NCBI GenBank assembly: GCA_022574595.1
Contig: JACZRS010000004.1
Coordinates: 62,001-126,000, forward strand
Direction of reading: 5' to 3'
DNA length: 64,000 bases
Source of the DNA: Planctomycetota bacterium
GTDB taxonomy: Bacteria > Planctomycetota > Phycisphaerae > Phycisphaerales > SM1A02
Made by a program: the position numbers and the translations under genes. Under the pieces are notes generated by a model. The model did no database searches. It was not told the origin of the DNA and was given only the letters and a program-made list of their open reading frames with translations. The first letter of the stretch is position 1; the number at the start of each line of letters is the position of its first letter. Of the stretch, positions 1 to 64,000 are shown one piece after another.

Positions 1-323
1 CACATAGCCTGATACGGTGGCTGCTCCCAATGCCAGTACGAGCAATGTAATTCGTGCGCGACTGGAGTCGAGATAGAGTGGTAGCGCCCAAAACCCAAAG
101 AACCCAACGAACGAAAATACAAAATAGGGGTTATGAAAAACCGAAACCAGAAAATAAGTGGTGTCATAAGCAGCGCCCAAAGATTGGTCTCCAACTGCCC
201 ATAACCAATACACATACCAATGTAGATACCCAAGAGCCAAGTGAACACGTAAGCGCAGCTCCAACCCACAATAGTCTCGATGGCCCCGGCAATACTGCTC
301 AATGGATCGTCGATGATTCTCAT
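1..323 (-). CDS. Partial membrane protein, runs off the left edge
   Basis: An open frame starts at an ATG at 323 and reads leftwards off the window without a stop. The first ~55 residues are strongly hydrophobic and tryptophan-rich, with stretches such as SCAYVFTWLLGIYIGM and LMTPLIFWF, so an integral membrane protein is likely. Past about position 120 this frame becomes polar, while the frame shifted by one base becomes the hydrophobic, sensible one (FVGFFGFWALPLYLDSS, then LLVLALGAATVSGYV). That pattern suggests either a frameshift in the region around 120-165 or that only one of the two frames is real. No clear ribosome binding site precedes the ATG. The family is not recognised. Confidence 0.4.
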   Translation of the reverse strand, partial: MRIIDDPLSSIAGAIETIVGWSCAYVFTWLLGIYIGMCIGYGQLETNLWALLMTPLIFWFRFFITPILYFRSLGSLGFGRYHSISTPVAHELHCSYWHWEQPPYQAM

Positions 324-392
324 GTGTAATAAAATCTTATCGAGTAACTCAAGTCAAACAATCGAAGCTTGATTTCTCGCCCCCCCACCCCC

Positions 393-423
393 AAAAAACA
401 CCAAGCCCCCGCATTTGCGAGGG
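393..423 (-). terminator. Rho-independent terminator after tRNA-Asp
   Basis: On the minus strand a 7-bp stem (CCCTCGC / GCGGGGG, one G-T wobble) with loop AAAT is followed by CTTGGTG and a run of six T. It lies about 45 bases downstream of the tRNA-Asp gene, as expected for its terminator. Read on the plus strand the same hairpin is followed only by GTTCTTG, so minus is the better orientation. Confidence 0.6.
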
Positions 424-469
424 TTCTTGTTAGTTCATTTCACTCAGCTTATACAGAGTTTATTGTAAA

Positions 470-543
470 CGAGGCGGACGGGACTCGAACCCGCAACCAC
501 TGGATCGACAGTCCAGGACTCTGACCAATTGAGCTACCGCCCC
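470..543 (-). tRNA. tRNA-Asp (anticodon GTC)
   Basis: The minus strand folds into a canonical 74-nt cloverleaf. The acceptor stem is GGGGCGG paired with CCGCCTC, with discriminator G; the D arm contains AGCTCAATTGGTCAGAG; the anticodon stem CTGGA/TCCAG encloses loop CTGTCGA, giving anticodon GTC (aspartate). The T arm GCGGG-TTCGAGT-CCCGT is standard. The 3-prime CCA is not encoded, as the following bases are TTT. Confidence 0.97.
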
Positions 544-572
544 GAAATAAATAGGCCCTTTCGGAGACGGAT

Positions 573-600
573 ACTCTATCACCATTGCCTAGCTGGTCAA
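573..600 (-). promoter_or_regulatory. Candidate sigma-70 promoter for tRNA-Asp
   Basis: On the minus strand TTGACC (600-595) and TAGAGT (578-573) are separated by 16 bases, a plausible -35/-10 pair. The expected transcription start would be roughly 20-25 bases before the tRNA. It sits between the polA stop and the tRNA. This rests on sequence resemblance only. Confidence 0.4.
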
Positions 601-606
601 GAAGCA

Positions 607-3423
607 CTATTTGGCATCGATCCAGTTAGTGGAAACAGCTGTCTGCACAACCAGCGGGACCCGCAAACTCATCGCAGCTTCCATCCTCTCTTTGACAAAT
701 GCTTCTACATCTCTGGCCTGCTCGATCGGTGCCTCAAGCACTAATTCATCGTGGATTTGCAGCAATAAGCGAGCATCAGCAAACTCATTAGGCAGCAATC
801 TATATAGATCAACCATGGCTAACTTAATAAGGTCCGCAGCTGATCCTTGGACTACTGAGTTGATAGCCATTCGCTCACCCAGTGCTCTTTGTTGGCCGTT
901 GGTTGAACTGATTTGAGGAATCTCGCGTCTGCGTTTGAGCATCGTTTCGACGTAGCCTTGTGTTTGGGCGGTAGTGATACATTTATTTAGAAATTCATCG
1001 ATGCGCGCAAAGCGGGATTTATAATCGTTGATTATCCTCGATGCTTCATCGATGGAGACTTCGCCGGAGAGTCTGCGAGATAGGCCATATGGGGTTATGC
1101 CGTAGACTATTCCGAAGTTGACCATCTTTGCACTATCGCGTTGATTGGGTGTGACGTCTTTAGGATCTACATTAAAGACATCGGCTGCGACCTGTGTATG
1201 AATATCCTCACCGCCAACAAAGGCTGCGATGAGCGCTTCATCTTCAGATAAATGTGCAAGTAAACGTAGTTCAATTTGTGAGTAGTCAGCACTGATTAGC
1301 ACATTGCCAGGTTCTGCGACGAATGCTCGGCGAATTTCTCGTCCAACATCCGATCGAATCGGAATATTCTGCAAGTTAGGGTCAGATGAACTTAATCTGC
1401 CGGTTGCTGCTACGGTTTGATGAAAAGAAGCGTGCACTCTGCCTGTTTCTGGATTTATCGCTTCCTTTAGCGCGACTAGATATGTATTAACCAGCTTGGT
1501 TAACTGCCTGTAACTTACAATAAGCTCTGGTACTGGTGTATCTACGGAAGGGTCAGCTGCGAGTTTTTCAAGCACCTCAACATCAGTTGAAGGCCCGGTC
1601 TTGCCGCGTTTAGTAGCCTTTAACCCCAGGCCGGGCGGATCTTGCTCTGGGGAATTAAATAGTGCAGCCGCTACCTGCCTTGGTGAATCGGGATTAAATG
1701 GATGCGGCGCTGCATCACTAATTTTTGTGCGAAGTTTATCAATTTGCTTTTGCAACTTTTCCCGCTGCTTATCAAGCTCAAGCGGATCGACCTTAATCCC
1801 GTTCCATTCAAGCTCCGCAAGAACCTCAACCAAAGGCATCTCAAGATCTTCAAACAACGAACGCAACTTCATCTTATCTAGCTGTGCATTAAACTTGTTA
1901 TATAAGCGCAGAGTAATATCCGCATCTTCAGCTGCATAAGGCGAAGCTGTCTCAAGCGGAACCTTATCAAAGGTTATTTGCTTCTTGCCTGAACCAATAA
2001 GATCCCTAATCGGCGTGCAGGTATAACCGAGTATTGCAAGCGCTAATACATCCATACTATGGCTGGAACGATTGGAATCAATTATGTAACTTGCAATCAT
2101 CGTGTCAAAGAATGGGCCAACAACTTTCACTTTGTGCTTACGAAAAACATTAAGATCGAATTTCAAATTGTGGAAGATCTTTGTGGTCTTCTTATCTTCA
2201 AGAAGTGGACGCAAGTGTTTTAGAACCGTTTCGGTATCGAGATGATCTTCAGGGTTCGGCGATCTTGTAGGAATGTAAAAACCTGTTCCTTCTTTGAGGG
2301 AAATTGATACGCCACAGAGATTTGCGCTTCGGGTTGAGAGGCTGTCGGTTTCGGTATCGATTGCGAAAATGCCCGCCTTTTTTGCATCTGTTAAAAGCTG
2401 TTTAAGAGCCTTAATTTCTCTTATTTGCCCGTAATTGTTGTTAATTGTTGATTTAGGTCTTTCTTGAACTGATGCGAACAATCCGCCTTCAAATTCGCTG
2501 GGTTTTTCCGCCGACTGCGCTTTTGAGCCCGCCAATTTTGCCAGTTCATCAAGATGGCGATTGAAACCTAACTCTCTAAATAACGATCCAACACCATTTA
2601 CATCAAAGTTTGCTGGATCACATTCCGCTTGCTTTAGGTCCAACTTTACATCTAGCTCATACTTTAACGACACAAGTTGCTGGCTTAACGCGAGGATGTC
2701 ACGCGATGCTTCTATATTTTCTCGTTTCTTGCCTTTGATTTCGGTAATGTGCGCTAATAGATTTTCAATTGAGCCGTACTTAACTATTAGTTGGCCCGCG
2801 GTCTTTGGGCCGATACCGGGCACACCCGGAATGTTGTCGGAAGTATCGCCCATGAGTGCTAAAATGTCGCGCACATGATGTGGCTTAACGCCTTCGGTTT
2901 TAAATAATTTCTCAGGCGAAACAAGTTCATCTTTGTGAATATCAAATAGCTCAACGCGATCAGTAATTAGCTGCGATAGATCCTTGTCGCGCGAGATGAT
3001 GCGTATGTTTAGATCATCGTGATCTTCTTCAAGTTGGCGGGCCAGAGTTGCAATTACATCGTCCGCTTCAACGCTTTCCAAACCAAAGATCGGCACGTTT
3101 AGTAATTTCAATATTTCTAAACATCGATCGACCTGCGGATGAAAATCATCGGGGGCTTTTTCACGGTTAGCTTTATATTCCGGATAGATTTCACTGCGAA
3201 ACGACTCACGATCTCCACTAACATCAATCGCAACCGCCAGATAGTCCGGCTTATAGTCTCTTAACAATTTAAGCAATATGCCCACAAACCCAAAGGTCAT
3301 ATTCGTCGGCTCTTTGGTAACCGGACTAGTCATGCCCGGGCGAATGGCATGATAAGCGCGAAAAAACTGTGCGTGCCCATCGATGAGGTATAGGGTTTTT
3401 GGTTTGTTAGTGTCTGTCGCCAT
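607..3423 (-). CDS. polA: DNA polymerase I
   Basis: This 938-residue protein is a full-length, three-domain DNA polymerase I for Okazaki-fragment processing and repair synthesis. The N-terminal 5-prime nuclease domain (about 1-300) has LYLIDGHAQFFRAYHA and the helix-hairpin-helix GDTSDNIPGVPGIGPKTA. The 3-prime exonuclease domain (about 340-530) keeps all three proofreading motifs: AIDTETDS (DxE), FHNLKFDLNVF (NxxxD) and YAAEDADITL (YxxxD). The polymerase domain keeps motif A (SADYSQIELRLLA), motif B (KMVNFGIVYGITPYGLS) and motif C (QIHDELVLEAP). Proofreading is therefore predicted to be active. It is a stand-alone gene starting at ATG, with the tRNA-Asp gene downstream on the same strand. 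Confidence 0.97.
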   Translation of the reverse strand: MATDTNKPKTLYLIDGHAQFFRAYHAIRPGMTSPVTKEPTNMTFGFVGILLKLLRDYKPDYLAVAIDVSGDRESFRSEIYPEYKANREKAPDDFHPQVDRCLEILKLLNVPIFGLESVEADDVIATLARQLEEDHDDLNIRIISRDKDLSQLITDRVELFDIHKDELVSPEKLFKTEGVKPHHVRDILALMGDTSDNIPGVPGIGPKTAGQLIVKYGSIENLLAHITEIKGKKRENIEASRDILALSQQLVSLKYELDVKLDLKQAECDPANFDVNGVGSLFRELGFNRHLDELAKLAGSKAQSAEKPSEFEGGLFASVQERPKSTINNNYGQIREIKALKQLLTDAKKAGIFAIDTETDSLSTRSANLCGVSISLKEGTGFYIPTRSPNPEDHLDTETVLKHLRPLLEDKKTTKIFHNLKFDLNVFRKHKVKVVGPFFDTMIASYIIDSNRSSHSMDVLALAILGYTCTPIRDLIGSGKKQITFDKVPLETASPYAAEDADITLRLYNKFNAQLDKMKLRSLFEDLEMPLVEVLAELEWNGIKVDPLELDKQREKLQKQIDKLRTKISDAAPHPFNPDSPRQVAAALFNSPEQDPPGLGLKATKRGKTGPSTDVEVLEKLAADPSVDTPVPELIVSYRQLTKLVNTYLVALKEAINPETGRVHASFHQTVAATGRLSSSDPNLQNIPIRSDVGREIRRAFVAEPGNVLISADYSQIELRLLAHLSEDEALIAAFVGGEDIHTQVAADVFNVDPKDVTPNQRDSAKMVNFGIVYGITPYGLSRRLSGEVSIDEASRIINDYKSRFARIDEFLNKCITTAQTQGYVETMLKRRREIPQISSTNGQQRALGERMAINSVVQGSAADLIKLAMVDLYRLLPNEFADARLLLQIHDELVLEAPIEQARDVEAFVKERMEAAMSLRVPLVVQTAVSTNWIDAK

Positions 3424-3487
3424 AATTATGATGCATAGTAACGTGCATTGTTATATCAGGCGCTGCAGATATTATTCACCATTCATA

Positions 3488-3556
3488 AGTGGCACGGGCG
3501 TCTCGCCCGTGCATTGAGTTGTAGAAATTCCGCACGGGCGAGACGCCCGTTCCACT
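3488..3556. repeat. REP-like doublet, copy 1
   Basis: Two 25-bp arms in inverted orientation (3488-3512 and 3532-3556) are separated by 19 bases. Each arm contains its own hairpin, CACGGGCG-TCT-CGCCCGTG or its complement, and the outer ends read AGTGG/CCACT. The arms differ at one base (GTTCC for GTGCC). Two close relatives lie at 4779-4849 and 6301-6371. This copy lies just beyond the TAA that would end the read-through tail of the neighbouring zinc-ribbon gene. Confidence 0.85.
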
Positions 3557-3646
3557 GAAGATTTAAGCTGATGCCTTAATGTTCTTCTCCGATCTTCGCC
3601 AACCACATTCAGAGCAGGGTGATGTAAAATCGCTTCGTAGGTCATA

Positions 3647-3958
3647 CTAACATTTAGGACAAAGTCCTTTGTTCATGCGATCGATTGATCTTTGATGTCG
3701 ATCAGGTAACCGTGCAAGCACAATAAACCCAATCCAGGATAGTAAAGCCATCCCTGCCCAGGCAGGGTGTTGATCTTTTGCTTTGGCATAATAAATGAAC
3801 CCGATCATCAGCATGGTTAAGCCAGTCAGGGCTGCGATTGCACCAACATACACGGTCGCCTCACTTTCCCACACCATGAACATAATCGGCCCGACTATTT
3901 GCAAACACAAACCTGGCGCACCCCAATATAAACTTCGGCGATTGTATTTAGCAATCAT
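3647..3958 (-). CDS. Small membrane protein of the zinc-ribbon family, cut by an in-frame TAG
   Basis: 103 residues from an ATG at 3958 that overlaps the stop of the upstream gene by four bases (ATGA), so translation is probably coupled. Three hydrophobic segments are visible (around YWGAPGLCLQIVGPIMFMVW, VYVGAIAALTGLTMLMIGF and AGMALLSWIGFIVLA). The protein ends in GLCPKC followed by TAG at 3647-3649. Beyond the TAG the same frame continues for 27 codons, YDLRSDFTSPCSECGWRRS and so on, to TAA at 3563. This is the rest of the CxxC-x-YDLR...C-x-EC-G ribbon found in the neighbours. Either a nonsense mutation truncated the ribbon or the TAG is read through. An ATG at 4027 would lengthen the N terminus but lies wholly inside the upstream gene. 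Function unknown. Confidence 0.6.
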   Translation of the reverse strand: MIAKYNRRSLYWGAPGLCLQIVGPIMFMVWESEATVYVGAIAALTGLTMLMIGFIYYAKAKDQHPAWAGMALLSWIGFIVLARLPDRHQRSIDRMNKGLCPKC

Positions 3959-4605
3959 GCTAGTTCCCTTCCATAACCACATTCCGGACAGCCGCTGGAA
4001 TAATCCCCTCGGAGATCGTATGCACATTTAAGGCAACGGCCGCGCCTTCGCCTATTTGCGCGGGGAATGTAAATCCAACTTAAGAATGTCAATGCAATCA
4101 AAGCACAATAAAACAACACATTGATAAACATGCCTGCCCAAAGCACACGATTGGGCCATTGATAGCCGAATGCTTGGAACAATCCAGTATTGAATTGCTG
4201 CTGTGTTGCAAGTCCATGCAGTTCTTTCCATTGCTCGCCAGCTATCCACCGCACGGGCCATCCTAATTCCACGATGTCGATTGAATAACTATCATACTTA
4301 ATGACTTTGGAAGCAGGATCATCGATAGGCTCCGACCACTCAATTTCAATCCATATAAGTGATCGACGAGTAATACCGAAGTAGTTATGCATTGTTGCTG
4401 TTGAGGGATCTAATGGCCAATCAGAATCGCGCCTACCCCGCCAAACCGCAAGTTCCTGTTGTCTTAAATCAACTATGCCATAATCATTGTCAATAGATGG
4501 CGCAGGCGGCCGTTCACCAAAGAACCAGAAACCAAGCGCGACCGCAATGTTAATTGCTGCTGCTGTAAATACAAGTAAAATGATTAGTATTATTTTGCGC
4601 TTCAT
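3955..4605 (-). CDS. Membrane protein with C-terminal zinc ribbon, unknown function
   Basis: 216 residues. An N-terminal transmembrane helix (residues ~4-29) precedes a ~115-residue domain, then a second helix (around WAGMFINVLFYCALIALTFL), a basic stretch RANRRRRGR and a C-terminal zinc ribbon CLKCAYDLRG...GCPECGYG. With the N terminus inside, the central domain would face outwards and the ribbon the cytoplasm. It shares this layout with the genes at 4858 and 5619 and is followed by a coupled paralogous gene with a 4-base overlap. I do not recognise a named family for the central domain; the four-cysteine ribbon suggests metal binding but no enzymatic role can be assigned. Confidence 0.75.
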   Translation of the reverse strand: MKRKIILIILLVFTAAAINIAVALGFWFFGERPPAPSIDNDYGIVDLRQQELAVWRGRRDSDWPLDPSTATMHNYFGITRRSLIWIEIEWSEPIDDPASKVIKYDSYSIDIVELGWPVRWIAGEQWKELHGLATQQQFNTGLFQAFGYQWPNRVLWAGMFINVLFYCALIALTFLSWIYIPRANRRRRGRCLKCAYDLRGDYSSGCPECGYGRELA

Positions 4606-4706
4606 TGGGGTATTCTACACAGTAAATGATGAAAACTCTTGGCCGCCAAGTTAGAATGTATTACTTAACAATTAACTGGTGATGTTCATCCGGGCGGAGC
4701 CCGGGG

Positions 4707-4757
4707 CTAATGGTTGGGAACCCCACATTCCGGGCAGACTTTGTGATCGGCGTGAGT
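4707..4757 (-). pseudogene. Orphan 3-prime end of a zinc-ribbon gene
   Basis: On the minus strand this stretch reads THADHKVCPECGVPNH then TAG. It nearly duplicates the C terminus of the intact gene at 4858 (RHADHKVCPECGAAND). There is no matching N-terminal part upstream: the preceding bases run straight into REP doublet copy 2. It is best seen as the leftover end of a deleted or partly duplicated paralogue. Confidence 0.7.
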
Positions 4758-4778
4758 ATGTTTTAGTACTGCTCTCCT

Positions 4779-4849
4779 CAGTGGCACGGGCGTCTCGCCC
4801 GTGAGAGATTACAATAAATCAATGCACGGGCGAGACGCCCGTGCCACTG
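4779..4849. repeat. REP-like doublet, copy 2
   Basis: A perfect 25-bp inverted repeat (arms 4779-4803 and 4825-4849) with a 21-base spacer. Each arm carries an internal hairpin CACGGGCG-TCT-CGCCCGTG, bounded by CAGTGG/CCACTG. It lies 8 bases beyond the stop codon of the zinc-ribbon gene at 4858 and could also act as a transcript-stabilising or terminating structure, although no T-run follows. Confidence 0.9.
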
Positions 4850-4857
4850 TTGAGTTC

Positions 4858-5541
4858 TTAATCGTTTGCCGCCCCACATTCCGGGCAGACTTTGTGGTCG
4901 GCGTGGCGGAGGTCGTAGCCGCACTTAAAACAGCGGCCACGCTTGCATCTAATTAGTATTCTGATGTAGAACGGCCCTAATGCCATGACAAACAATGCAC
5001 TTCCATATAATGCGCTGTCAATAAATGCTCCAAACCAGATTGGGTGAATAGGTAAAAATTCGCACGGTGCATCTGTCCAAATTGATCTCAGTTTTATCGC
5101 GCCCGAGACCTTACTTGTGTTACCATCGGAGCGCAAAGAGTAACGCAGTGCAAGCATAGGCCAACCACGCGCTTCACTTTTAATGCTTGTCTTTTTCACT
5201 GGTTTGACTGGTGTGCCGTGAAACAAGTGATTCCAGCGCGGCAAGCCGACTTCTATTAGATCTTCTGGATCAACTGCAGCCAACCATGGATTGCGATCCG
5301 CATTAATTTTTAAGGGCTTAGTTTCTATTGTTAGCGCTCCCCTATCTTTGTAAAGTTCTGCGCGCCAAATGGTTTTGTCGTGTTCACACCAGACTTGCCG
5401 AGCATATAGCATCAACCCGTCCAGGCCGGGCGTTTTGTACTGTTCTACTTTAGCTGTAATAGTTAGCGACCAGGATACGATCAAAGTTGTGATCGCACCC
5501 AGTGTTAAGAAGACAATGCCCACCACTACCCATTTAATCAT
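4858..5541 (-). CDS. Membrane protein with C-terminal zinc ribbon, unknown function
   Basis: 227 residues with the same plan as its neighbours: an N-terminal helix (WVVVGIVFLTLGAITTLIVS), an extracytoplasmic domain of roughly 140 residues, a second helix around GSALFVMALGPFYIRIL, a basic linker CKRGR, and a ribbon CFKCGYDLRHADHKVCPECG. The central part shares a weak glycine/proline/aromatic pattern with the 3955 paralogue (VGLPRWNHL compared with LGWPVRWIA). Its 3-prime end, including the HADHKVCPECG codons, is nearly repeated in the orphan fragment at 4707-4757. Function unknown; the repeated architecture argues for a real protein family. Confidence 0.75.
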   Translation of the reverse strand: MIKWVVVGIVFLTLGAITTLIVSWSLTITAKVEQYKTPGLDGLMLYARQVWCEHDKTIWRAELYKDRGALTIETKPLKINADRNPWLAAVDPEDLIEVGLPRWNHLFHGTPVKPVKKTSIKSEARGWPMLALRYSLRSDGNTSKVSGAIKLRSIWTDAPCEFLPIHPIWFGAFIDSALYGSALFVMALGPFYIRILIRCKRGRCFKCGYDLRHADHKVCPECGAAND

Positions 5542-5618
5542 GATGGAATAATACCGCAGAAAAGCAGGCAGTAGTTAGAAAGAAAGTGCAAATCTCCCAA
5601 ATCCTGATTGTGAGTAAT

Positions 5619-6257
5619 TTAGCTTGGGTTTTTCGTCCCACATTCCGGGCAGGCTTTGTGGTCGGCGTGAGTCAGGTCGTAGCCGCATGTTTGGCAATGA
5701 CCATACTTGTACTTCAGTCTTGTCTTATGTGCTACGGCAACGCTAATGCAAACTCGCCCTGCTGCATAGAGAATAAGTCCGATGACAAGGCCGTTTGCCC
5801 AGATTCCTATCCATAAAGTGCTTTCTTGGTATATATCTGGTTTTAGAACATCCTGTACATATTTTTCATCGTATCCATTTTTCTTAAAATACTCTGAGAG
5901 CATGGGACGCCAAAGATCCGCCTTTTCAGCCGAGTAATGCCCCTCAACAGGACTAAAAATTGATACATTAAGATAGCGTTGTGTAAACCTATTAGTTGGG
6001 AACATAGGGCTTTCATCATCATGTACAATTCGGGATGCGTAGAAGACGAGCCCGTTCCCATCACCAGATTGTTCGGCGATGTGTTGCTCATCACCTTCAC
6101 CAACGATAGATAACATGATGGAATCGCTGTAATGAGGGTGATATTTTTCCAATGGAAAGATGGCATCGAGGACTATTCCAATCGGCATTGCGACTATGGC
6201 AAGAACCATGGCTCGGAACAATACAATATTGAATATCTGGGATGATCGCTGTATCAC
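5619..6257 (-). CDS. Membrane protein with C-terminal zinc ribbon, unknown function
   Basis: 212 residues. An N-terminal helix (FRAMVLAIVAMPIGIVLDAIF) is followed by an acidic, probably extracytoplasmic domain, a second helix (IGIWANGLVIGLILYAAGRV), a basic loop, and a ribbon CQTCGYDLTHADHKACPECGTKN. The THADHK-ACPECG part is close to that in the 4858 gene and the 4707 fragment, so these ends are related by recent duplication or gene conversion, while the central domains differ more. REP copy 3 lies about 45 bases upstream of the start. Function unknown. Confidence 0.75.
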   Translation of the reverse strand: MIQRSSQIFNIVLFRAMVLAIVAMPIGIVLDAIFPLEKYHPHYSDSIMLSIVGEGDEQHIAEQSGDGNGLVFYASRIVHDDESPMFPTNRFTQRYLNVSIFSPVEGHYSAEKADLWRPMLSEYFKKNGYDEKYVQDVLKPDIYQESTLWIGIWANGLVIGLILYAAGRVCISVAVAHKTRLKYKYGHCQTCGYDLTHADHKACPECGTKNPS

Positions 6258-6300
6258 TACTTTATATTATGCCACGGATATGTTGCATTTCCAACCTCCT

Positions 6301-6371
6301 CAGTGGAACGGGCGTCTCGCCCGTGCGGAGGTAATTCCAATCACTGCACGGGCGAGACGCCCGTGCCACTG
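6301..6371. repeat. REP-like doublet, copy 3
   Basis: Arms 6301-6325 and 6347-6371 form a 25-bp inverted repeat with one mismatch (AACGGG for CACGGG) and a 21-base spacer. Structure and outer CAGTGG/CCACTG ends match copy 2. The sequence that follows (TTGAATTCTTAATCGTTTGCC) also matches the sequence after copy 2 (TTGAGTTCTTAATCGTTTGCC), so the duplication unit extends into the end of a zinc-ribbon gene. Confidence 0.9.
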
Positions 6372-6379
6372 TTGAATTC

Positions 6380-6405
6380 TTAATCGTTTGCCCTCCCACA
6401 TTCCG
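6380..6405 (-). pseudogene. Second orphan zinc-ribbon gene end
   Basis: The minus strand reads PECGRAND then TAA, almost the same as the end of the intact gene at 4858 (PECGAAND, TAA). Upstream of it the coding frame is lost in a short hairpin CCGGG-TAAAA-CCCGG (6403-6417). A related GC-rich motif with GGGCTAATGG lies at 4690-4713 beside the other fragment. This is a leftover end of a paralogue, too short to encode anything. Confidence 0.6.
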
Positions 6406-6433
6406 GGTAAAACCCGGGGCTAATGGGGGGATT

Positions 6434-7636
6434 TTATGAACGGTGTTGGTTGTGGAGATCGCGCATTACTTTTATGTATGCTTCGGTTGGCTCGCGGTCA
6501 CGGCGTTTCATCATGGCCTTGGCGGTACTCAGGAATTTTTCGAACCTAAATGTTTGTTCACCACGATCGGTTAACCAGGCAAAGCGGCCTACAGCTCCCG
6601 GCGGCGCTGCTGTGGTGGCGATCATTGAGCCTGTACCGATTACTGTGCCGGTCATAATCCTGGTATTTATCGAAAACTTCACATGATCGCCAACAAACGC
6701 GCCTAGGAATGTTAACCCGGTCTTATGCACTGGTCCTTCCGGCGAAAGGCGCATGGCAACTTCGCTATAAGTATTAAGCAAATTCGAGTTGGTTGTGCCG
6801 GCGCCGAAATTCACCCATTTACCTATCCACGAATCGCCCAGGAAACCGAGATGGGCTTTGTTGGAATATCCCTGGAAGATTGTCCCCCCCACTTCCCCTC
6901 CAACTTTACACATAGGCCCTATTACCGTATTTGGCTTTATCAGCGCGCCATCAGTAATTGTGCTGCCTCGTCCAATAGAGCATGGCCCGCAGATTACAGC
7001 ATTTGGTCGAATCACCGCTTGTTCGTGAATTGCTACTGGGCCAAGCTCGGCATCAAGCACGACGTTGGGTTTTATATCAGCATCACGATGCACTTCAACG
7101 GGGTGTTGGCCGATGATTGTTGTTTTGCCCGTTGGAACGACCGCATCTAACATTCTCACCATAGATAGGTCATAGGAAATTGTCTCATTAAGTACTGATA
7201 GGACATCCCAGGGATATTTATATAGCAGCCGTTTATCAAGCTCTTGAATCGAAACTCTTTCGTGCAGTTGATTAGTTTCAAGAAAATACTCAGCATCAGC
7301 TCGGCGTAGCATTGCTGCAACGATGTGCCCGGTAGCTTTTTCGATTGCTGCTTGACCTACTTCGAGTTTAAGCTGTGGATCAGGCATTGCCCATCGACCG
7401 TTGACGCAGTAAACAACTTCTTCTTTAGGTAAATGGTTAACCGGTGCATTTGCGCGCTCAGCGACCATCTCCTGCAATTTCTCAGGAACCCAATAACCCG
7501 CAAGTGTTTTAGGTTTATGCGCATCGATTCTGCCTGCGGTGGTTAACACCCCGGTTCGCACTTCAAAGGAAGCGCGCAAGTCGGTCATAGGAGCGAGTTG
7601 GCCCAGGCCATCGTCAAAGATGATCATGCGCGGCAT
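6434..7636 (-). CDS. Alternative GlmU-type UDP-GlcNAc pyrophosphorylase / acetyltransferase
   Basis: 400 residues. The N terminus MIIFDDGLGQLAPMTDLRAS followed by EVRTGVLT matches the start of the alternative GlmU family known from Bacteroidetes and relatives (I recall it as TIGR03991), which lacks the usual LAAGxGTRM loop. From about residue 195 onwards hexapeptide repeats (for example VAIHEQAVIRPNAVICGPCSIG) build a left-handed beta-helix, the acetyltransferase part. The family is expected to make UDP-GlcNAc from glucosamine-1-phosphate for peptidoglycan and glycolipids. It is the last gene after mreB-mreC-mreD, with a 61-base gap to mreD. A different sugar-phosphate nucleotidyltransferase role cannot be excluded. 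Confidence 0.8.
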   Translation of the reverse strand: MPRMIIFDDGLGQLAPMTDLRASFEVRTGVLTTAGRIDAHKPKTLAGYWVPEKLQEMVAERANAPVNHLPKEEVVYCVNGRWAMPDPQLKLEVGQAAIEKATGHIVAAMLRRADAEYFLETNQLHERVSIQELDKRLLYKYPWDVLSVLNETISYDLSMVRMLDAVVPTGKTTIIGQHPVEVHRDADIKPNVVLDAELGPVAIHEQAVIRPNAVICGPCSIGRGSTITDGALIKPNTVIGPMCKVGGEVGGTIFQGYSNKAHLGFLGDSWIGKWVNFGAGTTNSNLLNTYSEVAMRLSPEGPVHKTGLTFLGAFVGDHVKFSINTRIMTGTVIGTGSMIATTAAPPGAVGRFAWLTDRGEQTFRFEKFLSTAKAMMKRRDREPTEAYIKVMRDLHNQHRS

Positions 7637-7697
7637 ATGTTGGCCTTACTTACTAGATCAACAACATCAAACAAAGTTGCAGCGGATTCTACCCCAT

Positions 7698-8273
7698 CTA
7701 GCGCCAGGCCACGCCCCTACCTCGTATAAGGTTTGTTTGGAACTGCCACAGCGGTAATGAACGAGCTAGCACCCACCCAATTGGTACGCCCATTATGCCT
7801 GAATAGATCGCAGAAAAAAAGCGTCTCATAATTTCGTTGAAAGTCGATGTTTCCGCCCAATAAAGTGGGCCTTCAGGATACCACGACCTGACGATATACA
7901 GGGTGACGGTTATGACCATAGCTGAAAAGGCAAATAGCAAAGTCATGGCTCCGATGGTTAGCGCTCTTCTGCGAAAGACGGTTGAGCGCATTTGCAGGAC
8001 AATATAGCAAGCAAAGACATACCCAAGTGTGTGCGGACCGATCAGGTGTAATGTTCGTGCGATTCCAACTGATAAGTCTGTGGAAAGATCAAGTAGTAAA
8101 CCGAGAATCAGGCAAGCCCATAAAGCTGTGATCCTTGGCGCTGAAAGTGCGATAAATGTTGCTAGTATTGCGCACACACTGGGTTTTATATGAAGTATGT
8201 GCACGGTATCAACCAGGCCTACTTCAAAGACCATTGCTATGAGAGCGCATATTGCAAAGAACGCCCAACTCAT
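7698..8273 (-). CDS. mreD: Rod-shape-determining protein MreD
   Basis: 191 residues, almost entirely hydrophobic with five to six predicted membrane helices (for example ITALWACLILGLLLDLSTDL and ALTIGAMTLLFAFSAMVITV). The segment LGLLLDLSTDLSVG is typical of MreD. Its ATG overlaps the mreC stop by four bases (ATGA), indicating coupled translation. MreD sequences are weakly conserved, so the call rests on topology, that motif and position directly behind mreC. It is an inner-membrane part of the elongasome. Confidence 0.85.
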   Translation of the reverse strand: MSWAFFAICALIAMVFEVGLVDTVHILHIKPSVCAILATFIALSAPRITALWACLILGLLLDLSTDLSVGIARTLHLIGPHTLGYVFACYIVLQMRSTVFRRRALTIGAMTLLFAFSAMVITVTLYIVRSWYPEGPLYWAETSTFNEIMRRFFSAIYSGIMGVPIGWVLARSLPLWQFQTNLIRGRGVAWR

Positions 8274-9154
8274 TTTTCGCCCCCACCTTGGGTTAGTTCA
8301 ATTTGTTCGATTTTTAAGGTAACCGAGTTTAAGTCAGCTGCAAGGTAATGCGGCCTAACTACTACAAGATTTCGAAGTGGATCATCATCCTTTGTAGAGA
8401 TAGATTCAATTTCGCCAATCATCATACCTTGTGCAGCGTCTGGCCAGGAATAATCTGAAAGCTGCACGACATCACCTTTGTGTACATCTCTTGCGCGTTC
8501 TATTTCGCCTGTTAGTGTTCCATCACCCTGAGGATAAAGATCTACATGAGGCGCATCTGCAACGGAAGCTGCAACATCATCGGCTGAAAGCACAATGCCA
8601 GCCACCCATCCACTGGCGCGGTCTGTCATGGGAAGTAATTTTGACCCCAAACGTCCAACATCATCGGTGATTCTTCCGATTATGTGTACACCTCTATATA
8701 CTGCGACGGTACCGGGAACTACACCTTCTCGCGTGCCAGCTTTTAGTCTAAGCAGGCCGCCCGCTCGTCCTGGGCTTCTGCCGGTTACTTGTGCAATAAT
8801 TGGTGTGACAGTAACGCCACGGTGAAAACGAACTGCGTCTTGAAGTTGTCCGATTTCCTCTTGCAGCAGATCAATTTTAAGTTGAGCGGCTCTATAGAGT
8901 GCCAAAGTCTCATCGCGATCTTCGATGAGTTTTTGCACCTGCTCTGTTTCACCTGCAATTGGATCATCAATAGGTCGCAGCCAAGCTTTTATTCGTCCGC
9001 CAGCATCTTCAAATGGTGTTAAGGGGAGGTTAACGATACCAGCAAGATCGGTTGTCCAAGGTTGCAGCCAGCGGTTGGGAAGGACTGCAAGCATAGCTGT
9101 GACGCACAGCGCCAGGGCAAAGGCTTGCTTTGATGGAGACATCTTCCTGGCCAT
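8270..9154 (-). CDS. mreC: Rod-shape-determining protein MreC
   Basis: 294 residues: a short cytoplasmic N terminus, one membrane anchor (AFALALCVTAMLAVL), a coiled coil around residues 70-110 (LYRAAQLKIDLLQEEIGQLQ), and a C-terminal beta-domain with TPIIAQVTGRSPG and LRLKAGTREGVVPGTVAV, the MreC signature region. It bridges cytoplasmic MreB and the periplasmic wall synthases. It lies between mreB (82-base gap) and mreD (4-base overlap). A second ATG four codons in is an alternative start. Confidence 0.93.
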   Translation of the reverse strand: MARKMSPSKQAFALALCVTAMLAVLPNRWLQPWTTDLAGIVNLPLTPFEDAGGRIKAWLRPIDDPIAGETEQVQKLIEDRDETLALYRAAQLKIDLLQEEIGQLQDAVRFHRGVTVTPIIAQVTGRSPGRAGGLLRLKAGTREGVVPGTVAVYRGVHIIGRITDDVGRLGSKLLPMTDRASGWVAGIVLSADDVAASVADAPHVDLYPQGDGTLTGEIERARDVHKGDVVQLSDYSWPDAAQGMMIGEIESISTKDDDPLRNLVVVRPHYLAADLNSVTLKIEQIELTQGGGEK

Positions 9155-9236
9155 CTTGCGGCACCGTTGTAAAAAAGAAGCTGTCAGCTATCAGCATTCA
9201 GCTTTGAGCAATTAAGAGTCACCCATAATTGTAGCT

Positions 9237-10289
9237 TTACATCTCATCTAGATCAGACTCCATCGTTGCTTTCCATTCCTCCAGGTTTTCAAGATAGATG
9301 CTGGTTCCACGCGCAACCGCAGTAAGAGGTTCATCAGCAACTACTGCATCTATACCGGTTGCATTGGAGAGAATTACATCCATTCCTCTTAGAAGAGCTC
9401 CGCCACCAACTAGAGTAATACCATTGTCTACCAAATCCGCAGCCAACTCAGGCTCTGCACGTTCCAGGGTGCGCATTACGGTTTCAATGATTGCGCCTAC
9501 TGGTTCTTGTAATGCTTCACGGACTTCTTCGCTGGTTACGACTGTCTTTCGTGGTAGGCCAGAGACATTATCTCGGCCACGAACGTCCATGGACATAGGT
9601 TCACCCACAGGTGCAGCGGAACCGATTTCGATCTTAATGCGTTCCGCGGTTTGCTCACCGATGGTGAGGTTATAGGTTTTCTTCATGTGATTCATTATGG
9701 CTTCGTCCATGTCGTCGCCGGCCACTCGCACCGACTCACAAATGGCTATATCAGCCAGAGACATGATTGCGACTTCTGTTGTACCGCCACCGATATCAAC
9801 AATCATCGAAGCAGTAGGCTCAACGATAGGCAGCCCAGCACCGATACCAGCGGCCATAGGCTCTTCTACGAGATAGACCCTTCTAGCTCCTGCCCGTTCA
9901 GCGGAATCGAGTACCGCCCGTTTCTCCACGGCTGTGATGCCTGATGGGACAGCGATGACCACACGCGGGCCGAATATTCGGCTGCGTCCATTCACCTTGC
10001 GAATAAAGTAGCTGAGCATTGCCTCGGTTATCTCGAAATCGCTGATTACGCCGTCTTTGAGTGGGCGTATCGCACTTATCGAGCCGGGCGTTTTGCCAAG
10101 CATTTCCTTAGCAGACCAACCGACAGCATTGCCGTTATTTAACACACGGCTAGTGCCGCGCTTGACGGCTACGACTGAAGGTTCGTTGAGGACAATGCCT
10201 TCGCCTCGGACACATACGAGGGTATTACAAGTACCCAAGTCGATGCCCATGTCCACGCTGAACCATCCAAGGAGGTTCTCAAGAAACAC
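9237..10289 (-). CDS. mreB: Actin-like cell shape protein MreB (GTG start)
   Basis: 350 residues. The phosphate-1 motif DMGIDLGTCNTLV, the phosphate-2 motif SMIVDIGGGTTEVA, the MreB stretch LVEEPMAAGIGAGLP and GITLVGGGALLRGMD are all present. MreB filaments guide peptidoglycan synthesis during elongation. The start codon is GTG at 10289, supported by GGAG nine bases upstream and by the normal distance (about 15 residues) to the DLGT motif; the next internal ATG would remove the amphipathic membrane-binding N terminus. A terminator at 10393-10419 separates mreB from the operon upstream, so mreB probably has its own promoter. Confidence 0.97.
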   Translation of the reverse strand: MFLENLLGWFSVDMGIDLGTCNTLVCVRGEGIVLNEPSVVAVKRGTSRVLNNGNAVGWSAKEMLGKTPGSISAIRPLKDGVISDFEITEAMLSYFIRKVNGRSRIFGPRVVIAVPSGITAVEKRAVLDSAERAGARRVYLVEEPMAAGIGAGLPIVEPTASMIVDIGGGTTEVAIMSLADIAICESVRVAGDDMDEAIMNHMKKTYNLTIGEQTAERIKIEIGSAAPVGEPMSMDVRGRDNVSGLPRKTVVTSEEVREALQEPVGAIIETVMRTLERAEPELAADLVDNGITLVGGGALLRGMDVILSNATGIDAVVADEPLTAVARGTSIYLENLEEWKATMESDLDEM

Positions 10290-10313
10290 CTACGGCAACT
10301 CCATTTGCCTAAC

Positions 10314-10331
10314 GGCCGATTAAGCTCGGCC
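10314..10331 (-). other. Hairpin in the mreB leader
   Basis: A perfect 6-bp inverted repeat GGCCGA-TTAAGC-TCGGCC ends 25 bases before the mreB GTG. There is no T-run, so it is not a terminator. It could be a protein-binding palindrome or an mRNA 5-prime structure. Confidence 0.35.
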
Positions 10332-10392
10332 TAAAACATGCTCCGCACGAGTTGATCATCGACCAACAAGCGAACCGTGCGCCAATCATATG

Positions 10393-10419
10393 AAAACGCC
10401 ACCCTTTTTGTGGGCGGCG
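10393..10419 (-). terminator. Rho-independent terminator before mreB
   Basis: On the minus strand an 8-bp stem CGCCGCCC / GGGTGGCG (one G-T wobble) with a 7-base A-rich loop is followed by TTTTC. It ends the transcription unit containing the small membrane protein at 10497 and separates it from mreB. Confidence 0.75.
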
Positions 10420-10496
10420 ATAAGGATTTGTTTAAAAAGAATGTTTAGGCTTGCTAGGAACTGCTAGAGTTGAAAAACACCATCATAAGTTGTTGA

Positions 10497-10673
10497 TTAG
10501 TTGACGAGTTTAATCACACCACCGGGCGAGCTACCTTCTTCTGAGTGCTCGATATTCTTCATGGCCAACAAAGCTACGCCGGCTGCGAGTACCAAAAAGG
10601 CCACGCAAAGCATTCCTGTGTAGACATCAAGACTTCCACCTTTTCGTGCAACTGGAGCATTAAACTGGCTCAT
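10497..10673 (-). CDS. Small single-pass membrane protein (58 aa)
   Basis: A 58-residue ORF with a plausible purine-rich ribosome binding site (GAGAAGAG) before its ATG. A polar N terminus MSQFNAPVARKGGSLDV precedes one membrane helix (YTGMLCVAFLVLAAGVALLAM) and a short acidic/glycine tail ending GGVIKLVN. It begins 35 bases after the MreC-like gene at 10709 on the same strand and is followed at once by a strong terminator, so it is the last gene of that unit. No family is recognised. Its position between an MreC-like protein and mreB suggests, but does not prove, a role in the envelope. Confidence 0.65.
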   Translation of the reverse strand: MSQFNAPVARKGGSLDVYTGMLCVAFLVLAAGVALLAMKNIEHSEEGSSPGGVIKLVN

Positions 10674-10708
10674 ATTACTCTTCTCGCTTTCCTTGGTGGA
10701 TAAAGGCT

Positions 10709-11593
10709 TTAGCCGTTTCCTGATCGAGTCATAACACGATCACCAGGCTGAACTTCGCCACGGTTTGGGATGTCTTGCAACTCAAGAATGCCTGTAGAAC
10801 GATTGATATCAACCTCAATAATACGAAGAGTTGCTATGAAACTGCCACCACGTGCAACATTCATTACCCAACCTTTTTCTATACCATCGCGTGAACCAGC
10901 ATTAATCACCGCCAAGGTCTGATCTTGGCCTCGCCTGACGTTAACGACTGTAGCGTCAAGATCGCTTAATGGGGGAGGAGGGATTTCGCCCTTTGTAATG
11001 AGAGTACCAAACTTCTGTTCATATGAAGAGACGTCTCGCACGGCCGTTGCCAATTCCGAACGAAGCTGCGAGAGTTCCTCTTGCAGGGCTCTACGTGCTG
11101 AAACAGCTACTTCGAGCTGTGCGTCTACATCTCTGAGTCTCTCATCAAGGTCAATTACACGCTTTGCGTCCGCCGCAGCATCGTTGCGGATGGTTCGGAG
11201 TTCTCCGACCAGATTATCAGTGAGCTTTTGGCTTGCTTGGACGCTGGAAGCCAAAACTGCCAGCCTGGCTTCGATGCTTGCCTGAAGCGTCTCGTTTCTA
11301 ATAAGTTGGCTTTCAAGCTTACGAACATCAGCCTGCGATTGCTTCAAATCGTCGGAAAGGTCGCTGTTGTCATCAATAGCCGCTTGCAACGCCAGGTCCA
11401 TACGGCTCTTGGCCGCAGCAGACGAAATCTGCTCTTCATGGAGACGCTTGGCGGAAGTAGCCTCCTTCAGGTCTGCCTGGGCATATTTGTCCTTGTAGTT
11501 CGCTTCGTTGTGGGCATAGGCCACGACTAGCGGTACTAGAAGTACAGAAAGCATTGAAACAAGCACGATAAAAATCTTGGTCAGGACATGCAC
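10709..11593 (-). CDS. MreC-like membrane-anchored coiled-coil protein
   Basis: 294 residues, the same length as the true MreC nearby. An N-terminal anchor (IFIVLVSMLSVLLVPLVVAYA) is followed by a very long coiled coil (about residues 30-195, rich in A/E/L/R/Q heptads) and a C-terminal beta-rich domain with DATVVNVRRGQDQTLAVINA, GSRDGIEKGWVMNVARGG and GEVQPGDRVMTR. The last part resembles the beta-domain of MreC, where an analogous xAGxRDGVxxG turn occurs. The layout copies MreC, but the sequence is not a clear MreC. It is followed by a 58-residue membrane protein and then mreBCD. Role unknown, probably periplasmic and structural. Confidence 0.75.
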   Translation of the reverse strand: MHVLTKIFIVLVSMLSVLLVPLVVAYAHNEANYKDKYAQADLKEATSAKRLHEEQISSAAAKSRMDLALQAAIDDNSDLSDDLKQSQADVRKLESQLIRNETLQASIEARLAVLASSVQASQKLTDNLVGELRTIRNDAAADAKRVIDLDERLRDVDAQLEVAVSARRALQEELSQLRSELATAVRDVSSYEQKFGTLITKGEIPPPPLSDLDATVVNVRRGQDQTLAVINAGSRDGIEKGWVMNVARGGSFIATLRIIEVDINRSTGILELQDIPNRGEVQPGDRVMTRSGNG

Positions 11594-11747
11594 GATCCAG
11601 ATCCTCGCTATTTGGGCAGTTGCTGTTATTTTCCAGCTCCCAGGCGGATTAGCTCCTCCTGGCTACCGATATTCATGATGAGCGCTATCAGTTAAAAACG
11701 GTCCCACTGCCGTCTGCCGCGCATCAAATACACAACGGCTAACTTGC

Positions 11748-11776
11748 CTTGTACCTTGAGGTTCGATTCGTGTCAA
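11748..11776 (-). promoter_or_regulatory. Candidate promoter for the MreC-like gene
   Basis: On the minus strand TTGACA (11776-11771, perfect -35) is followed after exactly 17 bases by TACAAG (11753-11748, 4 of 6 match to TATAAT). It lies in the 211-base gap between the HEAT lipoprotein gene and the coiled-coil gene. The rest of that gap holds no other recognisable element. Confidence 0.45.
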
Positions 11777-11804
11777 TAGTTTGATCGGTTCCTTAGATAG
11801 TTCG

Positions 11805-12884
11805 TTAGTACTGATCTAATCTGAGGATAGCTCCAGCTGCCGCGATCTGAACCAGTGGATGTGGATCCTGTAGTAAGGCCCCTAGCTTGGGTAATACCGC
11901 TGGATCACCCATTACACCCAAGGTTGAAGCAGCTTGAGCCCTCAATTGGAATAGCTCATTCTCCAAATACTCCATAGGAACCGACGTTTGCGCTAAACCA
12001 GAGCGGATTTTTGCTAAAGCCCAGGTCGCTGCCATGCGGATCTCCGCTGGACGCTTGGATTCATCTTCCCCTCGGGCAAGATTATTTAGGTCCGGTATCA
12101 CTTGACCGTCTTTTAGGCGGCCACAAATCATGCATGCCAGTGCAGAAATTTCCCCTTGTTCGTTTGGCGCAAAAAGTGCTGCCCGAATCACGGTCATTTC
12201 TTCTTCGCGGCCAAGCTTCACAAGCGCTTCAGCCATTTGAAGATTGACCAGCTTGACACGAGCCAAAGGGATGCGTGGCATCGGCCTTCGCACTGCTCGC
12301 CGAATCATCTCAGCCGCAGATCTATCCCCCAGGTCTCCCAGAACCATTGCAGCATTGCCGCGAATCTCTGGCTTATTGCTCAAAATCATCACTGCTAGCG
12401 GGGTTAGGTCTACTTGGTGCCCACATCTGTGTAGTGCATAAATCGCAGCCGCTTGTACAGATTGGGATGGATCATGAAGAAGTGGCTCAGCTAAATGAGC
12501 AAGATGCTTCATCCTCAATTGGCCTATAGACATCGCAGCGGCGAATCGCACAGCGCGGTTGGGATCAACTAACGATTGGCGAACGAAAGGTTCAAAAACC
12601 TCCGGAGCTAGCTGCAGTGCTTCTAAGGCATTAAGTCTCAGTTCCGGATAATCCTTCTGCTCCATAGCTTGACGGAGCAGTTCGACTGCCGCTTCTCGCA
12701 GATCGTCTGATCGGACCTCGCCTGTTTCACTTGGACTGACAGCCAAGATTGGAGTGGCAATCGGTTTCGGCTGCAATGAATCTGATTTAGTTCCCCAGCG
12801 CTGATGATCCGGAGCGTCTACACAGCTAGTTAGAATAACTATTAAGCTAACTGCTGCTATTGGGATTGTTCTGTACCTGCTCAT
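11805..12884 (-). CDS. HEAT-repeat lipoprotein
   Basis: 359 residues from the ATG at 12884, two bases after the lnt stop. A longer in-frame start at 12962 would overlap lnt by 76 bases and place the signal peptide internally, so it is rejected. The signal peptide ends in a lipobox, IVILTSC. The mature part is a run of HEAT / PBS-lyase-like repeats, for example NRAVRFAAAMSIGQLRM, QSVQAAAIYALHRCG and HPLVQIAAAGAILRLDQ. Such alpha-solenoids act as protein-binding scaffolds; no catalytic residues are seen. Being encoded straight after lnt, which acylates lipoproteins, is suggestive but may be coincidental. Confidence 0.82.
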   Translation of the reverse strand: MSRYRTIPIAAVSLIVILTSCVDAPDHQRWGTKSDSLQPKPIATPILAVSPSETGEVRSDDLREAAVELLRQAMEQKDYPELRLNALEALQLAPEVFEPFVRQSLVDPNRAVRFAAAMSIGQLRMKHLAHLAEPLLHDPSQSVQAAAIYALHRCGHQVDLTPLAVMILSNKPEIRGNAAMVLGDLGDRSAAEMIRRAVRRPMPRIPLARVKLVNLQMAEALVKLGREEEMTVIRAALFAPNEQGEISALACMICGRLKDGQVIPDLNNLARGEDESKRPAEIRMAATWALAKIRSGLAQTSVPMEYLENELFQLRAQAASTLGVMGDPAVLPKLGALLQDPHPLVQIAAAGAILRLDQY

Positions 12885-12886
12885 GC

Positions 12887-14575
12887 TTATTTTCCTTGCC
12901 TGGTAGGAAGCAAACTCCAGCCGCAAGCGACGATGGTGCCCACGAAACAGCACCAAGCCCACGAATCGCCTATTCGACCAAAGACAGTACTGCGTGAGTC
13001 GAGCAAAAGTTCAACCGCAAACCAGCCTTGAGTCTGAGACTTTGGGTATCGACTTTCAGTAGGCAAAGAAATCAATTTTCCACATGAATCTATGGCAACA
13101 CTTTGGCCCGTATTGACGGCTCTTACCATGGGCACTCGATTCTCTATGCATCGAAAACGGGCGATCTGTGTGTGCTGATGTCGGCCTGCTATTGATGTGC
13201 CAAACCAACCATCATTACTGAGATTAATAAGCACATTCGCAGTTTTTTGCCCGCCTCGATAGACCATTTCTCGGCAAAGCCAGGCCACAGTATCCTCAAA
13301 GCAAATAGGGGTTGCGATAAGCACCGATTGGTTATAGGTATCTAAGCGCAACAATTTACTTTGTGGATTGCTGTCTAGATTGAACATCATCCCATCTGGC
13401 CCAAGGCTTAGGAGTTTTTGCTCCAGCCAAGGCCAACTCGAAATGTATGGCATAGTCTCGCCAAAGGGCGTCAGTACGCGCTTGTCGTATCGTTGCAGAT
13501 CTGATTTGCCGCTAAGTAAATACGCTGAGTTGTAATGTTGATCCCATGTATAGCGGTCAGCAGTAACACCAAGTCCAAAATATGATGGGCTGCCAACTAA
13601 TAGTGCGGTTTGAAGTTCATTTTCAAGCGACCAAAGTGCAGATAGATAATAATCACCCGGGGCCAGGTTCAAAGATCTTTGGAAATCGAGCGATTGTTTT
13701 TCGAAACCCTTTCCAGGGACCATGGTTTCTGGCCACACGATTAAATCGACATTTAGACCAGACCTGGTTGCTTGGGAGTGTCCTTTACGCGAGAGTGAAA
13801 TAAACTCTGCAAAGTCGATCGGTTGCTGTTTAGTATCCCACCTGATTTTGTTGTCTTGTAAAAGGTTTGTTTGAATAGCAAGAACTACCGGGCCCGGCGA
13901 AAGTGTGTCTTGATTAACTCGCCAATAGCCGTATGAGATATTTGCGATATGGACAATTATCGTAAGACAGGCGAAAGTTACGGCAGATCGTTTTAGGGTT
14001 ATTTGTTTTTTTGCCAGCAATAATCCAACTAGTGCGCCGCTTACCATAGCTGCAATAAAACTAATCCAATAAGCTCCGAATATATCCGCAGTCTGCGCAA
14101 GTACCGGCCACTCTATTAATGGATGAGCTAATAGATACCAAGGATAGCCATGAAAGATTATTTCGCCGCGCAAGCATTCGATGCCCACCCACAAGATAGG
14201 GATAACAATTGCTGGGGGAATTGCACTAAGTTTTCTGTGCTGGGTAATTTTTCTATAAAGCCAAACGAACAATACGGCAAAGCAAGATAGATATGCGGAC
14301 AATGCCACAAACCCAAGTTCAGTTACGTTATAGATCCAACTGTTAATTGCCAGCCACATTCCCATTTGCACTATAAAAACTATTAGCAATGCTTTGGTTG
14401 TTGATCGTGCGTTTATTGCTAAAAACGCTAAGGGAAATAGTGATATGAAGCTAAGCGGCCATAGATTTAGTGGCGCAAATGAGGCTGCAAAAAGCGCAGC
14501 TTGACAAAGCGCCAGCGCAGTTGTCGTTTTCAGGCTATGGCAATACTTCTCTGATTGGGCGTCACTTGCCTGCAT
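12887..14575 (-). CDS. lnt: Apolipoprotein N-acyltransferase
   Basis: 562 residues. An N-terminal block of about seven membrane helices is followed by a nitrilase-type domain. The catalytic Glu-Lys-Cys triad can be placed at VWPETMVPG (Glu), YDKRVLTPFGE (Lys) and ATPICFEDTVA (Cys), with the conserved LSNDGWFG motif after it. Lnt adds the third acyl chain to lipoproteins in the inner membrane. The gene overlaps the end of accD by 14 bases and is followed directly by a lipoprotein gene. The window encodes further lipoproteins (29762, 62757) that could be its substrates. Confidence 0.93.
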   Translation of the reverse strand: MQASDAQSEKYCHSLKTTTALALCQAALFAASFAPLNLWPLSFISLFPLAFLAINARSTTKALLIVFIVQMGMWLAINSWIYNVTELGFVALSAYLSCFAVLFVWLYRKITQHRKLSAIPPAIVIPILWVGIECLRGEIIFHGYPWYLLAHPLIEWPVLAQTADIFGAYWISFIAAMVSGALVGLLLAKKQITLKRSAVTFACLTIIVHIANISYGYWRVNQDTLSPGPVVLAIQTNLLQDNKIRWDTKQQPIDFAEFISLSRKGHSQATRSGLNVDLIVWPETMVPGKGFEKQSLDFQRSLNLAPGDYYLSALWSLENELQTALLVGSPSYFGLGVTADRYTWDQHYNSAYLLSGKSDLQRYDKRVLTPFGETMPYISSWPWLEQKLLSLGPDGMMFNLDSNPQSKLLRLDTYNQSVLIATPICFEDTVAWLCREMVYRGGQKTANVLINLSNDGWFGTSIAGRHQHTQIARFRCIENRVPMVRAVNTGQSVAIDSCGKLISLPTESRYPKSQTQGWFAVELLLDSRSTVFGRIGDSWAWCCFVGTIVACGWSLLPTRQGK

Positions 14576-15416
14576 AGTCGATTATGCGGCTGATCTCTGT
14601 GCGCAATTCTTTACGATGTACCAGGCGATCAATAAAACCGCACTCTAAAAGGAATTCTGCGCGCTGAAAACCTTCGGGCAGTTCCTGTCTAATTGTTTGT
14701 TCAATTACGCGCGGTCCAGCAAATCCAATTAAGGCTTTAGGTTCAGCAAGGATTACATCTCCGAGCATGGCAAAGCTTGCAGTAACGCCACCGGTGGTAG
14801 GATCGGTGAGTACGGAGATGAACAGTCCATCTTGATCATCAAATCGCGCTAAGGCAGCAGAAACTTTCGCCATTTGCATTAGCGAAAATCCTGATTCCAT
14901 CATACGTGCTCCGCCCGAACTACAGACGATAACCATTGGCAAGTTATTTTCACCTGCCTGTTCAATAGCTTGTGTGATTTTTTCACCTACGACCGACCCC
15001 ATAGATCCGCCTAGGAAAGTAAAATCCATACAGGCAAGAATTACTTTTCTGCCCTTTATATATGCCATGCCGGTTTGTACTGCATCATTTTGTCCGGTCT
15101 TTTTCTGAGCAGCAGCGATGCGCTCGGGATAGCCTTTAAGATCGACAAATCCCAGTGGATCAACCGGTGCCATAGTAGTGTTAAATGGTTCAAAGCTATC
15201 CTTATCCACTAATTGCTTAACACGTTGCTGCCCCGAGACACGAAAGTGGTGCTGACATTTTGTGCAAACCCAAAGATTGTTTTCAACAGCTTTGCGGAAC
15301 AACATTGCTGCACATTTCCCGCAACGAATCCATAGCCCTTCGGGTACACCTTTCTTGGCGTGAATCGGCTTGAGTTCGCTGGTATCAATAGGGTGTGGAC
15401 TAGGAGTTTGTGTCAT
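14562..15416 (-). CDS. accD: Acetyl-CoA carboxylase carboxyltransferase subunit beta
   Basis: 284 residues. An N-terminal zinc finger (IRCGKCAAMLF ... WVCTKCQHHF) precedes the carboxyltransferase crotonase-like fold with the oxyanion-hole segments FLGGSMGSVVGE and VCSSGGARMMESG and the conserved LTDPTTGGVTASFA. It works with AccA to make malonyl-CoA for fatty acids; accA is not in this window. It sits in a tight minus-strand cluster with rpe, the phosphatase-fold protein and lnt. Confidence 0.96.
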   Translation of the reverse strand: MTQTPSPHPIDTSELKPIHAKKGVPEGLWIRCGKCAAMLFRKAVENNLWVCTKCQHHFRVSGQQRVKQLVDKDSFEPFNTTMAPVDPLGFVDLKGYPERIAAAQKKTGQNDAVQTGMAYIKGRKVILACMDFTFLGGSMGSVVGEKITQAIEQAGENNLPMVIVCSSGGARMMESGFSLMQMAKVSAALARFDDQDGLFISVLTDPTTGGVTASFAMLGDVILAEPKALIGFAGPRVIEQTIRQELPEGFQRAEFLLECGFIDRLVHRKELRTEISRIIDYAGK

Positions 15417-15459
15417 GAGTTCTTAAGGTTTTTCTTTGCTACAAGTAATGCAAAGCAGA

Positions 15460-16089
15460 TCAGGAACTTACTTTCTGGACAGTCGTAGCAGCTTCCTCCA
15501 ACCAACTGACAATTTCACTATTAAGCGCGTATCGCTCAATTTGCGGACGGGCTTTTACTATATCCCAAAGCGAGGTAACAGATCGATCGCATAGCCAACA
15601 TCGCATAAATCCCAGTGCTAATGGCCTTAAAACAATTACAGGATGATCAGATTTACTACGTTTTAGTATTTTTGAACAAGCTTCAAATATTCTTGCACGC
15701 GCATCTACTAATGGCTCACCTTCTGGCGGTGAAAGTGAAAGCGGATCCTCAAGCCACTGTTTGTGACGCCTGGGAAATCGATCCGCAAAATCCTTTTCAG
15801 TTAACCCATCAATAAGCCCTAAATCAGGTTCGCATAACTCCTCAATCAATTTTGTTTTAGAGCCAGAAGCATCGGCGATGATGTGTGCTGTATCCGTACT
15901 AGATTCATCTGATGAATGGTAAATCGCACCTAAACTTTTTGGCTTAATTGCTGACGCAATTGCGCTAATCGATGCTCGGCCAGTTGAGCTCAGCGGCAGA
16001 TCCGTTGCGCCATGCACACGATCATCCGCTTCCCATGCAGTTTGGCCGCAACCGATCAATGTCAGCAGAATGTCATTTCGCTCAGCCAT
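15460..16089 (-). CDS. Histidine-phosphatase-fold protein lacking its catalytic residues
   Basis: 209 residues with the plan of the phosphoglycerate-mutase-like (histidine phosphatase) superfamily: an N-terminal strand-turn followed by VHGATDLPLSSTGRASI, equivalent to the usual QG-x-TD-x-PLxxxG. The catalytic residues are missing. The RHGET motif reads GCGQT (residues 13-17), so both arginine and the phosphorylated histidine are gone. The SSxxxRAxxTA motif reads SSDESSTDTA, without arginine. The VVSHGG motif reads VLRPLA, without the second histidine. Phosphatase activity is not expected; a regulatory or binding role is possible. It lies 3 bases after rpe and 43 bases before accD. Confidence 0.75.
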   Translation of the reverse strand: MAERNDILLTLIGCGQTAWEADDRVHGATDLPLSSTGRASISAIASAIKPKSLGAIYHSSDESSTDTAHIIADASGSKTKLIEELCEPDLGLIDGLTEKDFADRFPRRHKQWLEDPLSLSPPEGEPLVDARARIFEACSKILKRSKSDHPVIVLRPLALGFMRCWLCDRSVTSLWDIVKARPQIERYALNSEIVSWLEEAATTVQKVSS

Positions 16090-16092
16090 GAA

Positions 16093-16791
16093 TTACCTTT
16101 GCGTAAGCGCCTTTGAAAGACCTCGAATCGATTCTATCGATTCAGCATAATCACTTGTATCAAAGATACCAGAACCCGCAACAAGTATATCGCAACCAGC
16201 TTCACGACAATCTGCTGATGTCTTGCTGCTAACACCACCATCCATTTGCAATCTTTGATTATCTCGCAAAAGGGGTTTGATCATTCGCACTGTATCAAGA
16301 GCGCCAGTGATAAACGATTGTCCGGAAAAGCCAGGATTAACACTCATCACCAGTACTAGATCAACATGTTCAATAAACTGCATAATAGTGCTTACATTTG
16401 TATCAGGGTTTAGCGCGAGACCGGCTGTCATATCTTGTTTGCGAATTTCCTGCACCAATGAAAGTACATCCCCTGCCGCTTCTATATGAAACGTAATGTG
16501 ATCAGCGCCAGCATTTGCGAAGTGTTCTACGAACATGCTTGGGTCGCTCACCATTAGATGCACATCCAACATTGCATCAGGTAGTGCATTATGTAAAGAT
16601 CGACAAAGTGCAGGACCTAGCGTCAAGTTTGGCGCAAAGTGGCCATCCATTACATCTACATGCAGCAAATCCGCACCTGCGTCCAAGGCCGCCTCGGCAT
16701 CATCCGCTAGATGTGCAAAATCGGCAGAAAGGATCGAAGCGCCAACAAGCGGAAGTCGCTGGGGATTTGTGATGAGACTCTTGCTAGACAT
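16093..16791 (-). CDS. rpe: Ribulose-phosphate 3-epimerase
   Basis: 232 residues forming a TIM barrel with the Rpe landmarks in order: GASILSADF, LHVDVMDGHFAPN, LDVHLMV, ITFHIEA, VLVMSVNPGFSGQ and LQMDGGVSS. The metal-binding His/Asp residues and both catalytic Asp are present. The enzyme interconverts ribulose-5-phosphate and xylulose-5-phosphate in the pentose phosphate pathway. It is the first gene of the run rpe - phosphatase-fold - accD - lnt - HEAT lipoprotein. Confidence 0.96.
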   Translation of the reverse strand: MSSKSLITNPQRLPLVGASILSADFAHLADDAEAALDAGADLLHVDVMDGHFAPNLTLGPALCRSLHNALPDAMLDVHLMVSDPSMFVEHFANAGADHITFHIEAAGDVLSLVQEIRKQDMTAGLALNPDTNVSTIMQFIEHVDLVLVMSVNPGFSGQSFITGALDTVRMIKPLLRDNQRLQMDGGVSSKTSADCREAGCDILVAGSGIFDTSDYAESIESIRGLSKALTQR

Positions 16792-16804
16792 AGGCTACTT
16801 GGTA

Positions 16805-16847
16805 TTACAATCAAATTGTAAGCACGGCACCACATGGTGTGGTGCCG
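16805..16847 (-). terminator. Tandem hairpins between tlpA-like and rpe
   Basis: Two perfect hairpins lie back to back: CGGCACCACA-TGG-TGTGGTGCCG (16825-16847) and TTACAAT-CAA-ATTGTAA (16805-16821). On the minus strand the GC-rich stem comes first, after the thioredoxin-like gene that ends at 16887, followed by the AT-rich one just before rpe. They could end the upstream transcript or act as an attenuator for the rpe operon; the T-run is weak. Confidence 0.5.
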
Positions 16848-16886
16848 CGCAATATATCCTATTTGAAAAAATTTGCAGTTTCGATA

Positions 16887-17951
16887 TTAGTTGGATTTGA
16901 TACTAATCGAAGCTGACCGTTTTGCAGCTTGTTGATAGGTATCTAGCACACGTTTGTATTCTGGTTTGTGCCTTGTATCAGCAATGAAGTAGGCATCTGT
17001 TTGTAAGTCTATTGCCTTTTTGAGTTCCTGCCTATGAAAATGTACAAGCGCCAAAGTACTAAGTGCAACGGGATTTTTATCACCTGCCACCCTTAGTGAT
17101 GCTTTAGCTGCATCTAGCGCAATATCCAAATCACGAAGGTCTTTGTCAGGATTAGTTGAATATTTGGGATTTAAAGTGATGTCCTTAGCCAGCATCTGCA
17201 AGGCACCTGCATCGGAGCCATACATCTTCCTGATCATTTCATCTTCCGCATAGTCATATGCCTTCTCTTGGTCATCCATATCAACCAAAAGCATTTCCAG
17301 TTTCTCAATTGCTACTTCAGCGAAAACACGGTTGCTAAGCGCAATTACTTCATCATATTGTATTTTGGCCATACGCCAGTTCTTGACTTTACGATTGCGC
17401 CTTGCCGCATCGAGAAGAGGTTTAGCCTGTTTCATAAGTTTGGGGTTATATCGACCTTTCATTACTTTAGCAATAACTGAATCAAACTTATCTTCCAGTG
17501 GGTTGCCAATAAAAACAATCTTTCCCTTGCGATCTACAATGAAAGCTGCGGGAATACCTTTAAGCCCAGCACGTGAGAACCATGCGCGCTTGGTTCCTTT
17601 GCGTCGGTCAACCACAACTCGGTAATTCATCTTCTTACCTTGTGCTTTGACGAATTTACGGACAACGCTCTCTTCTTCATCGCTAACACCGATGATTACT
17701 AAGTCATCGCCATAGTTTTCTTGTAACTCTGTTAGATGGGGAATTGATTTCCTGCAGGGTGCACACCAAGTTGCCCAAAATTCAACCACGAAGACCTTGC
17801 CAGATTCAATAGAAATCTTATCGCCTTTGACCCATGTTGCTATATCCAGCCCGGGAGCTGAATCCCCAACCTTAAGTTTTTGTCTTTGGCCAAATGCTGT
17901 GCTTGCGATAGTGAGGCACAAAGCTACGGTTAGAATATGACGAAATTTCAT
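16887..17951 (-). CDS. Exported TlpA/ResA-like thioredoxin-fold protein with helical C terminus
   Basis: 354 residues. A signal peptide (HILTVALCLTIASTAFG) precedes a thioredoxin-like domain (about 25-170) with active site FWATWCAPCRKSIPHL (CxxC), VVDRRKGTKRAWF and a cis-proline region KGIPAAFIVDRKG. A ~180-residue alpha-helical region follows, probably TPR-like (LDIALDAAKASLRVAG and similar). It is likely a periplasmic thiol-disulfide reductase of the TlpA/ResA type. The 205 bases upstream, between it and pgk, hold no gene. Confidence 0.85.
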   Translation of the reverse strand: MKFRHILTVALCLTIASTAFGQRQKLKVGDSAPGLDIATWVKGDKISIESGKVFVVEFWATWCAPCRKSIPHLTELQENYGDDLVIIGVSDEEESVVRKFVKAQGKKMNYRVVVDRRKGTKRAWFSRAGLKGIPAAFIVDRKGKIVFIGNPLEDKFDSVIAKVMKGRYNPKLMKQAKPLLDAARRNRKVKNWRMAKIQYDEVIALSNRVFAEVAIEKLEMLLVDMDDQEKAYDYAEDEMIRKMYGSDAGALQMLAKDITLNPKYSTNPDKDLRDLDIALDAAKASLRVAGDKNPVALSTLALVHFHRQELKKAIDLQTDAYFIADTRHKPEYKRVLDTYQQAAKRSASISIKSN

Positions 17952-18156
17952 GTGGACTCCCTTTATGTTGAGTCAACCCATTGTACGAATTTGCATTATA
18001 CCTACTTATTAGCAACTCCTGCTAACAAAACCTTATTGCCAAAACCCTCAAGAAGCTAGTAGAAGTTTACCCAAAGTCTATTTGTGGACACAATGTTCTA
18101 CCAAATCGCCTAGATATACGTAATATTGCCCCTTTTTATCCCTAGAAATGCACAAG

Positions 18157-19365
18157 CTAGGCCTTCTCAAGTAAATTAACGCTGGCAAACTCTTTTCCTT
18201 CAAGCATTTGCAGACTTGCCCCGCCTCCAGTTGAAATATGCGAAAATCGCTCCGCAAGGCCGAATTCATCTACTGCAGCTGCTGTTTCACCCCCTCCGAT
18301 GATGCTGACAGCCCCTGAGTCGGTTGCCTGAGCTATTGCCTCAGCAATCTGTTTTGTTCCCACATCAAAAGGCTTGGTCTCAAAAACGCCCATTGGGCCG
18401 TTCCAGAGAATTGTCTTGGCTTTTCGAATCTCCTCTACAAACTGCGAGACTGTTTCCGGCCCAATATCAAGGCCCATCCAGCCAGATTCAATCGAATCCT
18501 TACAAATTTTCATCGGTGTCATACGTGAAATCTGCTTTCCGCAAACATGATCATTGGGCAGTATTAGATCCGTTGGACTTGCTGCAGCTTCATCGATTAT
18601 TTGTTGCGCTTGCTTGAGCATGCCTAGCTGAACCATACTCGAACCCATATCAAACCCCAGGGCTTTGAGCAATGTATACGACATGGCCCCACCCATGAGG
18701 ATGGTGTCAACCTTACCCATGAGGTTGTGTAATACTCCAAGCTTATCTGATACTTTCGCTCCGCCAAGAACCGCAACAAATGGTTTCTTAGGCGACCTTA
18801 AAGTTTCAGACAGAAAACTCAATTCCTTATCCATTAACAATCCAGCAACTCGGGGTTTGCCACTCATAGCCTGTGGAACTGCTACCATAGATGCATCATT
18901 GCGGTGCGCGGTCCCAAAGGCATCGTTGCAATAGATATGCGCCAGCGCAGCTAATTTTGCAGCGAATTCTTTATCACCTTTTTTCTCGCCCGCATCGAAT
19001 CGGAGATTTTCAAGAACAAGAACTTGGCCATCGCTTAATGCGGCTACCGCTTCAGTTGCTTGTGAACCTACACAATCATCAGGTACAAAACGCACTTTAG
19101 CGCCATCAAGCAATTGCCCAAGTCGATCTGCGATCGGCTTCAAGCTAAGCGACGGCTCGACACCCTTGCCTTCAGGACGACCCAGATGACTGATTAAAAT
19201 TAATCTCCCGCCACGATCAATCACAGATTTAATGCTCGGCAAAGCCATACGGATTCGCAGATCATCTGTAATTTGTCCAGCATCATCGAGCGGGACATTA
19301 AAATCCACGCGCATAAGCACAGTGCTGGAAGCAACTTCCACGTGTTCAATGGTTTTCTTAGGCAT
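18157..19365 (-). CDS. pgk: Phosphoglycerate kinase
   Basis: 402 residues with the full set of family landmarks: LMRVDFNVPLDD near the N terminus, SHLGRPEG, LENLRFDAGEKK, DAFGTAHR, LGGAKVSDKLGVL, WNGPMGVFE and the C-terminal SIIGGGETAAA ... STGGGASLQMLEG. It makes ATP from 1,3-bisphosphoglycerate in glycolysis. It appears monocistronic; the thioredoxin-like gene begins 205 bases further on. Confidence 0.97.
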   Translation of the reverse strand: MPKKTIEHVEVASSTVLMRVDFNVPLDDAGQITDDLRIRMALPSIKSVIDRGGRLILISHLGRPEGKGVEPSLSLKPIADRLGQLLDGAKVRFVPDDCVGSQATEAVAALSDGQVLVLENLRFDAGEKKGDKEFAAKLAALAHIYCNDAFGTAHRNDASMVAVPQAMSGKPRVAGLLMDKELSFLSETLRSPKKPFVAVLGGAKVSDKLGVLHNLMGKVDTILMGGAMSYTLLKALGFDMGSSMVQLGMLKQAQQIIDEAAASPTDLILPNDHVCGKQISRMTPMKICKDSIESGWMGLDIGPETVSQFVEEIRKAKTILWNGPMGVFETKPFDVGTKQIAEAIAQATDSGAVSIIGGGETAAAVDEFGLAERFSHISTGGGASLQMLEGKEFASVNLLEKA

Positions 19366-19479
19366 GCAATCAGTTCCCTTTTGGGCATTATCTTATTCAG
19401 CAAATCTCACTCACCCAAACGGTAAAACACACTGATTAGGTAAGTAGCCCTACCACAATAGCAGATTTTACGAAATGAT

Positions 19480-19509
19480 AAAAAAAGCCCACGGCATGGA
19501 CCATGGGCT
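19480..19509 (-). terminator. Rho-independent terminator of the TSP3-repeat gene
   Basis: On the minus strand AGCCCATGG-TCCATG-CCGTGGGCT (one bulged base) is followed by a run of T. It lies about 60 bases after the stop of the secreted protein at 19569 and before pgk. Confidence 0.75.
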
Positions 19510-19568
19510 AAGGATATCGTAAGTAATCTAACTAGCCTAAAGGTTAGTTCATTCCGCGCTTAAATTGA

Positions 19569-20711
19569 TTACAGGAATTCCAGTAGAATAATCAAGAGTT
19601 CGATCTCCAGAACCAGTGCATCCCTCGTATCGGATGCCGTCATCCAATCCTTCGGTTGCGGATCACCATCAAGCTTGGCGAGCAGGCTCAATAATTCATC
19701 TATCGCGCCAGCGAAATCGCCATTAGCAACAGCATTGGCAGCTGTATTCAGTTTGTTTGACATCGCGTTTCGACGGCCCTCGGCTGAGTTTGTATTAGGA
19801 GCGTCGATCAGCCCGATAGCGATTGCATCCACGATCAATGCAACATCGCGCAATTCCAGTTCAATTTCATCGCCTGGCACGCCTGGATCCAAAGTTGAGG
19901 GATCAATATCGTCTTGAATACCATCGCCATCCGTATCAGCGTTACAAGGATTGGTTCCCAAGAAGACTTCAAAGCCATCGAGAAGATTGTCGCCATCCGA
20001 ATCTGGATTCAGCGGATCTGGACAATCCGAACCATCAGCAAGAGCAAGATCAACTTCAGTGCCGTCGAACAAGCCGTCGTTGTCTGTGGCAGGATCGTTC
20101 GGATCGGTGCCGAGTGCAGCTTCCTCAACATCGGTTAACCCGTCGCCGTCGGAGTCGGTGCAGGCTGCGCCTGTGAGTCCGGAAACGTGGATCTCAAACT
20201 CGGCAATACCTTCACGACCGGCAACGTCAAATACCATCAGCGTATATTCGCCGGTAAGCGGGAGCATGACAGAGATACGCGGATCCTGGAAAAGCCCACC
20301 TTCTCCATGTGGAATTCCGTTGTTATCATCCACACCGTCTATATATGGTCCCATTTGTGAACCACATAATGGGCCTCCGCTGCGATTGAAGGCTAAAATG
20401 CCAGTACTATCTGTAGTCGTCCCAAAGCAGATCTGCATGGCGGGATCAGCTATATCTGTGGTGCGATGCACCTCGATTATGAGATTGTCACCAGCCGTGC
20501 CGAAGAAGCTGTAGTACTCCCAAAGTGCCGGTTGAGTGAAGTTGCTGCGCTCCGTGGTACCTTGGATGCCGGTTTCATCGACGAAAGGAAACTGAGTGTT
20601 ACATATTGTGCCTACATATGTCACTGGATCTGCCATAGCGTGCGCCGTCAGTGAGAAAGCAGCCAATACGGCTAGAGCGGGCGCCGAATTAGATTTACGT
20701 TTGATTTTCAT
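19569..20711 (-). CDS. Secreted protein with thrombospondin type 3 calcium-binding repeats
   Basis: 380 residues if it starts at the ATG at 20711, which has GGAGG ten bases upstream; an ATG three codons earlier has only one base of spacing. A signal peptide (PALAVLAAFSLTAHAMA) is followed by a pre-peptidase-like beta domain (about 35-185) and then aspartate-rich repeats DSDGDGLTDVEEAALGTDP, DSDGDNLLDGFEVFLGTNP and DTDGDGIQDDIDP, each typical of TSP3 calcium loops. A short helical tail ends the protein. It has its own terminator. No enzymatic motif is seen; an extracellular structural or adhesive role is likely. Confidence 0.85.
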   Translation of the reverse strand: MKIKRKSNSAPALAVLAAFSLTAHAMADPVTYVGTICNTQFPFVDETGIQGTTERSNFTQPALWEYYSFFGTAGDNLIIEVHRTTDIADPAMQICFGTTTDSTGILAFNRSGGPLCGSQMGPYIDGVDDNNGIPHGEGGLFQDPRISVMLPLTGEYTLMVFDVAGREGIAEFEIHVSGLTGAACTDSDGDGLTDVEEAALGTDPNDPATDNDGLFDGTEVDLALADGSDCPDPLNPDSDGDNLLDGFEVFLGTNPCNADTDGDGIQDDIDPSTLDPGVPGDEIELELRDVALIVDAIAIGLIDAPNTNSAEGRRNAMSNKLNTAANAVANGDFAGAIDELLSLLAKLDGDPQPKDWMTASDTRDALVLEIELLIILLEFL

Positions 20712-21086
20712 TTGTTCCATTCCTCCACATTATGAGCTTAAAGCCCTGATTAAATACCTGCACCATTGCGATAGGAAATTGCAGGGTAATAAATTCATGC
20801 CTAACTAGCAAGCAAATTATTGATAGATAGTTTTGGGCTTGATTATGGCACTAGAATTGCCTAAAAGCATGCCAGGCAGATAGTTGAGATCGATATTCAA
20901 CGGACAGTCTGTACGAAACAATCACACAATTACTGATCATCTTCTAAGCAAAAGCGATTCTTTAGCAGCTTATCTGGCCGCTCATGATTTCCAATTTTTC
21001 CGAAACACCCTCCACTGCTATGCACAAGGCTGTCTCGTTTTGTTGGAATCGGGACGGCTTTCTTGTTAGACCTAACATTGTTACAC
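20712..21086. other. 375-base divergent intergenic region, nothing recognised
   Basis: The region lies between the divergently transcribed secreted-protein gene and miaA and must hold promoters for both, but I see no convincing -35/-10 pair. Short frames of 61 and 97 residues on opposite strands overlap each other and show no recognisable motif, so neither is called. Confidence 0.5.
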
Positions 21087-22037
21087 ATGACAAGCGTTTG
21101 GCCGATTATTCTTGTGCTTGGACCAACTGCTGGCGGGAAGACTAAGTTTGCTATTGAGTTAGCGAAGAAACTTCCCGGTGGGGGTGAGTGTATCTGTGCA
21201 GATTCCATGCAGATATATCGCAAAATGGATATCGGTACGGCTAAACCAACATTAACAGAACAAGCGCAGGTGCCGCACCATCTGTTTGATTTAGTCGATG
21301 CTGATTATGAAGGATTTTCTGTCGATACCTGGCTTGAACTGGCTGAGCAAACCATTACAGAAATTCGCAAACGCAAACGCTACCCGATTATCGTGGGAGG
21401 AACAAACCTTTATATTCAGGCGCTATTGCAAGGCTTATTTGATGGACCTGAACCAGATTTGAATTTGCGCGCAGAGCTCGAAGCATTAGCAAGTGAAGAG
21501 TTGCGTGAGCGGCTCTTACTAATAGATCCACCTGCGGCTGAGCGAATTCACCTTAATGATCGCAAGCGAACAATTCGCGCCATTGAAGTCCACCAATTAA
21601 CTGGCAAACGCATTAGTGATCTTCAGGAGCAATGGACAAGCGGACCAATTCGTAGCGATTTGTATATCATTGGCCTGGATTATGAGGTGCCAACCATTAA
21701 TGGCCGCATTAATGCGCGGGTAAAAATAATGATGGATGAAGGCTTGGTGGATGAGGTAAAGCAGCTTGTTGAAGGGGCGGGACTGTCTCGCCAGGCGGCT
21801 GAAGCCTTGGGCTATCGTCAGATTCTGGACCATCTCTCAGGTAAGCTGAGTCTGGATGAAGCGGTCGAGCAAATGAAAATCCGCACTCGACGCTTTGCCA
21901 AGCAACAAAGAACCTGGCTTCGAAGATTTCGTTCTCACCCAAATTCGACCTGGTTAAATGCTAACGAGAAATCGCCACAATGGCTTGTAAATGAAGCACT
22001 TACATCTATTGCCTCCTCCTCCTATTTAGTGCCTTGA
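21087..22037 (+). CDS. miaA: tRNA dimethylallyltransferase
   Basis: 316 residues from the ATG at 21087; a TTG eight codons upstream is a less likely start. The P-loop LGPTAGGKTKFA, the substrate segment ICADSMQIYRKMDIGTAKPT, VPHHLFDLVD and IVGGTNLYIQALLQG are diagnostic of MiaA, as is the C-terminal QMKIRTRRFAKQQRTWLRR. The enzyme adds an isopentenyl group to A37 of tRNAs reading UNN codons, using DMAPP that the MEP pathway genes in this window help to make. topA follows 143 bases downstream. Confidence 0.96.
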   Translation: MTSVWPIILVLGPTAGGKTKFAIELAKKLPGGGECICADSMQIYRKMDIGTAKPTLTEQAQVPHHLFDLVDADYEGFSVDTWLELAEQTITEIRKRKRYPIIVGGTNLYIQALLQGLFDGPEPDLNLRAELEALASEELRERLLLIDPPAAERIHLNDRKRTIRAIEVHQLTGKRISDLQEQWTSGPIRSDLYIIGLDYEVPTINGRINARVKIMMDEGLVDEVKQLVEGAGLSRQAAEALGYRQILDHLSGKLSLDEAVEQMKIRTRRFAKQQRTWLRRFRSHPNSTWLNANEKSPQWLVNEALTSIASSSYLVP

Positions 22038-22180
22038 TCATGTCTCAAAGGCGGGGAGCCTGTAAATGGTTCTTAACAATGGGTCTTGACAGGACCGAAT
22101 ACTTGCCCATACCGTCCCGCGACTGCTTCTGAGGGAGAAATTTATTCATCTGGTTCTTCTGACCGATACGCAAGGCGCTA

Positions 22181-24838
22181 ATGGCTAAACGGAAAACTAA
22201 AACTAAGAAGAAGAGTAGCGGCCGTAAGAGTGCTGCTCCAAAGGACTTAACCGGCAAGCAATTGGTAATTGTCGAATCTCCCGCCAAGGCAAAGACTATC
22301 AATCGCTATCTCGGGCCGGATTATGTGGTCCAAGCTTCTGTCGGTCATATCCGCGATCTTCCCGCCAAGGCTGAAAAGGGCAGCAAGCAGCCGGTGCCTG
22401 GTGTGGATATAGCAAATCAATTCAAGCCCACTTATACGGTTCTTGCGGATAAGAAGAAAACTGTTAGCGATCTAAAGCGAGCCGCCAAGCAAGCAACGGA
22501 AATTTGGTTCGCAACTGACCTTGATCGAGAAGGCGAAGCCATAGCCTGGCATCTGGCGCAGGAACTTGGCATTGACCCATCCAAAGCCAAACGCGTCATC
22601 TTTAACGCAATTACTAAAAGTCAAATTCAACATGCGTTTGAAAATCCACAATCCATCGACATGTACAAAGTCAATGCACAACAAGCGCGGCGAATTCTCG
22701 ATCGAATTGTCGGCTATCAAGTCTCACCATTATTATGGAAAAAAGTTGCGCGAGGACTAAGTGCCGGGCGCGTCCAATCCGTGGCAGTGCGCATGGTAGT
22801 TGAACGAGAACGCGAGATTCGCAGCTTTGTTCCTGATGAGAGTTGGCGATTGACAGCGCGATTAAGTATTGATCCTGCAGCTGCACCTGGGCTAGTGGAT
22901 GTTTGGGATAAGTTCCAAGCCGAAACAGATGACAAAGGCAAAGGCCCGACCATCAAGCTACAAAACCAATGGCTTGCCAAACATAAATCTATCAAAACAG
23001 AGCTAGTTGAGGTCAACGGCAAAAGATTTGATATCAGCTGCAAAGCTGACAAGCCTAAAGATCTATCACAAGATGTAGAGCGAGCAGCGCAAGCGGCTGG
23101 ACTAATAGATATTGAAATCAGTCAGGAGGAAGATCCAAATGGCAAAGGGCCTGCAAAGACCAAGCGCTTGCTTAGCGCCACGGTTGATCCCAGCGCGCGA
23201 TATCAAGTGGATTCGATTCAAACTAAGCGCACCTCAAGCAGGCCCAACGCGCCATTTATTACTTCATCATTGCAAGCAACTGCTGCTTCATACTTGGGAT
23301 TTGCTGCTGAGCGCACAATGCGACTTGCACAATCGCTTTATGAAGGAATAGAAGTTCCCGATGAAGGCCAGGTCGGTTTGATTACATATATGCGAACCGA
23401 CTCCACGTTCATCAGTCCCGAAGCGATAACGGATGTGCGGCAATTAATTGTTGAAAACTACGGCGATGCATATTTACCCGACAAGCCAAACTACTTCACT
23501 AAGGCCAGCAAGAATAAAACGCAAGATGCCCACGAAGCCATAAGACCAGCCGATGTGCAGCGGCATCCTGATTATCTTGTTGGAGCGCTTAACCCAGATC
23601 AACTGAAGCTTTATCGCTTGATATGGACACGATTTGTTGGTTCACAGATGAACCCCGCCCAGTGGGATTCAACTGCTGTAACATTCAAGCGAAGTGATAA
23701 AGACACTGGCGCCATGTTGAGAACCACGGGGCGAGTCTTGGTTTTTGATGGTTTTTATAAAGCAACGGGCGTGCCGGTTTCAAGCGATGAACAAACATTG
23801 CCGGAGTTTGCGGAAAAAGATGAGCTTGCACCATTTTCCATGAACATGGATCAACTGTTCAGCTCCCCCTCACCTCGATTTAGCGAAGCGTCACTGATTA
23901 AGAGTCTGGAATCTGAAGGTATTGGTCGGCCATCTACCTACGCAGCAATCATTCGCGTGATTCAAGACCGCAATTATGTTGAGCAGATCGAACGGCGATT
24001 TTTCGCTACTGATCTTGGGGAAGTCGTAACAGATAAATTAATCGAAGGCTTCCCGCAGTTGATGGAAATCAGCTATACTCGGCAGCTAGAAGAGAAGCTC
24101 GACAAGATCGAGGAGCAGCACACCGACTGGACGACGATGTTGCAAGAGTTTTACGAGCCGTTTGCTATTGCGCTGGAAAATGCACACAAAACCATGGTAC
24201 ACGCCAAGGCGGAGATGCAGCCGGCGATTTATCAGTGTCCTAAATGTAGTAGCTCGACTTGCTATCGCTTTGGAAAGAACGGACGATTCCTTTCTTGTAC
24301 TACTTATCCTGAGTGTGATTACGCAGCGCCTATTGACCGTGATGGTCGTCCCATGCTTCCAGAACGTGTGGACGTATCTTGTCCGGAAGATAATTCACCG
24401 ATGGTAATGCGCTCGGGTCGTTTCGGGAAATTCCTGGCATCAGTAAATTACCCAGAAATTAAATGTGTAGTAAATCTTGACAAGAAGGGGCAAATCAAAT
24501 ATCCAGCTACGCCCCCTGTTTTAACAAGCCTGGAATGTCCAAAATGCGATAAGCCAATGAATCTTCGTCGAGGTAAACGTGGACCTTGGCTTGGTTGTTC
24601 GACTTTCCCAAAATGTAGAGGCAGGCAAGCCTGGACTAAGTTGGAAGATGATGTTCGAGCTAAACTTGAAGCGGAGTTAGAGGCTCACGAAAAACTCCAT
24701 CCACAAGTGGTTGTGCGCACTCTTAAAGGCGAGATAATCCCGGAAGGGACACCAATTGCGGATCTAGTACTCCCAGGTGGTGTAGCGGAACTAGGAATTC
24801 ATCCATCGGCAGACTTGCCCCGCGCTAAGACGGGGTGA
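22181..24838 (+). CDS. topA: DNA topoisomerase I
   Basis: 885 residues. A lysine-rich N terminus precedes the Toprim domain (LVIVESPAKAKTINRYLG, then FATDLDREGEAIAWHLA with the metal-binding acidic residues). The active-site tyrosine is in GLITYMRTDSTF (Tyr403). The C terminus carries topoisomerase zinc-ribbon modules: CPKCSSSTCYRFGKNGRF ... C, a middle one that has lost part of its cysteine set (CPEDNSPMVMRSGRFGKF), and CPKCDKPMNLRRGKRGPW ... C. The enzyme relaxes negative supercoils. The region around residues 240-340 is longer than in E. coli and rich in KGKGP-type linkers. Confidence 0.96.
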   Translation: MAKRKTKTKKKSSGRKSAAPKDLTGKQLVIVESPAKAKTINRYLGPDYVVQASVGHIRDLPAKAEKGSKQPVPGVDIANQFKPTYTVLADKKKTVSDLKRAAKQATEIWFATDLDREGEAIAWHLAQELGIDPSKAKRVIFNAITKSQIQHAFENPQSIDMYKVNAQQARRILDRIVGYQVSPLLWKKVARGLSAGRVQSVAVRMVVEREREIRSFVPDESWRLTARLSIDPAAAPGLVDVWDKFQAETDDKGKGPTIKLQNQWLAKHKSIKTELVEVNGKRFDISCKADKPKDLSQDVERAAQAAGLIDIEISQEEDPNGKGPAKTKRLLSATVDPSARYQVDSIQTKRTSSRPNAPFITSSLQATAASYLGFAAERTMRLAQSLYEGIEVPDEGQVGLITYMRTDSTFISPEAITDVRQLIVENYGDAYLPDKPNYFTKASKNKTQDAHEAIRPADVQRHPDYLVGALNPDQLKLYRLIWTRFVGSQMNPAQWDSTAVTFKRSDKDTGAMLRTTGRVLVFDGFYKATGVPVSSDEQTLPEFAEKDELAPFSMNMDQLFSSPSPRFSEASLIKSLESEGIGRPSTYAAIIRVIQDRNYVEQIERRFFATDLGEVVTDKLIEGFPQLMEISYTRQLEEKLDKIEEQHTDWTTMLQEFYEPFAIALENAHKTMVHAKAEMQPAIYQCPKCSSSTCYRFGKNGRFLSCTTYPECDYAAPIDRDGRPMLPERVDVSCPEDNSPMVMRSGRFGKFLASVNYPEIKCVVNLDKKGQIKYPATPPVLTSLECPKCDKPMNLRRGKRGPWLGCSTFPKCRGRQAWTKLEDDVRAKLEAELEAHEKLHPQVVVRTLKGEIIPEGTPIADLVLPGGVAELGIHPSADLPRAKTG

Positions 24839-24859
24839 ACGATACATTGCACCGTCTTA
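24826..24859. terminator. Hairpin between convergent topA and MFS genes
   Basis: TAAGACGG(GG)TG pairs with CACCGTCTTA, with a two-base bulge and a 12-base loop. The 5-prime arm covers the last codons and stop of topA. There is no T-run on either strand, so it may be a bidirectional transcription barrier or an mRNA end-stabilising stem. Confidence 0.4.
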
Positions 24860-24895
24860 ACACTTGCTGACCTTCTAATCGCGTTCAATTGCTGG

Positions 24896-26251
24896 TTAGG
24901 TTGTTTTGCGAGTAGATCGTCTTCCTCCGGGGTAAAACAAGAGCAGAATGAAAAGACAACCAACACTACCCCACATTGGAATGCTGAAGAGTTGGGTGTA
25001 GTCGAGCCTCGTGAGCTCCTCACCTGCTTCGTTAAGAATCGGTAGGCCAGCATCGTCGAGCACATTGTTGGTGGCCCACCGGCCGACAATACTGGTGGCA
25101 AACCAACTTCCCACGATGATCCCAAGTCCGACAATCACGAGATTGAACAAGTTCTGCGCCGAAGCTCGAATATCCGCCTTCGTCTCTTCATCCACAACCA
25201 TAAACGCAACGAAGATGAAGCAGCCGAAACACAATCCGTGCAGTGCGACGCCCAGCAACACCACTGACATGTAGTCGGCCGCATAAGCAAACAGCGCCAT
25301 TCGCGCCGCGTAAGCGACGATCCCCACCGCAAGCAACGTTTTGCGCGATATTCGCTTCGCAACGAGCGGGATCAGGGCAAGGACCGCGATCTCAGACATC
25401 TGCCCAATCGTCATCAACCCTCCGCCACCGACGCCAAGGATGTTGTTGATCCAGCCCGTTGCAGACTGGGCTGCGGCGCTTTGACGTTGCAATTCGCTCA
25501 GGAATTCGCTCGTGTGAACGAAGTAGAACTGATGGATCACGCTGATAGGAATCGCAAGCAGAAACAAAGTAACCAGCGGCTGGCGACGAACTTCCTTGAT
25601 CGCCTCTAACGTCGCGTTGGCCGCGCGAACGTTTTTCGTGGGCGGCGTGTGAGGTAACGTCAAGCAATACAAACCCATCAGAAGTCCAAGGATCGCGCTC
25701 AGGCGGAACGCATCGGCGCGGCCGGCATCCTGCGCTGCCTTGATCAACGCGTCGGTACCCTCCGGCGTATGGTTCACAAGCAACCAGTGCCCCATGGCGA
25801 TACCCGCAACGATCCACCCGATCGTTCCCCACAAGCGGATGGGACCGAACTGCTTGTCGCGATCGGTCAGATGGTGAAAGCAAAGCGAATTCGTCAGCGC
25901 CAGCGTTGGGGCATACACAAGTCCGTACAACAATGACAAGCTAAGAAAAAGTCCAAAGCCCTCGGTACTGGCAAGCAGCCACACAAGCACCGCACCCAGT
26001 AGATGGTTGACGGCGAGAAACTTTTCTGTAGCGAAGTATCGATCGGCAACCTGACCTGCAATGAACGGTCCCAAGATTGCACCCACCGCTCCAGCCGCCA
26101 GGATCATCCCGACTTGGTCAAGCGAGAAGCCGCGATGTCCCAGTAGATATGGATAGAGCAACGGCAACCATGCGCCCCATATCGCGTACTGCAAGAACAT
26201 CATTACAGATAGGCGGAAACCTGTGGCTTGAGATTGGCTGTTGCTTGGCAT
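24896..26251 (-). CDS. MFS transporter of the nucleoside:H+ symporter (NupG-like) type
   Basis: 451 residues from the ATG at 26251, which has AGGAGA nine bases upstream; an ATG nine codons earlier is less well placed. Twelve membrane helices are expected. The N-terminal FLQYAIWGAWLPLLYPYL, then FGPIRLWGTIGWIVAGIAMG and the later HGLCFGCFIFVAFM segment fit NupG-type nucleoside transporters common in Planctomycetes. The substrate is uncertain. Its base composition is clearly richer in G+C than the flanking topA and PilZ genes (many GCG/CGC codons), suggesting acquisition from a higher-GC relative. Confidence 0.8.
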   Translation of the reverse strand: MPSNSQSQATGFRLSVMMFLQYAIWGAWLPLLYPYLLGHRGFSLDQVGMILAAGAVGAILGPFIAGQVADRYFATEKFLAVNHLLGAVLVWLLASTEGFGLFLSLSLLYGLVYAPTLALTNSLCFHHLTDRDKQFGPIRLWGTIGWIVAGIAMGHWLLVNHTPEGTDALIKAAQDAGRADAFRLSAILGLLMGLYCLTLPHTPPTKNVRAANATLEAIKEVRRQPLVTLFLLAIPISVIHQFYFVHTSEFLSELQRQSAAAQSATGWINNILGVGGGGLMTIGQMSEIAVLALIPLVAKRISRKTLLAVGIVAYAARMALFAYAADYMSVVLLGVALHGLCFGCFIFVAFMVVDEETKADIRASAQNLFNLVIVGLGIIVGSWFATSIVGRWATNNVLDDAGLPILNEAGEELTRLDYTQLFSIPMWGSVGCLFILLLFYPGGRRSTRKTT

Positions 26252-26366
26252 GATCGAGCGTCTCCTGGGGTAACCCATTTGTGAAGGCGATGATCATACT
26301 GTCACTTGAGGCACTGTGTGAAAGTGCACATTGAGCCAGCATCTATCAACTAAGAAATGTAATGAT

Positions 26367-26852
26367 CTATCCTGTTTCTTTCTGCGGGGGGTTTTGGTCA
26401 GATTTGCTTTCAGCCTTGACGGTATTAAGACGGGTAAACAAACCTGGGTCAATCGGCATGTCGAACTTTACGCTCACTTCATGAAGGATCCCATCGACAT
26501 GCCGACAGTTTACAATCTCACCACTTACAACAATAGGTTCTGTTGACAGAGCTGTAAGCTGAAGCGAGCATTTCGAACCTACATATAAAAAACCACCGTG
26601 AAGAAAAGCAATACCACCGGAAGATAGATTTCGTGGTGAAACTGATAGCCGAGTAATAACTCCACCAGGTTGCTCAACTACAATTGGAATATCACCTTTG
26701 CGGTAAGGATATCTAATGTTTGCTCTACGATTACTTTCCGTTTGAAGCTTATCACTTGCGATTTCTTGAGAATGGTCTAGTTGATTAAGTAACTGTTGAC
26801 GTTCCGCATCACTTAAGCGAACGGTTTTTGTAAAAGGATCATTGCGGCTCAT
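26367..26852 (-). CDS. PilZ-domain protein
   Basis: 161 residues. The N-terminal half contains a short helical part (LSDAERQQLLNQLDHSQ). The PilZ domain then starts with the arginine-rich switch RRANIRYPYRKGD, followed by SPRNLSSGGIAFLHGG, the usual (D/N)xSxxG box, and beta strands to EVSVKFDMP. PilZ domains bind cyclic di-GMP; both expected motifs are present. It is clearly a paralogue of the N-terminal part of the next upstream gene (27034), which shares the same LDQS leader, PGG loop, HGG(F/Y)L and (N/H)CRH motifs. A GGDEF cyclase is encoded at 55352. Confidence 0.85.
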   Translation of the reverse strand: MSRNDPFTKTVRLSDAERQQLLNQLDHSQEIASDKLQTESNRRANIRYPYRKGDIPIVVEQPGGVITRLSVSPRNLSSGGIAFLHGGFLYVGSKCSLQLTALSTEPIVVSGEIVNCRHVDGILHEVSVKFDMPIDPGLFTRLNTVKAESKSDQNPPQKETG

Positions 26853-27033
26853 TGGTTACTCCAAACACAGAGGACAAGGTCAATTGTCGAGCGTTATAGT
26901 GCATCAATCGCTAGTCCTCATCTAACTGCACGAAAATTGACTCACGCACGGAACTTTTCATTTGTAGATGTTTCTTAAAACTTTCTTCCATCATTCACCT
27001 ACATAAAGTCCGTCCATGCGATTGAATCTGCCA

Positions 27034-28209
27034 TTAAACTAATTTGCTAATTGAGCCGTTTTGGCGAAGAGGCCGTGCCGAATTCGTACAAGTTAATCTT
27101 GCGCATATGGCGTTTAGTCTTCTAATCTGCCCCAGCGCATTATCAAGAGATTTGCAAACATCCATAGTTTTCAGCACATCGCGCGCTGCTGTAGTAGCAG
27201 CACCAAATCCATAGCCTGCTGCTGAACCCTGAATTGCTAGACACAATTCACGAACTGCGCATTGGTCCTCAGCTTCGGCTGCTCTTTCTAATTTGCGCGT
27301 CAGCCGCCTGGCTTGCTCAATAAAATCCATAATCATCTCAGTCATGCCCGGATCATCTTCAAGCGAGCTATAAATTGGATCCTCAATAGTAGTTTGCTCC
27401 AGCCACTCTGCAATAACAGTAATAAGAGCTTCCGGGCTGTATGGTTTTCCTATGATTTCGTTAGCTCCAGCTGAACGAGCATCAAGAAGGTGCTTTAAGT
27501 CATTATCCGCTGTTATCACAATAATGGGACACGTCACTCCGAATGAGCGCATTTGTTTTATCATGCGGGATGACTCTTGCTCTTTTAGATTTATGTCACA
27601 CAAGATAATCCCAAAATCATTTTTACGGACTGCATCGAGAGCAGCACCTGGAGTTGCAGTAGCAGTAATTGCTACACCCGTGGCTTTTAGGTGATGAGCA
27701 AGAAGACGCCTATCTGTTGTTGAGCCATCAACAAGTAAGACAGAACCCCCAAGCGAAGGTAGATCTCTACCTGAAAGGGATCCGCCTGCTTCTTCTATTT
27801 GCTCCTCAGAGAGGATTTCATAAGGATTTATTTCTTCAAGGAAGCGAAGCCCAATCTCATGATGATGGGAACCAATATGCCGACAATGCATGACCACTGC
27901 AGAGAGAGCCATGGGCGAACCATCAGCACGTGCCAGCAGCAATCTACATTCAGTACCTGGGTGCAAATACCCCCCGTGGATTATGGATAATCCACTTACG
28001 GAAATATTGCGCGTGCAAACTAGGAACCTGCCGCTACCCCCTCCGGGGTGCTGAACCATCATTGCAATTTCGCCAGCTCGATATTCACAGCGTTTGTGGC
28101 GACGGCGCTCAGCCCCTTTAATACCTGTTGGGCTTTGATCCAGTCTGCAAAGAAGCTTGCTTTGCTCAGCACTATTTAAATGCAAATGATTGGTGAATTC
28201 CTCGCTCAC
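27034..28209 (-). CDS. PilZ - response regulator receiver - HPt-like protein
   Basis: 391 residues in three parts. A PilZ domain (about 35-130) has RRRHKRCEYRAGE and TRNISVSGLSIIHGG. A receiver domain (about 155-270) has the phospho-acceptor Asp205 in IILCDINL, Thr233 in VITAD and Lys255 in GKPYSPE; the usual acidic pair at its start is reduced to Asp161-Gly162. A helical C terminus (about 285-375) carries LAIQGSAAGYGFGAA, which resembles the HPt motif HxLKGSAxxxG but has Leu324 where the phosphorylated histidine should be. The protein probably joins c-di-GMP binding to phosphorylation. It lies upstream of a second PilZ gene on the same strand. Confidence 0.85.
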   Translation of the reverse strand: MSEEFTNHLHLNSAEQSKLLCRLDQSPTGIKGAERRRHKRCEYRAGEIAMMVQHPGGGSGRFLVCTRNISVSGLSIIHGGYLHPGTECRLLLARADGSPMALSAVVMHCRHIGSHHHEIGLRFLEEINPYEILSEEQIEEAGGSLSGRDLPSLGGSVLLVDGSTTDRRLLAHHLKATGVAITATATPGAALDAVRKNDFGIILCDINLKEQESSRMIKQMRSFGVTCPIIVITADNDLKHLLDARSAGANEIIGKPYSPEALITVIAEWLEQTTIEDPIYSSLEDDPGMTEMIMDFIEQARRLTRKLERAAEAEDQCAVRELCLAIQGSAAGYGFGAATTAARDVLKTMDVCKSLDNALGQIRRLNAICARLTCTNSARPLRQNGSISKLV

Positions 28210-28447
28210 CGAAATCCCTTTCCATAGAATGCGGTGTACCTTGGCATAATCGGCTTATCTAATACGAATTATCACAGTGCCTGCTTGATCGGGTATTTAG
28301 CCACTTTATAAAGCCCGGTCAAACCTTATTAACCAAACAGCTTGGCATGGGCTTGTGTTTTAGAACGCTAGCTGCCGATAACCACGCATTGGGTTATTCT
28401 GCTCGTACGTAGCTTTAACGTCTTGCCCGCCTTAGAATCTGCCTGCA

Positions 28448-29701
28448 ATGACTAATCGCAGAACTACTAAACAGATAAACGTCGGAAATGATCGAACAGG
28501 TATTGTAGCAATCGGTGGCGATGCTCCGGTTTCCGTTCAATCTATGACCGCAGGCTATACCCATGACATAAATGCATGTGTTACTGAGATTAATCGACTG
28601 GCAGCAGCAGGTGCTGATCTTGTTCGCCTGGCGGTACCTGAAAGAAAAGATACCGCAGCATTGACTGAGATCCTTAATCAGACAACAGTACCAATCGTAG
28701 CTGATGTTCACTTTCACTTTAAGCGCGCCTTAGAATCAATTGATGCAGGCGTTCATAAAATCAGATTAAATCCAGGAAATATTTCAGATCGCGATCAAGT
28801 AAACAGCGTCATTGATGCATGCAAAGACGCAAAGATACCTATTCGTATTGGTGTCAATGAAGGATCAATTGTCGAACGAAAAGACAAGCAGCTGCGCATG
28901 AAGGAGTTGGGTAAGTTCTTTGCCCAACACAAGCAAGGGCATTTGATCGCGCTTATGATAGCAAAACTCGAAGAGTACTTGGACATTTTCAAAGAGCGTG
29001 ATTTTGATGAAATTTGTATTAGCGCAAAGTCTATCGATCCCGCGCTGGTAATTGACATCTATACAGAAATCTCAAAGCGTTTTGATTATCCTCTTCATCT
29101 GGGTGTAACCCACGCAGGGCCAAAGGAAACAGGCACAATTCGCAGTGTGGTTGCGCTTGGCACTCTCTTATCAAATGGGATCGGCGACACTATTAGAATC
29201 AGCTACGCATCCGACCCTGTACTGGAAGTCGAAGATGCTCTTGAGATGCTTTACTGTCTGGGACTAAAAGAGCGGTGTGGAGCAGAATTGATCGCTTGCC
29301 CAACATGCGGAAGAATTCAGGTTGATTTATTTACGCTCGTTCAAGAAGTGCGCAAGACATTGGCTGACAACATTGTGCTTCCAATTAAAGTTGCGGTAAT
29401 GGGATGTGTAGTTAATGGTCCCGGCGAAGCGGAGGGTTCTGATGTTGCGGTATTTGCAGGTGATCGAAGGGGCATCATCTATGTTCAAGGAGAACGGGTT
29501 GCCAATGTTCCAGAAGGAGAAATTCTCGACCGTCTTCTTAAGGAGTGCCTGACGCTGCAGGAAAGAATTAAGAGCGGCGATGCCAAACTTGGAGAAAAGA
29601 AAGTCAACATCATCCCCCCCGATCCGATTGGTGAACTCGGCAGTGGTATTGAAAAAATCGCATCAGGAAAAGTCGAAAAACTTACAATTGGTCAATCATA
29701 G
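28448..29701 (+). CDS. ispG: 4-hydroxy-3-methylbut-2-enyl diphosphate synthase
   Basis: 417 residues. The N-terminal barrel has VSVQSMTAGYTHD, LVRLAVPERKD and KIRLNPGNI. The C-terminal iron-sulfur part has CPTCGRIQVD and MGCVVNGPGEAEGSDVAVFAG, giving three cysteines for a [4Fe-4S] cluster. The enzyme carries out the penultimate MEP-pathway step. It is transcribed divergently from the PilZ-REC gene across a 238-base gap in which I find no clear regulatory element. dxs and a prenyl synthase lie 4-6 kb downstream. Confidence 0.96.
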   Translation: MTNRRTTKQINVGNDRTGIVAIGGDAPVSVQSMTAGYTHDINACVTEINRLAAAGADLVRLAVPERKDTAALTEILNQTTVPIVADVHFHFKRALESIDAGVHKIRLNPGNISDRDQVNSVIDACKDAKIPIRIGVNEGSIVERKDKQLRMKELGKFFAQHKQGHLIALMIAKLEEYLDIFKERDFDEICISAKSIDPALVIDIYTEISKRFDYPLHLGVTHAGPKETGTIRSVVALGTLLSNGIGDTIRISYASDPVLEVEDALEMLYCLGLKERCGAELIACPTCGRIQVDLFTLVQEVRKTLADNIVLPIKVAVMGCVVNGPGEAEGSDVAVFAGDRRGIIYVQGERVANVPEGEILDRLLKECLTLQERIKSGDAKLGEKKVNIIPPDPIGELGSGIEKIASGKVEKLTIGQS

Positions 29702-29761
29702 ATTTCGTGTAATATCTTAAACACTCCCTGGCTAAAGCTGGCTAAATTACTACAGTAAAAT

Positions 29762-30613
29762 ATGAGTCTATTTACGAAGCTAGACGTTGGCAGAGTGTTG
29801 ATTGCAGTATTGCTTACAGTTTTCTTAAGCGCTGCTGGTTGCTCTGCGGATAAGCCTGCTAACCCATCGTTTGCCTTAACTTATAGCGATGCAAAAGTGG
29901 CACTCGCTCAAATGCGTAAAGATCCTAAACCACTTCATCGCCCACTAATCATAGCTGGCGGTTATCAAGATCCCGGACTAATCGCGCCTGGAATTGCAAG
30001 TGAATTTCGTAAACTAACAGGCGAAACTGATGGCATAATCAGCGTAACTTATTTCAGCATTTCAGGAACATTCGATTCTTGCAGTAAACGACTTGTCGAT
30101 GCAGTGCAGCAGAAATACCCAAGTGACAATCCATCTGAAACAATAGAAGTTGACGTAGTAGGTTATTCAATGGGTGGTTTGGTAGCTCGACTTGCTGCCC
30201 ACCCTAAAGATGGGAAAAGACGACTACGCATCAACCGTTTATTTACGATCAGTACACCTCACAGAGGAGCAAACCTTGCGGGGATGCCCACAGCCGACAC
30301 AAGACAAATTGACATGCGGGCAGGCTCAGCGTTTCTGCAACTACTAGATCAGCAACTGCTCCAAGCAAACTACAAGCTATTCACTTACTCCAGATTAGGT
30401 GATTTGATCGTTGGAGTAGAAAACACCTCTCCACCCGGTGTGAATCCCTGGTGGGTTGCCAATCCGCCGTTTTCCCTTTCTCATGTAGCTGCATGTAAGG
30501 ATCCTAGGATTCTTGCGGATATTGCCCGCAGAGTCCGAGGAGAAGCCCCATATGCCACAACTCCTGCTGCTCCTTTGCCTTCTGAGGAGGCTCAGAGACC
30601 CGAAAACCCTTAA
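29762..30613 (+). CDS. Lipase-like alpha/beta-hydrolase lipoprotein
   Basis: 283 residues. The signal peptide ends in a lipobox, FLSAAGC. The mature part is an alpha/beta-hydrolase: PLIIAGGYQDPG (oxyanion region), nucleophile elbow VVGYSMGGLVARLAA (GYSMG) and ISTPHRGANLAG, a strip found in triacylglycerol lipases and PGAP1-like esterases. A likely catalytic Asp is in RLGDLIVG and a His in LSHVAAC. It should be an outer- or inner-membrane-anchored esterase; the substrate is unknown. It follows ispG by 60 bases on the same strand and may be co-transcribed. Confidence 0.8.
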   Translation: MSLFTKLDVGRVLIAVLLTVFLSAAGCSADKPANPSFALTYSDAKVALAQMRKDPKPLHRPLIIAGGYQDPGLIAPGIASEFRKLTGETDGIISVTYFSISGTFDSCSKRLVDAVQQKYPSDNPSETIEVDVVGYSMGGLVARLAAHPKDGKRRLRINRLFTISTPHRGANLAGMPTADTRQIDMRAGSAFLQLLDQQLLQANYKLFTYSRLGDLIVGVENTSPPGVNPWWVANPPFSLSHVAACKDPRILADIARRVRGEAPYATTPAAPLPSEEAQRPENP

Positions 30614-30755
30614 GTTGACGTTTTTTGGAAAATTTACCGACTCCAAAGTAAGAACTTGGACGTAGAGTTGTATTGTCAGGCTAATATCTATTAGACGCTT
30701 AAGGTACACTAGGGCTCATTTCAGTGACAATGGGAATATCAATTTGGAGCAAGCA

Positions 30756-31784
30756 ATGAAAAAGAACATTAACAGTGGTCGTGCGTTCACCATCGTTGAG
30801 CTATTGGTGGTCATAAGCATCATCGCAATATTACTTGCGTTACTCGCTCCTGCTCTTGGTGGCGTAATTCGAAGAAGCAAGAAATTCACTGAAACCAATG
30901 CCCTTAGAAACGTAGGCCAAGCGTGGATTCTTTATGCCAATTCCAATGCTGAATATGTACTTCCTGGTTACCTCGAACCGGAAATGCAAGGTACAAATCC
31001 AGGCGGTTGGGATGTGCAATATGAATATCCCTACGTTCCAGATCCAACTAATCCCAATAATCCACCAAACGTCATAATTGATCCAGACATTGCTGCTACA
31101 TGGACATGGCGCTTAATGCCTTACCTGAGCTATAACCACGACATGATCCATGATCATACTGATGAGCCAGATAGATCCAGCATGAACATTCTTGAAGAAG
31201 CTGAGGCAATAGCGTTAGAACCAGGATTTGGCTACAACGCATTCTACGTTGGTGGTTGGTGGAAAGAGTACGATGTTGTTGGCCAAGATCAAAAAATTGT
31301 TCGCTATAGATTTTGGCAGGCAGCTGCTGACCTAGATGGTGATGACAATATCGATGATGATGAAAGAGCCAAGGTTGTTGTTCGCTCAATTGGACAATGC
31401 CGCCGCTCTACTGAAGTTGTTGTATTTTGCTCATCATCTAAGGTAGAACCTGGTGTCTACAAGAAGTGGGAAGACGATCAACCCGGCTCGCATTATGTTG
31501 TGCCTCCTTACCTGGCGCAAGAGCAACATTGGGGACGAGCAGGCGGCGGATCTGGCGGCATTGGTGGTAGTGGCGGTGGCGATACTACATTTAGCGCTGC
31601 CGCGGGCGACTTCTGGACGGTCGAAGCGTTCTTGCAAACATCGGTTCCAATCGGACGCTATACAAAATCATCTAACTTGCTTTACTTTGATGGCCACACT
31701 GCCAATCAAGCAGTGGGCGTTTTACTTGATATGCGCAACTGGATTGATATAGCGACAACTCGTGATTTTCGCCATAATGAGTAG
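30756..31784 (+). CDS. Prepilin-type pseudopilin-like protein
   Basis: 342 residues from the ATG at 30756, with GGAG six bases upstream; a TTG four codons earlier is unlikely. The N terminus GRAFTIVELLVVISIIAILL is a class III prepilin leader: cleavage after Gly/Ala with the conserved Glu5 of the mature form. The long exported part (WILYANSNAEYVLPGYL, acidic linkers, a Gly/Ser-rich stretch near residues 255-280 and a final LLYFDGHTANQ) is typical of the many large pseudopilin-like proteins of Planctomycetes. It would be processed by a prepilin peptidase encoded elsewhere. Its role in secretion or surface structure is unproven. Confidence 0.85.
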   Translation: MKKNINSGRAFTIVELLVVISIIAILLALLAPALGGVIRRSKKFTETNALRNVGQAWILYANSNAEYVLPGYLEPEMQGTNPGGWDVQYEYPYVPDPTNPNNPPNVIIDPDIAATWTWRLMPYLSYNHDMIHDHTDEPDRSSMNILEEAEAIALEPGFGYNAFYVGGWWKEYDVVGQDQKIVRYRFWQAAADLDGDDNIDDDERAKVVVRSIGQCRRSTEVVVFCSSSKVEPGVYKKWEDDQPGSHYVVPPYLAQEQHWGRAGGGSGGIGGSGGGDTTFSAAAGDFWTVEAFLQTSVPIGRYTKSSNLLYFDGHTANQAVGVLLDMRNWIDIATTRDFRHNE

Positions 31785-31814
31785 ATCAAATAGCGGCTAA
31801 TACACAAGCAAGTT

Positions 31815-33149
31815 CTATTTATCATCACCAGTAGACGACTGGCCGAACTGTCTTTTTAGCTGCTGCTTAAATGAGCGCCGCATAATCCGAACCTGACTTG
31901 GTGGCAGAACTGACTTTGATAGATCAACCTGGATAGCGGTTATCCATTCCTGGGAAACAGCCTTGTACCCTAGCTGTGAATAAAGTCTTTCTTGCATATC
32001 CAGCATGTGGGCTGCACCATAAAAAACCGCAATTGATTTAACCTCGGGCTCACTTTCGCGCATTTTAAGAAGCTCATCAATAACAACTTGATTGCGCTGC
32101 CTTACTATTACTTCCTCAAATCCTTGACCAAGCTGCTTTAAACCCTGCTCAATAACAGTTTCATCCGCAAACAGATCTATAAGCACGATCTTGATCATGT
32201 CAGAAATCGCACCGTCCGCCCAATCATCAAGCCATTGTATTATCTTTAGCGCAGCGCCTGCAAGTTTCCCCTGCCAGGATGTGCCTGCTAGTGCGCCTTC
32301 TAATAGAGCAAAGTCTGAACCTTCTTCTTTTAATGCACGTTCAAGCTGATCGATGGTCATATCCGAGCATCGCCAATTCTCTTGCCCGTAATCTATAGAT
32401 ACCAGTTGATATTCCAGACCTAATGCTTTTGCCAGACTCTCTTGCAAATTGACCTCTTCGCCTTGCATTTCATCAGCTTCTGGCAACGAGGTTTGATCAA
32501 GTTTGATATCAGCATCTGATCCTTCGCCGCCTTCTTTGCCATCTGCCCCCAAACTCACGAGTGAGAATGTCTGTTGATCTTCAGGGCTTGTATAGGTCAA
32601 TGTTTTACCCCAGGCATCAATTGCTGCCTTTGCCAGCCAATCTTCCAAACGAGGATCTTTGCTTCGAGCAAATTTAAGAAGCTCCGCTTTACTAGTAGGG
32701 TAGCGCCCATTGACAGTATGGTGCCTTGCAATAGCTTCAGCTACAAATTGCATGGCTTTTTCTGTGCTAGCGTGGCGGAGCTTGTCATCACTTCCCTTTG
32801 GGCCATCTCCGCCTGTTGGCATTACAGATTCGTAAAGCACAACTTCGTGCTTGTTTAACAACTCCTGCAAGCTTGTGTACAGTTCAGCTTCACCAATATG
32901 CGATACACCAACCAGCGAAATCTTTGGGCCAACGCCGTCTATTGGTTCAAATGTTCTTGCTGCAACTTCAAGAGTGATCAATCCCCCGGATTCTTCTACT
33001 ACGCGCAGGTAGCCATCTGACAGATCATCTGACTTGGGAGTTTGTGGCTGAGTTTCCTGAGCTGTAGCAGTGGCAATAGATAAGCCCGCAGCAACTAAGC
33101 CAAGCCCTAAGCATGTTCTATTAGTTCTTGTGATCCTGCGTCTTAGCAT
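31815..33149 (-). CDS. TraB/GumN-family protein with an inserted GspG-like pseudopilin domain
   Basis: 444 residues with an N-terminal export signal (LGLGLVAAGLSIATATA). A TraB/GumN-like domain opens with KISLVGVSHIGEAELY (77-91) and VVLYES (~103-108). It is interrupted at about 128-216 by a stretch with the plan of the GspG (type II major pseudopilin) globular domain: HHTVNGRYPTSKAELLKFA, IDAWGKTLTYTSPEDQQ and the calcium-loop motif SLGADGKEGGEGSDADI. The TraB/GumN part then resumes (LGLEYQLVSIDY, RQRNQVVIDEL, and a late GxxH-type motif AVFYGAAHMLDM at 374-385). The hydrophobic pilin helix of GspG is absent. It follows an ExbB gene by 58 bases. Protease-like function is conjectural; the TraB/GumN call is by motif only. 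Confidence 0.75.
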   Translation of the reverse strand: MLRRRITRTNRTCLGLGLVAAGLSIATATAQETQPQTPKSDDLSDGYLRVVEESGGLITLEVAARTFEPIDGVGPKISLVGVSHIGEAELYTSLQELLNKHEVVLYESVMPTGGDGPKGSDDKLRHASTEKAMQFVAEAIARHHTVNGRYPTSKAELLKFARSKDPRLEDWLAKAAIDAWGKTLTYTSPEDQQTFSLVSLGADGKEGGEGSDADIKLDQTSLPEADEMQGEEVNLQESLAKALGLEYQLVSIDYGQENWRCSDMTIDQLERALKEEGSDFALLEGALAGTSWQGKLAGAALKIIQWLDDWADGAISDMIKIVLIDLFADETVIEQGLKQLGQGFEEVIVRQRNQVVIDELLKMRESEPEVKSIAVFYGAAHMLDMQERLYSQLGYKAVSQEWITAIQVDLSKSVLPPSQVRIMRRSFKQQLKRQFGQSSTGDDK

Positions 33150-33207
33150 TTTTCACTCCCTTGATTTGTTCTAGCGCTGCATGCGCTTATTGCTACTTGG
33201 AACTTCG

Positions 33208-33909
33208 TCATACTGAAGCACGCTCAGCAGCAAGGATTTTGTTAATTGGAGTCTTTGGCTCCGCAGCAGGGCTACTTCCACTTACAGTAGCAGCTAAACC
33301 TTGTTGGGCAGCCGCAATCAATGATTCCATCCGCCCTAGTGATCGCTCAACATGGGATTTGAAAATCATGTATGGAAATAGCGTTAGTAGGGCAATAACG
33401 AGGCCCATTGCCGTTGTCAGTAATGCTTCTGCAATTCCTATTGAAACCATTTGGGGGTCGGTTAGCGTTTGTTGGCCGCCTAACAGATTAAACGACTTAA
33501 TGATCCCGATGACAGTACCGAGAATCCCAAGTAGTGGAGCTGCGGTGATTATCGTAGATAAAGATGTCATAAATCTGTCTATGCGCGGCCTCTGGCTCTC
33601 TACTGCCTCAATGGCCACAGCTTCGGTTGCTCCATGTTCAATAAGCTGCCTGCTCACATGATCGTAAACTGATCGATTATCTGGTACCAGTTTTTTTACT
33701 GTATTGAGGTTCCCAATTCGAAATGCCTTATTTAGCCTTGCCAGGTGCTTTACTTTACTAGCTCTATGCAGCGAAACCCAAAACCAGATTCGCTCTACTA
33801 TGAGACAGAGACTCGTTACGCTCATGATTAGAAGGGGTATCATCACGATACCCCCCTTTTCGATCAGCATCGGCAAGTCTGTTTCTAGTCCTAACATCAT
33901 TAAAATCAT
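33208..33909 (-). CDS. MotA/TolQ/ExbB-type proton channel protein
   Basis: 233 residues with three membrane helices: IPLLIMSVTSLCLIVERIWFW, AAPLLGILGTVIGIIKSFNLL and AEALLTTAMGLVIALLTLFPYM. The last two with the linking LTDPQMVSIGIAEAL are the ExbB/TolQ signature; the large cytoplasmic loop lies between helices 1 and 2. Such proteins pair with ExbD/TolR to couple proton flow to periplasmic work, but no ExbD/TolR gene lies next to it. The next gene on the strand is the TraB-GspG chimera. Starts at codons 4 or 5 are possible alternatives. Confidence 0.88.
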   Translation of the reverse strand: MILMMLGLETDLPMLIEKGGIVMIPLLIMSVTSLCLIVERIWFWVSLHRASKVKHLARLNKAFRIGNLNTVKKLVPDNRSVYDHVSRQLIEHGATEAVAIEAVESQRPRIDRFMTSLSTIITAAPLLGILGTVIGIIKSFNLLGGQQTLTDPQMVSIGIAEALLTTAMGLVIALLTLFPYMIFKSHVERSLGRMESLIAAAQQGLAATVSGSSPAAEPKTPINKILAAERASV

Positions 33910-33944
33910 AGGCTTTTTGCCCTTGGAACATCAGCTTTACCCTG

Positions 33945-34871
33945 ATGTCTCTGGTTCTGTACAATCTTCTTGCTGTGCATGCAATAATAGACCCAATTTG
34001 CGAGCCATCTATCCTTGAGGATCTGCGAGGCGAAATCGAGTCCGATCTATCCATGCGATTGGATGCCTTGACAGGCCCTAAGAGCCTACAAGATGCTATC
34101 AAGTATTCAGTCCTAAACGGCGGAAAGAGACTCAGACCTGCCTTAACCCTCCTTAGCTGCCAAGCAGCTGGTGGTGACAAATGCGATGCCCTGGCAGCTG
34201 GATCAGCACTGGAGCTAATACACAGCTTCAGCCTGGTCCATGATGATTTGCCTGCTATGGATGATGATAAGCTGCGTCGTGGTCAACCTACTCTCCATAT
34301 CAAAACAGGTGAGGCTATGGCAATCCTTGCTGGTGATGCCATGATGTCACTGGCATTTCAGTGGATTACAGACCCGCAGCAAGATGTTTCTATAGGTAAC
34401 CAACTGACTCAGGAATTGGCTGATGCAACCACGCGCATGATCGTGGGCCAGGTATATGACACTTTGGGTGGCTTTGCAGCAGATTCAACACCAGCACAGA
34501 AGCTGAAACTTACTCATCAGAATAAGACCGCAGCTTTGATACGGGCTGCTTGTCGTATGGGTGGAATTTGTGCTGATTCATCGGATGAGCAACTAAAAGC
34601 ACTAACCACCTATGGGGAAGCGATTGGGCTGATGTTTCAAATAGTAGATGATCTGATTGATGTTACACAGAGTACGGAGCATGTAGGTAAGGCCACGGGT
34701 AAGGATCAGCAGGCTGGGAAACTCACATACCCGGGAGTATTTGGCCCAGATGAATCCAAAGCCCAGGTACTTCACCTGCGTAATGAGGCGAAAAAAGCTG
34801 TCATACCCCTAGGAGACTTGGCTCATCCATTAATTGAACTTTGCGATTATATGGCCGTACGTACCAAGTGA
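33945..34871 (+). CDS. ispA: Polyprenyl diphosphate synthase (FPP/GGPP synthase-like)
   Basis: 308 residues. YSVLNGGKRLRPALTLLSC is the conserved start of the catalytic core. The first aspartate-rich motif is HDDLPAMDDDKLRRG and the second is QIVDDLIDVT, with GKATGKDQQAGKLTYPG between the second motif and the C terminus as in FPP and GGPP synthases. It condenses IPP with allylic diphosphates. Chain length cannot be fixed without modelling. It is divergent from exbB with only about 35 bases between and lies 138 bases before dxs, as ispA often does. Confidence 0.9.
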   Translation: MSLVLYNLLAVHAIIDPICEPSILEDLRGEIESDLSMRLDALTGPKSLQDAIKYSVLNGGKRLRPALTLLSCQAAGGDKCDALAAGSALELIHSFSLVHDDLPAMDDDKLRRGQPTLHIKTGEAMAILAGDAMMSLAFQWITDPQQDVSIGNQLTQELADATTRMIVGQVYDTLGGFAADSTPAQKLKLTHQNKTAALIRAACRMGGICADSSDEQLKALTTYGEAIGLMFQIVDDLIDVTQSTEHVGKATGKDQQAGKLTYPGVFGPDESKAQVLHLRNEAKKAVIPLGDLAHPLIELCDYMAVRTK

Positions 34872-35009
34872 GGCTACGCTTACCTTTGATAGAGAGATAA
34901 TTCTCTTGCAAGAAATCCAGGGCTTCTGTGACCTGTCCAGCCGAGGAATTGTCAAGATCCCGTAATATGTACTTTTTCTATATCTTTCATCGATAGAAGA
35001 TCGGATGAA

Positions 35010-37019
35010 ATGCAGCTGAAGATTCTCCCAGGCCTAACCGGGCCAGCTGACCTTAAAGCACTCTCGATCAACCAACTACCCGAGTTGGCTGCTGAGATTC
35101 GCCATGCCATCTGCGAACAGGTGATGCACACTGGTGGACATTTCGCACCAAACTTGGGCGTAGTCGAACTGACCATTGCTCTGCACTATGTGTTTGACTT
35201 CGCATGGGATCGGCTGCTCTTTGATGTTGGACATCAGTGCTATCCGCACAAATTGCTGACCGGTCGATACTCGATGCTGCCAACACTTCGCAAAACCGGA
35301 GGCATGGCTGGCTTCCCCGAACCACAAGAATCCGACTATGACCTGTTCTCGGTTGGTCATGCAGGAACTGCAATATCAACCGCAGTAGGAATGGCGCGAG
35401 GCGATCTGCTCAACAGCGAATCATTTGACCCACAAGATAATCCAGATGGGCGAAGAGTCGTCGCACTTGTTGGCGATGCATCAATAGTCAACGGCGTAGC
35501 CATGGAAGGGCTCAATAACGCTGGAACACTAAAGCGGCAATTGCTGGTGGTATTTAACGATAACGGAATGGCCATCGCTAACCCTCAAGGCGCACTCGCA
35601 GCCTACTTTGATCGAATACGTATAAACCCAGCTTACCGAAAAGTTAAACAAGCTGCTAAAGACGTAGTCCAACACCTGCCTGGTGGATCGATGATCGGTG
35701 AAATGTATCACCGTATGGGTGAAATCGCCAAAGACGCTATCGCAGAAGACGCTTGGTTTGAGAAATTTGGCTTGCTAACTGTTGGGCCCATTGATGGACA
35801 CGATTTGCCCACGCTTATCGATATGCTGCTTGAGGTTAAGAACTTTGATAGGCCCATGGTTCTGCACGTTCATACAGTTAAAGGTAAGGGATACCGCTTT
35901 GCTGAGGGTGATGCGACAACTTTCCATTCACCTAAACCTTTTACAGTCCAAAACGGCTCAAAGCTAACCAGCGAAGGTTGCAAGGTCGAACTTGTTAGCT
36001 CAGGCAGATCATTTACATCTGCGTTTTCTGATGCGCTTTCAGATATAATGAAGGGCGATGACAAGGTTGTGACATGTACCGCAGCCATGTCAGATGGAAC
36101 CGGACTAACAAAGATCATCAAGGATTTTCCCGAGCGCAGTTGGGATACTGGCATCTGCGAATCACATGCAATGGACATGATGGCTGGACTGGCAAAGACC
36201 GGTTTCCGTCCATTCTTTGCGGTTTACTCCACATTCCTTCAAAGAGCTTTTGACCAGGCGTTTCAAGAAGTAGCGTTGCAAGGCCTTGCAGTACGTTTAT
36301 GTTTGGATCGAGCAGGTTTGGTCGGCGGCGATGGAGCCATACACCAAGGATTCTGTGACATAAGCCTCCTTAGAGTTTTTCCAAAATCTACACTAACCGC
36401 AGCAATGGACGAGCCAAGCCTTCGCGCTGCACTTGAGTTTATGCGGGAATATGAAGATGGCATAAGCTGTGTGCGCTATCCTCGCGATTCTGTCAGCGAT
36501 TTATTTACTAACGAAGATTGCCCCCCATTTGAGCTGGGCAAGGCGCGGCCACTTCGAATTCATAAAAAGCCCGATGTAGCAATCCTTGGCTACGGAGTCA
36601 TGGCTATCGAAGCAATCAAAGCCGTTGACATTCTCGACGGCGAGTATCGCGTTAATGTTTATGATGCAAGATTCGCTAAGCCGGTGGATACGCAGTTGAT
36701 TGCATCATTAACCCAGCGCAACATTCCAATCATAACAGTCGAAGACCACGGCCTCGAAGGCGGCTTTGGTTCATGTGTGATAGATTCATGCCACGACCAG
36801 GGTATTGATACAAGTAATATCACCCGCTTGGGTATTCCCATGAGATGGATCTACCAAGGTGCACGTACTGACCAACTAGAAGAGTGTGGCCTTGATGCCC
36901 CAAGCATCGCTCGCACAATTCGCAAAGTGGTAGATACATCTGTCGCTGCCCCAATTATTACGGTTGAACCCAAGCACACCAAAGCAGCCGTAAGCAGCCA
37001 CTCCGACATCACGTCCTAA
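35010..37019 (+). CDS. dxs: 1-deoxy-D-xylulose-5-phosphate synthase
   Basis: 669 residues. Family landmarks include THGG-like HTGGHFAPNLGVVELTIALH, FDVGHQCYPHKLLTGR, VGHAGTAISTAVGMA and the thiamine-diphosphate motif LVGDASIVNGVAMEGLNNAG ... VVFNDNGMAI. In that motif the usual GDG is GDA. The transketolase pyrimidine domain (DTGICESHAMDMMAGLA, then RLCLDRAGLVGGDGAIHQG) and a C-terminal domain (ITVEDHGLEGGFGS) follow. It makes DXP from pyruvate and glyceraldehyde-3-phosphate, the first MEP step. It is probably in one unit with the prenyl synthase upstream. Confidence 0.95.
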   Translation: MQLKILPGLTGPADLKALSINQLPELAAEIRHAICEQVMHTGGHFAPNLGVVELTIALHYVFDFAWDRLLFDVGHQCYPHKLLTGRYSMLPTLRKTGGMAGFPEPQESDYDLFSVGHAGTAISTAVGMARGDLLNSESFDPQDNPDGRRVVALVGDASIVNGVAMEGLNNAGTLKRQLLVVFNDNGMAIANPQGALAAYFDRIRINPAYRKVKQAAKDVVQHLPGGSMIGEMYHRMGEIAKDAIAEDAWFEKFGLLTVGPIDGHDLPTLIDMLLEVKNFDRPMVLHVHTVKGKGYRFAEGDATTFHSPKPFTVQNGSKLTSEGCKVELVSSGRSFTSAFSDALSDIMKGDDKVVTCTAAMSDGTGLTKIIKDFPERSWDTGICESHAMDMMAGLAKTGFRPFFAVYSTFLQRAFDQAFQEVALQGLAVRLCLDRAGLVGGDGAIHQGFCDISLLRVFPKSTLTAAMDEPSLRAALEFMREYEDGISCVRYPRDSVSDLFTNEDCPPFELGKARPLRIHKKPDVAILGYGVMAIEAIKAVDILDGEYRVNVYDARFAKPVDTQLIASLTQRNIPIITVEDHGLEGGFGSCVIDSCHDQGIDTSNITRLGIPMRWIYQGARTDQLEECGLDAPSIARTIRKVVDTSVAAPIITVEPKHTKAAVSSHSDITS

Positions 37020-37036
37020 ATAATTACTAGTGAAGA

Positions 37037-37135
37037 CCCGTTTAGCCGCGCCCCGACAGGGAAGCGTTTGAAGAAGGCATCATGGCATCATGGCATCAAG
37101 AAAACCCCCGTTTAGCCGGCGGGCTTGACCCGCTG
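37037..37135. repeat. Dispersed CGTTTAGC-type repeats (two copies) with short direct repeats between
   Basis: ACCCGTTTAGCCGCG begins at 37036 and CCCGTTTAGCCGGCGGGC at 37107. The second contains the hairpin AGCCGGCGGGCTTGACCCGCTG. A 26-base core (37110-37135) recurs in inverted orientation at 49547-49572 with one mismatch. Between the two copies is a small direct repeat of GGCATCAT, and a similar GGCATCA-AGGCATTATGGCAT string occurs near the copy at 49487. The stretch lies between dxs and the beta-helix gene and holds no gene. Confidence 0.7.
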
Positions 37136-37276
37136 TGAAATGTAAAAAACACGCCGCACCCGCAGCCATGGAACAGAATACAGCGAAAAAGACATCCCTT
37201 CCCGTAACCCCTCCGGCGCGTTAGGATGGTAGCATCAATTATCCGGGCAACTGTGGATCTAATAGGAGGCTGAGCA

Positions 37277-38821
37277 ATGTTATTGAGATTGAAATCCGTT
37301 AAACAACTTGCTACGATCACGGTCCTCGTCTTCACGGCAACTGCGAACGCAACCATTTACAATGTCCCCGGCGACTATGCAACAATCCAGGAAGCCATTG
37401 CCGCAGTCAAGGACGGCGACGAAATCGTCGTCGCACCCGGCACTTACAACGAAGCGATCGACTTCCTAGGAAAACCAATCACGATAATCAGTTCCGGCGG
37501 TGCAGAAGTAACCACCATCGATGGAACCGGATTGAACACAAGCGTAGTTTCGTGCATCAATCTTGAAGGCGCAGATACTGTGCTGGAAGGATTCACAATA
37601 ACCGGCGGCAATGCGCTCGACGGCGGCGGAATGTACAACCAGTTCAGCGATCCGACAGTGACCAGTTGCAGGTTCATTCAGAATGCCGCAATCTCCTGGG
37701 GTGGCGGAATGTACAACAGCTTCAGCGATCCGACGTTGTCTGACTGTGTTTTTTCTTCGAATAGTGCTGTACAAGGGGGTGGCATGGTGGTCTCAAATGA
37801 AAGCAACCCGACGATTTCCGATTGTACATTCAGCGGAAACACTGCCAGCGAATTTGGTGGCGGAATACGGTTTACAAAAGGATCCTACATAGTGACCAAT
37901 TGCACTTTTGTCGAAAACATTGCCGAAGGCTTTCTTGGTGGCGGAGCCATTTGGGTTTTTGCCAACCAAGAGATTGATTTGACGGTGATCGATTCAAGCT
38001 TCATCGGGAATTCGGCCCCGTCTGGAAGGGGAGGGGCAATCCGAGCATCAACGTTGACCGCGTCCGGCTGTTCATTCATTGATAATAGTGCAGGTCTGTT
38101 AGGCGGTGCTTTGTATCTTAATGGAGATATTTTTGGGGCACCTGCGGGATCCTTTTGCTTATCCAATTGCTTGTTGGCCCAGAACGATGCCCTTTTCGGG
38201 GGCGGTATTTTTCATGAGTCCGAATTATCAATCCTCTCAGTAGCAAATTGCACTGTCACTAATAATACCGCAGGCATCGGAGGGGGAATCCTTACTGATG
38301 ATTTGACAGTTCTATTCCTCGATAATTCGATATTATGGGATAACCAGCCGGAACAATTACTTAACGACGATATATCAGTGGTTATGGTGAGCTATTCGAA
38401 CATACAGGGAGGTTGGCCCGGTCTGGGCAACATAAATGCTAATCCACTCTTTGTTGATCCGGACAACGATGACTACCGACTCGCAGCCACATCACCATGT
38501 ATCGATGCTGCTAACAACAACGCAGTACCTAAGGGTATTGAAACAGACCTCGGCGGCGATCCCCGCTTCGTTGATGATCCGGATACGCCAGACACAGGTG
38601 TAGGAACTCCGCCTCTCGTTGACATGGGCGCGTATGAATTCCAACTTGTGGCTTGCCCGTGGGATCTTGATGGCGACGGCTCGGTCGGCATAAGCGATCT
38701 ACTTCATTTATTTGGCAATTGGGGTTCTAATCCTGGCAACCCTGCTGATTTTGATAAGGATGGCTTCGTTAACACTAATGATCTGCTCATCCTCTTCGCA
38801 AACTGGGGACCGTGTCCCTAA
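37277..38821 (+). CDS. Secreted right-handed beta-helix protein with C-terminal dockerin-type module
   Basis: 514 residues; AGGAGG lies seven bases before the ATG. A signal peptide (LATITVLVFTATANA) precedes a pectate-lyase-like helix opening NVPGDYATIQEAIAAVKDGD. There are at least seven coils carrying the polymorphic-membrane-protein pattern, for example GGGMYN...SDPTVTSCRF and NCTFVENIAEG. A segment ending VDMGAYEFQ closes the helix (a pattern I recall as the choice-of-anchor Q region). The C terminus carries two calcium-loop repeats, DLDGDGSVGISDLLHLFGNWG and DKDGFVNTNDLLILFANWG. Such proteins are exported and surface-associated; a carbohydrate ligand is possible but catalytic residues are not evident. 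Confidence 0.85.
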   Translation: MLLRLKSVKQLATITVLVFTATANATIYNVPGDYATIQEAIAAVKDGDEIVVAPGTYNEAIDFLGKPITIISSGGAEVTTIDGTGLNTSVVSCINLEGADTVLEGFTITGGNALDGGGMYNQFSDPTVTSCRFIQNAAISWGGGMYNSFSDPTLSDCVFSSNSAVQGGGMVVSNESNPTISDCTFSGNTASEFGGGIRFTKGSYIVTNCTFVENIAEGFLGGGAIWVFANQEIDLTVIDSSFIGNSAPSGRGGAIRASTLTASGCSFIDNSAGLLGGALYLNGDIFGAPAGSFCLSNCLLAQNDALFGGGIFHESELSILSVANCTVTNNTAGIGGGILTDDLTVLFLDNSILWDNQPEQLLNDDISVVMVSYSNIQGGWPGLGNINANPLFVDPDNDDYRLAATSPCIDAANNNAVPKGIETDLGGDPRFVDDPDTPDTGVGTPPLVDMGAYEFQLVACPWDLDGDGSVGISDLLHLFGNWGSNPGNPADFDKDGFVNTNDLLILFANWGPCP

Positions 38822-38879
38822 GAAGAAGGCACTTGGCACTAAGCATTAGGCACTTGTGAAGATAATTAACTCCCCTTGA

Positions 38880-38912
38880 CGCCAATGGATAGCAATCCAT
38901 TGGGTTCTTTTG
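38880..38912 (+). terminator. Hairpin terminator of the GGATAGCAATCC family
   Basis: A perfect 9-bp stem CCAATGGAT-AGCA-ATCCATTGG (38882-38903) is followed by GTTCTTTTG. It lies 60 bases after the beta-helix gene and is likely its terminator. A sister element with a compensatory base-pair change is at 49449-49477. Confidence 0.75.
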
Positions 38913-38957
38913 TAAAGGTACTAAAAGAAAAAAGCAAAGAAAAGACCCTCACCCTAG

Positions 38958-38985
38958 CCCTCTCCCAAGGGGAGAGGGGATAAGA
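38958..38985. repeat. CCCTCTCCC hairpin repeat, copy 1
   Basis: A 28-base element containing CCTCTCCC-AAG-GGGAGAGG is repeated exactly at 56521-56548. Both copies are preceded by ACCCTCACC. It lies in the ~300-base gap between the beta-helix gene and the GldA-like gene; besides this and the terminator the gap holds only low-complexity A/G-rich sequence. Confidence 0.8.
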
Positions 38986-39119
38986 TAAGAGCGGTATTCT
39001 GATATCCTGTCGCGGCTTTGGGCAAATCAAGATTTGCTGCCTATCCTAACTTTTTTAATATGCTTAGTAAGAAATCTCCGCTTGAAGCGTCTTTTAAGCT
39101 TAATAGAGGATTTTTGAAT

Positions 39120-39857
39120 ATGAATGACACTGCCAATAAACCCATGATCGAAGCGATTGGGCTTTGTAAGAATTTCGGCGACTTCGCTGCGGTTAGGGAT
39201 TTGTCCTTTTCCATCCCCAAGGGGCAAGTTGTGGCTTTTCTTGGTCCTAACGGAGCAGGAAAAAGCACAACCATGCGTTTGCTCACAGGTTATCTTGCAC
39301 CATCCGCAGGCACAGCTAAAATCGCTGGTTTCGACATGGCAACTGACCGACTTGAGGGGGCTAAGCAACTAGGATATCTGCCAGAAAACGGCCCGCTTTA
39401 TGATGACATGACCCCAAAATCATTACTTGAGTTCTTTGCCAACGCGCGGGGCATGACTCCAGCAAAACGTAAGGACCGCATAGATAAAGTCGTACAGCTT
39501 TGTCACCTTGAAGGTGTTACAGGTAAAGCAATTGGTAAACTCTCACGTGGTTACCGTCAACGAGTAGGCATGGCTCAGGTTCTCCTGCATGAACCGGATG
39601 TATTAATTCTTGATGAACCCACAGCCGGGCTTGATCCAAATCAGATTCGAGATGTGCGCGAAACCATCCGCAAGCTGGGGCGCAACAAGACTATCTTACT
39701 GTCAACCCATATTCTCCAAGAAGTAGAAGCCATGGCTGATCGACTCATTTTTATTGATGAAGGCAAACTTGTTTACGATGGAACGGTTGAGGAATTAAAT
39801 AAGCAAGGCCAATCACTGGATGAACGCTTTGCGGACTTAACTACTTCTGCTGCATAA
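39120..39857 (+). CDS. ABC transporter ATP-binding protein, GldA-like
   Basis: 245 residues from the ATG at 39120 (AGAGGA upstream); a TTG 34 codons earlier gives a non-homologous leader and is rejected. Walker A is FLGPNGAGKSTTMRLL, the signature is KLSRGYRQRVGMAQ, Walker B is VLILDEPTAGLDPNQI, and the H-loop is LLSTHILQEVEAM. The closest recognisable type is GldA of the Bacteroidetes gliding-type ABC system and related ABC-2 exporters. It is followed by a fused GldF-GldG permease and a DUF4340 protein, forming one operon. Confidence 0.9.
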   Translation: MNDTANKPMIEAIGLCKNFGDFAAVRDLSFSIPKGQVVAFLGPNGAGKSTTMRLLTGYLAPSAGTAKIAGFDMATDRLEGAKQLGYLPENGPLYDDMTPKSLLEFFANARGMTPAKRKDRIDKVVQLCHLEGVTGKAIGKLSRGYRQRVGMAQVLLHEPDVLILDEPTAGLDPNQIRDVRETIRKLGRNKTILLSTHILQEVEAMADRLIFIDEGKLVYDGTVEELNKQGQSLDERFADLTTSAA

Positions 39858-39900
39858 TGATTATGTATTTTCCTGACATATTTGACTTTGAGGTCACTAC

Positions 39901-42603
39901 ATGAACACCAACGTGGTTTTAGCGATTTTCCGGCGCAACTTCGTCAGCTATTTCAGCTCACCTATCGGCTACGTATTTATTTGTGCTTTTGTTTTGCTAA
40001 GCGCCTTTGCTGCGTTTTGGCCCAACGACTTCTTTGCAGCGAATTTGGCGAACTTGCAGCAGCTTAACAATCGTCTGCCATGGATAATGCTGGTTTTTAT
40101 CCCAGCGGTCACTATGGCAATTTGGACGCAGGAACGTGAGCGCGGCACCGATGAATTATTGCTTACACTTCCAGCTAAGGATCTGGAAATCGTTATTGGC
40201 AAATACCTGGCAGCACTATTTATCTTTACCGTCTCGCTGATTTTTTCGCTTTCAAATATCGGCATACTGATGGGGCTGGGCGATCCTGATCTTGGATTAT
40301 TAGTAGCAAACTATATCGGCTACTGGTTTGTAGGCGCCGCCATGCTCTCGGTGGGAATGGTTGCATCATTTCTAACTAGAAATCTAACCGTCAGCTTCAT
40401 TCTGGCCATGGCGTTTAATGCACCGCTGGTTTTCGCTTCCTATGCAGATGTGATTCATGGACGAGAATTAGCTTCGGTAATAAAGAGCCTGGGTGTCGCT
40501 GAACAATTCAGCGAAATGGGTCGCGGCGTTATATCGCTCTCCTCTGTAATCTTCTTTGTTTCGCTAATAGGCGTCATGCTCTACTTGAGTATGGTGCTTA
40601 TACGCAAGCGACATTGGGCCAACCGTAATGCGGGCATGCCTATGGCGCTGCACTATGCAGTAAGAGTAATAGCACTTGCGGTAATGGCAATCGGCGTAAA
40701 CGTTTTCGCATCTCGAATTGACATACGATTTGACGTTACTAGTGAACAGTTAAGCTCACTAAGCCCCAACACCCGCGATCTAATTGATCAGATCAATCCC
40801 GATCAGCCTGTATATATTGAAGCATATATCAGCTTGGAAGTACCTGAACGATTTGTTCAAACTCAGTTAACACTGATTTCATTACTAAATGAAATTGATG
40901 CAATGGCTGGAGATGATGTGATTGTGCGCATCAATTACACGGAGCTTTACAGTCAAGAAGCCCAGGAAGCGTTAGAGCAATTTGGCATCTCGCCGCGTAC
41001 CGTTCCTGTGATGAGCGCAGGCCGAGCTTCTCAGGAGGTCATATTCCTGGGCGCTGCGTTTATGTCTGGTCTTGACAGGGTTATCGTGCCGTTCTTCGAG
41101 CCGGGCGTAAGGGTTGAATATGAAACTGTCAGGTCAATAGCCACGGTCAGCCAACAAACTCGAAAACGCATTGGCGTGCTTGTTACTGATGCGCAGCTAT
41201 ATGGCGGCTTTGATATGCAGAGTATGTCATCTCGCCCCGATCAACAAATCATTACCGAACTAAACAAGCAATACGAAACCGTGAGGATTGATGCAATCAA
41301 ACCTATCCCAGATGATATTGACGTGCTGTTTGCGGTCCAGCCATCTACATTGCCCCAACAACAAATGAACAACTTTATCGATGCGGTTGCTAAGGGTATT
41401 CCTACCGCTATCTTTGAAGATCCCTTTCCTCGTGCAGATGCCAAAGTAGCTGCGACTAGCCAACGCCGTGTTCCCCCAGGCGGCAACAATCCGTTTCAGC
41501 AGCGTCCAGCGCCAGAGCCAAAGGGCGACATTAAACCGTTATGGGATATGCTGCAAATAGATTTTTTTGCTAGGCAGATCATTAAAGATGATTTTAATCC
41601 GCATCCGAGTTTTCCGAAACCTCGCGCTTTGCCGCCGGAATTTGTTTTTATTGGATATGGCTCGGGAACAGATGAGCCATTTTCTAACCAAAGTGCAATA
41701 ACCAGTGGTTTGCAGGAAATGATGTTCCTGTTTACTTGCCCGATGAGGCATCGCGCTGATGCAACAACCAACTTCACACCTTTGCTGACGACCGGCAACC
41801 AAACCGGACTCGTCAATTTCGATGATATGCAACTCAGATCGTTCTTTGGTCCAGGTGGACTTAACCCTAATAGACGGGTGCAGTTGACCAAGGAATCATA
41901 TACCATCGCAGCTCATATTCGTGGTCCAGTTGTTAGTTCCTCGCCTGGCGATTCTGAGACTAATCAACTAGCCCTCACTGAATTTAATGTCGTGGTAACT
42001 AGTGATATTGATCTTCTATATTCTGTATTCTTTAACTTGCGTGCCCAAGGCGATGCCAGCAACCAAGTATCTTTGAGTCTGGATAACATTACTTACGTGC
42101 TTAATGTTCTTGATGAACTGGCGGGGGATGATCGATTCATTGATATTAGAAAACGCAGACGAGTACATCGCGCCCTAACAGCTGTGGAAAGCAAGACCGA
42201 ACAGGCGCGTGATGATGCCAGCGAAAAACGCGAACAATTTCAAGCTGAGTATGAAGAAAAACGCAATGAGGAGAGTCAGCGTTTAGATGCCCAGATCCAG
42301 GAACTTCAGAATCGAGAAGGAATAGACGTGCAGCAGATGGCTCTTGAAGTTCAGGCTATGATTCAAAATCGCGAAAAGAGATTATCCGCAACAACTGAGC
42401 GATTGCAGCGAGCTCGTGAAAAAGCCATTGATGGCATAGAGCGAGATCTGGCTATACATATCCGAGATGTGCAGCGTGGTTACAAGATATTTGCGGTTAC
42501 AATCCCTCCCATTCCACCACTTGCAGTTGGTGTTGTAGTATATCTGCGCCGGCGAAAGATTGAACATATTGGTTCGCCTAAGCAGAGGTTGAAATCAAGT
42601 TGA
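39901..42603 (+). CDS. Fused GldF-GldG ABC permease / auxiliary protein
   Basis: 900 residues. Residues 1-240 form an ABC-2 permease with six helices (GldF type: YFSSPIGYVFICAFVLLSAF near the start, WTQERERGTDELLLTLP in the first loop). A further helix around ALAVMAIGVNVFASR begins the GldG part, with a large extracytoplasmic domain (about 270-740; SSLSPNTRDLIDQI, DRVIVPFFEPG, IGVLVTDAQLYGG). A charged coiled coil (about 755-865) and a final helix (FAVTIPPIPPLAVGVVVYL) end the protein. In Flavobacteria GldF and GldG are separate, so this is a natural fusion. Substrate unknown; gliding itself cannot be inferred. Confidence 0.88.
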   Translation: MNTNVVLAIFRRNFVSYFSSPIGYVFICAFVLLSAFAAFWPNDFFAANLANLQQLNNRLPWIMLVFIPAVTMAIWTQERERGTDELLLTLPAKDLEIVIGKYLAALFIFTVSLIFSLSNIGILMGLGDPDLGLLVANYIGYWFVGAAMLSVGMVASFLTRNLTVSFILAMAFNAPLVFASYADVIHGRELASVIKSLGVAEQFSEMGRGVISLSSVIFFVSLIGVMLYLSMVLIRKRHWANRNAGMPMALHYAVRVIALAVMAIGVNVFASRIDIRFDVTSEQLSSLSPNTRDLIDQINPDQPVYIEAYISLEVPERFVQTQLTLISLLNEIDAMAGDDVIVRINYTELYSQEAQEALEQFGISPRTVPVMSAGRASQEVIFLGAAFMSGLDRVIVPFFEPGVRVEYETVRSIATVSQQTRKRIGVLVTDAQLYGGFDMQSMSSRPDQQIITELNKQYETVRIDAIKPIPDDIDVLFAVQPSTLPQQQMNNFIDAVAKGIPTAIFEDPFPRADAKVAATSQRRVPPGGNNPFQQRPAPEPKGDIKPLWDMLQIDFFARQIIKDDFNPHPSFPKPRALPPEFVFIGYGSGTDEPFSNQSAITSGLQEMMFLFTCPMRHRADATTNFTPLLTTGNQTGLVNFDDMQLRSFFGPGGLNPNRRVQLTKESYTIAAHIRGPVVSSSPGDSETNQLALTEFNVVVTSDIDLLYSVFFNLRAQGDASNQVSLSLDNITYVLNVLDELAGDDRFIDIRKRRRVHRALTAVESKTEQARDDASEKREQFQAEYEEKRNEESQRLDAQIQELQNREGIDVQQMALEVQAMIQNREKRLSATTERLQRAREKAIDGIERDLAIHIRDVQRGYKIFAVTIPPIPPLAVGVVVYLRRRKIEHIGSPKQRLKSS

Positions 42604-42640
42604 GGATTTACTTACACTCCAATTAAGGAGTAATAGATTT

Positions 42641-44077
42641 ATGAATGAGCAATCAAAAACTATAACTTTCATAGCAGTCGCAGCCGGCTTTGCCCTAATA
42701 GGGTGGTTCGCCAGACCAGCAACTCCTACGCGCGATCTACTGGATGACTCAGGCCAGGAGTTCTTTGCAAGTTTTACCGATCCGTTAGAGGCTGCCAGCC
42801 TTGAGATCATTGATTACGATGAAGATACATCCACACCGCGCGCATTTAAGGTTGCTCGCTACGAAGGGGTATGGTCCATTCCATCACATGAGAATTATGC
42901 TGCGGATGCTGAAAATCGTTTCGCTGAAGCTGCAACTTCGATGATGGGGTTAATAAAAGGCTCTAACATAAGCGATTCGCCTGCGGATCACGAAATGTAT
43001 GGCGTAATCGATCCTCTTAATGCTCAAGCGGGCGCAATTGGAGTAGGCAAGCGCATCAAACTGGAAAGTGAAAGTAATGCGACCCTTGTCGATCTTATCG
43101 TTGGTAAAGAAGTCAAGGATCAGGCTGATTACCGATACGTCCGCCAACCGGGCAAGTCTCGTGTTTATCTTTGTGCTATTAAAACGGATAAGCTGACAAC
43201 GAAATTTGAAGACTGGATCGAACGCGATTTACTTAAGCTCAATGCTAATAATATCTCACAGGTTGTTGTCAACGATTATTCGATTGATGAGATTAATCGT
43301 AGAATTGTTCAAGGCGATAGGCTTACCCTTAATTACAATAAAGAAGATCGCACCTGGGCGCTTGATGATCTTGCCGACAGTGAAGCATTAATTGACACCA
43401 AGATAACTGAGATGAAGAATGCCCTGAGCGGCCTGAAGATCGTAGATGTTTACCGCAAGCCAGAAGGTCTAAGTGCGGAATTGCGTGCAGATGATGCTAT
43501 GGAGCTTGAGGGATCAGATGTAGCATCACTTAGCAAGCGGGGTTACTACATCATTGGAGGTCAATTGCTATCAAATAAGGGTGAAATGTATGTGCGCATG
43601 AATGATGGTGTGCAATATACGCTTCACTTTGGGGAGATCGCGCTTGGCTCGGGAAGTCCGGATGTTTCGGAAGAAACCTCTGATGATATTTCCGGGGGCG
43701 GGGGGGGAGCTAATCGTTATTTGTTTGTTACAGTTGGCTTTAATAAATCTTTACTACCCGAACCGGAGCTTGAGATTGTTCCTGATATTCCTGATGCTCT
43801 TTTAGATTCCCTTACGGCAAACGATGATTCGGACAACTCGCGCATAAAAATAGCCATGGCCGCGGCGCGTGAGAAAACCGAAGTAAGTAACTCAAAAAAA
43901 TTGGCGGAATATGAAGAAAAACTCATAAGCGCTCAGGAGCGAGTAACAGAATTAAAGGAACACTTTGCGGACTGGTACTATGTGATTTCCGATTCGGTAT
44001 TTGAGCAGATACGTCTAACGCGAAGTGATGTGGTTGAGATTGTTGCCGAAGAAAACGAGGATGACACAGACGGCTAA
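42641..44077 (+). CDS. DUF4340-type membrane-anchored protein
   Basis: 478 residues. One N-terminal helix (TITFIAVAAGFALIGWFA) anchors an exported domain with repeated beta-alpha units that resemble DUF4340: VWSIPSHENYAADAENRF, DHEMYGVIDPLNA, LIVGKEVKDQADYRYVRQPG and VYLCAIKTDKL. A glycine-rich loop (SGGGGGAN) and a coiled coil (EKLISAQERVTELKEHF) lie near the C terminus. DUF4340 genes very often follow gldG-like genes, and this one follows the GldF-GldG fusion by 37 bases, so it is probably the third component of that transporter. Confidence 0.8.
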   Translation: MNEQSKTITFIAVAAGFALIGWFARPATPTRDLLDDSGQEFFASFTDPLEAASLEIIDYDEDTSTPRAFKVARYEGVWSIPSHENYAADAENRFAEAATSMMGLIKGSNISDSPADHEMYGVIDPLNAQAGAIGVGKRIKLESESNATLVDLIVGKEVKDQADYRYVRQPGKSRVYLCAIKTDKLTTKFEDWIERDLLKLNANNISQVVVNDYSIDEINRRIVQGDRLTLNYNKEDRTWALDDLADSEALIDTKITEMKNALSGLKIVDVYRKPEGLSAELRADDAMELEGSDVASLSKRGYYIIGGQLLSNKGEMYVRMNDGVQYTLHFGEIALGSGSPDVSEETSDDISGGGGGANRYLFVTVGFNKSLLPEPELEIVPDIPDALLDSLTANDDSDNSRIKIAMAAAREKTEVSNSKKLAEYEEKLISAQERVTELKEHFADWYYVISDSVFEQIRLTRSDVVEIVAEENEDDTDG

Positions 44078-44082
44078 CCCTG

Positions 44083-44146
44083 GACCTGACGCAGTGAGCG
44101 GCAGCGAACAAGGTCGAAGATCCGCCTATGGCGGGAAGGTCCGGGT
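44083..44146. repeat. Intergenic inverted repeat with GATCCGCCTATGG core
   Basis: GGACCT near 44083 and AGGTCC near 44137 form the outer pair, and CCGCC-TAT-GGCGG (44122-44134) an inner hairpin. The 13-base string GATCCGCCTATGG is found inverted inside the larger palindrome at 56473-56513. It lies between the convergent DUF4340 and hutF genes and may serve as a bidirectional terminator. Confidence 0.5.
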
Positions 44147-44161
44147 CTCTTGCGCTCAACC

Positions 44162-45442
44162 TTAAAACCACTTACCATTGACACAAGTTCTGGCAACAAC
44201 ACTATCAGAACTACCAAAGATTATCGCATCGAGTAATGTCTCATCACTAAAACCCGCAAGTGATTGATGATCTAAATCCACCGCCACAAAATCCGCAAGA
44301 CGGCCTGCTTCAATCTGCCCGGCATGTATTGCTAAGGAGTTAGCACCGTTGGTGGTTGCCATCTTCCAAAGTTCAATTGCGCAGTTGCCATTTTCATCAA
44401 GGCAAACACCTCGTTTTTCCCTTTTTAAACGCTGCACATACTCCATCCAGCGCATTTCTTCTATTAAAGAAATCCGAGCGTTGGAGTCTGTTCCGAGACA
44501 TATCCGTCCATTGCTATTTAGATTTCCCGGGATATCTGCGATTCCATCACCTAGATTGGCTTCTGTTAACGGACAGATGCACACGTTACCGCCTGCGGCT
44601 AGAAACTCATCCATATCATCAGGATTGGTGTGCGTGCAATGAACCGCAGTAAATGCATCATCGATTTGCAATTTTTCATTAAGTAGCTGCATCGGTCGCT
44701 TGCTGTAATGCTTAATGCAATCTTCAATTTCTTTTCGCTGCTCTTCAATATGCATATGAAAAACGTGCTTGCGTTTTTTTGCTTCTTCATGCAAAGCGGC
44801 AATGTCATCAATATCAGCTGCGCGAATACTGTGCGCAACAACTCCCAGCGATTGAGTACTTTTATCAATTGTCGTTTCAAGTCGATCCATCTGCTCCCAG
44901 AACTTATCGAGTGTTGTTGAACCAAATCGTTCTTGTGCGTTTTCCAAGGGTTGGCCAAATCCGCCCGTTTTATAAAACACATTAAGCAGCACGATCCTGA
45001 TACCAACATCACTCGCAGCATTAAGCACAACTTCATCAAACTTGTAACCAGCGCAACTTGCATCGTGATGTAAATAGTGAAACTCCCCCACCGTTGTTAT
45101 GCCCGCAGTTAACATTTCACGAAACGCTTGAGCGGATAAATCATAAATTTGCTGCTCAGTAATTGTTTCAACGAGGCTGTACATCGCTTGCCGCCAAGTC
45201 CAAAAGTTACCTGCACCTTGCGGGAATGTTTCGCCTCGGCCGCGCAGTCCCCGCTGAAATGCGTGACTATGCGCATTAATCATCCCCGGCAAAAGAGCTT
45301 TACCCTTTAGCTGATTCGTTGGTGTGGCTTCACTTGTGCCAACACTTTCAATTAGCCCATCATCGCTGAGCGCAACTAAAACGTCCTTCTCAAAGTGCTT
45401 ACCTGTCCACGTTAAATCTGCCTGGATTACTTGCTTTGCCAT
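44162..45442 (-). CDS. hutF: Formimidoylglutamate deiminase
   Basis: 426 residues of the amidohydrolase superfamily. The metal site NAHSHAFQRGLRGRGE, then FWTWRQAMYSLV, GEFHYLHHD, FHMHIEEQRKEIEDC, VHCTHTNPDDM, TEANLGDGI and LGTDSNARISLIEEMRWMEY match HutF closely. The enzyme converts N-formimidoyl-L-glutamate to N-formylglutamate in the five-step histidine degradation route. The usual partners hutH, hutU, hutI and hutG are not in the window. It lies 6 bases after an M20 deacylase gene, so the two are co-transcribed. Confidence 0.92.
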   Translation of the reverse strand: MAKQVIQADLTWTGKHFEKDVLVALSDDGLIESVGTSEATPTNQLKGKALLPGMINAHSHAFQRGLRGRGETFPQGAGNFWTWRQAMYSLVETITEQQIYDLSAQAFREMLTAGITTVGEFHYLHHDASCAGYKFDEVVLNAASDVGIRIVLLNVFYKTGGFGQPLENAQERFGSTTLDKFWEQMDRLETTIDKSTQSLGVVAHSIRAADIDDIAALHEEAKKRKHVFHMHIEEQRKEIEDCIKHYSKRPMQLLNEKLQIDDAFTAVHCTHTNPDDMDEFLAAGGNVCICPLTEANLGDGIADIPGNLNSNGRICLGTDSNARISLIEEMRWMEYVQRLKREKRGVCLDENGNCAIELWKMATTNGANSLAIHAGQIEAGRLADFVAVDLDHQSLAGFSDETLLDAIIFGSSDSVVARTCVNGKWF

Positions 45443-45448
45443 TAATTA

Positions 45449-46612
45449 TCAATCTACACAAAACTGCTGAACAAGTTGCTCGAGCATGGGCTTTGCCTTA
45501 TTAAACTCATCAATAGGAATAAATTCGTTTGGTTTATGCGCTACTTCAATCGCGCCCGGGCCAAATAATACACAATCAATACCTAGCAATGACAAGTGTC
45601 CAGCATCAGAAGCGAAAGTTACGCCAATGGTTTGATTTTGTTTTACTAAAGCACAAATAGATTTATAAATGTCCGCATCCTCACTAACACAAAACGAGGG
45701 ACTATCGTTTAACACTTCAAACTCAAAATCGCAGCCAACTGCAGCTTCCTTGACAGTTTCCCTAATGCGTCCAACAAGATCTTCAGAATCCATCCAGGGC
45801 AGAACGCGAAGACCAAGTCCTATCTCACATAACTCAGGAATAACATTTATAGCTTGGCCGCCCATTACTGTTGTGACATTCAATCCAGGACCGGGAACTT
45901 CCTTAAAGTATTCACTTGTATCGCAGCGAAGTTCTTCAAATTCCTTCCGCAGTTTCGCAAGTGCATTAATGATCTTAGCTGCAGGTTCGATTGCGTTTTT
46001 TCCAAGGTGTGGTGAACCTGTGTGAGCGGGTTGGCCATGTACTGTTGCGCTCATCGCCAAATGTCCTTTGTGCATTCGTACCGCTTTAAGCGAAGTAGGC
46101 TCACCAATAATCGCATTGCGAGGCAACAATTTATCAGCTGGCCAATGCTTAATAAAATGTGCTGCACCTAATGTGCCCAATTCCTCATCAAATGAAAAAA
46201 GTAAAACAAGTGGTGAGGACAGTTTCTCAGGATCAATCTCAGCCAATAGATTAACTGCAAGCGCATCAAAGCCTTTCATATCGCAAGAGCCTCTGGCAAA
46301 ATAATTCCCATCTCGCTCAGTAAGCTCAAAGGGATCGCTTTGCCACTCGTTCAGATCGCCTGCGGGCACTACATCAACATGGCCAGATAAAATCAAACCC
46401 GCTCGGCAATTCTCATCTACCTCAGTTGGTCCCGCCCATACCAACAGATTAGCCTTTGATCCATCATCATTGGCTAGCCGGATAACACTAACGCCCGGCC
46501 TCTCGAGATAATCACTAATAAAATCCACGATAGGCAGATTGCTGTTTACGGAAACCGAGTCGAAAGCGACGAGGCGCGCAAGTAGATCCTTATCGCTGAG
46601 TTTGCTGCTCAT
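45449..46612 (-). CDS. M20-family deacylase, ArgE-like
   Basis: 387 residues. Metal ligands and catalytic residues can be placed: LSGHVDVVP (His, Asp), ARGSCDMKGFDA (bridging Asp), FSFDEELGTLGA (Glu-Glu), IGEPTS and HKGHLAMSATVHGQPAHTGSPHLG of the dimerisation domain, and a late FGPGAIEVAHKPNEF (His). Overall it is closest to acetylornithine deacetylase (ArgE). It is the gene just before hutF (6-base gap). ArgE has broad N-acyl specificity, so a role in removing the formyl group from N-formylglutamate in place of HutG is an attractive inference, but arginine synthesis is equally possible. Confidence 0.85.
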   Translation of the reverse strand: MSSKLSDKDLLARLVAFDSVSVNSNLPIVDFISDYLERPGVSVIRLANDDGSKANLLVWAGPTEVDENCRAGLILSGHVDVVPAGDLNEWQSDPFELTERDGNYFARGSCDMKGFDALAVNLLAEIDPEKLSSPLVLLFSFDEELGTLGAAHFIKHWPADKLLPRNAIIGEPTSLKAVRMHKGHLAMSATVHGQPAHTGSPHLGKNAIEPAAKIINALAKLRKEFEELRCDTSEYFKEVPGPGLNVTTVMGGQAINVIPELCEIGLGLRVLPWMDSEDLVGRIRETVKEAAVGCDFEFEVLNDSPSFCVSEDADIYKSICALVKQNQTIGVTFASDAGHLSLLGIDCVLFGPGAIEVAHKPNEFIPIDEFNKAKPMLEQLVQQFCVD

Positions 46613-46721
46613 AGCCGGCCATAGTATCGACTGGCTTGAATGTTTGCGGAGAAAGGGAAATTGACCGCTGCAATTTAGCAGCTAGCATCGCTTTGAGATA
46701 ATCCACTGGAGGAATCAAGGA

Positions 46722-48767
46722 ATGGCTGCCAAGACGAAGGCAAAAACTAAATCTAGTTCTACTAAGAAGCGCCCAATTACGCCAGAGGATCTTCTTAAGT
46801 TTCATTTGCTCGCCAACCCGCAGATTTCGCCAAATGGTAAATCCATCGTGTTTGTTAAAAAGCACGTAGGCGACAAGAACAACTTCGTTTCCAACCTGTG
46901 GATAGTGGATACCGATGGCAAGAGTCAGCCTCGCCAATTTACTTCTGGAGAAAAAGATTCTCACCCACGTTGGTGTCCCAGCGGTGGATGTGTTGCTTTT
47001 ATTAGTGGACGCGATAAACCCAAACCACAGATTTACACGATTAATGCAAGTGGTGGCGAAGCGGTTGCACTAACAACATTTGGTGAAGGTTCGCTCGGCA
47101 CATTCAAATGGTCGCCTGATGGGTCAATGCTTGCAATAAGTTTTCGTATTCAAGATCCGCAATGGACAAGTGATGCTGAGAAAGAGCGAAAAGAAAAAGG
47201 CCTAAGCGATCCCCCACGCGTCTTGGATCACTATTGGTATCGTTTGGATGGGGATGGTTATTTTAACGCTCAGCGACATGAGCTTTATCTTTACGATTTT
47301 AATGCCGCCAAAGTAAGAAAGATCTACTCCAAAGATGCTCTAGGATTTTTCAGCTTTGATTTCTCACCTGATTCAAAGAAATTAGTGATCGGCACAAACA
47401 CCGACAAGCGAGCGCTCCTAAAACCATGGAACGATGATCTTGTTGTGTTAAATATCGCATCAGGGAAAACCAGGAAAATTGCAAACCTGCCACGTGGACC
47501 GAAGGATGCAGTCAGTTGGTCTCCCGATGGGAAATGGATTGCCTACGCAGGACGCATTGGTGAGGAATCAACTTATAGCGTTGAAAATTTGGAGCTGTTT
47601 GTTTGCGATGCAAAGACAGGTAAAGCAAAAAGTCTAACAGCCAAGGAAGATTATTGCCTTATGGCAGTTGCGCTCACGGATACAGCTGAAGTTTCCTTCG
47701 GCCCGATCTTCAACTGGAGCCAGGATTCTAAACGCATCTATATGAAGTTGGGTTGGCAGGGTGAATCACACTTAGCATCTGTTGCTGTAAAAGGTGGAAA
47801 AATAGCGTTCCTTACTAAAGGGGCGGTTGATCAGGATATGGGCAATATCTCTGGTGACGGAAAACTAATAGCGATGACTACCGCTAATGCTACTAATCTC
47901 GCTGAGATATATGTAGGAAAAACAGGCACAAGCATAACAACAATACAACTAACCAATTTCAATAAGGAATTACTGAAAAAAACCCGGATTGCTTCAATCA
48001 CTTCACACTGGATCAAGACGGATGATGGTACGAAGTTGCAGGTGTGGATTATGAAGCCGCCTAACTTCAAAGCCAATAAGAAATACCCAACAGTATTACA
48101 AATCCATGGCGGGCCACACGCTCAATACGGCGTGGGGTTCTTCCATGAATTTCAAGTTCTGGCAGCGGCTGGCTATGTTGTATTTTTCTCAAATCCGCGT
48201 GGAAGTAAAGGCTATGGCCGCGACCACACCGCTGCGATTAAGGGAAATTGGGGCAGTGCTGACTGGGTGGACATCCAGGCTGTGATGAAGTTCATGCAAG
48301 CCCAGAAGTTTGTTAACGCCAAACGCATGGGGATTATGGGTGGAAGTTATGGCGGATATATGACCAACTGGGCCATTGGTCACACAAACGATTTCGCAGG
48401 CGCCATTACTGATCGATGTGTTTCTAATTTAGTGAGTATGGGTGGTTCGAGCGATTTTATTGATCGGCCAGATGACTATTTCCCAGGTAATACTTGGGAT
48501 CGGCCCGAGGCACGCTGGAATCAAAGCCCCCTAAAATACTTTGGCAATGTCAAAACGCCTACGCTGATTATCCATAGCGAAGGTGATCTGCGCTGCAATG
48601 TTGAGCAGGCGGAGCAGATACACGCAGCTTTAAGCATTAGGAATATCCCTACAAGATTCGTCCGCTACCCCAGAAGTACCTTCCACGGCCTGAGCAGATC
48701 GGGTCCGCCTGATTTACGCATACACCGATTACATCAAATCCTTGATTGGTGGAAACGTTACCTCTAG
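46722..48767 (+). CDS. S9-family prolyl oligopeptidase / acylaminoacyl-peptidase
   Basis: 681 residues. A lysine-rich N terminus without a signal peptide is followed by a beta-propeller built of repeats such as [42 protein letters not shown] and [13 protein letters not shown]. The C-terminal hydrolase domain carries the oxyanion region [12 protein letters not shown], nucleophile [12 protein letters not shown] (Ser), Asp in SEGDLRCN and His in STFHGLS. It should be a cytoplasmic peptidase acting on short or N-acylated peptides. folE follows 8 bases after its stop and is probably co-transcribed. Confidence 0.92.
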
Positions 48768-48775
48768 GATGGGCT

Positions 48776-49426
48776 ATGAACGATTTTCAGAATGAAACAA
48801 AAGCCCCGGCTATACGTGATGGTAAGATCACCGAGATTGACCTGACCGATGATCGCGAGCAGGAGGCTATGGAACATATTCGAGGCATACTTCGCTATAT
48901 TGGCGAAGACCCCAGCCGCGAGGGATTGCTGCGTACACCTCAGCGCGTTGTTAAAGCACTTGCTGAACAATTTCGAGGCTATAACCAGGATCCTCGTGAG
49001 TTACTAGGAAAAACCTTCAGCGAAGTTGAAGGCTATAACGAACTCGTCCTAATTAGCGATATCGAACTTTATAGCCACTGTGAACATCACATGGTTCCCT
49101 TTGTTGGTAAAGCGCACGTTGCGTATATCCCAAATGGCAAAATTGTTGGGCTTTCCAAGATTGCACGTGTAGTTGATGTCTTTGCTAAGCGTTTGCAAAT
49201 TCAGGAAAAACTCACTGCACAAATCGCAGACACAATCTGGGATGTGTTAAAGCCACAAGGCGTAGCTGTGATATTGCAGTGTCAACACTTTTGCATGTGC
49301 TATCGCGGTGTGAAAAAGCCCGGCTCATGGACCACAACAAGCAAACTGCGCGGCTGCTTCTTGAACGACGACGCTTCACGATTGGAATTACTAACGCTTA
49401 TAGGGATGAAGCGGGATATAGGGTAG
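48776..49426 (+). CDS. folE: GTP cyclohydrolase I
   Basis: 216 residues from the ATG at 48776 (AGGA seven bases upstream). An in-frame start inside the S9 gene, ten codons earlier, is less likely. The zinc site is [20 protein letters not shown] with a second Cys in [30 protein letters not shown] and the C-terminal SRLELLTLI are typical. The enzyme makes 7,8-dihydroneopterin triphosphate from GTP, the first committed step to folate and related pterins. Confidence 0.96.
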
Positions 49427-49448
49427 AGAATAAATGTCACCCCCGACG

Positions 49449-49477
49449 CCCACGGATAGCAATCCGTAGGGTTCTTA
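49449..49477 (+). terminator. Hairpin terminator of the GGATAGCAATCC family, second copy
   Basis: CCCACGGAT-AGCA-ATCCGT-A-GGG (one bulged A) is followed by TTCTTATAG. It lies 23 bases after folE. Compared with the copy at 38882, one T-A pair of the stem is a C-G pair while loop AGCA is identical, evidence that the structure is maintained. Confidence 0.7.
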
Positions 49478-49546
49478 TAGACTTAGGCATCAAGGCATTA
49501 TGGCATGTTTAGGCATATGGCTTGACCCTACGCCCAACCGCGCCCG

Positions 49547-49572
49547 CAGCGGGTCAAGCCCGCTGGCTAAAC
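49547..49572. repeat. CGTTTAGC-type repeat, inverted copy
   Basis: The reverse complement reads GTTTAGCCAGCGGGCTTGAC and continues CCGCTG, matching 37110-37135 in 25 of 26 positions. It contains an AGCGGG/CCCGCT hairpin. It lies between folE and bioY, directly beyond the bioY stop, and could also serve as the bioY transcript end. Confidence 0.75.
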
Positions 49573-49578
49573 GAAGAG

Positions 49579-50160
49579 TTATCGCAGTTTTTCGAGAAGC
49601 TTCCAGCCGCTAGGTAATAGAGCCGCTGCCAGCATGATTTTTATTATTGCACCTGGAATGAATGGAAATAATCCTGCAACCAATACGTTTTTAGCACCTA
49701 CGAAGAACTCCAGCCATAACAAACCGCAAGCAAAGATGGCGATTGTGCCAAGCGTCATTGCTGCAACTGTTGATAAGTACTTTCGATCCCAACCTCGCTC
49801 AGCCAATTTGCCGACGATCATCGCTGCAATTACAAATCCGATTAGAAATCCAACGGTTGGCCCTGCAAAGTAAGCTAAGCCCGCAGTTGGTCCAGCGAAA
49901 ACTGGTAGGCCTAACGCTCCTTCTCCGAGATACGCAAGCACCGTTACTGTTCCGCGCTTTGCACCGAATAGAGCTGCGATAAGCAGCACCGCAAACGTTT
50001 GAGCTGTTATTGGAACAGGCCACATTGGTATCTGTACCTTTGCGGAAACTGCAATCAATGCTGTGCCTGTTAGCACCAGGAGAATCTCGTACGCCCAGCG
50101 ATAAGTAAAAGTGCGTGGCTTACAAATATCCGCATACGTTAATGCACCATCAATTCGCAT
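49579..50160 (-). CDS. bioY: BioY-type biotin transporter
   Basis: 193 residues with about six helices. The BioY signature region is present: VSAKVQIPMWPVPITAQTFA, then GAKRGTVTVLAYLGEGALGLPVFAG and AYFAGPTVGFLIGFVIAAM. BioY is the substrate-binding membrane component for biotin uptake, working alone or with an ECF energising module, which is not in this window. It begins 4 bases after kbl, so it is translated from the same message. Biotin is the cofactor of acetyl-CoA carboxylase, whose AccD subunit is encoded at 14562. Confidence 0.92.
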   Translation of the reverse strand: MRIDGALTYADICKPRTFTYRWAYEILLVLTGTALIAVSAKVQIPMWPVPITAQTFAVLLIAALFGAKRGTVTVLAYLGEGALGLPVFAGPTAGLAYFAGPTVGFLIGFVIAAMIVGKLAERGWDRKYLSTVAAMTLGTIAIFACGLLWLEFFVGAKNVLVAGLFPFIPGAIIKIMLAAALLPSGWKLLEKLR

Positions 50161-50164
50161 AAGA

Positions 50165-51400
50165 TTATTCCTGCTCTGCTTTTAGTTTGATTAGACAGTC
50201 AATTAGTTTATCTAAATGTTCGGTCTCGTGCGCTGCTGAGATTTGTACACGCAAACGGGCAGTCCCTTCAGGAACTACCGGGAAACCAAAACCTATCACA
50301 TATACGCCCAATTCAAGTAATCGCTTACTCATGGCAATTGCCTTGGCGGTATCGTGAACAATGATCGGGCAAATTGCGGTTGGTGATTCGAGAACTTCAA
50401 AGCCAGCTTCACTGATTCCTTTGCGCGCATAAGCAACATTATCTCTCAGCTTCTGCACACGCTGCGGCTCGTTCATCAAAATCTCGATGGCTTTATTTGC
50501 TGAACAAGCGACAGTGACTGGTAGAGCATTAGTAAATAATGTCGGCCTTGCACGCTGCACGATCATTTCCATTCCACGTTTGGAGCCAGCCAGATATCCA
50601 CCTGCACCGCCACCGAGGGCTTTACCTAATGTGCCTGTATAAAAGTCTATATCTTTACCTGCCATGCCGTAGTGTTCGTGAGTGCCACGACCGGTTTCAC
50701 CCATGACTCCGGTTCCATGCGAATCATCGACAGCGAGCATCGCACCATATTCATCACATAACTCTTTAATCTCAGGAAGCTTTGCAATATCGCCTTCCAT
50801 GGAAAATACGCCATCGGTAACAACCCACATCACGCCGTTGACTAATGGATTTTTTGTAGCTTTTTCTAGTGCTTCTCGAAGCGATCCCATATTGCTGTGT
50901 TTATAGACGGTTTTTTGCACGCCTTTTTTTATTACTGTCGCTAATCGCATCGAGTCAATAATGCATGCGTGGTTAAGCTCATCAGAAATAATAATATCTC
51001 CCGGCTCACAAAGCGTTGGAAATAGAGCTTCGGTAGCAGTCCAACATGATACGAATGTGTACGCAGCTTCAACATCGAGGAATTTAGCGATAGTTTTTTC
51101 CAGTTGCTGGTGCGGCTCGAATGTCCCACATATAAACCTTACCGATGCTGTACCCGCACCATATTTTTCAATTCCCTCAATACCAGCTTTGACCACTTCA
51201 GGATGATTCGCAAGCCCCAAATAATTGTTAGAACAAAAACAACCGACTTCACCATAACCGCGCAGCTTAGTCGTTGCGTCCATCGGTCCTTCGATCATTT
51301 GCAATTTTTTATATTGGCCAGTATCAACAAGATTCCTAAGCACTTCATCAGTGCGTTTAGCGAAAACTTCGCGTCCGGTAGTTTCTGTCGTGGTAGTCAT
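50165..51400 (-). CDS. kbl: 2-amino-3-ketobutyrate CoA ligase (glycine C-acetyltransferase)
   Basis: 411 residues from the ATG at 51400 (GGAG upstream); a TTG two codons earlier is not preferred. It is a PLP enzyme of the alpha-oxoamine synthase family: CSNNYLGLANHPEV, SVRFICGTFEPHQQLE, VDDSHGTGVMG and the PLP lysine in GTLGKALGGGAGG. SVRFICGT and its place next to tdh point to Kbl, which cleaves 2-amino-3-ketobutyrate to glycine and acetyl-CoA. BioF (8-amino-7-oxononanoate synthase) is a sister enzyme, and the adjoining bioY keeps that possibility open. Confidence 0.85.
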   Translation of the reverse strand: MTTTTETTGREVFAKRTDEVLRNLVDTGQYKKLQMIEGPMDATTKLRGYGEVGCFCSNNYLGLANHPEVVKAGIEGIEKYGAGTASVRFICGTFEPHQQLEKTIAKFLDVEAAYTFVSCWTATEALFPTLCEPGDIIISDELNHACIIDSMRLATVIKKGVQKTVYKHSNMGSLREALEKATKNPLVNGVMWVVTDGVFSMEGDIAKLPEIKELCDEYGAMLAVDDSHGTGVMGETGRGTHEHYGMAGKDIDFYTGTLGKALGGGAGGYLAGSKRGMEMIVQRARPTLFTNALPVTVACSANKAIEILMNEPQRVQKLRDNVAYARKGISEAGFEVLESPTAICPIIVHDTAKAIAMSKRLLELGVYVIGFGFPVVPEGTARLRVQISAAHETEHLDKLIDCLIKLKAEQE

Positions 51401-51429
51401 AATCAATTTTCTCCAACAAACACATAATA

Positions 51430-51463
51430 CCCCGTTTAGCGGGTGACGCGAAGCGTCCCTTCT
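51430..51463. repeat. CCCGTTTAGCGGG tandem-hairpin repeat, copy 1
   Basis: CCCG-TTTAG-CGGG is followed by GACGC-GAA-GCGTC, two small hairpins in a row, ending with CCCTTCTT. It differs from the copy at 56379-56413 at only three positions. It abuts the tdh stop codon, in the 63-base gap between tdh and kbl inside an operon, so it may modulate expression between the two. Confidence 0.7.
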
Positions 51464-52519
51464 TCACGCATACCGCTTCTTAATCCCCGGCACAACATAT
51501 TCCTCAAACGCGCTTCGCAAATCATGCTTAGGCTCCCAACCCCAATCCTTACGGGCAGCTGAATCATCTACATCCGCCGGCCATGAATCTACTATGACTT
51601 GCCGTAGCTTGTCAGGTTCAAATGTAATTTCCGCACCCGGAAAATACTCGCGCACCAAATCCGCAATTTCTTCTGCTGATGCACTAAAACTCGAAATATT
51701 ATAAACACATCGAGATAACGAACTTTCATCCGCAGCTGCGAGCTTGAGAATCGCATCCACTGCTTCGGGCATTGTCATAAACGGAATCCGAGTATCCGGC
51801 CTGACAAAGCACGCATAAGGTTTACCCTCCGCAGCTGCGTGAATCATCTCTGGCGCGTAATCACTTGTCCCGCCGGATGGAACTGTTTCAGTACTAATTA
51901 ACCCAGGATAGCGCAGACAGCGAAAGTCCAATGTGTTTTCCATGCGATCTTTCGCAAGCTGTCGATAATGCCTTGCATAATATCGCCCCAAATTCTCACA
52001 GTATAGTTTATTGCAACCATACATGGTTATGGGTCTAGTATGTTCATCTTCCTTAACCGCATTAGCGGCTGTCTTTGATGCCAAATCACTAAGTCCATGA
52101 GCAGCAATTGAGCTAGGCATGAGAAATTTAACGCGCTGACCATGTGATCGCGCTTGATCTGCTGCGAGCCTTAGCAGATTGATCGTTCCCCCAACATTGA
52201 CATCATGTGCAGCTTCGGGAGTAAATTCCGCCCGTGTACTTAATAATGCTGCCAGGTGATAAACCTCTGTGATCTCGAACATGGACTGCAAGCGTTCAAC
52301 TAATGTGCTATCACAAATATCAGCAACAAAAGTTTCGCGGCAAAACTCACGCAGCTTTTTATCAATCTCACGGATATCTATCCCAACAAGATTGGTTCGA
52401 CCAGCAACATGTAATGATGAGATTAGACCGTGACCAACCTCCCCACCCGCTCCGGTAATGAGCGTAGCGGCGTTGCGGCTTGAGCCGCGATCAACTGTTG
52501 ATGTACCTGCTTTGGTCAT
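51464..52519 (-). CDS. tdh: L-threonine 3-dehydrogenase, SDR (epimerase-like) type
   Basis: 351 residues. The NAD-binding loop is LITGAGGEVGHGLISSL (GxxGxxG); VYHLAALLSTRAEFTP, MYGCNKLYCENLGRYY (catalytic YxxxK) and LRYPGLISTETVPSGGTSDY are characteristic of short-chain-type threonine dehydrogenases. It oxidises threonine to 2-amino-3-ketobutyrate, the substrate of the next gene kbl. Together they form the threonine-to-glycine route. It is preceded by an MFS gene with a 23-base gap. Confidence 0.88.
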   Translation of the reverse strand: MTKAGTSTVDRGSSRNAATLITGAGGEVGHGLISSLHVAGRTNLVGIDIREIDKKLREFCRETFVADICDSTLVERLQSMFEITEVYHLAALLSTRAEFTPEAAHDVNVGGTINLLRLAADQARSHGQRVKFLMPSSIAAHGLSDLASKTAANAVKEDEHTRPITMYGCNKLYCENLGRYYARHYRQLAKDRMENTLDFRCLRYPGLISTETVPSGGTSDYAPEMIHAAAEGKPYACFVRPDTRIPFMTMPEAVDAILKLAAADESSLSRCVYNISSFSASAEEIADLVREYFPGAEITFEPDKLRQVIVDSWPADVDDSAARKDWGWEPKHDLRSAFEEYVVPGIKKRYA

Positions 52520-52542
52520 AATTTAGCATTGTAGTACGAAAA

Positions 52543-53826
52543 CTAATCGCTGGTTACCTCAGCAGTCTTGCGTAGCAGCTTCCCATCAAGCAGCAAACAT
52601 ACTAGACCGGATACCCCAAGCAGCGCAGCTGTAAGTCCGAATGTACGTGGTAAACCTAGGTTCAGCGTGCCAAGGCAATACTCTGCTAACAGTGGTCCAG
52701 CGGCTGCAACCATCCACGCCCCACCGAGCATAATGGCAGAGGCAAGACTTGTTCGATGCGGCAGAAGTCGCTGTGCTAGACTTAGTGTTGCAGGAATCAT
52801 CGCTGCAAAGGCAATGCCTGCACAAACCGCAAGCGCATAGCCCATCCCAAGCGATGCTTTCCCAAATAAAGCAATAAGCGGCGCAAAGATCAGTGGGATT
52901 ACAACCTGTGGCCACTTCTCTCGGCCTTGGCGCACTAAAGTTCCAGCAACTAAACCGCCTATCGCCATACCTAATACCAGTAACGCATTAGCGGTTGCTG
53001 CGATCTTTCCACCTTGTGCTGCAATCTGATCAGCTTGGTAAGTTGGGAAAGCAATCACAGCGTGCGCTTCTGCCCAGCGCACAAATAAATACAATAAAGC
53101 CATGTTCACCGTAAAACGAAGTGAACTCGCAACATAAAGCACTGCAATCATCCACCAGCGCTTGCTAACTTCACCATCTTCAAATCGAATCAGATGATGC
53201 TGGTGATGCCGGTGAGGAACTCGCCGAATCATTAGATGTAATGCACCAGCGAATACCAATGCTGGGACAACGGCAAATCGAAGTGCATCAAACCCAGCAT
53301 CACCCTTGACTGCTATTGTCCTAGAGATCAATGATCCTAGAATACCACCAAGCATGCCCGCAACGAAAAAGATGCTTATGCCAATCGATCGTTTTCGTTT
53401 ATTAAGTTGCTCAGAAAGCTGGCCAACGGTTGAAGCGGCGATTGGATGAAAAATCCCCACACCAATCATGCCTATGACGAAAATTACCACAAGCGTGGAG
53501 AAATTATCTGCATACCCAATGCTTGAAAGACAAATCGCAGCTATAGCAAGTCCCATTGCGCCAAACAAGCGTGAGTCCAAGCGATCACTTAGCCAGGCAC
53601 TTATAGGTTGGCTCAGACCGGAGCTAAGCGAACCAATCCCAATCAGTCCCGCAGCTTGATTTGCTGTTAGGTCGCATCGAATTTGTAATACGCCGATCAA
53701 TGGCGCTACAATCGCTGCAAATAGATCAACCACGGTATGCGAGCTAATAATCATCGCCAGCCTTGCCAGAACGGCGTTAGGCCTCGATTGTTCAGATTCA
53801 ACTTGTTCAGCAACTGCTTGGATCAT
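52543..53826 (-). CDS. MFS transporter, fosmidomycin-resistance (Fsr)-like
   Basis: 427 residues with twelve expected helices. The start HTVVDLFAAIVAPLIGVLQI, then GIGSLSSGLSQPISAWLSDR and IGVGIFHPIAASTVGQLS match Fsr-like permeases. A cytoplasmic histidine-rich loop (PHRHHQHHL) lies near the middle. The substrate is unknown. It starts the cluster MFS - tdh - kbl - bioY, so amino-acid transport is one possibility; fosmidomycin itself blocks the MEP pathway, which this organism uses. Confidence 0.82.
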   Translation of the reverse strand: MIQAVAEQVESEQSRPNAVLARLAMIISSHTVVDLFAAIVAPLIGVLQIRCDLTANQAAGLIGIGSLSSGLSQPISAWLSDRLDSRLFGAMGLAIAAICLSSIGYADNFSTLVVIFVIGMIGVGIFHPIAASTVGQLSEQLNKRKRSIGISIFFVAGMLGGILGSLISRTIAVKGDAGFDALRFAVVPALVFAGALHLMIRRVPHRHHQHHLIRFEDGEVSKRWWMIAVLYVASSLRFTVNMALLYLFVRWAEAHAVIAFPTYQADQIAAQGGKIAATANALLVLGMAIGGLVAGTLVRQGREKWPQVVIPLIFAPLIALFGKASLGMGYALAVCAGIAFAAMIPATLSLAQRLLPHRTSLASAIMLGGAWMVAAAGPLLAEYCLGTLNLGLPRTFGLTAALLGVSGLVCLLLDGKLLRKTAEVTSD

Positions 53827-53946
53827 TGCAGCGAGTTTAGGCCCAGTTGGCTCTAGCAGCCATTGATAAGCAAATTTAGGCTGAGCTGTGCAATTGAATT
53901 CTCACATGAATCGAGACTAACCGCGTGATGTGCTACGCTTAAAGCA

Positions 53947-54762
53947 ATGACAAGCTCAAATAAGTCAATCAATCTGTCAATTGTTGCAGCTGCTCATAAC
54001 GAGGAGGAGAATCTCACAGCCCTCGTAGAGGAGATTGTTGCTGCAATCTCGCCTACCGATGATTCTTTTGAAATCATTATTGTTGATGATGGCTCAACCG
54101 ATGGATCTGGCAAACTCTTAGAAAAATTGATGATCCAATATCCCCAGCTTCGATCTATCAAAATGCTCAACACACCGCCGGGAAAAGGTAATGGACAATC
54201 CGCAGCTTTCTACGCTGGCTTTCGCGCGGCCAATGGCAAATTAGTAATCCCGCTTGATGCAGACTTACAAAATGATCCTGCGGATATTCCTGCAATGGTA
54301 GAATTACTGCACAGTAGTAATGCGGATCTTATTCAAGGTGATCGGTCAGCGGATCGCCAAGACACATTTGTAAAAAGAGTGACATCAATCATCGGTAGAA
54401 TGTCGCGCAAAGTTCTTCTTAAAGACTCTATCCGCGATACTGGCTGCTCCCTTCGTGTGATGAAGCGAGAAGTAGCCTTAGCTCTACCGCTTGAATTTAA
54501 GGGAATGCATCGGTTTATCCCAGGTACGGCAAGGCAGTTGGGATACACAGTAGTTGAAACACCAGTGCGTCACCGTCCACGAATTGCAGGCACTACTAAA
54601 TATGGAATCGCAAATCGCGCAATCCCCGGTCTTATTGATTGCTTTGCAACACGCTGGATGCACAATCGCAGAAGGCCTACCGCTGCTAGCGAACTAGAAG
54701 CTGCATCTAGTAATCCCATCAAGCACAGACAGGAACCAACAAAACAAGAGGCTACCACATGA
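53947..54762 (+). CDS. Family 2 glycosyltransferase (dolichol/undecaprenyl-phosphate sugar synthase-like)
   Basis: 271 residues. A GT2 GT-A domain has SIVAAAHNEEENLTALVEEI, IIVDDGSTDGSGK, the DxD motif in LVIPLDADLQNDPADIPAM and DTGCSLRVMKREVAL. PVRHRPRIAGTTKYG (the R-x-x-G-x-TKY motif) is typical of enzymes that load sugars onto polyprenyl phosphates. No membrane helices follow, unlike ArnC. It overlaps by four bases with a lipid-A N-domain protein gene, a common pairing in which the small membrane protein is thought to act with the transferase. Confidence 0.88.
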   Translation: MTSSNKSINLSIVAAAHNEEENLTALVEEIVAAISPTDDSFEIIIVDDGSTDGSGKLLEKLMIQYPQLRSIKMLNTPPGKGNGQSAAFYAGFRAANGKLVIPLDADLQNDPADIPAMVELLHSSNADLIQGDRSADRQDTFVKRVTSIIGRMSRKVLLKDSIRDTGCSLRVMKREVALALPLEFKGMHRFIPGTARQLGYTVVETPVRHRPRIAGTTKYGIANRAIPGLIDCFATRWMHNRRRPTAASELEAASSNPIKHRQEPTKQEATT

Positions 54763-55157
54763 TAGTTATTGAATCGATGTTGACATTGGCAACATCAGTG
54801 GGAGAAGGCGATTCACTTTTCGACCCCATCATCAAGATGTTCACATTTGATAGTCCTTTGGAGAAGTGGCTTTTATTTTTCGGGTTTCTTGGTCAAGCGG
54901 TTTTTTTTGGTCGCTGGATTGTGCAGTGGATCGCAACAGAGCGCAAAGGTGAATCCCACATGCCCGAGATGTTTTGGTGGTTCAGCCTGGTTGGTGCGGT
55001 GATGTTATTAATGTATTACATATTGCGCCTTGAACCAATCGGGATCATCGGCCAATGTGTTGGATGGACGGTCTACGCGCGCAATCTTTACCTGATAAAG
55101 ACTAAGAAGAAGCGATCAAGCGAAAATCCATCACCTGAAGAAATCACCAACCCTTAA
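54759..55157 (+). CDS. Lipid A biosynthesis N-terminal (LABN) domain membrane protein
   Basis: 132 residues with three to four helices. The conserved LABN features are visible: KWLLFFGFLGQAVFFGRWIVQW followed by ATERKGESHMPEMFWWFSLVG and a final LRLEPIGIIGQCVGWTVYARNL. This domain occurs fused to LpxB in some bacteria and as a stand-alone protein beside GT2 enzymes. Its ATG overlaps the GT2 stop (ATGA), so the two are coupled. A role in handling a lipid-linked sugar is inferred from context only. Confidence 0.88.
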   Translation: MIVIESMLTLATSVGEGDSLFDPIIKMFTFDSPLEKWLLFFGFLGQAVFFGRWIVQWIATERKGESHMPEMFWWFSLVGAVMLLMYYILRLEPIGIIGQCVGWTVYARNLYLIKTKKKRSSENPSPEEITNP

Positions 55158-55351
55158 TATATGAGAACGAAGCGGATCCTAGTTCGCCGCTAATTGAGAA
55201 ATATATCCGGGTGACACGACCTAGGAGGTACCGCCTCTTGGATATGGTTTGGTTCTGCCTTCATAACTATCGATGAGTCCAAAGTTGGGCCCATATCCTG
55301 CCGATTTCCTCGATAAGCAGACCTATAGACTCAATAGAAGCTTATTAACTA

Positions 55352-56332
55352 ATGTCCAACACAATTACAAAGCAAAATTCAGCATACCCCACCACTAGTT
55401 TGACAAGCGGGCTATGGATAGTTGCAGGCCTGGTGGGGATTATTACCGGCGTAACCCTGGTTATGAGTGATGAATTGCGCCACTTATCAACCCTGGGCGA
55501 GGCATCCATAGCCATAGGTGCTGGTTGCTTGACTATGCTGGCCTTTGCGCCCTGGCAGCAACTGAAAAAGCAGAAAGCTCTGCGTACTGAAATTCGCAAG
55601 CTTGCAAAAACCTTGCGCAAAATGAAAGAGGATCGAAGCTGGAACAATGTTAGATCGCTCCTTACTGATCGAACAGATGAACTTGGTGATTTGAGTCGAG
55701 CGGTTCATGATGCGCTTAGTGATTCTGCTGCTGCACAGATTAATGCTCGCTTGTTAAAGCGAACCATGGACGAATCAATCCGCAGAGAGACACATCGCGC
55801 TACCGGGCAATTAAGACGCGAAGCCAGCACTGATCCATTAACAGGTCTGGGTAACCGTCGAGCCTTAGAACATTTATTCGAAGAAATGTTTTCGCCTGGT
55901 AACGTTAAACATGAGCAAGTGGCAGCTTTACTTATCGATATTGATCAGTTTAAGAATATAAACGATCATCTGGGCCATGATGCAGGAGATCAATGCCTGA
56001 TATTCTTAGCAAGTGTACTGCAATCAAGTTTGCGACAAGGTGATCATGCTCTGCGAATCGGAGGCGATGAGTTTATCGTACTGATGCCCGGCATATCCGT
56101 GCAGATCGCAGGCAATATCGCTCAACGTATCTCGAGCCTATACAGTCAAATGCCCTGGCCTCACCGCAAACTCAAACCGCCGACACTTAGCATCGGTGTT
56201 TCCTGTGCAAGGCCGGGTGAGTTGGTTGATTTAAGCGAGTTAATCCGCCGCGCTGATAATGCCATGTACGCCTCCAAACGCCAGGACAAGAATAAACCCA
56301 ATACAAATTTTGGTCGCCGCGGCGCAGCATAA
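55352..56332 (+). CDS. Membrane-bound diguanylate cyclase (GGDEF)
   Basis: 326 residues. Two N-terminal helices (WIVAGLVGIITGVTLVM and ASIAIGAGCLTMLAFAPW) lead into a coiled linker (about 70-160) and a GGDEF domain starting STDPLTGLGNRRALEHLF. The active site is the canonical GGDEF, preceded five residues upstream by RQGD, the inhibitory I-site RxxD, so product inhibition by c-di-GMP is expected. No EAL or other output domain follows. Two PilZ proteins (26367, 27034) in the window are possible effectors. The 194 bases upstream hold no recognisable riboswitch. Confidence 0.94.
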   Translation: MSNTITKQNSAYPTTSLTSGLWIVAGLVGIITGVTLVMSDELRHLSTLGEASIAIGAGCLTMLAFAPWQQLKKQKALRTEIRKLAKTLRKMKEDRSWNNVRSLLTDRTDELGDLSRAVHDALSDSAAAQINARLLKRTMDESIRRETHRATGQLRREASTDPLTGLGNRRALEHLFEEMFSPGNVKHEQVAALLIDIDQFKNINDHLGHDAGDQCLIFLASVLQSSLRQGDHALRIGGDEFIVLMPGISVQIAGNIAQRISSLYSQMPWPHRKLKPPTLSIGVSCARPGELVDLSELIRRADNAMYASKRQDKNKPNTNFGRRGAA

Positions 56333-56378
56333 AGCCGCAACCACCGATCGCGTCAAGTATTGAAGTAATTGTTGATGA

Positions 56379-56548
56379 CCCCGTTTAGCGGGAGACGCGC
56401 AGCGTCCCATCTTGGGGCAAGAATTACTGAAAATAAGAAAAGACAAGAACCCTCACCTCGCCACGGCGAGTCCTCCATAGGCGGATCTGCCTGAGGCATG
56501 ATCGCCTATGGAGACCTAACCCTCTCCCAAGGGGAGAGGGGATAAGAA
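56379..56548. repeat. Composite of three dispersed repeat types
   Basis: Left to right: a CCCGTTTAGCGGG tandem-hairpin copy (56379-56413, sister of 51430); a large palindrome CTCCATAGGCG...CGCCTATGGAG (56473-56483 with 56503-56513, inner stem TGCC-TGA-GGCA); and a CCCTCTCCC hairpin (56521-56548) identical to 38958-38985. The palindrome sits where the sister copy at 38950 has only a few bases (ACCCTCACCCTAGCCC), so it appears inserted into the older repeat. It lies between the convergent GGDEF and ABC genes; the 223-base gap contains no gene. Confidence 0.75.
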
Positions 56549-56555
56549 GGAGGCA

Positions 56556-58490
56556 TTAGGTTGCTGTCTGGTGTGATTCGACTTGCATGAAGATCATTTG
56601 GCGGTAACGCTCGGAATCATTAAGCAATTGATGGTGAGAGCCTTGCGCTGTTATTTTTCCATCTTCAAGTAGTATGATGCGGTCGGCGTGGGTTATTGTG
56701 CTTAATCGATGTGCGATTACGAATGTAGTTCGGCCGGCCATGAGTGTTTGTAAACTCGCCTGGATAAGTCGTTCGTTTTCCGTATCTAAACTGCTGGTCG
56801 CTTCATCTAAAATCAATATGCGCGGGTCAGCCAGCATGGCTCTGGCGATGGCCAGGCGTTGGCGCTGCCCACCACTTAGGCGCACACCACGTTCTCCGAT
56901 TATTGTGTCGTATCCGTTTTCAAGTTGTGAAACGAACTCATGTGCGTGTGCTAATTCCGCAACACGCTGAATATCGCTTATAGTTGCTCCACGTCGGGCA
57001 TAGCCGATATTTTGTGCTACGGTCCCATCAAACAGGAAAATGTCCTGTTCAACAATTCCTAATAATCTTCTGTAGCTATCAACTTGAATGTCGCAAATAT
57101 CTGTGCCATCTAATTTTATTACCCCATCACTTGGATCGTAAAAGCGCGCAATTAGATTGCAAAGAGTGGTTTTGCCTGAGCCACTGGGGCCTATGAATGC
57201 AATAAGTTCACCGGGCGAACCTTCAAGGCTTATGTCTTGAAGAACAAGTTTTTGTGATCCGGGATAAGCAAAGCTGACATTTTGTAGTGAAATTGAGCCA
57301 ATTACCTTTGATGGGTTTACAAGAATAGCTCCGGGCTTAACAGGCATTTCTTGTGGTTCTTCAAGTAAGTCCAGAATGCGGTCAAGCCCCGCCAGGCCGT
57401 TTTGAAATTGCGTAGCGCTACCTGCAAGAGTTGCAACCGGTCCTAATAGCATCACCAGATAAGCTAAGAACATAACAAGGTCGCCGATTGAAATCGCACC
57501 GGCAAGAACGCGGGTTCCGCCGTACCACAATAGAGCTGCAGTTGCGCTGGGAATTAGTACCGCCCAGGTAGCGTCGACTGTGCGCGACCATTTCCATGTA
57601 TATAGTTCTTGCCTGGCTAAAAAGTGATTGTGTTGTGTGTATCTAGTTGCTTCACTTCGTTGTCTGCCAAAGCTTCTTAGAACGCGCATACCCCCAAATG
57701 CTTCGGTTGCGTATGTGTCTATGTGTTGGCGTGTATTACGAGTATCTCGAAAAAGCGGGCGTATCCTTGCGATCCAGGTTTTGTGAGTAATGTAAACTGT
57801 TGGGAGGAGTATTAGTGAACCAATCAATAATCGCCAATCAACAAGCATTAGTATTATCAGCGACCCGGTAAGCTGAATGATCGCTCGCCAGGGGTTATAG
57901 ATCATCCCGAAGACTAAATCTCCCACTGAACCCGCATCATCGCGAAGGATGCTGGTCAAGCCACCTGATTTAAGTTGGTATACGCGATGTAGAGGCAGCC
58001 TGACCGCATGTTCAAAGATCCTTCTGCGAATGTCTGCTTGAAGTCGCTTGGTAATTCTCGTTGTCTGCCAGCGTCCCCAAAGGCTGAAGCAAATTGCAAT
58101 TAATGAAATCGCAATAATTCCAATTGCAACAGTTGCAAGGAGCTTGGGTTTTTCACTTGGCAAGTGCAGCGTATCGGTTAAAACGGGTGGGATGGCATTG
58201 TCAGATAGCACATAGTCGACAACAATCTTGGTTCCTGCTGGTGGGATGAGGTTCAGAAATGTTGCGATTGTTAAGGTCGCCAGGGCTTTGATCATTATTG
58301 ATCTATACCTGCGCATCTGGCCAAGAAACTGTCCCAGTAGTTGGCGAAATGTTCGCAGCTTTGTAGAAGCACGCTTGGGTAAAGCAGAATCTATTGAGCC
58401 GTTTGCTTGAGCTTTTCCACTAATCTGTGAATTTAGGTCGTCCTTGTACTTTTCGTACCGGCGCCTGCTGGACCTGCTTGAAGAAACCAT
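56556..58490 (-). CDS. ABC exporter, fused membrane and ATPase domains (MsbA-like)
   Basis: 644 residues. A six-helix transmembrane half (about 60-380; TGSLIILMLVDWRLLIGSLI, TSILRDDAGSVGDLVFGM) is followed by an ATPase half with Walker A GPSGSGKTTLCNL, Q-loop VEQDIFLFDGTVAQN, signature RLSGGQRQRLAIARAM, Walker B ILILDEATSSLD and H-loop VIAHRLSTITHAD. This is the layout of MsbA-type homodimeric lipid or peptide exporters. A cytoplasmic N-terminal extension of about 55 charged residues precedes the first helix. Substrate unknown. Confidence 0.92.
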   Translation of the reverse strand: MVSSSRSSRRRYEKYKDDLNSQISGKAQANGSIDSALPKRASTKLRTFRQLLGQFLGQMRRYRSIMIKALATLTIATFLNLIPPAGTKIVVDYVLSDNAIPPVLTDTLHLPSEKPKLLATVAIGIIAISLIAICFSLWGRWQTTRITKRLQADIRRRIFEHAVRLPLHRVYQLKSGGLTSILRDDAGSVGDLVFGMIYNPWRAIIQLTGSLIILMLVDWRLLIGSLILLPTVYITHKTWIARIRPLFRDTRNTRQHIDTYATEAFGGMRVLRSFGRQRSEATRYTQHNHFLARQELYTWKWSRTVDATWAVLIPSATAALLWYGGTRVLAGAISIGDLVMFLAYLVMLLGPVATLAGSATQFQNGLAGLDRILDLLEEPQEMPVKPGAILVNPSKVIGSISLQNVSFAYPGSQKLVLQDISLEGSPGELIAFIGPSGSGKTTLCNLIARFYDPSDGVIKLDGTDICDIQVDSYRRLLGIVEQDIFLFDGTVAQNIGYARRGATISDIQRVAELAHAHEFVSQLENGYDTIIGERGVRLSGGQRQRLAIARAMLADPRILILDEATSSLDTENERLIQASLQTLMAGRTTFVIAHRLSTITHADRIILLEDGKITAQGSHHQLLNDSERYRQMIFMQVESHQTAT

Positions 58491-58627
58491 GCTCCCATGA
58501 TAGGCAAATGCAGAGCTAAGGCGAGTTGATACAGTATGCTCGGATAGAGATATTTTTCTTGATTTTAGAATATCGATGAAGCTACTGTATATAGGTAGGC
58601 GTATCCCTTAACCAACAGGAGAATTCA

Positions 58628-60787
58628 ATGCACAGACAATTATCTTTAAGAGCGATCGCATCATGCATGTGCATTGCTATTTGTTCAAATGTATATGCAC
58701 AGGTTGCTCCTCTTAATCAAGAAATTGTACAGGTTAATATTGACTCTGGGATTGTCCAAAGCGATCCTGATCTGCGCAAAGTTATTTACCATGAAACGAT
58801 TGTTGTACCCAATGCCACTTGGCTGAGGCTCATGTTTGATATGGCGGACCTTGGGAGAGAGCCTAGTGGAGGAATGCCTACGATTTTGAGAATTACTTCA
58901 ATAGCAGATGGTGCTACACAGCATCATGTTTCGCAGACGCTCAAGCAGTGGGAAAACACTTCAGCCTATTTCAACGGCGATGAAGTGCTGGTAGAAGTCA
59001 TTGCAGATCCAAAGGCAGCTGTAAGCCGTGTAAAGATTTCTTCTGTCTATGCTGGAGTTGCAGGCGGCGACCCCCTGGCTACGATCTGTGGCCCAACTGA
59101 TGATCGCATTCCTTCTGATGACGCCCGAGTTGGACGTGCGCTCCCAATCGGCTGCACAGCTTGGCTTATTAATGATTCGAATAATTGTCTGATAACAGCT
59201 GGGCATTGCGCTGACGGCTCGTTGAATGTAATTCAGTTTAACGTCCCATTATCAGATGCAGGCGGAGGCCTTCAAAATCCCGGACCTGAGGATCAATATG
59301 CTGTTGACCTAAGTTCAAAGCAGTTTGTGAACGGTGGTATTGGAAATGACTGGGGGTACTTCGGGTGTTTTAACAATACTGAAACAGGCTTGCCTGCAGG
59401 TATAGCGCAGGGCGAAGTCTTTGAGCTGGCAGATGCACCTCCTTCTGATAATGGACAGACTATTAGAATCACAGGCCACGGAGTTGATAGTTCTCCACCA
59501 GAATGGAATCAGATTCAACAGACAAGCATTGGGCCATTCATTGGTGCATTCGGCACAGAATTACAATATCAAACCGATACAACGGGTGGCAATTCGGGAT
59601 CGCCGGTTATACATAATGAAACTGGCCTAGCAGTCGGTATTCATACGCATGGCGGGTGCAATTCAGGCGGGGGAGAAAATCACGGAACCGCAATTAACCA
59701 TAGTGGTTTTCAAAATGCGCTCACTAATCCGCAGGGAGTCTGTATACCTGCTCCGCCTATCGCTTTTGGATTTCCAAATGGATTGCCCGAATTAATCAAT
59801 CCAGCAGGAGACTCGATTCGCGTAGTTATCAGCGGACAAAATGGTGGTGAACCCATGCCAGGCACCGGTCAGCTTCACCTTAATACGGGTGGTGGATTCA
59901 TTACAATACCTATGCTAGAAATCCTACCTAATGAATATGATGCGGTATTCGGCAAAACTGTTTGTTCAAGCTATATGGAATTTTACTTTAGTGCAGAAGA
60001 TTCAGAAGGTGTGGAATACTCTAACCCATTGTTTGCACCAGATATGGTATATAGTGCGCTAAGTGCTACTGCGATAAAGGTTTCCTTTGAAGATGATTTT
60101 GAGGGTGATTTAGGTTGGACTGTCAGCAATGCTGCAGCAGATGGTCAGTGGGGACGAGGAATCCCCATTAATTGTAATCGCGGCGATCCGCCAACAGATG
60201 CCGACGGATCGGCTCAATGCTATCTCACTGATAATAGTGCAGCCAATGGATGCAACAGTGATGTTGATAACGGTTCGACAACGCTTACCTCACCGATGCT
60301 TGACGCCTCAGCTGAAGGATCTGTAATTTCTTATTGGCGCTGGTTTTCCAATACATATGGCGCTTCGCCGATGCAGGATATCTTTACTGTACAGGTATCA
60401 AGCAATAACGGGGCTAACTGGGTAACTTTAGAAACCGTAGGCCCGGGAGGATCAGAAGTTAACGGAGGCTGGTTCCGCAAAGACTTTACAGTCTCTGATT
60501 TCGTCGAACCAACGGATCAATTCAGGATTCGATTCATTGCCTCTGACACAGATCCTCAATCTGTTGTTGAAGCTGGCATCGACTTAGTGCGAATGTTGCA
60601 GATTATCTGCCAACCCGATAACCCCAGCGATATAAATGGTGATGGAGTGGTTGACACTATCGATCTATTGCTTCTCTTTGCAAATTGGGGTCCATGTGCT
60701 GATTGTGGGGATTGCCCGGCTGATTTAGATAATGATTGCAGCGTTAATACTAGTGATATGCTGGTTCTATTTAGTAATTGGGGTTAA
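58628..60787 (+). CDS. Secreted trypsin-like serine protease with dockerin-type C terminus
   Basis: 719 residues; AGGAGA lies upstream of the ATG. After a signal peptide (ASCMCIAICSNVYAQ) and an N-terminal beta domain comes a chymotrypsin-fold protease with His193 in LITAGHCADGS, Asp241 in IGNDWGYFGC and Ser323 in TGGNSGSPVIHN, plus cysteines placed for disulfides. A beta-sandwich follows (about 490-660; FEDDFEGDLGWTVSNAA), resembling MAM-like or jelly-roll accessory domains. The end carries two calcium loops, DINGDGVVDTIDLLLLFANWG and DLDNDCSVNTSDMLVLFSNWG. It should act outside the cell. Confidence 0.88.
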   Translation: MHRQLSLRAIASCMCIAICSNVYAQVAPLNQEIVQVNIDSGIVQSDPDLRKVIYHETIVVPNATWLRLMFDMADLGREPSGGMPTILRITSIADGATQHHVSQTLKQWENTSAYFNGDEVLVEVIADPKAAVSRVKISSVYAGVAGGDPLATICGPTDDRIPSDDARVGRALPIGCTAWLINDSNNCLITAGHCADGSLNVIQFNVPLSDAGGGLQNPGPEDQYAVDLSSKQFVNGGIGNDWGYFGCFNNTETGLPAGIAQGEVFELADAPPSDNGQTIRITGHGVDSSPPEWNQIQQTSIGPFIGAFGTELQYQTDTTGGNSGSPVIHNETGLAVGIHTHGGCNSGGGENHGTAINHSGFQNALTNPQGVCIPAPPIAFGFPNGLPELINPAGDSIRVVISGQNGGEPMPGTGQLHLNTGGGFITIPMLEILPNEYDAVFGKTVCSSYMEFYFSAEDSEGVEYSNPLFAPDMVYSALSATAIKVSFEDDFEGDLGWTVSNAAADGQWGRGIPINCNRGDPPTDADGSAQCYLTDNSAANGCNSDVDNGSTTLTSPMLDASAEGSVISYWRWFSNTYGASPMQDIFTVQVSSNNGANWVTLETVGPGGSEVNGGWFRKDFTVSDFVEPTDQFRIRFIASDTDPQSVVEAGIDLVRMLQIICQPDNPSDINGDGVVDTIDLLLLFANWGPCADCGDCPADLDNDCSVNTSDMLVLFSNWG

Positions 60788-60816
60788 TAACACAGCAAGT
60801 AATAAGTAATACGGTT

Positions 60817-62577
60817 CTACCCCCAATTGGCAAACAATATCAGTAGATCGAGTGTGGTAACTGCACCATCATTATTTAAATCCGCAACTAGCGCTGAGCT
60901 GTCTTGCACAATGCCCCATCTTGCAAACAGCATAAGTAAATCGGCAACGCTAACCACACCGTCGGCGTCTAAATCCGCAAGCTCCGGAGCTTGAATCAGA
61001 AGCTGCTGATTGACTGGCACATTTGTAAGTACGGTCTCGTAACCACGCGACCAGACTAGTCGAAGTTCATCGATAACCTTTGCATTACCAAGACCAAAAT
61101 GCATGGCCCATTCTGAAGTACCCAAGTAACTTGGAGCAGAATTCATATATCGAATGTAAGTATTTTTACCTACCGTAACCTTTGCCAAGGTCCCAAATCC
61201 ACGCGGTGCAAGAAGGGGATTATTCGATGTGTCCAAAGTGATGCGCAGCCAAGCCCCACTTGGTACTGTGTCATTTACATAATAAAGTAATGGGCCGGCA
61301 TTAGTAAACGCAAATATATCCTGATCGCCATCGTTATCAGTATCAGCGTAACATAATGCCAGTCCCTGATCCAACTGATTAAAGCCCGCAGCCTCAGCAA
61401 TTTCAGAAAAGGTACCATCACCATTATTGTAAAAAAGTTTGCCGCGCTCATCCAACCATTGGTTCGCTGGACGTCCATTCACCTCGACAATATCAACAAA
61501 ACCATTGTTATCGAGATCAACAGCAACTGTGCCCCAACCCCAACCACCATCATTAACCCCCGCTTGAATAGAAACTTCATCAAATATATTGCTACCCAGA
61601 TTCATATAAAGCATGTTGCCAATGTTGTTATCGGGAGGTGGATTTGTTTGATGAATAGAAGTAACGTACCAATCGAATAGGCCATCGTTGTTAAAGTCAG
61701 CAACCGTTTGCCCCATGCCGTTGTCATCAAGGCCGGTTCCTGAAGCCACTGTTTGATCTGTAAAAGTTCCATCACCGTTATTTAAATAGTATCTGCTCGC
61801 TTCGAAATCCCCAGCAATAAGCAGCTCTGGGTACAAATCGCCGTTCATATCAATAAAGGCTGGCTGAAAACCCCAAACGCCAAAGATTGAAGGGCCTAGC
61901 GCTGCATTAGTGACATCAGTAAAGGTGCCGTCCCCATTATTTTGATAAAGACGATTTCCACTAAGTTCATCTCCCCATCGTGTCACCATTAAATCCAAAT
62001 CGCCATCAAGATCATAATCGCCGAACGCTGCTCCAAAACCACCCGGCGCAGATTGCGATGCGTAGTTCACGCCTGCCGCTTGGGCAACTTCAGTAAAAGT
62101 ACCATTTCCGTTGTTATGATAAAGGCGATTGTGCCCAGGCTCGCCAGCTTGGTCTACTGTACCAAAGCTTGATACATAAATATCGTCCCAACCATCTCCA
62201 TCATAATCCCCCACCGCAGCTCCACATCCGCCATGAATCTCATCAATACCCCACGATACCGCCTGTTCTGCAAATGAGCCATTTCCATGGTTAATAAATA
62301 ACCTGTCCGGATCGCCGCCGCCACAAATCCAATACAGATCCTGATAGCCATCATTATTAAAATCACCAACCGCCATTCCGCCTGTCATCCATTGCATACC
62401 AGTAGGAATAATATCTTTGTGAGGGTTGTGAATTACGCTGAGACCCGCTTCAGTTGTACGGTTCGTTAGCTGTACTTGCGCGCTAACACTGCTGATTATT
62501 GCGAAGGTGGAAATGATGATCGCATTATTGATAATTGACCGCTTAAGACTATCCAGGAAACTTCGAGCAAAAGCCAT
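60817..62577 (-). CDS. Secreted FG-GAP/VCBS repeat protein with ASPIC/UnbV-like part and dockerin-type end
   Basis: 586 residues from the ATG at 62577, which has GGAGGAGA seven bases upstream; an ATG 16 codons earlier is rejected. A signal peptide (IINNAIIISTFAIISSVSA) precedes about eight beta-propeller repeats of the type VGDFNNDGYQDLYWI, VGDYDGDGWDDIYVS, FGDYDLDGDLDLMVT and VDLDNNGFVDIVEV, each with a calcium-binding DxDxDG loop. An ASPIC/UnbV-like segment (around YMNSAPSYLGTSEWAMHFGLG and YETVLTNVPVNQQLL) follows, as in CRTAC1-type proteins, and the end has two dockerin-like loops finishing DLLILFANWG. Integrin-like adhesion is a usual suggestion; the role here is unknown. Confidence 0.87.
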   Translation of the reverse strand: MAFARSFLDSLKRSIINNAIIISTFAIISSVSAQVQLTNRTTEAGLSVIHNPHKDIIPTGMQWMTGGMAVGDFNNDGYQDLYWICGGGDPDRLFINHGNGSFAEQAVSWGIDEIHGGCGAAVGDYDGDGWDDIYVSSFGTVDQAGEPGHNRLYHNNGNGTFTEVAQAAGVNYASQSAPGGFGAAFGDYDLDGDLDLMVTRWGDELSGNRLYQNNGDGTFTDVTNAALGPSIFGVWGFQPAFIDMNGDLYPELLIAGDFEASRYYLNNGDGTFTDQTVASGTGLDDNGMGQTVADFNNDGLFDWYVTSIHQTNPPPDNNIGNMLYMNLGSNIFDEVSIQAGVNDGGWGWGTVAVDLDNNGFVDIVEVNGRPANQWLDERGKLFYNNGDGTFSEIAEAAGFNQLDQGLALCYADTDNDGDQDIFAFTNAGPLLYYVNDTVPSGAWLRITLDTSNNPLLAPRGFGTLAKVTVGKNTYIRYMNSAPSYLGTSEWAMHFGLGNAKVIDELRLVWSRGYETVLTNVPVNQQLLIQAPELADLDADGVVSVADLLMLFARWGIVQDSSALVADLNNDGAVTTLDLLILFANWG

Positions 62578-62756
62578 CAGACTATCTCCTCCTATAACTG
62601 CTTCCATCCACAGTTGGTAACACAAATAAATAGCCCCGGACGCTTGCTCAAAGAATACTCATCTTCTGTCTCATCAGCATACCGGAGACCTCCCCATGGG
62701 CAAGTATATTTTTAACAGTCACTTAATCTCCAAGTAGTATTTTTCTGGTCAAATCG

Positions 62757-63755
62757 CTATTTTCGTGTCCTGGCGATCGCAACTTCGGCTGCAATATGCC
62801 CAAAAGCGGGCCAATCAGGCCCATCTACGATTTTCTCGAATATCTCATTTGCCTGCTCGATATCGCCATTGAGCAAGTGCCAGGCACCTACTCCATAGGC
62901 CAGGGTGGCATCTTCGATCGAGTTGATGCCCTCTGAACCAAGTAGATTCTCTATCTTGCCATCGCCCTCTCCCTCACTTTGATACGCACGCAGCAATTTG
63001 TAATACGCGAAGTTCTCGATCACGTCCATTTCAGACTCAATCGGCACTAAAGCTGCCTTGGCTGCTTCCGCTTCTCCTAATTTACGCAGTGATAAATAAA
63101 GCCAATATGTATTGGCACAAAGCATATCATCGTTCTTGGAGAATTCCAGGTTCTTGCGATACGCTTGGGCTGCCCCCGAGTAATCGCCCGAAAGATAACG
63201 TGCTAATCCGAGGTGATAATAGATATTTGAATGAGTCGTACTGCGCGGTATGTTCTTTTCATTAGGCATGCCATCAGGCTCAACCTCGTCCGCAACACCT
63301 TCTATCAATTCAGCTGCGCGCTCAAGATCCTTTATTGCACTGGAAAACTGCCTTCGGGTAATAAACCGATGACCACGGTGTCGCAGCAAGCGATAACTAT
63401 CTGGGAAATTAAAAAGCCCATCGGAATAAATAATTACCGCATCATTGTATTGGCCAAGATATGCAGTACGCCTTCCATACCAAATTATCTTTTCTTCGCT
63501 TTCAGGATCAGCGTCAAATGCTGCGCGGGCTTGGTTTGCCGCCGCTTGACGTTTTGTGCGCTCATCTGATTCTATATAAGGAGCTTTAAGTTCTTTTCCC
63601 AGTAGCGACATTGCCTCAGGCCGATATTTGGCAATCGTTGCCATCTTTTCGGTCATGCTGGGCAGATTCTTGGACGCAGCACTTTCATCTTTCCCACAAC
63701 TGCAAAGTGTTATAGATAAAAGAAACGCAGACACACATTTAAAGTAAATCTTCAT
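62757..63755 (-). CDS. TPR-containing lipoprotein
   Basis: 332 residues from the ATG at 63755; an ATG three codons upstream is possible. The signal peptide VSAFLLSITLCSCGKDE has a lipobox ending LCSC. The rest is alpha-helical with tetratricopeptide-like repeats, for example YLGQYNDAVIIYSDGLFNFP, HLGLARYLSGDYSGAAQAYR and LLNGDIEQANEIFEKIVDGP. It probably acts as a scaffold on the periplasmic face of a membrane. The next gene on the strand is the FG-GAP protein, 179 bases further, with nothing recognised in between. Confidence 0.8.
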   Translation of the reverse strand: MKIYFKCVSAFLLSITLCSCGKDESAASKNLPSMTEKMATIAKYRPEAMSLLGKELKAPYIESDERTKRQAAANQARAAFDADPESEEKIIWYGRRTAYLGQYNDAVIIYSDGLFNFPDSYRLLRHRGHRFITRRQFSSAIKDLERAAELIEGVADEVEPDGMPNEKNIPRSTTHSNIYYHLGLARYLSGDYSGAAQAYRKNLEFSKNDDMLCANTYWLYLSLRKLGEAEAAKAALVPIESEMDVIENFAYYKLLRAYQSEGEGDGKIENLLGSEGINSIEDATLAYGVGAWHLLNGDIEQANEIFEKIVDGPDWPAFGHIAAEVAIARTRK

Positions 63756-63821
63756 ATTGACCATTGTAACAATGATTGAGGGACATGCTATGAGGACTAA
63801 ACCTGTATAAAGTGCCTGTTT

Positions 63822-64000
63822 CTACGGACACGGCCCCCAATTGGCGAAGAGGATTAGTAGATCGGCGGTATCAACTACACCGCTATAGTCAAAGTCAGCT
63901 GGTCCCGCGGTGCCCCATTGAGAGAAGAGTTCGAGCAGATCGCCGGTGCCGACGGAGCCTGAGTTGTCTAGATCCCATGGGCACATAGATACAACAGCAG
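63822..64000 (-). CDS. C-terminal end of a dockerin-type secreted protein (partial)
   Basis: The frame enters from the right edge and ends at TAG (63822-63824). The visible ~58 residues read CPWDLDNSGSVGTGDLLELF, then SQWGTAGPADFDYSGVV and DTADLLILFANWGPCP. This is the same paired calcium-loop module that ends the proteins at 37277, 58628 and 60817; the last repeat is almost identical to that of the 37277 protein (DLLILFANWGPCP). The main body of the protein lies outside the window. Confidence 0.85.
   Translation of the reverse strand, partial: AVVSMCPWDLDNSGSVGTGDLLELFSQWGTAGPADFDYSGVVDTADLLILFANWGPCP

Follow-up and report, generated by a model that had tools for sequence, protein, structure and literature searches.

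A GspG-type pseudopilin domain inserted into a probably exported protein with a predicted TIKI-superfamily hydrolase core in Phycisphaerales-type planctomycetes

Within the window, by which we mean the whole stretch of 64,000 nucleotides that was analysed, an ATG-initiated open reading frame (31815-33149, minus strand) specifies a protein of 444 residues that combines a signal peptide, a predicted TIKI-superfamily hydrolase and an inserted GspG domain. The Sec-type signal peptide (residues 1-30; 33060..33149, minus strand), with its cleavage site placed by eye, possesses a basic start, a hydrophobic core and ATA before Q31, and pLDDT is below 50 in this part of the AlphaFold2 model. Among the 97 fusions left after near-copies were removed, 91% carry a 10-residue hydrophobic stretch within the first ~55 residues, and we infer that Sec exports the protein to the periplasm or cell envelope, where it would act. 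The hydrolase core comes in two parts, all on the minus strand: residues 45-110 (32820..33017), which hold H84 of a GxxH motif (32898-32900) and E107 of an LYE motif (32829-32831), and residues 235-412 (31914..32447), which hold R352 (32094-32096) and H381 of a YGAAH motif (32007-32009). Between them lies the GspG (T2SSG) domain (residues 120-221; 32487..32792, minus strand), which matches PF08334 and structure 3gn9, has no hydrophobic pilin helix, and includes a GspG/PERCAL-type calcium loop, SLGADGKEGGEGSDADI (residues 199-215; 32505..32555, minus strand), that keeps D203 and D214.

Both flanking genes are as a sequence-only reading of this DNA had described them. An ExbB/TolQ-type frame of 233 residues (33208-33909, minus strand) lies 58 bases upstream of the fusion on the same strand, and a prepilin-like frame with an N-methylation motif (30744 or 30756 to 31784, plus strand; PF07963, E 1.1e-4) is convergent with it. 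Elsewhere in the window, we noted by eye a 391-residue protein (27034-28209, minus strand) that seems to combine PilZ-like, response-regulator receiver and Hpt-like domains, as well as an apparently exported protein of 514 residues (37277-38821, plus strand) whose repeats resemble a right-handed beta-helix and whose end, DLDGDGSVGISDLLHLFGNWG, resembles a dockerin.

GspG builds the type II secretion pseudopilus and depends on calcium. The sequence-only reading had placed the plan of its globular domain at residues ~128-216, and profile and structure comparisons agree: Pfam T2SSG (PF08334) matches residues 123-216 at E 3.4e-13, and among PDB sequences GspG/EpsG chains come closest (E 8e-9 to 9e-8). 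In an AlphaFold2 model built on 61 sequences (mean pLDDT 89, pTM 0.86), residues 120-221 superpose on GspG 3gn9 with Z 10.2 and 2.4 A over 92 residues, with further matches to the GspG structures 4lw9, 3fu1, 1t92 and 2kep; Foldseek alone, at E 0.001 or better, matched a single GspG chain. The protein scores 46.7 bits against the NCBIfam GspG equivalog TIGR01710, which has a cut-off of 88.85, and a Pfam scan found no prepilin motif (PF07963) in it, so that the fusion contains a GspG domain but is not itself a pseudopilin. Aligned with 24 free GspG proteins from the same genomes, the fused copies have gaps in the hydrophobic pilin-helix columns that the free proteins fill; the helix is thus missing, as had been claimed, and the protein should be unable to assemble as a normal pseudopilin.

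The claimed aspartate/glycine calcium loop is also present across the fusions, with D214 invariant in 97/97 and D203 retained in 93/97; the GspG landmarks D178 and W180 are likewise invariant in 97/97. In the study that describes the PERCAL motif and its calcium ligands (PMC3396595), two aspartates of pseudopilin 3G20 bind Ca2+ through their side chains, and it is with these that D203 and D214 align. In PulG, calcium is needed for folding, assembly and stability (PMC6692295). The GspG module of the fusion would be expected to bind calcium as well, although calcium is perhaps dispensable in some fusions because a few have a degenerate loop; one homologue (L069) carries the shortened version SAGSDGRFDTEDD. 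Beyond the missing first ~20 hydrophobic positions, the fused copies lack the GPYL stretch common in free GspG and conserve D122, R/K125 and T129, which are conserved only in fused copies (T129 in 94/97 fused versus 5/24 free) and sit at the start of the GspG-domain helix next to the hydrolase. The positions aligned to E44 and D48 of PulG, which make filament contacts (PMC6692295), are A137 and A141 in the fusion, and free GspG proteins vary there too. With the helix lost, conserved residues gained on the hydrolase side and alanines at the PulG contact positions, these differences point weakly to a role within the protein itself rather than to docking on a filament.

The source genome apparently reuses the GspG module at another locus, where two tandem proteins on contig C10 (L185:6441-7403 and 7497-8198), just upstream of a dnaK-like gene, combine hydrophobic N-terminal membrane segments with a C-terminal GspG-like calcium-loop module (TDPWG...SSGSDGEFDTDDD; the PF08334 match covers profile positions 64-101 only). 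Two nearly identical GspG genes with differing upstream residues also occur on short contigs of this genome (C6:387-689 and C11:3718-4020), representing either a recent duplication or assembly redundancy.

Turning to the flanks, which the sequence-only reading had assigned to TraB/GumN, a Pfam scan found no match to PF01963 (TraB_PrgY_gumN) at E<=1 in the window protein itself. Its homologues, scanned singly, support the assignment: 43 of 48 full-length fusions match PF01963 (46 of 48 match T2SSG), and of 15 insertless homologues 12 match it too, with a best E of 7e-10. In structural comparison, residues ~53-408 of the model match a chain labelled as Tetrahymena complex IV (7w5z_E, Z 8.4), ChaN 2g5g (Z 7.3) and the erythromycin-esterase-type proteins 6xcq (EreC) and 2qgm (Z 5.0 each). 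ChaN, Bcr135 and the Ere family are members or relatives of the TIKI superfamily, which conserves a set of two His and two Glu with a basic residue (PMC6254334). Only the fold comparison brought out these relatives: searching PDB with a profile of the insertless family gave no TIKI relative by sequence, and with Foldseek alone no TIKI family reached E 0.001. The moderate Z values gain weight because members of one superfamily keep recurring among the matches and because the relatives match PF01963, and on the model the core is a TraB/PrgY/GumN (TIKI-superfamily) hydrolase fold.

Within this core, H84, E107, R352 and H381 are invariant in all 97 non-redundant fusions and all 20 insertless homologues, as are Y377 and G378, at an overall identity of ~30% across the 117 sequences. 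By motif, the first four of these form the predicted catalytic set (in TraB/TIKI proteins the His of GxxH, a Glu, an Arg and the second His), and their conservation suggests hydrolase activity. In the model, H84, E107 and H381 come after the ends of core strands 76-82, 103-106 and 372-378, respectively, and the insert sets in at residue ~111, about four residues past E107; because of this arrangement, the insert would emerge at the rim of the active site, a placement that comes from chain topology rather than from distances.

The same fusion is widespread in this group. Among 397 genomes of the class, we found 47 further full-length homologues, which belong to the same family and order and show identities of 28-47%. 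A genome scan with the single protein did not recover relatives. A pattern scan of GTDB genomes, using a close 7-sequence alignment (the 48-sequence alignment was too diverse), returned ~60 fusion loci, some sharing a genome, labelled Phycisphaerales, Phycisphaeraceae, Phycisphaerae, Planctomycetota and a few other planctomycete names. The 97 non-redundant fusions come from many independent assemblies, and since they keep the GspG landmarks and the catalytic residues, the fusion is no misassembly. Insertless homologues of ~300-340 residues, whose alignment skips the query between residues ~118 and ~233, were found in a second family of the class (15 aligned), a Verrucomicrobia genome (L172), a Fimbriimonas genome (L176) and other planctomycetes. 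Their existence indicates that the hydrolase core forms a separate family in which the GspG domain is an insertion, one that, judged from these sequences, is dispensable to the core. Parsimony on the hydrolase-core tree gives three changes of insert state, and a single origin of the insert is compatible with this tree given that insertless rows L172 and L176 are weakly placed. We found no published description of a GspG-TraB/GumN architecture in the open-access literature, outside which most subscription journals lie; both halves are known families.

We evaluated the upstream ExbB-like gene for its neighbourhood and its partners. Its frame matches the MotA/TolQ/ExbB channel domain (PF01618, E 1.8e-26) and scores well under the equivalog cut-offs (72.4 bits versus 221 for TolQ; 53.9 versus 206.2 for ExbB). 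Conservation of its adjacency to the fusion turned out to depend on the family: ExbB lies directly upstream on the same strand in nearly all f1 members that have the fusion, and in f5, whereas in f2, f3 and f4 the ExbB orthologue is elsewhere and the fusion stands without ExbB beside it. Five of 23 loci show 4-base ATGA/GTGA overlaps between the two genes, which therefore form an operon in those loci, and in the source family the two probably share one; since only two of five families have ExbB ahead of the fusion, the partnership is not obligatory. In those f2 genomes that were inspected, ExbB sits beside the same polyprenyl synthetase gene as here and the fusion is often beside ispG, so that both arrangements could go back to one breakpoint separating ExbB from the fusion. 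The prepilin-like gene is often a conserved neighbour of the fusion in f1.

The sequence-only reading had also remarked on an ExbB without ExbD, which holds at the locus, where no ExbD adjoins ExbB, but fails genome-wide. Six ExbD-type matches occur elsewhere in the source genome, one of them without ExbB beside it (contig C17, G000:C17:216377-216787, equivalent to L180:9375-9788) and followed by a weakly TonB-like gene. 'TonB-like' is tentative here because a Pfam scan of that neighbour gave no match and NCBIfam tonB_Cterm scored 18.1 bits, below its cut-off of 27.1. The C17 ExbD lies downstream of STAS and gyrA-like genes, an order of gyrA, STAS and ExbD that is also seen in several relatives. 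Across 48 fusion genomes, 39 possess both ExbB and the C17-type ExbD, 7 neither, 2 ExbB only and none ExbD only (Fisher p 5e-7 at thresholds of 100 and 60 bits, a value that ignores shared ancestry). Because this unlinked ExbD co-occurs with ExbB, the lone ExbB most likely represents one half of a split gene pair with its ExbD encoded elsewhere, and we rejected an ExbB without any ExbD. Six genomes keep the fusion without this ExbB or this ExbD (G314, G294, G341, G377, G386 and G119).

Bringing these observations together, the best-supported reading, to which we give about an even chance of being right, is of a Sec-exported TIKI-type hydrolase in which a calcium-stabilised GspG module serves as a lid or exosite at the mouth of the active site. 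The enzyme would act in the periplasm or cell envelope with the GspG module fixed at the active-site rim and rigidified by Ca2+, where, as lid or exosite, it may select or admit a peptide or ester substrate. The whole-chain pTM of the model suggests a defined arrangement of the two domains, and the fusion-specific D122, R/K125 and T129, being next to the hydrolase, support the lid. ExbB would belong to a split ExbB and ExbD-TonB-like system, as a frequent operon neighbour that the enzyme does not require.

The main rival makes the GspG domain a docking adaptor to the major pseudopilin or another part of the type II secretion or type IV pilus machinery that brings the hydrolase to secretion sites or pilin-type substrates. 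We consider this unlikely, though the intact GspG fold and calcium loop would suit it, as would the convergent prepilin-like gene conserved beside the fusion in f1. All 48 fusion genomes have PF08334 matches, nearly all of them with at least one such match in a short open frame besides the fusion, but GspG is near-universal in this group, so its co-occurrence says little about docking and does not discriminate between a lid and an adaptor. As for the residues themselves, GPYL is lost in the fused copies, the positions of PulG E44 and D48 are alanines (with the caveat that free GspG vary there), and what has become conserved lies towards the hydrolase, which counts weakly against the pseudopilus docking or mimicry that the sequence-only reading had proposed. 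Less probable again is a tether to pseudopili or the type II machinery, which would make the fusion a filament-bound protease or esterase processing passing substrates or pilins; we know of no precedent for a pseudopilin domain as a targeting tag.

A similarly low probability attaches to a catalytically inactive core that would bind a ligand, for instance haem in the manner of ChaN, and in which the GspG domain would be a structural insert with a passive part. The haem-binding protein ChaN shares the fold and ranks among the better structure hits, and inactive TIKI-fold proteins exist (PMC6254334), but four predicted catalytic residues invariant in 117 sequences at ~30% identity are hard to account for without chemistry. 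It is quite improbable that the fusion is the periplasmic partner of ExbB, with proton-motive force passed to the hydrolase or the GspG domain. The same-strand adjacency in f1 and f5 and the 4-base overlaps would fit such a channel partnership, which the sequence-only reading had also raised, but f2, f3 and f4 separate the genes, the six genomes named above do without both ExbB and its ExbD, and ExbB keeps company with the unlinked ExbD instead. Misassembly or chance resemblance, for which we found nothing in favour, has next to no probability given the number and independence of the fusions and was rejected.

What matters here is that a part of a secretion filament has been reused as an enzyme module: a calcium-dependent GspG domain was captured beside a predicted active site of TIKI type, and a large group of Phycisphaerales-type planctomycetes has kept it there. 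To our knowledge, little is known of the function of bacterial TraB/GumN proteins, and a separable, possibly calcium-dependent lid would offer a handle on what they cleave and how access is controlled. The ExbB whose ExbD is probably encoded elsewhere, in turn, cautions that an ExbB gene standing alone need not lack a partner.

Compared with known systems, the insert shares with GspG (PF08334, TIGR01710; EpsG, XcpT, PulG) the globular fold, the DxWG motif, the calcium loop and both side-chain aspartates, but it lacks the pilin helix and prepilin peptidase site, scores far under the equivalog cut-off and is embedded in an exported enzyme. Relative to TraB/PrgY/GumN proteins and the TIKI superfamily (TIKI, EreA/B/C, ChaN, RRSP), the modelled core has the same fold, with matches of ChaN, EreC and BcR135 type, and shares the GxxH, Glu, Arg and second His, and most of its relatives match the Pfam model; what sets the fusion apart is a GspG domain directly after the strand of the predicted catalytic glutamate, which homologues from other lineages lack. 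The upstream gene resembles ExbB/TolQ systems with ExbD/TolR in its channel-family match and in a co-occurring, unlinked ExbD beside a weakly TonB-like gene, but here the genes are split and ExbB appears to share an operon with the fusion in some families. A further parallel is offered by the PERCAL insertions of bacterial animal-type peroxidases (PMC3396595), where a GspG-type calcium loop occurs in an unrelated exported enzyme; there an 11-residue motif is inserted, whereas the fusion carries a whole GspG globular domain of ~100 residues.
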